From NCBI GenBank assembly GCA_017448845.1, contig JAFSKT010000136.1, forward strand, positions 1 to 32,255: a stretch of DNA of 32,255 nucleotides, read 5' to 3'. The position numbers were made by a program, and so were the translations under genes. The DNA is from Lachnospiraceae bacterium (GTDB taxonomy: Bacteria > Bacillota > Clostridia > Lachnospirales > Lachnospiraceae). Shown one piece after another: positions 1 through 32,255 of the stretch (position 1 is its first letter; each line of letters begins with the position of its first letter). A model generated the notes under the pieces. The model searched no databases. It worked only from the letters and a program-made list of their open reading frames with translations, and was not told the origin of the DNA.

Positions 1-177
1 CATCATGGTATTCTTGTAAACCTTGTATACCACGCCGGCTTCGCGGAGCTGCTTTCTGAGAACAGTATCCTGCTCAACAGTAAGTCCCCGGTAATCTACC
101 AGGATGGCCGCCTTGGCATCCTTGATCTTGCCTGCTATCTCGTCTACAACAGGCTGCTTCAATTCTACCTTTGCCAT
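1..177 (-). CDS. rplJ: 50S ribosomal protein L10, 5' part (runs off the left edge)
   Basis: The first 59 codons are present and begin [18 protein letters not shown]. The N-terminal region contains the typical L10 motif around [10 protein letters not shown] (residues 28-37) and R..LREAGV.YKV.KNT, which marks the rRNA-binding N-terminal domain. L10 anchors the L7/L12 stalk to 23S rRNA and normally lies directly upstream of rplL. The rest of the gene is outside the window. The start is supported by AGGAGG at 188-193, ten bases upstream of the ATG. The gene has its own promoter and an L10 leader, so here it is transcribed apart from any upstream rplK-rplA; the gene before it on the same strand is an EAL protein. 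Family assignment is nearly certain. Confidence 0.97.
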
Positions 178-300
178 TAAGCTTTTACCTCCTTATTTGA
201 TATGGAAGCACGGACATCATTCCGTGCCACGTCACCGGTCAAAGATCGGTAACAGGAGCCGAATTTTCGTGAAGGGCAGGGCACACTGCCAATCGTCATC

Positions 301-331
301 GAAAAGGGCTCACGCCAAAGAAGCGGAGCCC
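301..331 (-). terminator. Attenuator hairpin in the rplJ leader
   Basis: Read on the minus strand, GGGCTCCGC (323-331) pairs with GCG.GAGCCC (306-315, one bulged base) and TTTT follows (302-305). It lies between the L10-binding leader and the rplJ Shine-Dalgarno site, where Firmicute L10 leaders commonly carry an attenuator. The T-run is short, so this may be a partial terminator. A further small hairpin (GCACGGA/TCCGTGC, 208-227) sits just upstream of the Shine-Dalgarno site. Confidence 0.6.
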
Positions 332-344
332 GTAAAAGTCCAAA

Positions 345-432
345 TAAACTCTTATCTGTCCTCGGCAGGCGTACATGCTGCACTTATGCGTTTCCGCACC
401 TGCTGTCTTCGGCTGCCCTGTTTTTCAGGGCG
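345..432 (-). promoter_or_regulatory. L10 leader (ribosomal protein autoregulatory RNA)
   Basis: The minus-strand transcript carries the conserved L10-leader blocks in order: GCCGAAGACAGCAGGTGCG (about 396-414), CGCATAAG, and CGCCTGCCGAGGAC near 360-371. A GCCCTG/CAGGGC hairpin stands at its 5' end. In this family the L10(L12)4 complex binds the kink-turn of the leader and represses rplJ-rplL. The sequence and its placement 170-250 bases upstream of rplJ match the family well; the exact ends are inferred. Confidence 0.88.
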
Positions 433-438
433 AAGAGA

Positions 439-467
439 AGATTATCATATTAAACCATATGTGTCAA
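439..467 (-). promoter_or_regulatory. Sigma-A promoter of rplJ
   Basis: The -35 TTGACA (462-467) and extended -10 TGATAATCT (hexamer 439-444) are separated by 17 bases. Predicted transcription starts near 432, at the beginning of the L10 leader. The -35 and part of the spacer lie inside the last codons of the upstream EAL gene. Confidence 0.85.
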
Positions 468-2429
468 GGGGTCTGATTTACTGTTTTCAGCTTGTATCTT
501 CCTGATCCAGTTGACAAATTCCTTAACCGGCAGCGGTTTTGAGTAATAAAAACCCTGGATAAAGTCGCAGTCAAGCTCCGAAAGCATACCGACTTCCTTG
601 TCCGACTCTACTCCTTCCGCCACCAGTTCCTTATCTATATCCTTCATCATTCTGATGACATTCTTTATTATGATCTTCCCCGATTCCGAACCTAGATCGT
701 CTATCAGGCTCTTATCAATCTTTATTATCTTTAAAGGCAGCTTGGAAAGCCTCCTTATATTGGAATATCCTGTCCCGTAATCATCCAGGGAGAAACTGTA
801 CCCCATTTCCACCAGCCGCTTGATATTGTTTTCTCCGGTAATTCCTATATCATCATAGCTGGTCTCAGTGATCTCAAAATTCACCTGTTCCGGGCTTATT
901 CCATACCTGTCCTGAAGCTCCTTTATCTTATTCGCAAGATCATACTGCAGGCACTGGGCCACGGAAAGGTTGATCTCTATGTACTCAAGCCCCATGGCTC
1001 TTATATCGTTATCGGCGATAAAACGGAAGACCGATTCCAGCACAAAATCCCCTATGGGGAGCATAAGTCCCATCCTTTCCGCAGCAGGGATAAAGATCCC
1101 CGGAGGTATGGGACCGTATGTATCATCCCAGAGCCTTATCAATGCTTCAGCGGACTTAAAGCGTTCATCCTTTAGGGAATAGATAGGCTGGTAATACATT
1201 TCAAATTTCTTCTCTGTAATTGCTTTATTCAAGATGACATCCATGCGGGTCCCGATCTCATAATCCGTGGTACCCACAAACTCTGTGGCTTTTACATAGA
1301 TCTGTGACGGCGGGATAAGGTTCTTAAATTCATGTCCCAAACGGATGATCTCTTCCTCGCTGTCTGCATCCCCGGGGTAAAGGATGGAACAAATCCGGCC
1401 TTCCATATGGACGCCCGCAGCTTCATATTCCCCTGTGCTCTCGCTTACCAGCTGTCTTAACCTGTCAATATCCGGAACGATATCATACTCTTCGCTTTCC
1501 CCCTCCAGAACACAGTACAAAGTGCCGGGTCCTTCATAGAAAAGCTCGAAATAGTCATCCTTGGAACGGAAGAATGAGGTCAGGATATCCGCGATCTTTC
1601 TGACATAATCCCGATATGCCTCTTCCCCGATATAAGTCCTTATATTACTGCCGTTGATATAGCGCATGACGATTATCTGTACGGGATGCCTGACAGTCAC
1701 TATCTTATGAAGTTCCGCCTTGTACGCCTGCCAGCCCGGAAGCCCCACAGATGTATCCGTAATCTCTTCGGGCCTCAATACAAGCAGGGTTATCATCAGA
1801 CAGGCTACGGCTGACGCATACATTTCCACCAGCCAGTCCGGATAGAGGTACTGCCAGAAAACCGCGGATAAAGAGAGTACATACATGGAAAGAAGCGCCA
1901 CCCATATTTTAGTCTCGATAAATCTCCTGCAATAAATGAGATAGCCGCTGCCGAAAGCGGCATAGATCAATGCAACTATATACAGTAACAGGATATAGGG
2001 TCCTCTGCTGTAGCCGGTCTCTGCGCTTACGGTATATATCTTCCGGTGAATGGGATTGGTCAGAAGGGCGATGAGGACAATGATCTCGGGAACAAAGAAA
2101 AGAACACGTATCTTTTTGCTGTTAAACCGGTACATGGTCCTGGTGTATGTAATGATGAACAGCACATAGATAACGCTGCTTAAATTCCTGAGTATCAGAT
2201 AGGCAAAGGACATGGCGTCAAAAAACAGGAGCTCGCTTTCCGAAAAGGGCAGAAAGGCACCATAGCATTCCGACATTATATCAATGATCGTATTCAGGGT
2301 AAGGAAAGCCGTAAGAAAAATATAGAGCACGTTACTGGAGCCCATTGTGGTCTTCCGCACAAAGATCGTGAAGATTATCAATATATATATAGGCAGTGCA
2401 CAAAAATCAAAGAATAATATCTGTCCCAT
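450..2429 (-). CDS. Membrane-anchored degenerate GGDEF / EAL c-di-GMP phosphodiesterase
   Basis: The 659-aa protein has six or seven hydrophobic segments in residues 1-220, a degenerate GGDEF-like domain at about 235-375 without a GGDEF signature (the corresponding turn reads EGPGTL), and an EAL domain at about 395-645. The EAL domain looks catalytically intact: EAL at 428-430, Asn487, EITE around 519-522, DDYGTGYS at 549-556, Lys573, AEGVE with Glu605, and Gln625. Such proteins hydrolyse c-di-GMP to pGpG at the inner membrane face; the membrane part may sense a signal that is not identifiable here. The ATG at 2427-2429 has no clear Shine-Dalgarno site, and an in-frame TGA lies a few codons upstream, so translation cannot start much earlier. 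It is divergent from a CapA-like gene. Its 3' end overlaps the rplJ promoter. Confidence 0.9.
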   Translation of the reverse strand: MGQILFFDFCALPIYILIIFTIFVRKTTMGSSNVLYIFLTAFLTLNTIIDIMSECYGAFLPFSESELLFFDAMSFAYLILRNLSSVIYVLFIITYTRTMYRFNSKKIRVLFFVPEIIVLIALLTNPIHRKIYTVSAETGYSRGPYILLLYIVALIYAAFGSGYLIYCRRFIETKIWVALLSMYVLSLSAVFWQYLYPDWLVEMYASAVACLMITLLVLRPEEITDTSVGLPGWQAYKAELHKIVTVRHPVQIIVMRYINGSNIRTYIGEEAYRDYVRKIADILTSFFRSKDDYFELFYEGPGTLYCVLEGESEEYDIVPDIDRLRQLVSESTGEYEAAGVHMEGRICSILYPGDADSEEEIIRLGHEFKNLIPPSQIYVKATEFVGTTDYEIGTRMDVILNKAITEKKFEMYYQPIYSLKDERFKSAEALIRLWDDTYGPIPPGIFIPAAERMGLMLPIGDFVLESVFRFIADNDIRAMGLEYIEINLSVAQCLQYDLANKIKELQDRYGISPEQVNFEITETSYDDIGITGENNIKRLVEMGYSFSLDDYGTGYSNIRRLSKLPLKIIKIDKSLIDDLGSESGKIIIKNVIRMMKDIDKELVAEGVESDKEVGMLSELDCDFIQGFYYSKPLPVKEFVNWIRKIQAENSKSDPLTHMV

Positions 2430-2493
2430 AATACCGTATGACCATCAATGACATAAGGTTTCTGTCATCAACGGATCAGATCCCCCGAACAGT

Positions 2494-2521
2494 ATTATAT
2501 CAGTTTGCCGCCGCTTTACAA
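2494..2521 (-). promoter_or_regulatory. Probable promoter of the EAL gene
   Basis: A perfect -10 TATAAT (2494-2499) is preceded by TTGTAA (2516-2521, four of six) with a 16-base spacer. Predicted initiation is near 2487, giving a leader of about 58 bases. Confidence 0.6.
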
Positions 2522-2572
2522 CTGTCTCACCCGGATTGCATTGTACAGGCGGTTTATGATATCTTTTTAAGC

Positions 2573-3874
2573 ATGAGAAAACCAATGCTTTTAACAATAT
2601 TATCACTTACTATTCTCCTTTGCTCATGTGAAGCGGTTTCCAAAACAACCGCCGTTCCGGAGACATCCGAAAAGCCTTCCGAGGAAACTCCCATAGTGCT
2701 TGACGGATCCGGGAGATCCGTGGAACAGGAAACTCCGGAAAAAGAGGAGGGCGATGTGATCAATATCCCAACAGAAGAAACCCTTCCGGAACCCCCTTCA
2801 GAAGTTGAAGTCCCGGAAGAAGAGGAACCCCCTTCATTTGAAGGCTATGTCCTCTCCGAAGAGGATGTGTCCGAAAACGGCATCTACTTAAAGAGCGTTA
2901 AAGAACCCGGAAAGGTGGTCATAGACTTTGCGGGGGACATCAATTTCGACGACAGATACGCCATCATGAATTCCCTCCGCAGCAGAGGCGGCGGAATATC
3001 TACTTCCATTGACCCCGTTCTCATTAAACGTAGCAATGATGCGGATATCTTCATGATCAACAATGAATTCCCCTACAGCAACAGGGGAACTCCCCTTCCC
3101 AACAAAAAGTTTACCTTCCGGGCCAGGCCGGAAACGGTCAACTATATGAAGGATCTTGGGGCAGACATAGTAAGCCTTGCAAATAACCACGCCTTTGACC
3201 ACGGTGAAGAGGCGCTCCTTGATACCTTTGACACCCTTGATGACGCAGGGATCCCCTATGTGGGAGCAGGCCACATCCTTGAAGAGGCCATGAAACCCGT
3301 GTATTTCATAGCCGGCGGCATGAAGATCGCCTTTGTGTCAGCCACCCAGATAGAGCGGAGCCTTCCGCCGGACACAAGAGAGGCTACGGATGACAGTCCC
3401 GGAGTATTAAGGACTCTGGATCCTGAAAAGTTTCTGACCGTTATAAGAAACGCAAAGGAAAACAGCGACTTTGTTATAGCATACGTGCACTGGGGAAGCG
3501 AAAACACCAATATATACGAGGCTGCCCAGACGGAGCTTGCCAAAGTCTATGTGGATGCAGGGGCTGACCTCATCATAGGAGACCACCCCCATGTACTCCA
3601 GGGGATCACCTATATCGGAGATGTCCCCGTCCTTTACAGCCTCGGGAATTATTGGTTCAGCTCGAAGACTCTGGACAGCTGTCTTGTGGAAGCGGTAATA
3701 AAGGATAAGCGACTTGAATCCCTGCAGTTCATACCCTGCCTGCAGAAAGGCTGCTACACCCATGCCCTTTCTCCGGGCTCCGGGGAATATGCCGGGGTAT
3801 TGGAAAAAATGAGAAACTGGTCCACGGATAATGTGGATATAGACGGCGACGGGTTTATAAGAAAACGTCAATAA
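2573..3874 (+). CDS. CapA-family (PGA_cap) metallophosphatase-like lipoprotein
   Basis: From this start the protein has 433 aa and begins MRKPMLLTILSLTILLCSCE, a type II signal peptide with a plausible lipobox (LCSC). An acidic, Glu/Pro-rich linker of about 75 residues follows, then a CapA/YwtB-type calcineurin-like domain. Metal-binding blocks are visible: AGDI, NNEFP, LANNHAFDHG, YVHWGSE and IGDHPHV, with SLGNYWFSS near the end. Family members support poly-gamma-glutamate capsule synthesis or act as envelope phosphoesterases; no pgsB/C genes are nearby, so the substrate is unknown. An in-frame ATG at 2438 would add 45 non-hydrophobic residues before the signal peptide and leave only 8 bases between divergent genes, so 2573 is preferred, although neither start has a good Shine-Dalgarno site. 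A strong terminator follows. Confidence 0.85.
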   Translation: MRKPMLLTILSLTILLCSCEAVSKTTAVPETSEKPSEETPIVLDGSGRSVEQETPEKEEGDVINIPTEETLPEPPSEVEVPEEEEPPSFEGYVLSEEDVSENGIYLKSVKEPGKVVIDFAGDINFDDRYAIMNSLRSRGGGISTSIDPVLIKRSNDADIFMINNEFPYSNRGTPLPNKKFTFRARPETVNYMKDLGADIVSLANNHAFDHGEEALLDTFDTLDDAGIPYVGAGHILEEAMKPVYFIAGGMKIAFVSATQIERSLPPDTREATDDSPGVLRTLDPEKFLTVIRNAKENSDFVIAYVHWGSENTNIYEAAQTELAKVYVDAGADLIIGDHPHVLQGITYIGDVPVLYSLGNYWFSSKTLDSCLVEAVIKDKRLESLQFIPCLQKGCYTHALSPGSGEYAGVLEKMRNWSTDNVDIDGDGFIRKRQ

Positions 3875-3880
3875 GTTAAG

Positions 3881-3910
3881 AAAAGCGGCCCCGAGGTAGG
3901 GCCGCTTTTT
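3881..3910. terminator. Bidirectional intrinsic terminator
   Basis: A perfect 7-bp stem GCGGCCC (3885-3891) / GGGCCGC (3899-3905) is flanked by TTTTT on the plus side and AAAA on the left, which gives a T-run on the minus side. It can end capA rightward and fucO leftward. Confidence 0.88.
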
Positions 3911-3924
3911 GTTGCTCGTTTAGG

Positions 3925-4026
3925 TTGTACTCAGGCTTGAAGCCTGAGTACAATCCTGCTTCGCAGGACACGTTTCTTTCAGAAACGTGCCATATCGCTA
4001 CGGATTTTTTCTGAAGGAAAAAATCC
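3925..4026. repeat. Row of four hairpins, three directly abutting
   Basis: Hairpin A has perfect 13-bp arms (3925-3937, 3941-3953) and a TGA loop. Hairpin B has 6-bp arms (3954-3959, 3963-3968) and a TTC loop. Hairpin C has 9-bp arms (3969-3977, 3981-3989) and a TTC loop. A, B and C touch with no spacer. After 12 bases comes hairpin D with 10-bp arms (4002-4011, 4017-4026) rich in A/T. The row fills the gap between the terminator and the fucO stop codon. It resembles an intergenic REP/MITE-like palindromic element; no terminal repeats or target duplication were recognised. On the minus strand it would form the 3' end of fucO mRNA. Confidence 0.75.
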
Positions 4027-4031
4027 TCCGC

Positions 4032-5177
4032 TCACATCAACTGTCTAAACATGGCCTCGAAATCAGCGAGTTCTGCGTGTCTCGGGTTGCCGGGAGCGCA
4101 GGCATCTGCAGCTGCTGACTCGCAAAGGAAAGGCAGATCCTCTTCCTTAAGCTTCTCAAGCTTTGTAGGAATACCAACATCAACAGAAAGCTGGCGAACC
4201 GCATCGATAGCGGCTTTCCTGTATGCCTTCTCATCCATTCCGGTGGTATCTACGCCAAAGGCCTCTGCTATATTCTTAAACTTGGTTCCTGTATACTCCT
4301 GATTGAATTCCATAACTATGGGAAGCATCATAGCGCAGGCTACGCCATGAGGTGTGTCATAAACAGCACCAAGGGTATGAGCCATGGAATGTGCGATTCC
4401 GAGACCTACGTTTGAATAAGCCATAGCTGTTACATACTGGGCAAGAGCCATTCCCTCTCTTCCGTCGGGATCGTTCTCAACAGCCTTGCGAAGGTTCTTT
4501 GCAATGAGCTGGATAGACTCTAAGTTCAGAACATCGGCAAGTTCCCAGGCTGCGCCTGTAGTATAGCCTTCGATAGCGTGGGTAAGAGCATCCATACCTG
4601 TAGAAGCTGTAAGTCCCTTGGGCATTGAAGACATCATGTCGGGGTCTACTACTGCAATATCGGGAATGTCGTTAGGGTCAACGCAGACAAACTTCCTCTT
4701 CTTCTCAACATCAGTGATAACGTAGTTTATTGTGGACTCGGCACCTGTACCGCCTGTGGTGGGAACCGCAATGGTGAATACCGTGCGCTTCTTTGTGGGA
4801 GCAACGCCCTCAAGTGAACGAACATCAGCAAACTCAGGGTTATTAACGATTATACCGATACCCTTACCTGTATCCATGGAAGAACCGCCGCCGATGGTGA
4901 TCATGCAGTCAGCACCTGACTTTTTATATGCCTCAACACCGTGCTGTACATTCTCGATGGTCGGATTCGGCTTGATATCGGAATAAAGCTCGAACGCAAT
5001 GCCATTCTTCTCAAGAAGATCTGTAACCTTCTTTGTTACCCCAAACTTTACAAGATCGGGATCGGAAGCTACGAAAGCCTTCTTGTATCCCCTGGCTGTG
5101 ATAAGACCCGGTATCTCCTGGATCGCACCGTGTCCGTGATATGAAATCCCATTAAGCACAAAACGATTAACTGCCAT
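4032..5177 (-). CDS. fucO: Lactaldehyde reductase (FucO-type iron-dependent alcohol dehydrogenase)
   Basis: The 381-aa protein is a type III Fe-dependent alcohol dehydrogenase close to E. coli FucO in length and sequence. The NAD(P)-binding GGGSSMDTGK lies at 97-106. The four iron ligands fall on Asp196, His200, His263 and His277, the same numbers as in FucO, within MDALTHAIEG and HSMAHTLG.VYDTPHG. Blocks such as NNPEFADVRSLEG, TINYVITD and KFVCVDPNDIP are shared with FucO. The enzyme interconverts L-lactaldehyde and 1,2-propanediol, used to reoxidise NADH during fucose or rhamnose fermentation; an ethanol or butanol dehydrogenase role is the alternative. GAGGAGG lies 7 bases before the ATG. 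It is monocistronic with its own promoter, and no fucose or rhamnose genes are visible. Confidence 0.88.
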   Translation of the reverse strand: MAVNRFVLNGISYHGHGAIQEIPGLITARGYKKAFVASDPDLVKFGVTKKVTDLLEKNGIAFELYSDIKPNPTIENVQHGVEAYKKSGADCMITIGGGSSMDTGKGIGIIVNNPEFADVRSLEGVAPTKKRTVFTIAVPTTGGTGAESTINYVITDVEKKRKFVCVDPNDIPDIAVVDPDMMSSMPKGLTASTGMDALTHAIEGYTTGAAWELADVLNLESIQLIAKNLRKAVENDPDGREGMALAQYVTAMAYSNVGLGIAHSMAHTLGAVYDTPHGVACAMMLPIVMEFNQEYTGTKFKNIAEAFGVDTTGMDEKAYRKAAIDAVRQLSVDVGIPTKLEKLKEEDLPFLCESAAADACAPGNPRHAELADFEAMFRQLM

Positions 5178-5249
5178 TCCTTTACCTCCTCAAAAGTAAT
5201 TAATCTATGGTTCCGGAATGATACATCCGAAACCTGCATGAACGAGATG

Positions 5250-5278
5250 ATTTTACTATAAATATGCTGTTTCTTCAA
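5250..5278 (-). promoter_or_regulatory. Probable promoter of fucO
   Basis: TTGAAG (5273-5278) and TAAAAT (5250-5255) are separated by 17 bases. The predicted leader is about 65 bases, ending in the GAGGAGG site. Confidence 0.6.
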
Positions 5279-5300
5279 GGGATTTTTCGTTAATATTGAC

Positions 5301-5325
5301 AGGGCTCCGCATAATGCAGAGCCCT
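5301..5325 (-). terminator. Hairpin downstream of the ctp gene
   Basis: Arms of 11 bases (AGGGCTCTGCA / TGCGGAGCCCT on the minus strand, one G-T pair) close a TTA loop, 47 bases after the ctp stop. The following bases are only weakly T-rich, so termination here is likely but not certain. Confidence 0.5.
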
Positions 5326-5371
5326 AAAATATATACATTGACGGATTGTTTATATTTAAATAACAGATTAT

Positions 5372-6595
5372 TTATTTACTTTTAACAATTTCCACAGCTT
5401 TGTCCAGCTGGCTGTCGGTACCATCCTTATCATAGGCATCAAGGTCGAATTCCACCTTTACGTCAGGCTCTATGCCGGTACCCTGGATGTTAAGGCCGTT
5501 TGGAGTATAATACCTGGAATTTGTGAGCTTTATTGCAGATCCGTCTGCTAAGGGATAGATATTCTGGACTATGCCCTTTCCGAAGGTGGTGGTGCCCACT
5601 ACGGTTCCCTTCCCGTAATCCTTTATGGCTCCGGTAAGGAGTTCCGAAGCACTGGCGCTGGAAGAATCCACTAAGATCGCCAGAGGCATTCCCAGTTCTT
5701 CCGGTGTGACTGCCATATAATCCTTCCTGTTCCCCTTGCTGTCTAAGGTATAGGTCACAACTCCGGTAGGTATAATGTCATCCGCCACCTTTACAGCAGC
5801 ATCCACCATTCCGCCTCCGTTGCCCCTGAGATCCAGTACAAGCCTTTTCATCCCCTGTTTCTTAAGGTCCTCAAGAGCTTTTTCAAACTGTCTGACGGTG
5901 GTCCCCTCGAAGGCTCCTATCACTATATACCCGGTCTCATCATCTACCATGTTGGAAGAAACGGTGACTGCTTCAACCTTCTGTCTGTCGATCAGAAATT
6001 CCACCTCTTCCATGGCCTCTCCCCGGAGCATTACGATCCTTACACTGGTGCCCTTTTTCCCCCTGACATGGTCCACCAGATCAACCATATCCATACCGTT
6101 CACGTATTCATCATCAACCTTATAAAAGATATCTCCCACTTCCACACCGGCCTTTTTCGCAGAAGAATCCTCTGAAGCAAAACCTGATACCTCAAAATAC
6201 CCATCATCATTCTGGATGATGGTCACTCCTATACCCTCGAAGGAGCCCTCAGTACTCTCGGAAAGCCTGGAGTATTCCTTAGCGGTGTAATAGGAGGAAT
6301 ACTTATCATTAAGGGAATCAACCAGGCCCTTATACATACCTTCAGCCCTGTCCTCATCGGTTTCACCGGAGTCATCATCCTCCTGATAGTCCAGGTAATA
6401 ATAATCTATATAGTCATTTAACAGGGATATCTTTTCCTTTACGGGAGAAGTGAGGATACTGCTTGCAGCTGCCGTGAAACCCCGCCCCAATATGAAATTG
6501 TGGACGGATTCACCGAACAGTATCGCAGCAAGAACTATTAAAGCAATGAGGAGGCCACAGACTATCCCTCCCCAGAAACCCGGCTTATTCTTCAT
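5372..6595 (-). CDS. S41 C-terminal processing peptidase (CtpA/CtpB type)
   Basis: The 407-aa protein has one N-terminal membrane anchor (about residues 8-28), an acidic linker, a PDZ domain (about 115-200) and the S41 protease core (about 215-375). The catalytic serine is probably Ser313 in SSSASASE, with Lys340 in TFGKG and Gln344. LDLRGNGGG is at 255-262. CTP proteases cleave extracytoplasmic proteins after PDZ-mediated recognition of C-termini; in Firmicutes they act in sporulation signalling and wall hydrolase control. It starts 29 bases after ftsX with AAGGAA upstream of the ATG, so it is the last gene of the regulator-ftsE-ftsX unit. Its substrate may be an envelope factor working with FtsEX, which is an inference from position. 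Confidence 0.93.
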   Translation of the reverse strand: MKNKPGFWGGIVCGLLIALIVLAAILFGESVHNFILGRGFTAAASSILTSPVKEKISLLNDYIDYYYLDYQEDDDSGETDEDRAEGMYKGLVDSLNDKYSSYYTAKEYSRLSESTEGSFEGIGVTIIQNDDGYFEVSGFASEDSSAKKAGVEVGDIFYKVDDEYVNGMDMVDLVDHVRGKKGTSVRIVMLRGEAMEEVEFLIDRQKVEAVTVSSNMVDDETGYIVIGAFEGTTVRQFEKALEDLKKQGMKRLVLDLRGNGGGMVDAAVKVADDIIPTGVVTYTLDSKGNRKDYMAVTPEELGMPLAILVDSSSASASELLTGAIKDYGKGTVVGTTTFGKGIVQNIYPLADGSAIKLTNSRYYTPNGLNIQGTGIEPDVKVEFDLDAYDKDGTDSQLDKAVEIVKSK

Positions 6596-6624
6596 TTATC
6601 ATTCCTTGCAAAAACAGCGTGAAA

Positions 6625-7524
6625 CTATACCCTGAGGTGCTTCCTGGCTGTCACAAAACTTCCTAAAAACCCGATACCTGCGCCAAGTATAAGGGATGCG
6701 GGTACCAGTGTGGTAAATATCTCGCTGATGGACAGGAACTGCAGAAGGGAATCCAGCACCGCAAAGCGATCAACCAGATATTCTATGGCCTTCTTGTAGA
6801 TGACGTAGATCGCTGCAAGAGGAATGGCCGCTCCCACCAGTCCCAATATCAGACCTTCAATAACAAAGGGAGCTCTAACCACAAAATCAGTAGCTCCGAT
6901 GAGCTTCATTATGGATATCTCCTCACGCCTTACAGTGATACCTATAGCAATGGTATTACTGATAAGGAAGATGGATACCGCAAGCAGTATCAGTATGATA
7001 CCCATGGAAACATAGCTTATAAGGGAATTCACGCTGGTGAGCATGGTGGCAACAACGGCAGACTTCCGCACCTGCCGCACTCCCGGAAGGGACTCGATAT
7101 AGGTGACTAAATTCTCCTGCATGGAGATATCATTCATATAGATCTCGTAGTTGGAATCCTCTGCAAGAGGATTGTCATCCCCGAAGCTGTCCACATAATC
7201 ACCGAGATTCTCGGCCTTAAAGGACTCCCATGCTTCCTCTGCCGACACATACACGACCTTTGAAACCTCGGCCCTCTTATCTATCTCTTCGCCTATGGCC
7301 TTTATGCCCTCATCAGACAGCCCTTCGTCGAAAAAGACGGTGATCGCCACTCCGGCCTGGGCTTTACGTACTATGCTTGAGAAATTCAGTACTATGGAAT
7401 AAAAGATACCGAAAAGAAAGACACAGGAAGCTATAGTGGCAATAGTGGCAAGTGAGAATATCTTATTCCTGAATATATTTTTAAAACCCTGTCCGATAGA
7501 GTAAAATATCGCACTAATCCTCAT
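6625..7524 (-). CDS. ftsX: Cell division ABC transporter permease FtsX
   Basis: The 299-aa protein has the FtsX layout: one membrane segment at about 22-48, an extracellular domain of about 110 residues, then three membrane segments at about 170-195, 220-243 and 270-292. The conserved RREEISIMKLIGATDFVVRAPF stretch precedes the third segment. With FtsE it forms an ABC-type complex that does not transport but transmits a mechanical signal to peptidoglycan hydrolases at the septum or side wall. Its start overlaps the end of ftsE by 11 bases, indicating translational coupling. No hydrolase partner (PcsB, CwlO or EnvC type) is adjacent; the next gene is the CTP protease. Confidence 0.96.
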   Translation of the reverse strand: MRISAIFYSIGQGFKNIFRNKIFSLATIATIASCVFLFGIFYSIVLNFSSIVRKAQAGVAITVFFDEGLSDEGIKAIGEEIDKRAEVSKVVYVSAEEAWESFKAENLGDYVDSFGDDNPLAEDSNYEIYMNDISMQENLVTYIESLPGVRQVRKSAVVATMLTSVNSLISYVSMGIILILLAVSIFLISNTIAIGITVRREEISIMKLIGATDFVVRAPFVIEGLILGLVGAAIPLAAIYVIYKKAIEYLVDRFAVLDSLLQFLSISEIFTTLVPASLILGAGIGFLGSFVTARKHLRV

Positions 7525-8203
7525 CTATATAACCACCCTTTTTCTGGTCACTTACAATGACGCCTTTCTTCATCGTAATAACCCTTTTACGCATCTCATT
7601 TACGATCTCACGGTTATGGGTAACCACCAGCACCGTTGTTCCGTTTTTATTTATCTGCTCTAAAAGCTTCATTATCTCCCAGGAATTCTTCGGATCCAGA
7701 TTTCCCGTAGGCTCATCCGCAAGAAGGATCGGAGGGTCGTTGACTATGGCCCTGGCCAGAGCCACCCTCTGCTGCTCTCCTCCGGAAAGCTGTTTGGGCC
7801 TGCTCTTATATTTCTCCGCAAGTCCCACAAGGGAAAGAACGCTGGGAACATTTCGTCTTATCTCGCGGGCAGGAACAGAGATGACCCTCTGGGCGAAGGC
7901 CACATTTTCATATACGTTTCTGTCCTTCAAAAGCCTGAAGTCCTGAAAAACCACACCTATCCCTCTTCTGTACTTGGGGATCTTGCGGTGCTTTAACTTC
8001 ACCACATCCGTATGATTCACTATGATCTTACCGCTGGTGGGAGTGAGTTCCCTTAGAAGTAGCTTAATGAGCGTAGATTTTCCCGAACCGGAATCTCCTA
8101 CGATAAAAACAAATTCTCCTTTTTCGATATGGAGACTGATGTTATTCAGCGCCGGGGCTCCGGCACCGGAATATGACTTGTTTACATCTTCCAGAATGAT
8201 CAT
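7514..8203 (-). CDS. ftsE: Cell division ATP-binding protein FtsE
   Basis: The 229-aa ABC ATPase has Walker A GDSGSGKS at 36-43, signature LSGGEQQ at 139-145, Walker B ILLADEP at 159-165 and TGNLD after it, all typical of the FtsE/LolD group. The FtsX partner directly downstream makes the assignment secure. AAGGA lies 6 bases before the ATG and overlaps the stop codon region of the upstream regulator (9-base gap), so regulator and ftsE are probably co-transcribed. Confidence 0.97.
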   Translation of the reverse strand: MIILEDVNKSYSGAGAPALNNISLHIEKGEFVFIVGDSGSGKSTLIKLLLRELTPTSGKIIVNHTDVVKLKHRKIPKYRRGIGVVFQDFRLLKDRNVYENVAFAQRVISVPAREIRRNVPSVLSLVGLAEKYKSRPKQLSGGEQQRVALARAIVNDPPILLADEPTGNLDPKNSWEIMKLLEQINKNGTTVLVVTHNREIVNEMRKRVITMKKGVIVSDQKKGGYIDED

Positions 8204-8212
8204 GCTAAATCC

Positions 8213-9304
8213 TTAATAATTTGTTTCTTCCATGTATTTCATATATTTTGCCACCATAAGGGCTATCTTAAAGGTAATGGCATCTTCAAAGATCCGGAGG
8301 TCTAACCCCGTGGTCTTCTGCAGTTTATCCAGCCTGTAAACCAGGGTATTCCTGTGGATGTATAGCTGACGGCTGGTCTCCGACACATTCAGTGAATTCT
8401 CAAAGAACTTATTTATGGTTGCCAGAGTCTCGTTGTCAAATTCCTCAGGGGACTTGCCCTCGAAGATCTCCTGGATAAACATACGGCAGAGGGGAATGGG
8501 AAGCTGATATATGATCCTTCCGATACCTAAGGAACTGTACGCCACCACGTTCCTTTCTTCAAAGAATATCTTGCCCACATCCAATGCCATCTTGGCCTCT
8601 TTGTAGGAACGGCTCACATCCTTTATGTCGTCTACCGGGGTACCGTAGGAGATCCTTATCCTGGTCTCTCCCTCTTTGCGGAGATATTCCAGAACCTTGT
8701 CCGCTATCCCCTTATTCTCGGCGGAAATATCCTCACTGCCAAGCTCATGCACCACTATCACATTTTTCTCATCAACTGCAGTGACAAAATCCGATGTGAC
8801 GGAAATAAAGAATTCCCTTACCTTTTCGAGGACCGTGGTATTGTTCTCTCCCTCGGATTCCACAAGGAAAACTGTCCTCTTCACATCCGTTGCGATATGA
8901 AGTTTTTTAGCCCTGTTAAATATATCAACAAGAAGGAGATTGTCAAGGATAAGATTCTTAATAAAATTATCCTTATCGAAACGCTCCTTATAAGCCACTA
9001 ACAGGCCCTGTATCTGAAAGGCCGCGATCTTTCCTGCCATGTAGGCATCTTCGCTTCCGCCGTTGGTAACTAAAACATACTCCAGCTGGGCATCGTCATC
9101 ATGTATCTTAAAGAACTGATACCCATGTATCTCCTGGCTGTCTGCAGGAGATGACGCAAAGGCTCTGATATCCTGTTCCCCCGCATCTGTCATCTTAAAT
9201 GTATCAGCCAGGCACTTGCCTTCTGTATCAAATACACACATGTCAATCCTGGTGATATCCTTTAATCCATCAATAGTATTCTGAAGTATCTGGTTAGAAA
9301 TCAT
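8213..9304 (-). CDS. PucR/CdaR-like transcriptional regulator
   Basis: The 363-aa protein has an N-terminal sensory region (about 1-130, resembling the sugar-diacid recognition domain of CdaR), a middle GGDEF-like segment (about 140-280) and a C-terminal PucR-type helix-turn-helix (about 295-355) with LNVSETSRQLYIHRNTLVYRL. The HTH pattern, S-.-.-LYIHRNTL-.-YRL, is the family hallmark. It has a good AGGAGAAGG site before the ATG. Here it is the first gene of a unit with ftsE, ftsX and ctp, not with sugar catabolic genes, so it may tie division functions to a metabolite signal. The ligand cannot be read from sequence. A 22-bp-period direct repeat in its leader may be its operator. Confidence 0.88.
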   Translation of the reverse strand: MISNQILQNTIDGLKDITRIDMCVFDTEGKCLADTFKMTDAGEQDIRAFASSPADSQEIHGYQFFKIHDDDAQLEYVLVTNGGSEDAYMAGKIAAFQIQGLLVAYKERFDKDNFIKNLILDNLLLVDIFNRAKKLHIATDVKRTVFLVESEGENNTTVLEKVREFFISVTSDFVTAVDEKNVIVVHELGSEDISAENKGIADKVLEYLRKEGETRIRISYGTPVDDIKDVSRSYKEAKMALDVGKIFFEERNVVAYSSLGIGRIIYQLPIPLCRMFIQEIFEGKSPEEFDNETLATINKFFENSLNVSETSRQLYIHRNTLVYRLDKLQKTTGLDLRIFEDAITFKIALMVAKYMKYMEETNY

Positions 9305-9346
9305 ATGCCTTCTCCTTATACAGACAAGTTTACGCTATACCATTTT

Positions 9347-9379
9347 AATACTTTAATACTAAAAATGGAATACTTTAAT
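9347..9379. repeat. Direct repeat with 22-bp period upstream of the PucR-like gene
   Basis: AATACTTTAAT occurs at 9347-9357 and again at 9369-9379, exactly 22 bases apart, so both copies face the same side of the helix. The flanks CCATTTT (9340-9346) and AAAAATGG (9361-9368) form an inverted repeat around the first copy. It lies 43-75 bases before the start codon. A regulator operator is plausible; no clear -35/-10 pair was found here. Confidence 0.5.
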
Positions 9380-9398
9380 CGAAATTTTTGTGTACTTT

Positions 9399-10184
9399 TT
9401 ACAAATCTTTTGTTTCGCTCTTTCCTATGCCGCCGACTTTCCCCAATTCTACTATCTTTCCGCTCTCTATAAGAGCCTTAACATCGGGTTTTTCCTCTGC
9501 CTCTTCGGCTTTATCTTCCTTCACATAATTCACCGCTGCATTCTTAAAGACTCTTCTCATGAGGAAGTCTCCGAGGCCGCCCTTCTTTACCTCACCCCTG
9601 CTGTTAACCCTAAAGGAAACATCCCTCAATATAACGATCAGCTGGGTATTGAGCTTCATACGGTTTTCTTTTATAAAACGCTCCGCATCGGGGGATTCCA
9701 GATTCATGATGATGATATCCGGGAGACTGCTGTTGACCTCGTTCACTATGGAATCGTCTTCTCCTGCCGTTCCGTCTTTTGACGCGGCAGCAACGATATT
9801 TAAGGGGCCGTAGAAGTTAATGAGGGAATCCCTTAAGCTGTCAAGCTTTGCTTCTGACGCCGCAAGAAGGAAAACACTGCGTCCTTCCTTGGATATCTTC
9901 CGGAGAAGCCCCTTAAGGAAAAGATTGCTCTCGATCTCCTTTCCCCTGGACCTGCTGGACACGTTCCCGGCCTGAAGTATGTCGTTGCTCGTGGGAATGA
10001 GTAAGTCCATCATCTCAAGGCTTTCCTTCATATCCTCATCCTGAGATGCCTTTAACAGCACATCGTGGGTAATGAAATCCACGGTGTTACAGACCCCGTT
10101 ATTCAGATACATGGTCACCCTTCGCATGGATTCCCTTACGGTATAATCCCTGAAGTCGATTCCCAGCACAGTAATTTTTTTCAT
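9399..10184 (-). CDS. Divergent WecG/TagA/CpsF-like protein, probably not a standard glycosyltransferase
   Basis: The 261-aa protein follows the GT26 plan: an N-terminal TVLGIDFRDYT, a VDFITHDVLLKASQDEDMKESL block, SVFLLAASEAKLDSL in place of the usual VFLLGG, and DIIIMNLESPDAERFI where family members read GLGSPKQE. Key positions are changed: the D-G of the active-site PDG motif is replaced by IPTSND (residues 63-68), and the lysine of PKQE is missing. GT26 enzymes transfer ManNAc to a lipid-linked GlcNAc in wall polymer synthesis; this one may be inactive or altered. The tail after 220 is charged and low in complexity. A strong promoter ends 7 bases before the ATG, and no Shine-Dalgarno site is seen. 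It is divergent from a GT-C glycosyltransferase. Confidence 0.6.
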   Translation of the reverse strand: MKKITVLGIDFRDYTVRESMRRVTMYLNNGVCNTVDFITHDVLLKASQDEDMKESLEMMDLLIPTSNDILQAGNVSSRSRGKEIESNLFLKGLLRKISKEGRSVFLLAASEAKLDSLRDSLINFYGPLNIVAAASKDGTAGEDDSIVNEVNSSLPDIIIMNLESPDAERFIKENRMKLNTQLIVILRDVSFRVNSRGEVKKGGLGDFLMRRVFKNAAVNYVKEDKAEEAEEKPDVKALIESGKIVELGKVGGIGKSETKDL

Positions 10185-10191
10185 AACGGGT

Positions 10192-10220
10192 AGTATAACA
10201 TATTATGCTTAAGTTGCCAA
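10192..10220 (-). promoter_or_regulatory. Sigma-A promoter of the WecG-like gene
   Basis: TTGGCA (10215-10220) and TATACT (10192-10197) are separated by 17 bases, five of six matches each. Only 7 bases separate the -10 from the ATG, so transcription would begin at or next to the start codon. Confidence 0.75.
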
Positions 10221-10256
10221 AAATCCCCTACATTTCCGTCATATATCCTGCCGAAC

Positions 10257-10265
10257 TGTTATAAA
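10257..10265 (+). promoter_or_regulatory. Probable extended -10 of the GT-C gene
   Basis: TGTTATAAA is an extended -10 (TG-N-TATAAA) ending 9 bases before the first ATG (10275). A second TATAAT lies at 10281-10286, just before an alternative ATG at 10293. Neither has a convincing -35. Confidence 0.4.
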
Positions 10266-10274
10266 ATCCCCTTT

Positions 10275-11711
10275 ATGGTGTATAATCAGTTTATGCAAAA
10301 ATTCAGGGAAAGCATAAAAAACAACATCTCCGGGGAGCTGATACTGTTCATCACCGCTGTTTTCGGGAGTATTCTGTATATCTCCCTTGTCTTTAACGAC
10401 AATCTCTGGGTAGATGAAGCCTTCACCGCCTCACTTATACGGGGCAGCATGGCGGAAGTCCTTAAAGATACCGCTGCGGACACTCTCCCGCCCTTCTATA
10501 ATGTAGCGGGAAAGCTCTTAACCATGGTCTTCGGCTTTTCACCTTTAGTGCTCAAGCTTTTTTCCTGTTTCCCCATGATACTCCTAATCTTTTTCGGGGG
10601 AAGAAAACTTGCGTCGCTTTTCGGTTTCAGGACAGCCTTCATCTATGAGCTTTTCCTATTTACCATGCCTCATTTCCTCCACTACGGGGTGGAGATCAGA
10701 ATGTACAGCTGGGGAGTCTTCACCTGCGGTATGGCCGCCGCGTTCTTTTCTGAGATACTGAAAGAGAAGCGGGGCTGGACAGCCTTTACCCTGTTTACCG
10801 TGTTTTCCGGCTATATTCACCATTTTGCCCTGGTTTCCTGCGGCATGCTCTGGTTCCTTCTGCTCCTTATCCTGCTTAAAGACAGGGATTTTGCGGTTTT
10901 GAAGAAATATGCCCAGAACCTCCTTATCTTTATCATACTCTATCTTCCCTGCCTGATACTCACCGTATTCCAGCTAAAGGCAGCCAGCTCGTACTTTGAC
11001 ATGGCGCCTCTTAGCTTTAATTCTCTATTAAGCGATATACGTTTTCCTTTTGTTACGAACATCACTCCCCTTTCGACCCTGCTCCTTCTTTCCGCAGCAG
11101 CCGCAGCACTTATCTGCCTAAAGCTCCTTCTTAAAACAGAGGAAGGCTTTCCGGGGCTATTCTTGATATCTGCCTTTTACCTGACCTTGTTCTTCGGTTA
11201 CGGAGTATCCCTGATATCGGGCCGTAGCATCTTTACCGCCAGATATCTAGTGCCCGCCCTTTCGATCCTCTGGATGGGCGTGGCTTTCTGTTGGGACAGG
11301 CTTATCTCAAAGGCCGGTGACAACCGTTTTCTCCTGCTCTTTGCTGCTCTGATCATTGTTTTTACCGGAGCCGTGTGCTACAGACAGGCTTTCCGGGAAG
11401 AGTATAAAGAGGGAGTCGGGACCATGAAAGCCTACTTCAACGAGAACTTTCACGAGGGGGACGCTTGTATCGTTCTTGAAGATTATCCGGAGATAGAGAT
11501 CTGCCTGAAATACTACTGTCCGGACCTTAAGATAACCCGGTGGAAAGATGGGGATAATATCACCGGAACACTTTGGCTCTTCCTCAATGAAAAGAGCAAA
11601 AACCTGCTTGAAAAAGCTGAAAAACACGGATATAATGCGAAGTATATAAGTGATTTCAGTTTCGACCGTTATTCCTTCTCCCTGTACAGGCTTGAGAAGG
11701 AAGGGAGCTGA
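10275..11711 (+). CDS. GT-C fold membrane glycosyltransferase (PMT/ArnT/GT39-like)
   Basis: The 478-aa protein has roughly ten to twelve membrane segments, the acidic pair WVDEAF (Asp47-Glu48) in the first external loop and VEIRMYSW (139-146), which is the family pattern for lipid-phosphate sugar-dependent transferases. The last 100 residues form a soluble domain. Such enzymes move a sugar from polyprenyl phosphate to a protein, lipid or glycan on the outer face of the membrane; acceptor and sugar cannot be told. The start is uncertain: ATG 10275 or in-frame ATG 10293 (MQKFRESIKN). Neither has a Shine-Dalgarno site and a -10-like box sits just upstream of each, so the mRNA may be leaderless. 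The divergent WecG-like gene suggests a shared envelope-glycan role. Confidence 0.8.
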   Translation: MVYNQFMQKFRESIKNNISGELILFITAVFGSILYISLVFNDNLWVDEAFTASLIRGSMAEVLKDTAADTLPPFYNVAGKLLTMVFGFSPLVLKLFSCFPMILLIFFGGRKLASLFGFRTAFIYELFLFTMPHFLHYGVEIRMYSWGVFTCGMAAAFFSEILKEKRGWTAFTLFTVFSGYIHHFALVSCGMLWFLLLLILLKDRDFAVLKKYAQNLLIFIILYLPCLILTVFQLKAASSYFDMAPLSFNSLLSDIRFPFVTNITPLSTLLLLSAAAAALICLKLLLKTEEGFPGLFLISAFYLTLFFGYGVSLISGRSIFTARYLVPALSILWMGVAFCWDRLISKAGDNRFLLLFAALIIVFTGAVCYRQAFREEYKEGVGTMKAYFNENFHEGDACIVLEDYPEIEICLKYYCPDLKITRWKDGDNITGTLWLFLNEKSKNLLEKAEKHGYNAKYISDFSFDRYSFSLYRLEKEGS

Positions 11712-11718
11712 AACCAAT

Positions 11719-11802
11719 AAATGTCCACCGGACATTTGTCCGGGGCACTGTCGCGCTCGGCGCGCCAAAGCGTGCCCGCGAAATGTCCCCCGGACATTTC
11801 GC
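11719..11802. repeat. Row of three hairpins with a repeated palindrome
   Basis: Hairpin 1 is AAATGTCC/GGACATTT with an ACC loop (11719-11737). Hairpin 2 is GGGCAC/GTGCCC (11743-11748, 11772-11777) enclosing CGCGC/GCGCG (11752-11764). Hairpin 3 has perfect 11-bp arms (11778-11788, 11792-11802) with a CCC loop and repeats the palindrome of hairpin 1. No T-run follows any of them. The row lies between the GT-C stop and the Shine-Dalgarno site of the yjfB-like gene, so it could be its 5' leader. Its organisation, abutting stems with three-base loops, resembles the row at 3925-4026 although the sequences differ. Confidence 0.7.
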
Positions 11803-11823
11803 CAAGGAAGGGAGGCAGGACAT

Positions 11824-12042
11824 ATGGATGTGTCACCGTTAATGGATGTTTCATCATTAGCTATGCCCGATATTGCCACCTTATCAATGTACATGGCCAG
11901 AAATGAGACCCTTCAGGATGTGGGAACTGCTCTGCTTTCAAATGCGATCGATATGCAGGAAAGCGTAGGTGCTGCGACGGTCAGCATGATGGAGAAGTCC
12001 ATACACCCCGAGCTCGGCGCTAATATTGATGTGAGGGCATAG
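11824..12042 (+). CDS. YjfB-family small protein (putative motility protein)
   Basis: The 72-aa product begins MDVSPLMDVSSLAMPDIATL. The part MPDIATLSMYMARNETLQDVGTAL matches the conserved start of YjfB-family proteins (M-D-I-A-.-L-S-M-.-M), and the tail HPELGANIDVRA matches their usual P.LG..ID.R. ending. The N-terminus is extended by about 12 residues that contain a small MDVS repeat. GGGAGG lies 8 bases before the ATG, which decides this start over a longer reading frame that runs back through the hairpin row. The family is linked with motility by annotation only; its biochemical role is unknown, and no flagellar genes are in the window. Confidence 0.75.
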   Translation: MDVSPLMDVSSLAMPDIATLSMYMARNETLQDVGTALLSNAIDMQESVGAATVSMMEKSIHPELGANIDVRA

Positions 12043-12054
12043 AAGGCTAAGGAA

Positions 12055-12081
12055 AACGGAGCTGCTATTTGCGGCTCCGTT
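12055..12081. terminator. Terminator hairpin between convergent genes
   Basis: Eleven-base arms (AACGGAGCTGC / GCGGCTCCGTT, one G-T pair) close a TATTT loop. On the minus strand TTTTCCTT follows, which suits the CPBP gene; on the plus side the following CCTTATTAT is a weaker T-run for the yjfB-like gene. Confidence 0.75.
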
Positions 12082-12086
12082 CCTTA

Positions 12087-13061
12087 TTATATGCCTATTA
12101 TCATGGTTGCTATTATCTCAACGATGGCTATGACCACTCCTATCACCAGCGGAATGGTTATGACCCCCGGTCTTTTTACTGTCACCGTTTCCCCGGCGGA
12201 ATTGACCGCCTTCAGTTCAGTAGAATGGAATATCCTGTGAAGCCTGAATCTGCCTCCCGGTTCGCTCTTTGCGATGGCTATGAGGATCAGCACCGCAACT
12301 CCCGTAAATATCAGGGAAAGGAAGGCAAAGAATGCCAGGGTGTAGATCATATCTGCCTTTGAAAAGTCCTGGGAAAACGCCTCCGGCATATATTTCATAA
12401 TGGCATAGGTATTTACCACCGTGCCGAAATTTATCATAAAATGCCCGATAAGACCGGGCCACAGGCTTCCTGTCACCTCGTCCAGTATCCCGAAGGCTAT
12501 GCCCAGCAGGATCCCGTAGCTCATCTGGTTTAAGTTTAAGTGCATGAGGCCAAATAGAAAGGCCTGGATCAGAATAGCGGCAAGAAAGCGTCCGGATTTT
12601 CTTAAGCCCGCATAGATGATGCCTCTGAATACAAGCTCCTCAATAAAAGGCCCTATGACAGATATCACCAGCGCCACAGTGATGAAAACATTGTCATCCT
12701 TAAGGTACTGTTCTGCCATATCCATGGCCATGTTGTCGGAAAACATCATGGAAATGCCGTTCACTAAGGATGTGAGGGGTTCTATGCAGAACATGAAAAG
12801 CACCACCAGGAAGCCGGTCTTAAGTCTTATCTTCTTAAAACGGAAGATCTCCCCCACCTCTGTTCCGGAAGCAGCAGCGACTGAGAGGCCGGGGATCAGG
12901 ATTATGCTCTCACTGATCAGGATATTCTGCAAAATGGGCAGCGTTAAAGAGCCTCCCCTCCATGCTATGAAAGACATGAGGAGAGAGGCTCCCGTATAAA
13001 GCACTATTATTAAAGCAAAAGTGATGCCGGATCTGAACGGCGTCATTCCTTTTGTTTTCAC
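12087..13061 (-). CDS. CPBP-family intramembrane glutamic endopeptidase
   Basis: The 324-aa protein has about eight membrane segments and the full CPBP (Rce1/ABI) motif set: EELVFR with Glu141, Glu142 and Arg146; FGLMH (Phe170, His174); and HFMIN (His207, Asn211). These residues form the active site of CAAX-type proteases, which in bacteria process membrane proteins or protect against self-made peptides; the substrate here is unknown. The start is GTG at 13059-13061, overlapping the stop of the 77-aa gene by 4 bases (GTGA), so the two are translationally coupled. An ATG five codons later is possible but sits immediately after AAGGA, which is too close. Confidence 0.9.
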   Translation of the reverse strand: MKTKGMTPFRSGITFALIIVLYTGASLLMSFIAWRGGSLTLPILQNILISESIILIPGLSVAAASGTEVGEIFRFKKIRLKTGFLVVLFMFCIEPLTSLVNGISMMFSDNMAMDMAEQYLKDDNVFITVALVISVIGPFIEELVFRGIIYAGLRKSGRFLAAILIQAFLFGLMHLNLNQMSYGILLGIAFGILDEVTGSLWPGLIGHFMINFGTVVNTYAIMKYMPEAFSQDFSKADMIYTLAFFAFLSLIFTGVAVLILIAIAKSEPGGRFRLHRIFHSTELKAVNSAGETVTVKRPGVITIPLVIGVVIAIVEIIATMIIGI

Positions 13062-13291
13062 TGGTTCATCATAAAGCTTACAAGCTTGTCGATATCTTCG
13101 GGCTCATATGCCACTATCTCAAGCTCTGAAATGGTTCCGTCTGAAAAGATGTTTGCCATGGAAACATACTGGGAAAGCTTGCTCTTTAAATTTAAGCGGT
13201 CGCCTTCTCCGGTTACCAGCTCAACCTTACCCTTGCAGTCATCCACTACCTTAAAAAACTTGTCAATGTCTGTAATGTTCTGAACTTTCAT
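13058..13291 (-). CDS. Small conserved-looking hypothetical protein (77 aa)
   Basis: I do not recognise a named family. The protein is acidic and soluble, with no membrane segment or cysteines: an N-terminal NITDIDKFFKVVDDCKGKVEL, a central GDRLNLKSKLSQYVSM and a C-terminal EPEDIDKLVSFMMNQ that is probably helical. AAGG precedes the ATG by 8 bases. It overlaps the CPBP protease gene by 4 bases. A leader that can form two competing hairpins lies just upstream. Confidence 0.7.
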   Translation of the reverse strand: MKVQNITDIDKFFKVVDDCKGKVELVTGEGDRLNLKSKLSQYVSMANIFSDGTISELEIVAYEPEDIDKLVSFMMNQ

Positions 13292-13310
13292 TTCTTATAC
13301 CTTGTCGCAG

Positions 13311-13351
13311 GCAGGTGCACTCATCGATGACGCGCCTGCTTCGTCATCAAT
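13311..13351 (-). promoter_or_regulatory. Two overlapping, mutually exclusive hairpins before the 77-aa gene
   Basis: On the minus strand ATTGATGACG (13342-13351) can pair with CGTCATCGAT (13323-13332), 10 bp with one G-T. Alternatively GCAGGCGC (13332-13339) can pair with GCACCTGC (13311-13318), 8 bp with one wobble. The arms overlap at 13332, and one stem uses the other's loop. No T-run follows either. Confidence 0.4.
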
Positions 13352-13368
13352 GGAAGATACATGAACTG

Positions 13369-13743
13369 TCACTTAAGGGCGACAGCCTCAACCTCAAGTT
13401 TAACATCTTTTGGAAGTCTTGCAACCTCAACACAGCTCCTTGCAGGAAGATTTTCCGTGAAAAATGATGCATAAACCTCATTAATTTTAGCAAAATCATT
13501 CATATCCTTGATGAATACGGTGGTCTTTACCACCTTTCCAAGGGAGCTGCCCGATGCTTCGATCAGGTTTTTGAGGTTAGTAAAGGCCTGTTTAGCCTGT
13601 TCCTCAATCGTGTCCCCGGCGATAGCGCCTGTTTCCGGTATCACGGGGATCATCCCTGACGTAAAAATGAAATCTCCTGCTTCTATGGCCTGGGAATAAG
13701 GTCCAATGGCCGCAGGTGCCTTATCGGTATGTATAACCTGCAT
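13369..13743 (-). CDS. ridA: RidA-family enamine/imine deaminase
   Basis: The 124-aa protein is a full-length YjgF/YER057c/UK114 member: IGPYSQAI near the start, FTSGMIPV, the KTTVFIKDMNDFAKINEVY block and ARSCVEVARLPKDVKLEVEAVA at the end, with the arginine that binds the substrate carboxylate in PARSCVEV. RidA hydrolyses reactive enamines and imines, such as 2-aminoacrylate released by PLP enzymes, and so protects branched-chain amino acid synthesis. The start is the second ATG (13741-13743), directly preceded by AAAGGAGG. An upstream in-frame ATG would place the Shine-Dalgarno site inside the gene. It lies 52 bases after cvfB, in line with the liv operon. Confidence 0.93.
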   Translation of the reverse strand: MQVIHTDKAPAAIGPYSQAIEAGDFIFTSGMIPVIPETGAIAGDTIEEQAKQAFTNLKNLIEASGSSLGKVVKTTVFIKDMNDFAKINEVYASFFTENLPARSCVEVARLPKDVKLEVEAVALK

Positions 13744-13795
13744 ATTGCCTCCTTTCATTGCGTTTTGAGGACCGTGCTCAAATGCCGGTCCCGGA

Positions 13796-14635
13796 TCATA
13801 CTGACAGGATCGAGTCCTCAGTGATCTTTATTTTTCCGGCTTTTAAGAGATGGCCTGCAGCCCTCTTAAATGCCGCCTTACTCATATGGAAGGTCTCTCT
13901 TATAAGCTCAGGATCCGCTTTATCATTAAAGGGTATCCTCCCGTTATTCTTATCAAGATACTCAAGGATAACCTGTCCGTCGTCTTCAAGCTGGAGATAA
14001 GCCTTCTTCCTTACGGAGATATCTAACTTTCCGTCTTCCTTGACCGAGCTGACTCTTGCCCTTATAAAATCCCCGGCTCTGACCTCTCCCTCATATTCCC
14101 TTGCGGGGATCAGTCCCGAATACTTATTGTCTACAGCTACAAAGGCTCCGAAATTCCGGCTGATCTCATAGACAAGCCCCTCAATCTCGTCTCCCGCGCT
14201 GTAAGGGGAGTCGGTGGAGAGGTACTCATATATCTTCATGGTGGCTGCAAGGCGGTTACTTTTATCCCTGTACATAGCCACCAGGACATAGCTTTCTTCC
14301 TTCACCTCATAGGTCTGCTCTGCAAATGGGAGGAGAAGATCCCTCTCCAAACCCATATCCAGGAAAGCTCCTATCTTTGTCACTTCCCTGACTTTCAGCC
14401 TGGCAACCTCATGAAGCCTTATCAAAGGCTCTGCTGTGGTGGAAATAAGCCTGTCCTTTGAATCCCTGTAGATAAAAACCTCTATTTCATCCCCACGCTC
14501 AGCGCCTTCCGGCACCTGTTTTCCCGGCAGCAGCACTTCCGACTTCTCCGCGCCGCTGTCATCCTCAGTAAGATATGCGCCCTGGGGAAGGATACGCTCT
14601 ATACGGAGCTTCTTTTTTTCACCCGGCAGGATCAT
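13796..14635 (-). CDS. cvfB: S1-type RNA-binding protein CvfB
   Basis: The 279-aa protein has the CvfB layout: tandem S1-like OB folds over residues 1-210 (LKVREVTKIGAFLDMGLERDLLLPF and EGLVYEISRNFGAFVAVDNKYSGLIP) and a C-terminal winged helix (about 220-279) with FHMSKAAFKRAAGHLLKAGKI. CvfB-type proteins bind RNA and in Staphylococcus affect virulence gene expression; the general role is unknown. AAGGAG lies 10 bases before the ATG, and the gene follows the kinase-like gene by 24 bases. Confidence 0.9.
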   Translation of the reverse strand: MILPGEKKKLRIERILPQGAYLTEDDSGAEKSEVLLPGKQVPEGAERGDEIEVFIYRDSKDRLISTTAEPLIRLHEVARLKVREVTKIGAFLDMGLERDLLLPFAEQTYEVKEESYVLVAMYRDKSNRLAATMKIYEYLSTDSPYSAGDEIEGLVYEISRNFGAFVAVDNKYSGLIPAREYEGEVRAGDFIRARVSSVKEDGKLDISVRKKAYLQLEDDGQVILEYLDKNNGRIPFNDKADPELIRETFHMSKAAFKRAAGHLLKAGKIKITEDSILSV

Positions 14636-14659
14636 TTTAGTAAAACTCCTTAAAACACA

Positions 14660-15268
14660 TCAGGATTCCGAACAGAGAAATTTCCTTACAGCATTTTCCA
14701 GTATCTCAGCTGTTCCCTCTATACCGAATCTTCCGGAATCAATGATGATATCCTTATGATCGGGATCGTCCTGCATATAGCCGGTGTAATGGAGGTAATA
14801 GCTGTTCCTTGCCTTCTCTGCCCTGGGAACGACCCTTTTAGCCTCCGCTTCAGTCATATTCAGGTATTCCACACAGTTCTTTACCCTCTCATCAAAAGAG
14901 GCATGAAGATAAACATGCAAGGCGTTCTCATGGCTGTTCAGCACATAATCGGAACAGCGGCCCACTATTATACAGGATCCCCTTTCAGCAAGTCTCTGGA
15001 TCACATGGGACTGGGCGGCATAGATCTTGTCCTGCCTGTTCTTCGGCCCGTTTCCTAAGGGAAAGAGCTTTTCAAATACGGCATCCCTGCTACCGTCCTT
15101 TAATTCCTCTTCCTCCAGTATCTCGGAGGCGGGAATATCCAGTTCTTCCGCAGCCTTGTCCACAAGGTCACGGTTAAAATACTCTATTCCAAGCTTTTCT
15201 GCAAGTTTCTCGGCTACGGGAAGCCCTGCTGCACCGAACTGCCTTGCAATGGTAATCACATAATTCAT
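14660..15268 (-). CDS. Cytidylate-kinase-like family protein
   Basis: The 202-aa protein starts MNYVITIARQFGAAGLPVAEKLAE, the altered P-loop region of the cytidylate kinase-like group (AAK2), followed by GIEYFNRDLVDKAAEE and IIVGRCSDYVL. The lid region carries R..KARNSYY. It is a P-loop nucleotide kinase relative; whether it phosphorylates CMP is unknown, because true Cmk proteins differ in the CMP-binding insert. Its ATG is one base after the livF stop (TAA C ATG) and uses GGGAG inside livF, so it is translationally coupled to livF. Confidence 0.88.
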   Translation of the reverse strand: MNYVITIARQFGAAGLPVAEKLAEKLGIEYFNRDLVDKAAEELDIPASEILEEEELKDGSRDAVFEKLFPLGNGPKNRQDKIYAAQSHVIQRLAERGSCIIVGRCSDYVLNSHENALHVYLHASFDERVKNCVEYLNMTEAEAKRVVPRAEKARNSYYLHYTGYMQDDPDHKDIIIDSGRFGIEGTAEILENAVRKFLCSES

Positions 15269-15269
15269 G

Positions 15270-15974
15270 TTATTCTCCCAAATATGCCTTTCTTATCGCA
15301 TCGTCATTGAGCAGCTCTTCTGCATCGCCGGAAGTGATGATCGCGCCTGTTTCCAGAACATATGCCCTGTCAGCTATGTTCAGGGCTTTTTTCGCATTCT
15401 GCTCAACGAGAAGCACCGTAGTACCGTCCTCATGCACGGAGCGGATTATATCAAAGACCTCATTTACAAGAATAGGCGAAAGTCCCATGGAGGGCTCGTC
15501 TAAAAGCAGGATATCAGGCTTCGACATGAGAGCCCTGCCCATGGCCAGCATCTGCTGCTCACCTCCGGAAAGGGTTCCCGACACCTGTGTCCTTCTCTCC
15601 TTAAGCCTCGGGAAACGGTCAAAGATCCGGGACATGGTATCGGAATGATCCTTGTCTGTCCTGGAATATGCTCCCATCTTCAGGTTTTCTTCAACCGTCA
15701 TGTCCCTGAAGACCCGCCTTCCCTCAGGCACCTGGGCTATGCCCATTCCTACTCTTTTGTGCCCGGGCACCTTGGTGATATTGTCACCGTTAAAGAGGAT
15801 CTCACCCGCTTTCGGCTCAATAAGACCTGAAATGGTATGCAGGGTAGTGGTCTTTCCTGCGCCGTTGGCACCGATAAGGGCCACTATCTCACCTCTGTCT
15901 ACCGAGAAGCTTATTCCCTTTAAGGCCTGTATGACCCCGTAATATACACTTAAGTTCTTTATCTCAAGCAGCAT
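15270..15974 (-). CDS. livF: Branched-chain amino acid ABC transporter ATPase LivF
   Basis: The 234-aa ATPase has Walker A GANGAGKT (35-42), LSGGEQQ (135-141) and ILLLDEP (155-161), and the LivF-type sequence QVPEGRRVFRDMTVEENLKMGAY. It pairs with LivG at the inner face of the LivHM permease. CGGAGG precedes the ATG. It is the last transporter gene of livJHMGF. Confidence 0.95.
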   Translation of the reverse strand: MLLEIKNLSVYYGVIQALKGISFSVDRGEIVALIGANGAGKTTTLHTISGLIEPKAGEILFNGDNITKVPGHKRVGMGIAQVPEGRRVFRDMTVEENLKMGAYSRTDKDHSDTMSRIFDRFPRLKERRTQVSGTLSGGEQQMLAMGRALMSKPDILLLDEPSMGLSPILVNEVFDIIRSVHEDGTTVLLVEQNAKKALNIADRAYVLETGAIITSGDAEELLNDDAIRKAYLGE

Positions 15975-16021
15975 TATTTGCCTCCGGAAATCAGACGGAC
16001 AATCCCGCCTGTCCTATAATT

Positions 16022-16786
16022 TTACTCATCATCTCCCAGATATGCCCTGATAACCTCAGGATCTGACAGTACTTCCTTAGTATTTCCCTCAGAAAGCACC
16101 TTACCGAAGTTCAGCACCGTGACAGCTTCGCATATTCCGGAAACCAGCTTCATATCATGCTCGATAAGAAGAATGGTCATATCGAACTTATCACGGATAA
16201 GGCTTATGGTCTCCATCAATTCCGCAGTCTCATTCGGATTCATTCCGGCCGCAGGCTCATCCAAAAGCAGCAGCTTTGGCCCGGTGGCCATGGCTCTTGC
16301 GATCTCAAGCTTCCTCTGCTGTCCGTAGGGAAGGTTGGAAGAAAGGATCTCTGACACAGTATCCAGACCGAAAACCCTTAAGATGCTCAGAGCCTTTTCC
16401 TTCAGCTCCTTTTCTGTGGTAGCATATCTCCCCACATGGAACATGGCTTCAAAGGTGGAATAGCTGAAACTTCCGTGAAGAGCGGCCTTAACATTATCAA
16501 TAACGGAAAGCTGATGGAAAAGCCTTATATTCTGGAAGGTCCTGGCTATGCCGTCCCTGTTTATCTCAGCACTTTTATGGCCGGTGATATCATTTCCGTC
16601 AAGCAATATCTTACCCGAAGTCGGCTTGTAAACACCGGTAAGGAGATTGAACACGGTGGTCTTTCCCGCTCCGTTGGGGCCAATAAGCCCGTAGAGCTGG
16701 CCCTTCTCCACCGACAGATTGAAATCATCCACTGCATGGAGGCCGCCGAAGGTGATGCTTAAGTTTTGTACATCAAGCAGCGCCAT
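16022..16786 (-). CDS. livG: Branched-chain amino acid ABC transporter ATPase LivG
   Basis: The 254-aa ATPase has Walker A GPNGAGKT (36-43), the LivG-type signature LPYGQQRKLEIARAMA in place of LSGGQ, Walker B LLLLDEPAAGMNP and a C-terminal PEVIRAYLG. It powers uptake through LivHM together with LivF. Its start overlaps the end of livM by 14 bases. The gap to livF is 47 bases and carries no gene. Confidence 0.95.
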   Translation of the reverse strand: MALLDVQNLSITFGGLHAVDDFNLSVEKGQLYGLIGPNGAGKTTVFNLLTGVYKPTSGKILLDGNDITGHKSAEINRDGIARTFQNIRLFHQLSVIDNVKAALHGSFSYSTFEAMFHVGRYATTEKELKEKALSILRVFGLDTVSEILSSNLPYGQQRKLEIARAMATGPKLLLLDEPAAGMNPNETAELMETISLIRDKFDMTILLIEHDMKLVSGICEAVTVLNFGKVLSEGNTKEVLSDPEVIRAYLGDDE

Positions 16787-17840
16787 TTTTTATCCCCTTT
16801 CTGATACGGTCAAGGAATACCGTTCTCTTCTCGATAGCTCCCGGAGCCCAGTTGATGATCATAACTGCGATAAGGACTATGGAATAGATCAGCATCCTGT
16901 ACTTATTCAGTCCTCTGAGCAGCTCGGGAAGGAGATAGAGAATAGCGGCGGCAATGACCGAACCTCTTATGCTTCCAATGCCTCCCAGCACAACATATAC
17001 CAGTATCATAATGGATACGTTATAACCGAAATACTGGCTGGTGGACTGGAGAGTCGCGATATTATGAGAGAAAATCACTCCCGCCATACCCGCTATGGCC
17101 GCAGATATGGTGAAAGCAAGCATCTTATACTTTGTAACCGGGATACCTATGGATTCCGCAGCAATCCTGTTGTCCCTTATGGACATGACAGCCCTTCCGT
17201 CCATGGAATCGATGAAATTCTGTACTATCACAAGGGATAATAGCAGCAGTATCACCGCTATGGTGAAGTTTGAATCATGGGGAGTTCCGGTGACGCCCAT
17301 GGCGCCGTTTATCAGTATCTGTCCGTCAGGGTCCATATTGAGGGCCGCCTGGCTTTCAAAGGACAGATGCAGTCCCTTTGAATCCACTCCAAGATAAAGG
17401 GCATTGATGATATTCTTTATGATCTCGCCGAAGGCCAGCGTAACTATCGCTAAATAGTCACCGTTAAGCCTCAATACCGGTATTCCGATAAGGAAGCCTG
17501 CCAAAGCGGATAAAAGCACGCCTATCACAAGTGCCAGCAGATATCTGAGCCCATCAGGCATCTTTCCCGCAGTCAGAAGTGAAAAGATCGCTCCGGAAAA
17601 AGCTCCTACGCACATAAAGCCCGCATGACCCAGCGACAGCTCACCTAAGATACCCACGCAGAGGTTCAGGCCCACTGCGACAATGGCATAATAGGTCATG
17701 GGAACAAGCAGTCCCTCCATATGGCTGGACATGAGGCCTGTATGAAGCATTATCTCCAATATGGCCCAGGCAGCGATCACAATAAGGTATGTGGTCAGCC
17801 TCCCGGCGGATTTTTTGGAAATATTGAATATCTTCTTCAT
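16773..17840 (-). CDS. livM: Branched-chain amino acid ABC transporter permease LivM
   Basis: The 355-aa permease has about nine to ten membrane segments. LivM hallmarks include NLCVGILGELSLGHAGFMCVGAF, LRLNGDYLAIVTLAFGEII, GTPHDSN and YVVLGGIGSIRGS.IAAAILYLLPE. It forms the membrane pore with LivH. It starts 14 bases after livH with a weak GAGAGA site. Confidence 0.94.
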   Translation of the reverse strand: MKKIFNISKKSAGRLTTYLIVIAAWAILEIMLHTGLMSSHMEGLLVPMTYYAIVAVGLNLCVGILGELSLGHAGFMCVGAFSGAIFSLLTAGKMPDGLRYLLALVIGVLLSALAGFLIGIPVLRLNGDYLAIVTLAFGEIIKNIINALYLGVDSKGLHLSFESQAALNMDPDGQILINGAMGVTGTPHDSNFTIAVILLLLSLVIVQNFIDSMDGRAVMSIRDNRIAAESIGIPVTKYKMLAFTISAAIAGMAGVIFSHNIATLQSTSQYFGYNVSIMILVYVVLGGIGSIRGSVIAAAILYLLPELLRGLNKYRMLIYSIVLIAVMIINWAPGAIEKRTVFLDRIRKGIKNGAA

Positions 17841-17854
17841 TATCTGTCTCTCTT

Positions 17855-18742
17855 TCAGACCTTCTCCTGGATATTCTTACCGAGTATCCCGGCAGGTCTT
17901 ACAATGAGTACTATAACAAGGATGCCGAAGACAATGGCATCCGCAAGCTGTGATGAAATATAGGTACGGCTCAGGATCTCAATGATACCCAGAACAAGAC
18001 CTCCTATCATCGCACCGGGAATGGAACCTATCCCGCCGAGTACCGCTGCCACGAATGCCTTGATACCGGGCATTGCGCCGGTATAGGGCGTAAGTGAAGG
18101 ATAGGCGGAGGCGAGAAGCGCTCCGGCTACAGCCGCAAGGGCAGAGCCTATGGCAAAAGTCAGGGTAATGGTCTTATTCACGTCGATACCCATCAGCATG
18201 GCAGCCCCCCTGTCCTGGGAGACAGCAAGCATCGCCTGTCCTTCCCTGGTCTTATGAACGAAAAGCTGAAGAACAGCAAGGATAAGAAGGCTTATGCATA
18301 TGGTGACCACCGTGATGCCCTGTATAACAAGCTCCCCGTTAAACAGGGAAAGACCGCTCCAGGGAACCACTGAAGTAAAGGATTTGGTATCGGCGCCAAA
18401 GATCAGGAGAGCCATATTCTCAAGGAAATAGCTGACGCCTATGGCTGTTATCAGCACTGCCAGAGGGGAAGCCGCATTTCTCAAAGGCCTGTAAGCGACC
18501 CTTTCGGTTGTGACACCCAGTATCGTACACAGAACCACTGCTAAAAGTATTGCCAGAACAGGCGGCAGTCCCAGACTTGAAGAAAAGACAAAGATGATAT
18601 AACAGCCCACCATGATGAAATCACCATGGGCAAAGTTCAGCATCTTGGCAATACCGTAAACCATGGTATAGCCCAGCGCTATTATGGCGTAAATGCTCCC
18701 CAGGCTTAAGCCGTTTACCAGTGAAGTTAAAAAACTCATCAT
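17855..18742 (-). CDS. livH: Branched-chain amino acid ABC transporter permease LivH
   Basis: The 295-aa permease has about eight membrane segments and the LivH signature ALGYTMVYGIAKMLNFAHGD near residue 21, plus GIKAFVAAVLGGIGSIPGAMIGG. The start is one of two tandem ATGs (18742 or 18739), with only a weak purine stretch upstream. It is separated from livJ by 77 bases that contain a strong stem-loop with a T-run, so its expression is probably below that of livJ. Confidence 0.94.
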   Translation of the reverse strand: MMSFLTSLVNGLSLGSIYAIIALGYTMVYGIAKMLNFAHGDFIMVGCYIIFVFSSSLGLPPVLAILLAVVLCTILGVTTERVAYRPLRNAASPLAVLITAIGVSYFLENMALLIFGADTKSFTSVVPWSGLSLFNGELVIQGITVVTICISLLILAVLQLFVHKTREGQAMLAVSQDRGAAMLMGIDVNKTITLTFAIGSALAAVAGALLASAYPSLTPYTGAMPGIKAFVAAVLGGIGSIPGAMIGGLVLGIIEILSRTYISSQLADAIVFGILVIVLIVRPAGILGKNIQEKV

Positions 18743-18761
18743 AACTTAATACTCTCTTCTT

Positions 18762-18796
18762 AAAAGGCACCGGCAGGTTTATTTCCTGCCGGCACC
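18762..18796 (-). terminator. Partial terminator between livJ and livH
   Basis: On the minus strand GGTGCCGGCAGG (18785-18796) pairs with CCTGCCGGTGCC (18766-18777) around an AAATAAA loop, 12 bp with two G-U pairs, followed by TTTT (18762-18765). Placed after the binding-protein gene, it would let livJ be made in excess over the permease and ATPases. Confidence 0.8.
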
Positions 18797-18819
18797 GGTA
18801 AAGATCTTAAATCTGTTTC

Positions 18820-19980
18820 TTACTGTGCGGAAACGTATGCTCCGTTCTGGATAACTACGGCCTTGGGGCCCTTTGTAGGCTCACCGCTCTTGTCCCAGGT
18901 CATGCCGCTTCCGGTAAGACCGTCAAGGCTTATCTCCGTGATACCCTTCTTCATTGCTTCACACATATCGGAAAGGCTCATATCGGGAGTAACATTTTCC
19001 TTTTCAGCTGCTGCCTTGATGGCATAGATCGCATCATAGGCATCTGCGCCGAACTGGTTAGGTGTAACGTCGTACTTCTCTTCGAAGGTCTTTACGAACT
19101 TCTTTGTAAGCTCGTCGTCAGCGTCAGCTGCGAAAGGTGTAAGAAGCATTGCGCCCTCTGCAAGTGAGGTATCGAAGTTCTCAACGCCGAGGATTCCGTC
19201 AAGTCCGTCACAGCCGAAGAATATGGGCTTATAACCCATTGTGTTGGCCTGCTGAAGGATAAGTGAAGCCTCTGTGTAGTAAATGGGAAGGAAAACAAGC
19301 TCTGCGCCTGCATCCTTTGCCTTCTGGATCTGAACAGAGAAATCAGTCTTGCTGTCAGCGGTAAATGCTTCAGCAGAAACTATTTCAAAGCTCTGGTTAG
19401 CTGCTTCTTCAGCAAATGTCTGATAGATACCTGATGAATATACATCAGAGCTGTCATAGATAACGCCTACCTTGGAAGCGATGCCGTGCTCTCCGATATA
19501 CTGAGCAGAAGCTGTTCCCTGAGCGGGATCGGAGAAACATACACGGAATACATTGTCATACTTAACACAGTCAGCAGCTGATCCTGAAGGTGTAAGCTGG
19601 AACATGTTGTCGTTCTTTGACTCTTCTGATACTGCGATAGAGCAGGCAGAAGTAACACTTCCAACCAGCATATCCATTCCCCAGTCCTTAAGGGAATTAT
19701 AAGCGTTTACAGACTTCTGGGCATCCAGCTCGTCATCTTCAGCCTTGAGCTCAACCTGCTTTCCGTTGATGCCGCCTGCTGCGTTGATCTCGTCAACGGC
19801 GATCTGTGCTGCATACTGAACAGCTGTACCGTAAGCAGCAGCTCCGCCGGTAAGAGGTCCTATAACACCGATCTTAAAGGTGTCGGATCCGCCGCCCTTT
19901 GAGCCTGATGCTCCGCCGCAGCCGATGAGCATTGTAGAAACCAATGCAACTACGAGTAACACACTACATACTTTTTTCAT
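18820..19980 (-). CDS. livJ: Branched-chain amino acid ABC transporter binding lipoprotein LivJ/LivK
   Basis: The 386-aa protein starts MKKVCSVLLVVALVSTMLIG with lipobox LIGC, a Gly/Ser linker and a type I periplasmic-binding fold: FKIGVIGPLTGGAAAYG, AVDEINAAGGINGKQVEL, DDELDAQKSVNAYN and YDSSDVYSSGI. It captures leucine, isoleucine or valine outside the membrane and delivers it to LivHM; the exact specificity is inferred from the family. The start is the ATG preceded by GGGAGGAG, not the in-frame ATG 11 codons upstream, which would add residues before the signal peptide. It is the first gene of the liv operon, with a strong promoter and a hairpin leader. Confidence 0.95.
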   Translation of the reverse strand: MKKVCSVLLVVALVSTMLIGCGGASGSKGGGSDTFKIGVIGPLTGGAAAYGTAVQYAAQIAVDEINAAGGINGKQVELKAEDDELDAQKSVNAYNSLKDWGMDMLVGSVTSACSIAVSEESKNDNMFQLTPSGSAADCVKYDNVFRVCFSDPAQGTASAQYIGEHGIASKVGVIYDSSDVYSSGIYQTFAEEAANQSFEIVSAEAFTADSKTDFSVQIQKAKDAGAELVFLPIYYTEASLILQQANTMGYKPIFFGCDGLDGILGVENFDTSLAEGAMLLTPFAADADDELTKKFVKTFEEKYDVTPNQFGADAYDAIYAIKAAAEKENVTPDMSLSDMCEAMKKGITEISLDGLTGSGMTWDKSGEPTKGPKAVVIQNGAYVSAQ

Positions 19981-20003
19981 AACTACTCCTCCCTTCGTAG
20001 CTT

Positions 20004-20039
20004 GCATCAGCATGGAACCGGATTGTTCCGTGCTGATGC
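20004..20039 (-). promoter_or_regulatory. Hairpin in the livJ 5' leader
   Basis: Fifteen-base arms (20004-20018 and 20025-20039, one mismatch) close a 6-base loop, ending 10 bases upstream of the livJ GGGAGGAG site. There is no T-run, so it is not a typical terminator. It may stabilise the mRNA, control ribosome access or bind a regulator. Confidence 0.6.
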
Positions 20040-20042
20040 TGA

Positions 20043-20207
20043 TTAGTTTTGTAGATTATAGCAATCTAAAGCTTCTATTGCAAGCTTTACTGCACCCATT
20101 ATTCCCTGATCGTCATTTAAACTGGCCGGAACTATGTAATTATCTATGTCCTGAAGCTCTTTTGAGACCAGATATCCGTTGAGTTTTTCAAGGGTATACT
20201 TCCTCCT
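20043..20207 (-). pseudogene. C-terminal relic of a ROK-family sugar kinase (fructokinase-like)
   Basis: The minus strand encodes 54 residues without a usable start codon, reading KYTLEKLNGYLVSKEL then DIDNYIVPASLNDDQGIMGAVKLAIEAL and ending in TAA. This is the pattern of the ROK C-terminus (LNGY near the end, then IVP..LG.NAGI.GA..LA), closest in style to ROK fructokinases. An in-frame TAA stands directly before it, and the sequence further upstream belongs to the DUF6320 gene, so about 80% of the kinase is missing. N-D-D-Q replaces the usual GNDA. It is preceded by an orphan AGGAGG. Its last codons contain the liv promoter. Confidence 0.7.
20055..20083 (-). promoter_or_regulatory. Promoter of the liv operon
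   Basis: TTGCAA (20078-20083) and an extended, perfect -10 TGCTATAAT (hexamer 20055-20060) are separated by 17 bases. Initiation is predicted near 20048, giving a leader of about 68 bases that includes the 15-bp hairpin. The whole promoter lies inside the ROK relic. Confidence 0.85.
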
Positions 20208-20248
20208 TTACCCCTTAAACACTGTCTGCTTCTATAATCGGCCGGATA

Positions 20249-20911
20249 TTACAGGTTCAGCCTCCTGGCCACGGCCGTCTTTAAATCCCCGAAACCGAAA
20301 ATGACCACTCCCGCATCCAGCAGGAGATAGAGCGTCACCGTGACCACCGCCGGATAGGGAAACCAGTTCATGGACAGCTTTATAAAAATAAGCTGTAAAA
20401 GGGCGGACGCAGAATTCAGGATAAGATATGCAATAAACTCATCCGCATGTAGTCCCGCTGCCTTTGACACTATAAGGGTGGCGATCATAAGCGCGAAGAG
20501 CATGCTTGGTACCACCCAGGTTATGGACCATCTATGCCATCCCGTCAGTATATCCGTGATAAGTACCGTAACTATAACAATATACGATTCCAGGGTTATG
20601 GTCTTTAAGATATTGTACTTATAGTAATTGATCACAAAAATGTCAAGCCAGATAAAGAATGCGGATATCTGACAGATCCTGATCACCGGCGAAGAATCGG
20701 GAATCATAAACTCCAGCATCCAGGTTAATATCCAGAAAGCCGCCAGGATAAAGGTAAGGATCTTCATTACAGTGACGCTGGATATCTTCTTTTTTGGAAA
20801 CACGGGAAAACTGCCCTGATCCGGCTCCTTTAAATCCAGCTTTTTCTGGCAGAGGGGACAGGCTGTTTTCATACCGTGTATATTTACCCTGCATTTAGGA
20901 CAGTACTGCAT
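20249..20911 (-). CDS. Zinc-ribbon membrane protein (DUF6320-like)
   Basis: From this start the protein has 220 aa. An N-terminal zinc ribbon has Cys4-x2-Cys7 (YCPKC) and Cys18-x2-Cys21 (CPLC), a short linker follows, and then six or so membrane segments from about residue 55. Its architecture and its pairing with the condensation-like acyltransferase match proteins annotated as DUF6320. The role is unknown. The start is the ATG one base after the stop of the upstream gene (TAA G ATG); a longer in-frame start 28 codons upstream would overlap that gene and add a basic stretch before the zinc ribbon. Confidence 0.75.
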   Translation of the reverse strand: MQYCPKCRVNIHGMKTACPLCQKKLDLKEPDQGSFPVFPKKKISSVTVMKILTFILAAFWILTWMLEFMIPDSSPVIRICQISAFFIWLDIFVINYYKYNILKTITLESYIVIVTVLITDILTGWHRWSITWVVPSMLFALMIATLIVSKAAGLHADEFIAYLILNSASALLQLIFIKLSMNWFPYPAVVTVTLYLLLDAGVVIFGFGDLKTAVARRLNL

Positions 20912-20912
20912 C

Positions 20913-22241
20913 TTATTTTCCCGAACCTTCCTTATGTTCCGTTTCCTTCTTCTTATCTCCGGCTCCGCCATCAACGTCCCGGATATCAAAATCATTGGTG
21001 GATATCTCCACCTCTATCCCCATGTCCGTTATGGCACGGAAGAAATTCATCATCACTCCGTGGGTCACATAGGGGCTCACTTCCCCGAATACCATCCTGT
21101 CTCCGAAGGTGGAAACGCAGATCTGTTCTGAAGGGGCCGCCATAAAGGCGCTGAAATAATCTATATACTCCCTCAGCTCCTCCGGCATCTCGATCTTTCC
21201 CAGATTCGACATGGTGCAGGTGACGCCTCTGGTGGCAAACATGCTGAAAAGGGAGATCCCTATATCCTTTATGAAAAGAGGTATCATCTTCACGGCGATA
21301 TTATGCTCAAGCGCCGCATAGGAATTCATGTTTTCATTTATCTTTTCCCTGGAAAGCTGTCCCTCAAATTCGTTTTTCACCACGGAAATAATGCTGTCAA
21401 GGCTTCCGTTGTACTCCGTGGCGTCATATGTAATGTTTATCACGGAGAAGAAATTCCTTGCGGTAAAGGAATTATAGAACTGCCGGAGATTGACGGGAAC
21501 GCTCACCACTATGGGGCGTTTCTTCTGCCTTACGGTCATTCTCTTTATAGCCGCCTCTATATAAAGGGCCACGCAGAGCACACCCACTGTTGTGCCGTAT
21601 TCCTTGGCCTTTGCAAGGAACTTCTTAGCGGAGATCACGCCCTCTAAGAGATGGCAGCGGAGATTCGGATCCTTTTCCTCATTAAGCTGCCAGGCCCGGC
21701 TGGACTCCATATTTTTAAGCTGTTCTAAGCTTGCGCTCTTCTCATAGAATGTATCGAAATCATCCGTGCTGTTTTCCTGCATGGATGAAACATCATCATC
21801 AAAATGCACGCTGTCTAAGGAATACCTGATCTCTAAATATCTGGCCACTATGTGCTTTAAGAACATAAAGGCCCCGGTCCCGTCGGAAAGCACATGGAAG
21901 ACCTCTAAGTTTATCCTGTTCCTGTAATAGTTCACCCTGTAAAGGAGATTCCGTTTTCCGGGATAATAGATGGCCTCTAAAGGATATTCCCCCTCTTCCG
22001 AAACCACCGGCACTATCTCGCTGTCCTCAAGGTAATACCAGAATATGCCCTTTTTCAAGACCACATTAAAAATAGGGAATTCCGGAGCCACTTCCTGCAA
22101 TGCCTGCTCCAGCAATTCCTTATTCACAACCTCCTTAAGGACCGCCGTGAGCCGGAACACTCTAGTGTCCGCCCCGTGGGCCTGGGAAGGCACTATCTTT
22201 GCTGCGTTATCAAGTTTATACCATCGTGACGAATTAGCCAT
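20913..22241 (-). CDS. Condensation-fold acyltransferase (alcohol acetyltransferase-like)
   Basis: The 442-aa protein has the CoA-dependent acyltransferase/condensation fold. The catalytic motif HVLSDG (His116, Asp120, Gly121) is present, and VSVPVNLRQFYNSFTARNFFSVINI matches the second-half core of such enzymes. Like alcohol acetyltransferase or WS/DGAT-type proteins, it could transfer an acyl group from a thioester to an alcohol or amine; the substrate is unknown. The tail after about 420 is charged. It is soluble, while both neighbours are membrane proteins. It overlaps the DUF2752 stop by 1 base (TGATG) and is followed by the zinc-ribbon gene after 1 base. Confidence 0.75.
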   Translation of the reverse strand: MANSSRWYKLDNAAKIVPSQAHGADTRVFRLTAVLKEVVNKELLEQALQEVAPEFPIFNVVLKKGIFWYYLEDSEIVPVVSEEGEYPLEAIYYPGKRNLLYRVNYYRNRINLEVFHVLSDGTGAFMFLKHIVARYLEIRYSLDSVHFDDDVSSMQENSTDDFDTFYEKSASLEQLKNMESSRAWQLNEEKDPNLRCHLLEGVISAKKFLAKAKEYGTTVGVLCVALYIEAAIKRMTVRQKKRPIVVSVPVNLRQFYNSFTARNFFSVINITYDATEYNGSLDSIISVVKNEFEGQLSREKINENMNSYAALEHNIAVKMIPLFIKDIGISLFSMFATRGVTCTMSNLGKIEMPEELREYIDYFSAFMAAPSEQICVSTFGDRMVFGEVSPYVTHGVMMNFFRAITDMGIEVEISTNDFDIRDVDGGAGDKKKETEHKEGSGK

Positions 22242-22669
22242 CAGTCAAATAACCCTTTTATAAAATCCCCGACCTGTACCGAACGCTGCCAAATCAGGCC
22301 GTTATGAAAGTCATGTTCCATGACCGGATCCCCCTCCGCCATCCTCTTTATATATACTATGATAAACACTGCGGCTATAAGGGACATTATTACAGTATAT
22401 ATCTTTCCCGGGATCCTGCCCTCCATCAGCATTATGATCACTGTGGGAACCGGCAGCAGAAAAAGCGGATGCCAGTACATGGCCTGCTTAATATCTCCTG
22501 TAAGAAAGCTTCTCCATGCTCTGGTAAGACCGCAGCCGGGACAGGAAAATCCGGTAAATTTAAGCAGGGGACAGGCATAGCCTAAAAAGTACTGCGCGAC
22601 AAGAAAAGCGGCAATAGCTAAACACAGGGGAATTATCGTGTTTCGGAAATACTTACTGAATCCTTCCAT
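22241..22669 (-). CDS. DUF2752 small membrane protein
   Basis: The 142-aa protein has three membrane segments (about 12-30, 65-82, 88-108) and the DUF2752 signature CPLLKFTGFSCPGCGLTRA: Cys33, then CPGCGLTRA at 43-51. The paired cysteines may bind metal or be redox active, but no function is established. It lies 12 bases after the M32 peptidase gene and is translationally coupled to the acyltransferase. Confidence 0.88.
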   Translation of the reverse strand: MEGFSKYFRNTIIPLCLAIAAFLVAQYFLGYACPLLKFTGFSCPGCGLTRAWRSFLTGDIKQAMYWHPLFLLPVPTVIIMLMEGRIPGKIYTVIMSLIAAVFIIVYIKRMAEGDPVMEHDFHNGLIWQRSVQVGDFIKGLFD

Positions 22670-22681
22670 AGGATCCCACCG

Positions 22682-24193
22682 TCAGATCCCGTAAATTAAC
22701 GAGTATTTCCTGTCAAGATAGGAGACATAATCGGAAGCAGACAGTTCTTTGCCTGTGATATCCTTTATCCATTCCGCCGGAGCCAGCCTGTCAGCCTTGT
22801 AAAATACCCTTTCCTTAAGCCAACCGGTGATCTCATTTATCTTTCCGTTCCGGAGAACGCTGTCAACATCCATGTCCTTCTGCAGCACGGAATAAAAGGC
22901 CGCACTGTAGATATTACCTAAAAGATATGTGGGGAAGTAACCGAAGGATGAAGACCAGTGTACATCCTGCAGCACCCCTTCCCTGTCATTGCCGGGACGG
23001 ATACCTAAATACTTTTCATAAAGCCTGTTCCATTCCTCCGGCAGATCGTCTATCTTAAGCTCTCCCGAGAAGAGCTTCTTTTCCAGCTCATACCTGATGA
23101 TGATATGAAGGGAATATGTAACCTCATCCGCATCAGTCCTGATAAAGGAAGGGCTTACATAGTTCACGGCCTCATAGAACTCCCTTTCGGAAACATCGCT
23201 CAGTGCTTCCGGCATAAGCTCTTTAAGTGCGGGATATATGTAATGTATGAAACCCTCGGAACGCCCGATAATGTTCTCAAAAAACCTGGCAACTGCCTCG
23301 TGCATCCCCTGGGTCTTGTTGTCGGAAATATAGTATTCGAAATTCTCCTCCGGCTGTAACAGCTCGAAGAGAGCATGTCCCGTCTCATGGAGAACGGAAA
23401 AGATGTTTGAAGTAAAGAGTGCGGGATCGAAATAGGTGGTGATCCGCACATTATATCTGGAGATCCTGTCGGAAAAAGCGTGCTTTGCTATGATAAGGCT
23501 GCCCTTTTCACGGTCAAAACCCAAAACATCCGCTATGTACTCTGCTGTCTTCCTCTGGATCTCATCCGAAACCTTACGGGAAAGGAAGTCGGTCCTTATC
23601 TTCTTATCGCTCTTAAGGATCCTGTCCTTTATGTCCGTTACTCCGGCAAAACAATCATTAAATATTTTATCTAACTGCCTGACTCTGAAGCCCTTTTCAT
23701 TCTCGTCCAGGACCATATCGTAAATACTGTCAAAAGTGCCTTCCTCATCGGGAGACAGTATCCGCAGGCTGCTTTTTTCCTTTTTGTTCCTGATGACTTC
23801 GGAAAGAGATTCCTTAAAAAGTCCGAAATCAGATTCATCATAGGCTTTCCGCCAGTTCATATAGGCCTTTTTCTCCACCAGGGAAAATTCATGGGCCTTT
23901 TCCGGCGAAATGTTCTTTTCCTTTAAGTACCGGTCATATACGGTATCGGAAAGGATTTTTTCCAGTTCGGAAAGCTCATCATATTTTTCATGTAAGGAGA
24001 GCACATCCTTCTCATACCCCGCTTCCCTGCGGAGGAGGTACTCTTTTTTCTCCAGAAATGCAGCGATCTCAGCTTCTTCTTCCATGCCGCCGGAAGGACA
24101 GACAGTCTCAATGTCCAGCTGAACAAGCTGGGCAGCTTCTCTGTATCTTTCCATTTCCCGGAGTTCTTTTCTTAAACTCTCCATTTCAACCAT
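22682..24193 (-). CDS. M32-family metallocarboxypeptidase
   Basis: The 503-aa protein is a full-length thermostable-carboxypeptidase-type (M32) enzyme: zinc motif HETGH at 269-273, third ligand Glu299 in MHEAVARFFEN, and DVHWSSSFGYFPTYLLGN, the family signature. These cytosolic enzymes remove C-terminal residues from peptides and fit directly downstream of the peptide importer. The start is ATG 24193 (MVEMESLRKE), with GGAG 10 bases upstream. A start at 24280 would lie inside the terminator hairpin. Confidence 0.92.
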   Translation of the reverse strand: MVEMESLRKELREMERYREAAQLVQLDIETVCPSGGMEEEAEIAAFLEKKEYLLRREAGYEKDVLSLHEKYDELSELEKILSDTVYDRYLKEKNISPEKAHEFSLVEKKAYMNWRKAYDESDFGLFKESLSEVIRNKKEKSSLRILSPDEEGTFDSIYDMVLDENEKGFRVRQLDKIFNDCFAGVTDIKDRILKSDKKIRTDFLSRKVSDEIQRKTAEYIADVLGFDREKGSLIIAKHAFSDRISRYNVRITTYFDPALFTSNIFSVLHETGHALFELLQPEENFEYYISDNKTQGMHEAVARFFENIIGRSEGFIHYIYPALKELMPEALSDVSEREFYEAVNYVSPSFIRTDADEVTYSLHIIIRYELEKKLFSGELKIDDLPEEWNRLYEKYLGIRPGNDREGVLQDVHWSSSFGYFPTYLLGNIYSAAFYSVLQKDMDVDSVLRNGKINEITGWLKERVFYKADRLAPAEWIKDITGKELSASDYVSYLDRKYSLIYGI

Positions 24194-24247
24194 GATCTCT
24201 GAGCTCCAATAATATGCACCAAACCGCATATCGCTTATAAAATGTAT

Positions 24248-24278
24248 GCCGGAGGACCCGTTTTTCCGGGCCCCCGGC
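24248..24278 (-). terminator. GC-rich hairpin between oppA and the M32 gene
   Basis: GCCGGGGGCCCG (24267-24278 on the minus strand) pairs with CGGGTCCTCCGGC (24248-24260) with one bulge and a G-T pair around a GAAAAA loop; ATACATTTTAT follows. This is probably a partial terminator for the highly expressed oppA. Confidence 0.6.
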
Positions 24279-24323
24279 AATAATTAATCTAAATTTTAAA
24301 ACTATTCAGAAGAGAAAGCTGAC

Positions 24324-26027
24324 TTACTCTAATGAACCGTACATGAAGTACCAGTAACCGTAAGGTGAATGCCATGTTCCCTTAAGGTTGCTCTTCTGCA
24401 GCCAGAAGTCGTTGTAGTAAGCTACAGGAGCCATAGCGGCGTCGTTAAGCATGATCTGCTCTGCTTCGTGAAGCTTGCTGTAGTGCTCCTTTAAGTCGGT
24501 TGTCTTTCTGGCATCGTCAACAGCCTTATCGAATTCGGCACTTGAGTATTTACCGTCGTTGTTACCGTTGTCGGTTTCCATGAGGTTGATCATGTTTGAA
24601 GGATCATCCCAGTCAAATACCCATCCGTTACGTGCTACGTCGAAGTTTCCGTTTCTCCTGTCGGCGGTAACTGTCTTCCACTCCTGGATATTAACTGTCA
24701 TGGTGAGTCCGAGCTCGCCCCATGCGCTCTGGAGATACTCGGCAACTGCCTTGTGATAACCGGAGTCATTTGTAAGATATGCAAACTCGGGGAAACCTTC
24801 TCCGTTGGGATAGCCTGCATCTGCAAGCAGCTGCTTAGCCTTCTCAAGGTCTGCATCATAATTACCGACGTTGAAGTGATCGCCGTACTTCTTGGTGGTC
24901 TCTTCTTCGAAGGAAGATCCGGGAGCCTCATCTGAAACGCCGGGGCCTACAAAGTTCTTAGCTGCTGTGTAAGTGCCCTGCATGATGGTTCCGGCAACAT
25001 ATTCCCTGTCGATCGCAAGTGAAAGAGCTTCCCTTACCTTCTGATTGTCAAAAGGAGCCTTCTGTGTATTGAAGGTTACATAGTAGGTACCCATGATAGG
25101 AGCTACGTTGAACTCGCTGTTTCCTTCAAGAGAAGGTATCTCTTCTGTGGGAACATCCTTTATCATGGAGATATCGCCGTTCTGATATGCAGCATAAGCA
25201 GCATTTGAATCCTCGATAAGATGCCATACGATGGTATCAAAGGTTATGCTTCCGGCATCCCAGTAGTTGGGGTTCTTCTGGAACACGATCTGTGCACCGT
25301 CTGTATATTCGGTCATATAGTAAGGACCGTCGGTGATGTAGGTGGCGGGATCGGTTGTCCATGCTTCTCCGTTAGCTTCGATGGTAGCCTTCTGAACAGG
25401 AACAAGAACTGCGAATGCACAGATCTTATCGAAGTATACGCAGGGGTTATTGAGCTCAACCACGAAGGTCTTGGCATCGGGAGCGGAAACTGCAAGAGCA
25501 TCTACGTTTCCTGCCTCTGCTTCCTCATAGCCCTTTATGTAGTTCAAAAGGTCGTAGCCGTAAGGAGCTGCTGTCTCGGGATCCGCAACCCTCTTCCAGG
25601 AATAAACGAAATCCTCAGCTGTAAGATCAGAACCGTCAGACCACTTGAGACCGTCCCTTAAATGGAAGGTCCATGTGATGCCGTCATCACTTACTTCATA
25701 GCTCTCAGCCACACCGGGAACGATGTTGTTGTCCTTGTCGAACTTTAACAGTCCCTCAAAAGCGTGAATGATCATGTTTGCGCCGTCAACGGCAGAGTTA
25801 AGTGCAGGGTCAATGGTCTCGGGTGAGGGACCTACCTGTACATCAATGCTTGTTCCACCGCTTGTGGAGCCGGTATCGGCCGGTGCAGCGCTTCCGGTAT
25901 CAGCTGTGCTTCCTGCATCAGCTGCGCTTCCTCCTGCAGCTGCTCCGCTGTTTGAGCCGCCACAGCCTGACAGAACAGTTGAAATTACGAGTGCTGTTGT
26001 CAGTAGTAATGCAATACTCTTTTTCAT
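24324..26027 (-). CDS. oppA: Oligopeptide ABC transporter binding lipoprotein OppA
   Basis: The 567-aa protein starts MKKSIALLLTTALVISTVLS with lipobox SGCG, then a low-complexity Ala/Gly/Ser/Asp linker and the family 5 solute-binding fold: PETIDPALNSAVDGANMI, SYEVSDDGITWTFHLRDGLKWSDG, YVTFNTQKAPFDNQKVREALSLAID. It binds peptides outside the membrane and passes them to OppBC. AAGGAGG lies 4 bases before the ATG. It is last in the order oppB-C-D-F-A and has its own extended -10 promoter. Confidence 0.94.
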   Translation of the reverse strand: MKKSIALLLTTALVISTVLSGCGGSNSGAAAGGSAADAGSTADTGSAAPADTGSTSGGTSIDVQVGPSPETIDPALNSAVDGANMIIHAFEGLLKFDKDNNIVPGVAESYEVSDDGITWTFHLRDGLKWSDGSDLTAEDFVYSWKRVADPETAAPYGYDLLNYIKGYEEAEAGNVDALAVSAPDAKTFVVELNNPCVYFDKICAFAVLVPVQKATIEANGEAWTTDPATYITDGPYYMTEYTDGAQIVFQKNPNYWDAGSITFDTIVWHLIEDSNAAYAAYQNGDISMIKDVPTEEIPSLEGNSEFNVAPIMGTYYVTFNTQKAPFDNQKVREALSLAIDREYVAGTIMQGTYTAAKNFVGPGVSDEAPGSSFEEETTKKYGDHFNVGNYDADLEKAKQLLADAGYPNGEGFPEFAYLTNDSGYHKAVAEYLQSAWGELGLTMTVNIQEWKTVTADRRNGNFDVARNGWVFDWDDPSNMINLMETDNGNNDGKYSSAEFDKAVDDARKTTDLKEHYSKLHEAEQIMLNDAAMAPVAYYNDFWLQKSNLKGTWHSPYGYWYFMYGSLE

Positions 26028-26088
26028 ATTTCCTCCTTAATAAACACAAAGATACTTTCGTATCCGTTACGGGCTGTGAAATACGCCC

Positions 26089-26097
26089 ATTATATCA
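26089..26097 (-). promoter_or_regulatory. Extended -10 promoter of oppA
   Basis: TGATATAAT (TG-N-TATAAT) has a perfect hexamer at 26089-26094. No good -35 is present, which is usual for extended -10 promoters. The leader of about 55 bases holds a small GATAC-GAAA-GTATC stem-loop (26051-26064). This gives oppA expression independent of oppBCDF. Confidence 0.65.
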
Positions 26098-26122
26098 ATC
26101 CCTTACGGGGAATGACCTTAGG

Positions 26123-27139
26123 TTATACGATTACCAGTTTCTTTCCGGGCTTATCGATATTCGAAGCAAGATCCTTATGATGGCAGGCACAGAAATGGCC
26201 TGAGGATATCTCTTCAAACGCCGGCTGCTCGGAAGTACATATTTCGTCGGCAAAAGGACAGCGTGTGCAGAAAGCACATCCCTTCGGCGGACTTACGGGA
26301 CTCGGCACATCTCCCTGAAGGATGATCCTCTTTGACGCTCTGGCAACCTTCGGATCCGCTATGGGTACTGCGGAGATAAGGGAGCGGGTGTAGGGATGGA
26401 CCGAATGGAATATAAGCTCCTCGGATTCCGCCAGCTCCACCATATGCCCGAGATACATAACGCCTATCCTGTCGGAAATATGGTTTACCACAGAAAGATC
26501 ATGGGCTATAAAGAGATAGGTGAGCTTCAGGTCTCTCTGCAATTCCTCAAACATATTAACAACCTGGGCCTGTATGGAAACATCAAGGGCAGATACCGGC
26601 TCATCGCAGACAATGAACTCCGGATCCACCGCCAAAGCCCTGGCAATACCTACCCTCTGTCTCTGTCCTCCCGAAAACTCGTGGGGATAGCGGTTGGCAT
26701 GCTCGGAATTCAGCCCTACTCTCTTCAGAAGGCCGATTATCCTGTCATATCTTTCCTTTTTATCGCTGCAGAGATTATGGATATCTAAAGCCTCCCCTAC
26801 GATATCTCCCACTGTCATACGGGGATCAAGGGAAGCATAGGGATCCTGGAAAACTATCTGCATCTTTCTGCGGTAGGGCAGCATATCCGCCTTCTTACCG
26901 CTTTCGCTGTCAAATAAGACTTCGCCGTCGTAGCTTATCTTTCCTGCGGTGGGCTCTATAAGCCGGAGGATCGACCGCCCTGTAGTGGTCTTTCCGCATC
27001 CGGACTCTCCTACCAGACCGAAGGTCTCGCCCTTTTTAATATAAAAGCTTACGTCATCAACGGCCTTTACCACATTTTTGGAGCCTGCAACGGGAAAATA
27101 CTGCTTAAGCCCTTTTATATCAAGAAGAATGTCACTCAT
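26123..27139 (-). CDS. oppF: Oligopeptide ABC transporter ATPase OppF
   Basis: The 338-aa ATPase has Walker [25 protein letters not shown] and Walker [13 protein letters not shown]. The C-terminal oligopeptide-transporter extension has the cysteine-rich [14 protein letters not shown], which in some relatives binds an Fe-S cluster. Its ATG overlaps the oppD stop by 4 bases. Confidence 0.94.
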
Positions 27140-28140
27140 TTGTCACCTCCCTGATCACTTTCGAACGCGGCCTTGGCATGGAGCCAGCATCTGGCGTAGT
27201 GGTGCTCGCCGAATTCCGTTCTGTCAGGCTTTTCCCTGAGGCATATCTTCATACAGGATTCGCATCTGGGAGCAAAGGGGCATCCCTTCGGGGGATTCAG
27301 GAGGTCCACAGGCTGTCCTTCAATGGGAACCAGTGCAGAATACTCCTTCTCCTGGAATTTTGGGATAGATCTTAAGAGACCTTTTGTATATTCATGCTTC
27401 GGCTCATAGAAGATATCATCAGCGGAACCGTATTCCACTATTTCTCCCGCATACATAACTGCGATATTGTCACACATGGAAGCCACAACACCCAGATCAT
27501 GGGTTATCAGCATGATCCCCATGCCCAGCTTCTTCTTTAATTCATTCATAAGATCCAGGATCTGAGCCTGAATGGTAACGTCAAGAGCCGTTGTGGGCTC
27601 ATCCGCTATCAGGAGCTTCGGCTCGCAGGCCAGGGCTATGGCTATCATGACTCTCTGCCTCATTCCGCCGGAAAGCTCGTGAGGATACTGCTTTAAGCGC
27701 TTTTCCGGTTCGTTGATGCCAACCAGGTCAAGGAGTTCCTTTGCCCTTGCTTTTGCCTCGGCCGCAGACTTATCGCCGTGTACCCGGACTGCCTCCTCTA
27801 TCTGGTTTCCTATGGTATATACCGGATTTAAGGAAGTCATGGGATCCTGGAAGATAATGCTTATCTCCTTGCCGCGGATCTTTCTCATTTCCTTCTCGGT
27901 CAGAAGGTCGATCCTGTGTCCGTTGAAATTCACCTCTCCGCCCACTATCTTTCCGTTATCGGCTGTGAGCCCCATAAGGGAATAAGCGGTCACGGATTTT
28001 CCGGAACCGGACTCTCCCACTATACCAAGGACTTCTCCCTCTTTCATGCAGATAGAGACATCGTTCAGTGCCTTTACCTCCCCTACAGGGGTAAAGAAGG
28101 AAAGCTTTTCATGTTTTATGTCAACCAAATTGCCGTCCAT
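27136..28140 (-). CDS. oppD: Oligopeptide ABC transporter ATPase OppD
   Basis: The 334-aa ATPase has Walker A GESGSGKS, LSGGMRQRVMIAIALA and LLIADEPTTALD. It also has the Cys-rich C-terminal CPFAPRCESCMKIC. GMRQR and TTALDVTIQAQIL are OppD/DppD markers that separate it from OppF. It starts 19 bases after oppC. Confidence 0.94.
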   Translation of the reverse strand: MDGNLVDIKHEKLSFFTPVGEVKALNDVSICMKEGEVLGIVGESGSGKSVTAYSLMGLTADNGKIVGGEVNFNGHRIDLLTEKEMRKIRGKEISIIFQDPMTSLNPVYTIGNQIEEAVRVHGDKSAAEAKARAKELLDLVGINEPEKRLKQYPHELSGGMRQRVMIAIALACEPKLLIADEPTTALDVTIQAQILDLMNELKKKLGMGIMLITHDLGVVASMCDNIAVMYAGEIVEYGSADDIFYEPKHEYTKGLLRSIPKFQEKEYSALVPIEGQPVDLLNPPKGCPFAPRCESCMKICLREKPDRTEFGEHHYARCWLHAKAAFESDQGGDK

Positions 28141-28159
28141 TTATTGTCGAAAAACTCCT

Positions 28160-29206
28160 TTATTTCTTCATCTTCGGGTCAAAGGCATCACGGAGGCCGT
28201 CACCCAGAAGGTTAAAGCTCAAAATGATTATAAAGATCATAAATGCCGGAGCAAAAAGCTTCTCCGGATAGGTCTGCAGTCCGTTCAGGGCATTGGAAGC
28301 AAGGGATCCCAGGGAAGGCATGGGTGCCTGTACTCCGAGTCCCAGGAAACTAAGGAAGGATTCCGTAAAGATGGATGAAGGGATCTGCAATGTGGTGGTA
28401 ACTATAAGCGTACCTATGCAGTTCGTTATAAGATGCTTCTTTATTATCCTTCCGTCCGTAGCTCCAAGAGCCTTTGCCGCAGTAACATATTCATTCTGCT
28501 TAAGTACCATGATCTGTCCCCGGACGATACGGGCCATTCCCACCCAGTAGAGCAGGGCAAATACCAGGAACATGGATACCATATTCGGCCCCAGCGCCGT
28601 GATCCATCCGAATCCCGGTGTCTTCGACAGATTCTGCAGCGGAAATTTTAATACCTGTGCCAGAAGAATGATTATCAGCACATCCGGCACGGTATAGAGG
28701 ACATCCACTATCCTCATCATCACCATATCCACGGTGCCTCCGAAATAACCGGCTGCTGCGCCGTAAACCGAACCTATGAGAAGGATAAGGGCTGATGCGA
28801 TGATTCCCACGGTCATCGATACCCTGGCTCCCACCAGCACGCGGATGGTATAGTCCCTTCCGTTCTGGTCCGTACCAAGGAAGTGGGGGAATACGCTCTC
28901 TCCCGCCGCTATTTTTTCCATTTCCTTAACGGAATACTCCATAACACCTAAACGTTCCGATCCCTTGATCTGCTGCTCGTAAGCATAGGGATAGAAGGGC
29001 GGTACGATAAATGCCAGTATAAGGATAAGCATAACAATGACGAAAGCCGTCATGGCTATCTTATTTTTCCTGAACCTGCGAAATCCGTCCTGCCAGAATC
29101 CAACGGATTCACGCATTATGACTAAGGATTCCTTTTCATCCATGGAAGCAGGAAGGAAATCATCAGTATTCAGTTGAAGTGACAAAGGATTCTTAATATT
29201 TCCCAA
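28160..29206 (-). CDS. oppC: Oligopeptide ABC transporter permease OppC
   Basis: The 348-aa permease has a long cytoplasmic N-terminus (about 45 residues) before the first membrane segment, then five more segments, and the BPD motif EYVTAAKALGATDGRIIKKHL. The external loop after the first segment is long, as is usual for OppC. It starts 13 bases after oppB and forms the pore with it. Confidence 0.93.
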   Translation of the reverse strand: MGNIKNPLSLQLNTDDFLPASMDEKESLVIMRESVGFWQDGFRRFRKNKIAMTAFVIVMLILILAFIVPPFYPYAYEQQIKGSERLGVMEYSVKEMEKIAAGESVFPHFLGTDQNGRDYTIRVLVGARVSMTVGIIASALILLIGSVYGAAAGYFGGTVDMVMMRIVDVLYTVPDVLIIILLAQVLKFPLQNLSKTPGFGWITALGPNMVSMFLVFALLYWVGMARIVRGQIMVLKQNEYVTAAKALGATDGRIIKKHLITNCIGTLIVTTTLQIPSSIFTESFLSFLGLGVQAPMPSLGSLASNALNGLQTYPEKLFAPAFMIFIIILSFNLLGDGLRDAFDPKMKK

Positions 29207-29219
29207 AATCTTTACCTCT

Positions 29220-30137
29220 TTATTTCAGCCTGATCCTGGGATCAATGAACGCATATGCAATATCCACCAGCACATTCATCATGATTATGAAACATGCAAA
29301 AAAGATGGTGGTTCCCATTATCAGAGGATAATCCCTGGAAGGAATGGCGCTTACAAACTCGTGCCCCAGCCCCGGGATCGTGAAGATCTTTTCTATTATG
29401 AAGCTGCCTGTCATAAGAGAGGCAAGCAATGGTCCAAGATAGGTGACTACAGGCAGAATGGCATTTCTCAGCGCATGTTTGAAAATGGACTTAAATGTAC
29501 TTACACCCTTTGCCCTGGCGGTACGCATATAATCCTGGCCGATAACATCCAGCATGGATGAGCGCATAAGCCTTGCAATATAGCAGGTGGGATAAAGGGA
29601 CAGTGCAATGACCGGCATGATATAGTTTGCCGGACCGTCCAGCCCTAAAGAGGGCAGGAGCTTAAGCTTTACGGAAAGAAAATACATCATGAGTGTAGAT
29701 GTAAGGAAACTGGGTATGGCTATACCCGCTGTGGAAAAGACGATTATGATATTATCCAGAGTCTTTCCTCTCTTGAAAGCCGCAATGGAACCAAGAGGAA
29801 CTCCGATGCATACGGCAACCAGCACGGCAAGACCGCCAAGCCTTGCGGATACGGGAAACTTATTGCCGATAATGTCATTTACGGTAAATCCCCTCTTTTT
29901 AATTGAAACACCCATATCGCCGTGGAGCAGGTCTCCCATATAGGTGAGATACTGCATGAACAGGGGCTTATCCAACCCATATTTAGCCTCCATGGCCGCC
30001 TGAGCCTGAGGCGTCACGGCTTTTTCCGACAGGAAAGGACCTCCCGGAACAAGGTTCATAATAAAGAAAGTAAGGGTGGCAACTATAAAAGCTGTCAAAA
30101 TACCCATTAAAATACGTTTTATAATATACTTAAGCAT
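29220..30137 (-). CDS. oppB: Oligopeptide ABC transporter permease OppB
   Basis: The 305-aa permease has six membrane segments and typical OppB text: YIIKRILMGILTAFIVATLTFFIMNLVPGGPF and the coupling motif DYMRTARAKGVSTFKSIFKHALRN. GGAGG lies four bases before the ATG. It is the first gene of oppBCDF(A) and has a strong promoter. Confidence 0.95.
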   Translation of the reverse strand: MLKYIIKRILMGILTAFIVATLTFFIMNLVPGGPFLSEKAVTPQAQAAMEAKYGLDKPLFMQYLTYMGDLLHGDMGVSIKKRGFTVNDIIGNKFPVSARLGGLAVLVAVCIGVPLGSIAAFKRGKTLDNIIIVFSTAGIAIPSFLTSTLMMYFLSVKLKLLPSLGLDGPANYIMPVIALSLYPTCYIARLMRSSMLDVIGQDYMRTARAKGVSTFKSIFKHALRNAILPVVTYLGPLLASLMTGSFIIEKIFTIPGLGHEFVSAIPSRDYPLIMGTTIFFACFIIMMNVLVDIAYAFIDPRIRLK

Positions 30138-30161
30138 TCTCCCTCCAAAAATCCGTTATCT

Positions 30162-30190
30162 ATAATATTGATTTAATCATAAACTGTCAA
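30162..30190 (-). promoter_or_regulatory. Promoter of the opp operon
   Basis: A perfect -35 TTGACA (30185-30190) and TATTAT (30162-30167) are separated by 17 bases. Initiation is predicted near 30155, with a leader of about 18 bases containing the oppB GGAGG site. Confidence 0.85.
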
Positions 30191-30260
30191 CTTTATCTGC
30201 AACAGTAATAAAGATAATAAAAAAATTCATCAGATAATAGCATAATGCACGAAAATATTG

Positions 30261-30266
30261 TATAAT
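30261..30266 (+). promoter_or_regulatory. Probable -10 of the EAL-HDOD gene
   Basis: There is a perfect TATAAT with no recognisable -35 at 16-18 bases. The predicted leader is about 55 bases and contains a CAAAAAG/CTTTTTG stem before the GGGAG site. Confidence 0.45.
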
Positions 30267-30328
30267 CATATTGAAATATCGCCAAAAAGCCTGTTATGCC
30301 TTTTTGAGCGGCTTGAAGGGAGAATAAT

Positions 30329-31558
30329 ATGTTAGCAGCACTCATGCCTCTTTTTAATGAAAAAATGACAGTCAAGGCCTACTCTGTTTTCTCCGAAAAG
30401 GAGAACCCTTTCTTAAGTCCGGATATCGCAGTAGGCGCAAGATACAACGGCGTGGGCAGGATTTCCGGTCTGGAAGTCGTAGGCAGTATGGGGGCTGCCG
30501 TTCTGTCTGACGAAAAAGATGTTTTCGTACCGGTGGACAATATCGGTATATTTACAGACATTGCCGGACAGTGCACGGTTCCCAAAAACAGGGTTGTACT
30601 TCTTTTAGATAAATCCGTAACCCCGGACGACGACTATGTAAAAAGGATAAAACTCCTTAAGGCCCAGGGATTCCGCATCGCCATCAGGAAGCTCACTGTG
30701 GATCTCTTTGAATCCTACAGGCCCATTCTTACGGAATGCGACTATGTCCTCTTAGACCACAAGAAGATCGTGATCTCCAAGGCGAAGATCTATTTCTCAA
30801 AGCTCTATCCGGATATGAAGCTGGTTGCTGTAAACGTGAACAGCCAGGAAGACTACTCCGCCCTGAGCGCCGACGGAAAGTACGATCTCTACGAGGGTGA
30901 GTTCTTCCGTCTCCCCGTTACTTCCAATGAAAAAGAGGTTAACCCCTTAAAGGTCAACTATATCGAGCTCTTAAATGTGGTAAATGCTCCGGACTTCGAT
31001 CTGACAGACGCTGCAGACGTAATCGGACGCGATGCCGGCCTTGTGATCTCCCTTTTAGAGATAGTAAACCACATCGCCATCAATTCCGAGATCACTTCAG
31101 TCCGCCACGCGGCAGCAATGCTGGGACAGAAGGAGCTGAAGCGCTGGATCAATACCGCAGTAACCAAGGAACTCTGCGCGGACAAGCCCAGTGAGATCAC
31201 CAGAATGTCCATGGTAAGGGCAAAATTCGCGGAAAACTTAGCTCCGGTATTCAATATCGGCGGGTTTGCATCGGAGCTCTTCCTCACAGGACTGTTCTCC
31301 TGCATAGATATCATGCTGGACAAGCCCATGGATGAAGCCCTGAAGATGCTCCATGTAGCCAAGAACATAAACGATGCCCTTATAAGCGGCAAGGGTGAGC
31401 TGGCGCCGGTCATCGAGTTCGTCCGTCTCTATGAGAACGCCGAATTCATCGAGGTCTGCCGCCGCATGGTAGTGGACGATATCGACATGAACACCGTCTA
31501 CAAAGCTTACCTGAACGCCCTCAGCTGGTACAGGGATCTCTTCATCAAGAACGAATAA
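30329..31558 (+). CDS. EAL-HDOD (YuxH-type) signalling protein with degenerate EAL
   Basis: The 409-aa soluble protein combines an N-terminal degenerate EAL-like half (about 1-190) with an HDOD domain (about 200-395). The EAL triad, the DD..TG motif and the metal-ligand residues are missing, so c-di-GMP hydrolysis is not expected; EGEFFRLP stands where active enzymes read QGF.F..P. HDOD signatures include VNYIELLNVVNAPDFDLTDAADVIGRD and ITSVRHAAAMLGQKELKRWI. Such proteins are probably signalling scaffolds; a target cannot be named. AGGGAG lies 8 bases before the ATG. It is divergent from opp and ends with a strong terminator. Confidence 0.88.
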   Translation: MLAALMPLFNEKMTVKAYSVFSEKENPFLSPDIAVGARYNGVGRISGLEVVGSMGAAVLSDEKDVFVPVDNIGIFTDIAGQCTVPKNRVVLLLDKSVTPDDDYVKRIKLLKAQGFRIAIRKLTVDLFESYRPILTECDYVLLDHKKIVISKAKIYFSKLYPDMKLVAVNVNSQEDYSALSADGKYDLYEGEFFRLPVTSNEKEVNPLKVNYIELLNVVNAPDFDLTDAADVIGRDAGLVISLLEIVNHIAINSEITSVRHAAAMLGQKELKRWINTAVTKELCADKPSEITRMSMVRAKFAENLAPVFNIGGFASELFLTGLFSCIDIMLDKPMDEALKMLHVAKNINDALISGKGELAPVIEFVRLYENAEFIEVCRRMVVDDIDMNTVYKAYLNALSWYRDLFIKNE

Positions 31559-31580
31559 ACACTACAAAATGGATATACGG

Positions 31581-31608
31581 AAAAGGAGCCGTGACGCGGC
31601 TCCTTTTT
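31581..31608 (+). terminator. Intrinsic terminator of the EAL-HDOD gene
   Basis: AAAAGGAGCCG (31581-31591) pairs perfectly with CGGCTCCTTTT (31597-31607), 11 bp, ending in five T's. Confidence 0.92.
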
Positions 31609-31670
31609 AACGAAATCCGGCATACTAGTACTATCAGTAATACATAAAAATATAATGGAGATTCAAGAAC

Positions 31671-32255
31671 TTGAAACGTCATACCTACATTGATTTTATT
31701 GAGAGCATAGCAATTTTCATGGTTATATTTTGTCATGGAGTTGTTGCAGGTGAGAGTGTTGCGGCTAATATCGCACTCCAGTTGACAACAACCATTGCTG
31801 TTCCACTGTTCTTTTTAGCAAATGGTGCTCTTCTGTTTAATTCTCCAACTTACTCTCTTGAAAAACATTTGAAAAAAACCGGAGTAATAGCCTTAACGAT
31901 AGTAACTTGGCGTCTTCTGTATCTGATCCTGGGATTAATCTTCCACAGACTCGGATTCTCTGTTTTTTCATTCACGCAGATAGCCCAATATTTGCTTGGC
32001 AAAAATATAGATAGTCCATTTCATGTTTATTCCGAACACTTATGGTTCTTATATGAACTGCTGGCAATATATATAATGTTCCCTTTGCTGAAATGCGCTT
32101 GGGATAAGGATCAAAGAGTAATAAAGCTGCTATCGGTGTGGTGTTTCGTTTTTGTATATTTATACTCCGACACGGTCTGGTTTCTGGAAAAGTATTCCTA
32201 CAAAGATATTGTGTCCGTTTTACAGCTTGTTAAGGGAATCTTATTCCCCTTTGGA
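31671..32255 (+). CDS. Acyltransferase-3 family membrane protein, 5' part (runs off the right edge)
   Basis: 195 codons are visible. The start KRHTYIDFIESIAIFMVIFCHG is the usual N-terminus of acyltransferase-3 (OafA/WecH-type) proteins, with the conserved histidine in FCHG, and HLWFLYELLAIYIMFPLLK is the family's second landmark. These proteins O-acylate envelope sugars at the membrane. The start is read as TTG at 31671, because an in-frame stop lies 15 bases upstream and no ATG occurs before codon 17. GGAG at 31657-31660 is 10 bases upstream. A TATAAT at 31651-31656 would place the transcript start after that GGAG, so one of the two is not functional. Base composition is much more AT-rich than in all other genes here. 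Confidence 0.8.
   Translation, partial: MKRHTYIDFIESIAIFMVIFCHGVVAGESVAANIALQLTTTIAVPLFFLANGALLFNSPTYSLEKHLKKTGVIALTIVTWRLLYLILGLIFHRLGFSVFSFTQIAQYLLGKNIDSPFHVYSEHLWFLYELLAIYIMFPLLKCAWDKDQRVIKLLSVWCFVFVYLYSDTVWFLEKYSYKDIVSVLQLVKGILFPFG

Follow-up and report, generated by a model that had tools for sequence, protein, structure and literature searches.

A dispersed four-hairpin repeat family of Lachnospiraceae, often placed at stop codons, with one copy behind fucO

The hairpin block between capA and fucO

The window (the whole stretch of Lachnospiraceae DNA that was analysed, 32,255 nt) contains a convergent gene pair, a capA-like gene and a fucO-type gene, with a block of hairpins between them. 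The features of this region are as follows.

2438..3874, plus strand: capA-like gene with a PGA_cap domain, the convergent neighbour (open reading frame and Pfam)
3881..3909, no strand assigned: terminator-like hairpin, 11 bp and a T run, between the element and capA and not part of the element
3925..4034, minus strand: the whole four-hairpin element, read in the fucO sense as stop TGA, GCGGA, D, linker, C, B, A
3925..3953, minus strand: hairpin A, 13 bp
3954..3968, minus strand: hairpin B, TCCTGC-GAA-GCAGGA, with the cap C-GAA-G
3969..3989, minus strand: hairpin C, 9 bp with a GAA loop; all 11 seed sequences have the outer CA...TG
3990..4001, minus strand: linker GTAGCGATATGG, whose final letters start the conserved TGGCA motif
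4002..4026, minus strand: hairpin D, 10 bp, 5-nt loop
4032..5177, minus strand: fucO-type iron-containing alcohol dehydrogenase, 381 aa (open reading frame; Pfam Fe-ADH and ADH_Fe_C)

On the plus strand, perfect stems of 13 bp (TTGTACTCAGGCT-TGA-AGCCTGAGTACAA, 3925-3953), 6 bp (TCCTGC-TTC-GCAGGA, 3954-3968), 9 bp (CACGTTTCT-TTC-AGAAACGTG, 3969-3989) and 10 bp (GGATTTTTTC-TGAAG-GAAAAAATCC, 5-nt loop, 4002-4026) were found. This confirmed the four perfect hairpins that the initial annotation had reported between the two genes, the first three of which (A, B, and C) abut with zero spacer, while D is set apart by 12 bases (3990-4001). Since its loop has 5 nt, D falls outside the three-base-loop class of the other hairpins. 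It had been described as a hairpin that follows the other three; it is present, although it is not a mere follower and belongs to the unit as its 5' module, read on the minus strand. Two extra pairs, GC with GC, were predicted outside D, and the fucO stop TGA at 4034-4032 abuts the element. The terminator previously said to adjoin the hairpins was recovered as the terminator-like hairpin at 3881-3909, separate from the element.

The region 3920-4034 was predicted to fold as RNA at −53.2 kcal/mol on the minus (fucO) strand (z −8.22) and at −52.0 kcal/mol on the plus strand (z −8.58), and none of 200 shuffles folded as well on either strand. The folding check proposed earlier thus placed the block far below shuffled sequence on both strands (z about −8). 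Across the whole window, perfect hairpins with arms of at least 9 and loops of 3-8 number six, four of them within 3881-4026 (the terminator and three of the four element hairpins), compared with a mean of 0.9 and a maximum of 2 in 20 first-order Markov sequences of whole window length.

A dispersed repeat family in Lachnospiraceae

For searches, 11 copies were aligned over C-B-A and made into a covariance model (R1), the E-values of which are rough. Alignments of all four hairpins were rejected as model input because D or A arms were misaligned. The R1 match on the window copy covers 3923-3992 at 87.8 bits, this copy being one of the model's own training sequences. The genome of the window (84.9% complete) gave four R1 matches at E ≤ 1, namely, the window copy, C85:538-607, C34:40667-40730, and the degenerate C65:2093-2146. 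In the genus, matches were found in 21 of 48 genomes including the window's own (E ≤ 0.01), with the most in G004 (22) and G006 (21); these counts include opposite-strand overlaps and weaker copies belonging to a second form, which differs in its C module. A wider family sample yielded matches in 5 of 299 genomes, own included (E ≤ 1e-4), and a DNA search yielded matches in 8 of 99 genomes including the own one, all of one genus and many at other genomic places. A pattern scan of named genomes returned 13 stretches, partly from the same genomes as the genus and family sets: 11 were from metagenome-assembled genomes (MAGs) named Lachnospiraceae or Eubacterium sp., 7 of which name rumen, omasum, or abomasum in their titles, and one was from Eubacterium uniforme ATCC 35992 (L127). 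A stretch from a Dinoroseobacter MAG (L136) was rejected as a family copy, as its 19.1 bits look like chance. Rfam gave no match to the block at the gathering score (best 28.7 bits versus 50 in a low-threshold search), and the four Rfam matches on 15 sequence sources were none of them on an element.

From these data the block was concluded to be one copy of a noncoding, dispersed four-hairpin repeat family of Lachnospiraceae, with the order D-C-B-A and a length of about 110-130 nt. The initial annotation had proposed a search of the host genome and its relatives and had regarded a single occurrence without conservation as evidence against an element; this situation does not apply, since related copies with compensatory changes were found in both. 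Its suggestion of a mobile palindromic element of the REP/MITE class is likewise supported by the copies in the own genome and in relatives. The result adds a REP-like system for Lachnospiraceae, with many rumen MAGs among the carriers; no earlier description was found in the literature searched on such repeats or on REP/RAYT systems in the clade or phylum, where the repeat was undescribed at the level of titles and abstracts.

In the printed copies, D mostly lies upstream of C-B-A in fixed order; the exceptions are inner tandem copies, tRNA-adjacent copies (L046, L085, L089, and L137), and some degenerate or cut copies. The fixed letters are few: TGGCA 5' of C and TGTCC 3' of C. A is mostly preceded by TT and followed by AACC, and the loop of D is often ATCAG-like. 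The B cap C-GAA-G was present in 55 of 69 distinct parsed copies. Two copies, L046 (C34:40667-40730 of the own genome) and L137, represent a variant lacking D that adjoins a putative antisense tRNA gene, with identical flank in two genomes. A second form (L062-L064, L066, L067, L093, L095, L143, and L165) has the same D, B, and A and a different C module, which reads GACCAG-like ... GCGTGTC with the end AAGTCA. Twelve places in G006 matched the B region of this second form in the DNA search.

Dispersal within genomes was evident from nearly identical copies found at loci that are otherwise unrelated. G019 has a 117-base unit in four copies that are 99 to 100% identical over their full length with unrelated flanks, and in a fifth copy that is identical at 99% over 91 of the 117 bases, again with differing flanks; G004 has a similar set of near-identical copies. 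The copies of these two genomes are mostly bordered by TATAG and CTATA-like letters, which the window copy lacks. Single A or D hairpins with TATAG/CTATA borders were also seen (L169 48-92 and L082), as if one hairpin were a unit.

A Y1 transposase or RAYT was considered as the mobilizer and rejected. The own genome (85% complete) gave no match to Y1_Tnp (PF01797), and the matches in 22 of 48 genus genomes do not track the presence of the element. At 30 Y1 loci of congeners no adjoining element was found, the sole R1 match at E ≤ 5 having an E-value of 0.19, and a hairpin listing of nine Y1 loci showed other palindromes or none.

Stop codons and stem pairing

The repeat often begins right at the stop codon of an upstream open reading frame on the same strand. 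Eighty-two copies were considered for this analysis (L127, identical in sequence to L190, was excluded), and 12 with short flanks were omitted, leaving 70 with 260 bases on both sides. A copy was scored as anchored if a same-strand open reading frame of at least 80 codons ended in a 31-base interval at the D end. This applied to 31 of the 70 copies, compared with 6 of 70 in the mirror control (A end, other strand). The stop ends 26 to 39 nt before TGGC in two registers, 26-32 (n = 16) and 35-39 (n = 15). Anchored copies span four genera, genes of other genera (G238, G320, and G262) being among the anchored ones, and were also seen in two named MAGs; four of the anchored genes in G238 have the window's leader TGAGCGGAG. 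The remaining 39 copies were not anchored. Of the five G019 copies, four are in this group and one adjoins a small open reading frame of 91 aa. The placement counts are not independent, because orthologous sites (fucO, atpB, ACT, and nucleoside kinase) and related copies are included; with these and four anchoring frames held doubtful (L065, L073, L083, and L086) taken into account, about 20 independent genes remain by our reading. The element also lies inside operons, as atpB-[element]-atpE, gcdB/oadB-[element]-oadA (names read from translations), and ACT-[element]-DUF711 (Pfam).

Stem pairing is kept while the stem letters change. In the C-B-A stems of the 11 seed sequences, 94.6% of 294 cells were paired, and double changes occurred in 20 of 27 pairs, with 66 double-compensated cells. 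The covariation score was 0.625, versus 0.199 for shuffled sequences and at most 0.195 for slid partners; a weaker one of the five covariation measures, further pair types, gave 35 versus 30.8 and was reached by 50 of 500 shuffles. A strict hairpin parser that penalizes mismatches parsed 74 of 83 copies (9 dropped; 69 distinct) and gave 2283 Watson-Crick, 10 G-T, 4 A-C, and 25 other pairs in the distinct copies. With a milder penalty (D, C, and A), the figures were 1972, 23, 7, and 73, respectively. On the sense strand G-T outnumbers A-C (23 versus 7), which suggests that this strand does the folding, either as RNA or as single-stranded DNA, both of which fit this lean alike. By rough Vienna folding, the G-U share was 5.0% for sense, 2.0% for antisense, and 10.3% for 75 terminator-like hairpins.

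The same behavior was seen at the fucO site itself. R1 finds C-B-A behind fucO in the window's genome (G000) and in six other species (G004, G006, G008, G025, G027, and G028), the fucO genes of which are 84.7 to 88.1% identical to the window's over the last 900 nt. No R1 match was found behind fucO in eleven genomes with a 63 to 90% identical FucO protein (L032-L042). Recent arrival, which had been offered as one reason for the perfect arms, is not supported for the window copy, because six congeneric species carry C-B-A at the same place. Relative to the window copy, the arms at this site differ widely, mostly by double changes: five double and one single in arm A of both G004 and G025 and three and three in that of G008, two double in arm B of G025, and three double and one single in arm D of G004, G025, and G008. 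The loop of hairpin C is GAA in G000 and TTC in G004. In G006, G028, and G027, D is replaced by another perfect palindrome behind the fucO stop. Such a D-replacing palindrome has a GCGAAGC cap in L029, L049, and L052.

At two further sites the host stop codon was found inside hairpin D. With R1, 2 of 18 atpB loci (G028 and G008) proved to hold the element. In both carriers, D starts within the gene and its outer 5' arm is formed by the end of the last codons and the stop, the arms being GGGTTAG/CTAACCC in G028 and GGGATAA/TTATCCC in G008. The AtpB protein ends EG or EE in 18 of 18 cases, from which the gene end was deduced to be native, and the last codon base plus TAG in the G028 gene are peculiar to that genome. 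For the ACT gene, the element was found in 2 of 30 loci (the own genome and G008), and 30 of 30 genes end MHR(I/L/V)-stop. D at this site has GGATCTGA as the arm from the gene end and stop and TCAGATCC opposite; the letters of GGATCTGA are also present in element-free orthologues (G004, G018, G028, G034, G019, and G023). Since element-free orthologues end likewise, the gene ends at both loci are native, and part of D is therefore host coding sequence, with the partner arm following the host. Chance complementarity over 7 to 8 bases is unlikely. Given shared ancestry, there would be at most two to three independent events of this kind. The ACT locus of G035 has an apparent remnant by eye, below R1 detection. 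G028 has two atpB genes (L204 and L221) that resemble each other at 94%, only one of which carries the element, and its assembly may mix two strains.

Relation to known repeats and possible action

The nearest known systems are the REPs. Those of other bacteria adjoin the 3' ends of open reading frames, with GTAG ends often supplying the stop, in the text available from Di Nocera et al. (2013; PMC3733652), and the present repeat shares with them the form of dispersed extragenic palindromes near gene 3' ends (31 of 70 anchored). In that same text, Firmicutes, Clostridi, Eubacterium, Butyrivibrio, and Roseburia are not mentioned. The GTAG and CGTC super-families are described there as having a tag at one end, whereas the 5' flank of D reads GGAG, GTAG, GAAG, or TATAG, differing among copies, so that no consistent GTAG/CGTC tag is apparent. 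REPs usually number more than 100 per genome in the account of PMC2817692; four R1 matches were found in the own genome and at most 22 per congener, weak copies possibly being missed. A RAYT (Y1) gene flanked by the repeat was found neither in the own genome nor at the 30 Y1 loci of congeners, and the repeat differs further in having four different hairpins in fixed order. It is REP-like but departs from REPs in its copy number and in that no linked RAYT was found at these loci, and its tag appears inconsistent. REPINs and BIMEs (as portrayed in PMC3116915 and PMC2817692) are similar as composite palindromic units replicated within a genome. BIMEs, however, contain REPs alternating in orientation according to PMC2817692, while the present repeat runs D-C-B-A in one direction and the tandems seen are direct.

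The reading we favor, at a probability of roughly 0.6, is that of a dispersed, REP-like four-hairpin repeat that acts as a structured 3' end of the upstream cistron. Copies would have spread by a transposition-like process and been kept, or tolerated, right after stop codons, and this view is the best supported one. Those within operons or behind genes would be transcribed, giving the upstream cistron a folded, structured 3' end. Their action may resemble that of stop-near E. coli REPs, as a barrier to 3' exonucleases, by an effect on terminating ribosomes, or by uncoupling the downstream gene. In E. coli, REPs that lie within 15 nt of a stop codon reportedly cause ribosome stalling and reduce output (PMC12306157, citing Liang et al. 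2015), and protection of RNA against exonucleases by REP structures is reported as well (PMC12306157). A strong hairpin directly after the stop is shared with these, while sequence and anatomy are unrelated. The window copy would set the behavior of the fucO mRNA 3' end, ahead of the separate terminator. An RNA at this 3' end, as proposed in the initial annotation, is compatible with the data and favored by strand and stop anchoring; judged from the sequence, it is a putative one. Copies such as that between atpB and atpE point towards a device placed after stop codons within operons, in which the following gene may have to be expressed at another level.

The same dispersal could also be that of a selfish, MITE-like repeat with no host function, mobilized in trans, perhaps via single-stranded DNA hairpins, and persisting where harmless, that is, after stops. 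The near-identical dispersed copies of G019 and G004, mostly not stop-anchored, would be expected from it, as would their TATAG...CTATA-like borders and the solo hairpins with such borders. MITEs of IS200/IS605-type (single-stranded DNA) transposons are noncoding, contain hairpins, and occur as dispersed near-identical copies, all of which the repeat shares, although no parent element was seen beside the 30 Y1 loci and neither a consistent terminal repeat nor a target duplication could be made out. The B cap C-GAA-G (55 of 69) matches in its letters GCGAAGC, a DNA mini-hairpin of very high stability described in PMC4686876. It was nevertheless considered a rather unlikely account overall, since the tight stop-codon register in four genera and the paired stems at fucO in seven species exceed what tolerance alone predicts, and the Y1 search found no mobilizing gene. 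Tandem ordinary terminators or attenuators were deemed highly improbable. The site behind a gene and the strong hairpins would suit them, but the GC-rich hairpin followed by a T run of an intrinsic terminator is absent from the element, as no T run follows any of its four hairpins on either strand; the proper terminator is separate, at 3881-3909, and copies lie between operon genes such as atpB and atpE.

The matching of the arms has to be weighed apart from this; part of the data agrees with selection on the folded strand and part with template switching. Template switching within a hairpin at replication, reported in the portion of PMC8794818 available to create and maintain hairpins, would make the arms complementary mainly by copying rather than by selection on the fold, yielding a self-perfecting palindrome. 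It would explain why, at atpB and ACT, the 3' arm of D exactly complements the last codon(s) and stop of the gene itself, and likewise the mostly double changes at the fucO site, the nearly exclusive Watson-Crick pairing of the strict parse, and the GAA versus TTC loops of hairpin C. As the main cause it nonetheless appears doubtful: the G-T lean on the sense strand and the commoner G-U pairs in sense than in antisense folds argue for selection acting on a folded strand, mismatches are penalized by the strict parser and some arms are imperfect, and the D arms at fucO are not host sequence. A more specific and still less probable version holds that a mobile palindrome captures the host stop, landing at a gene end where fold-back copying extends D into the gene and all arms are rewritten in step. 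The same copying would then produce covariation without stepwise compensatory selection. The value of covariation as proof of RNA function depends on this distinction, and the matched sites with, without, and with rewritten stems allow the two to be separated.

Two further features of the window were recorded. One is a perfect hairpin at 11778-11802, with arms of 11 bp, a loop of 3 bases, and no T run after it. On the minus strand at 292-430, Rfam identified a ribosomal protein L10 leader (RF00557) at 54.8 bits versus a gathering score of 44.
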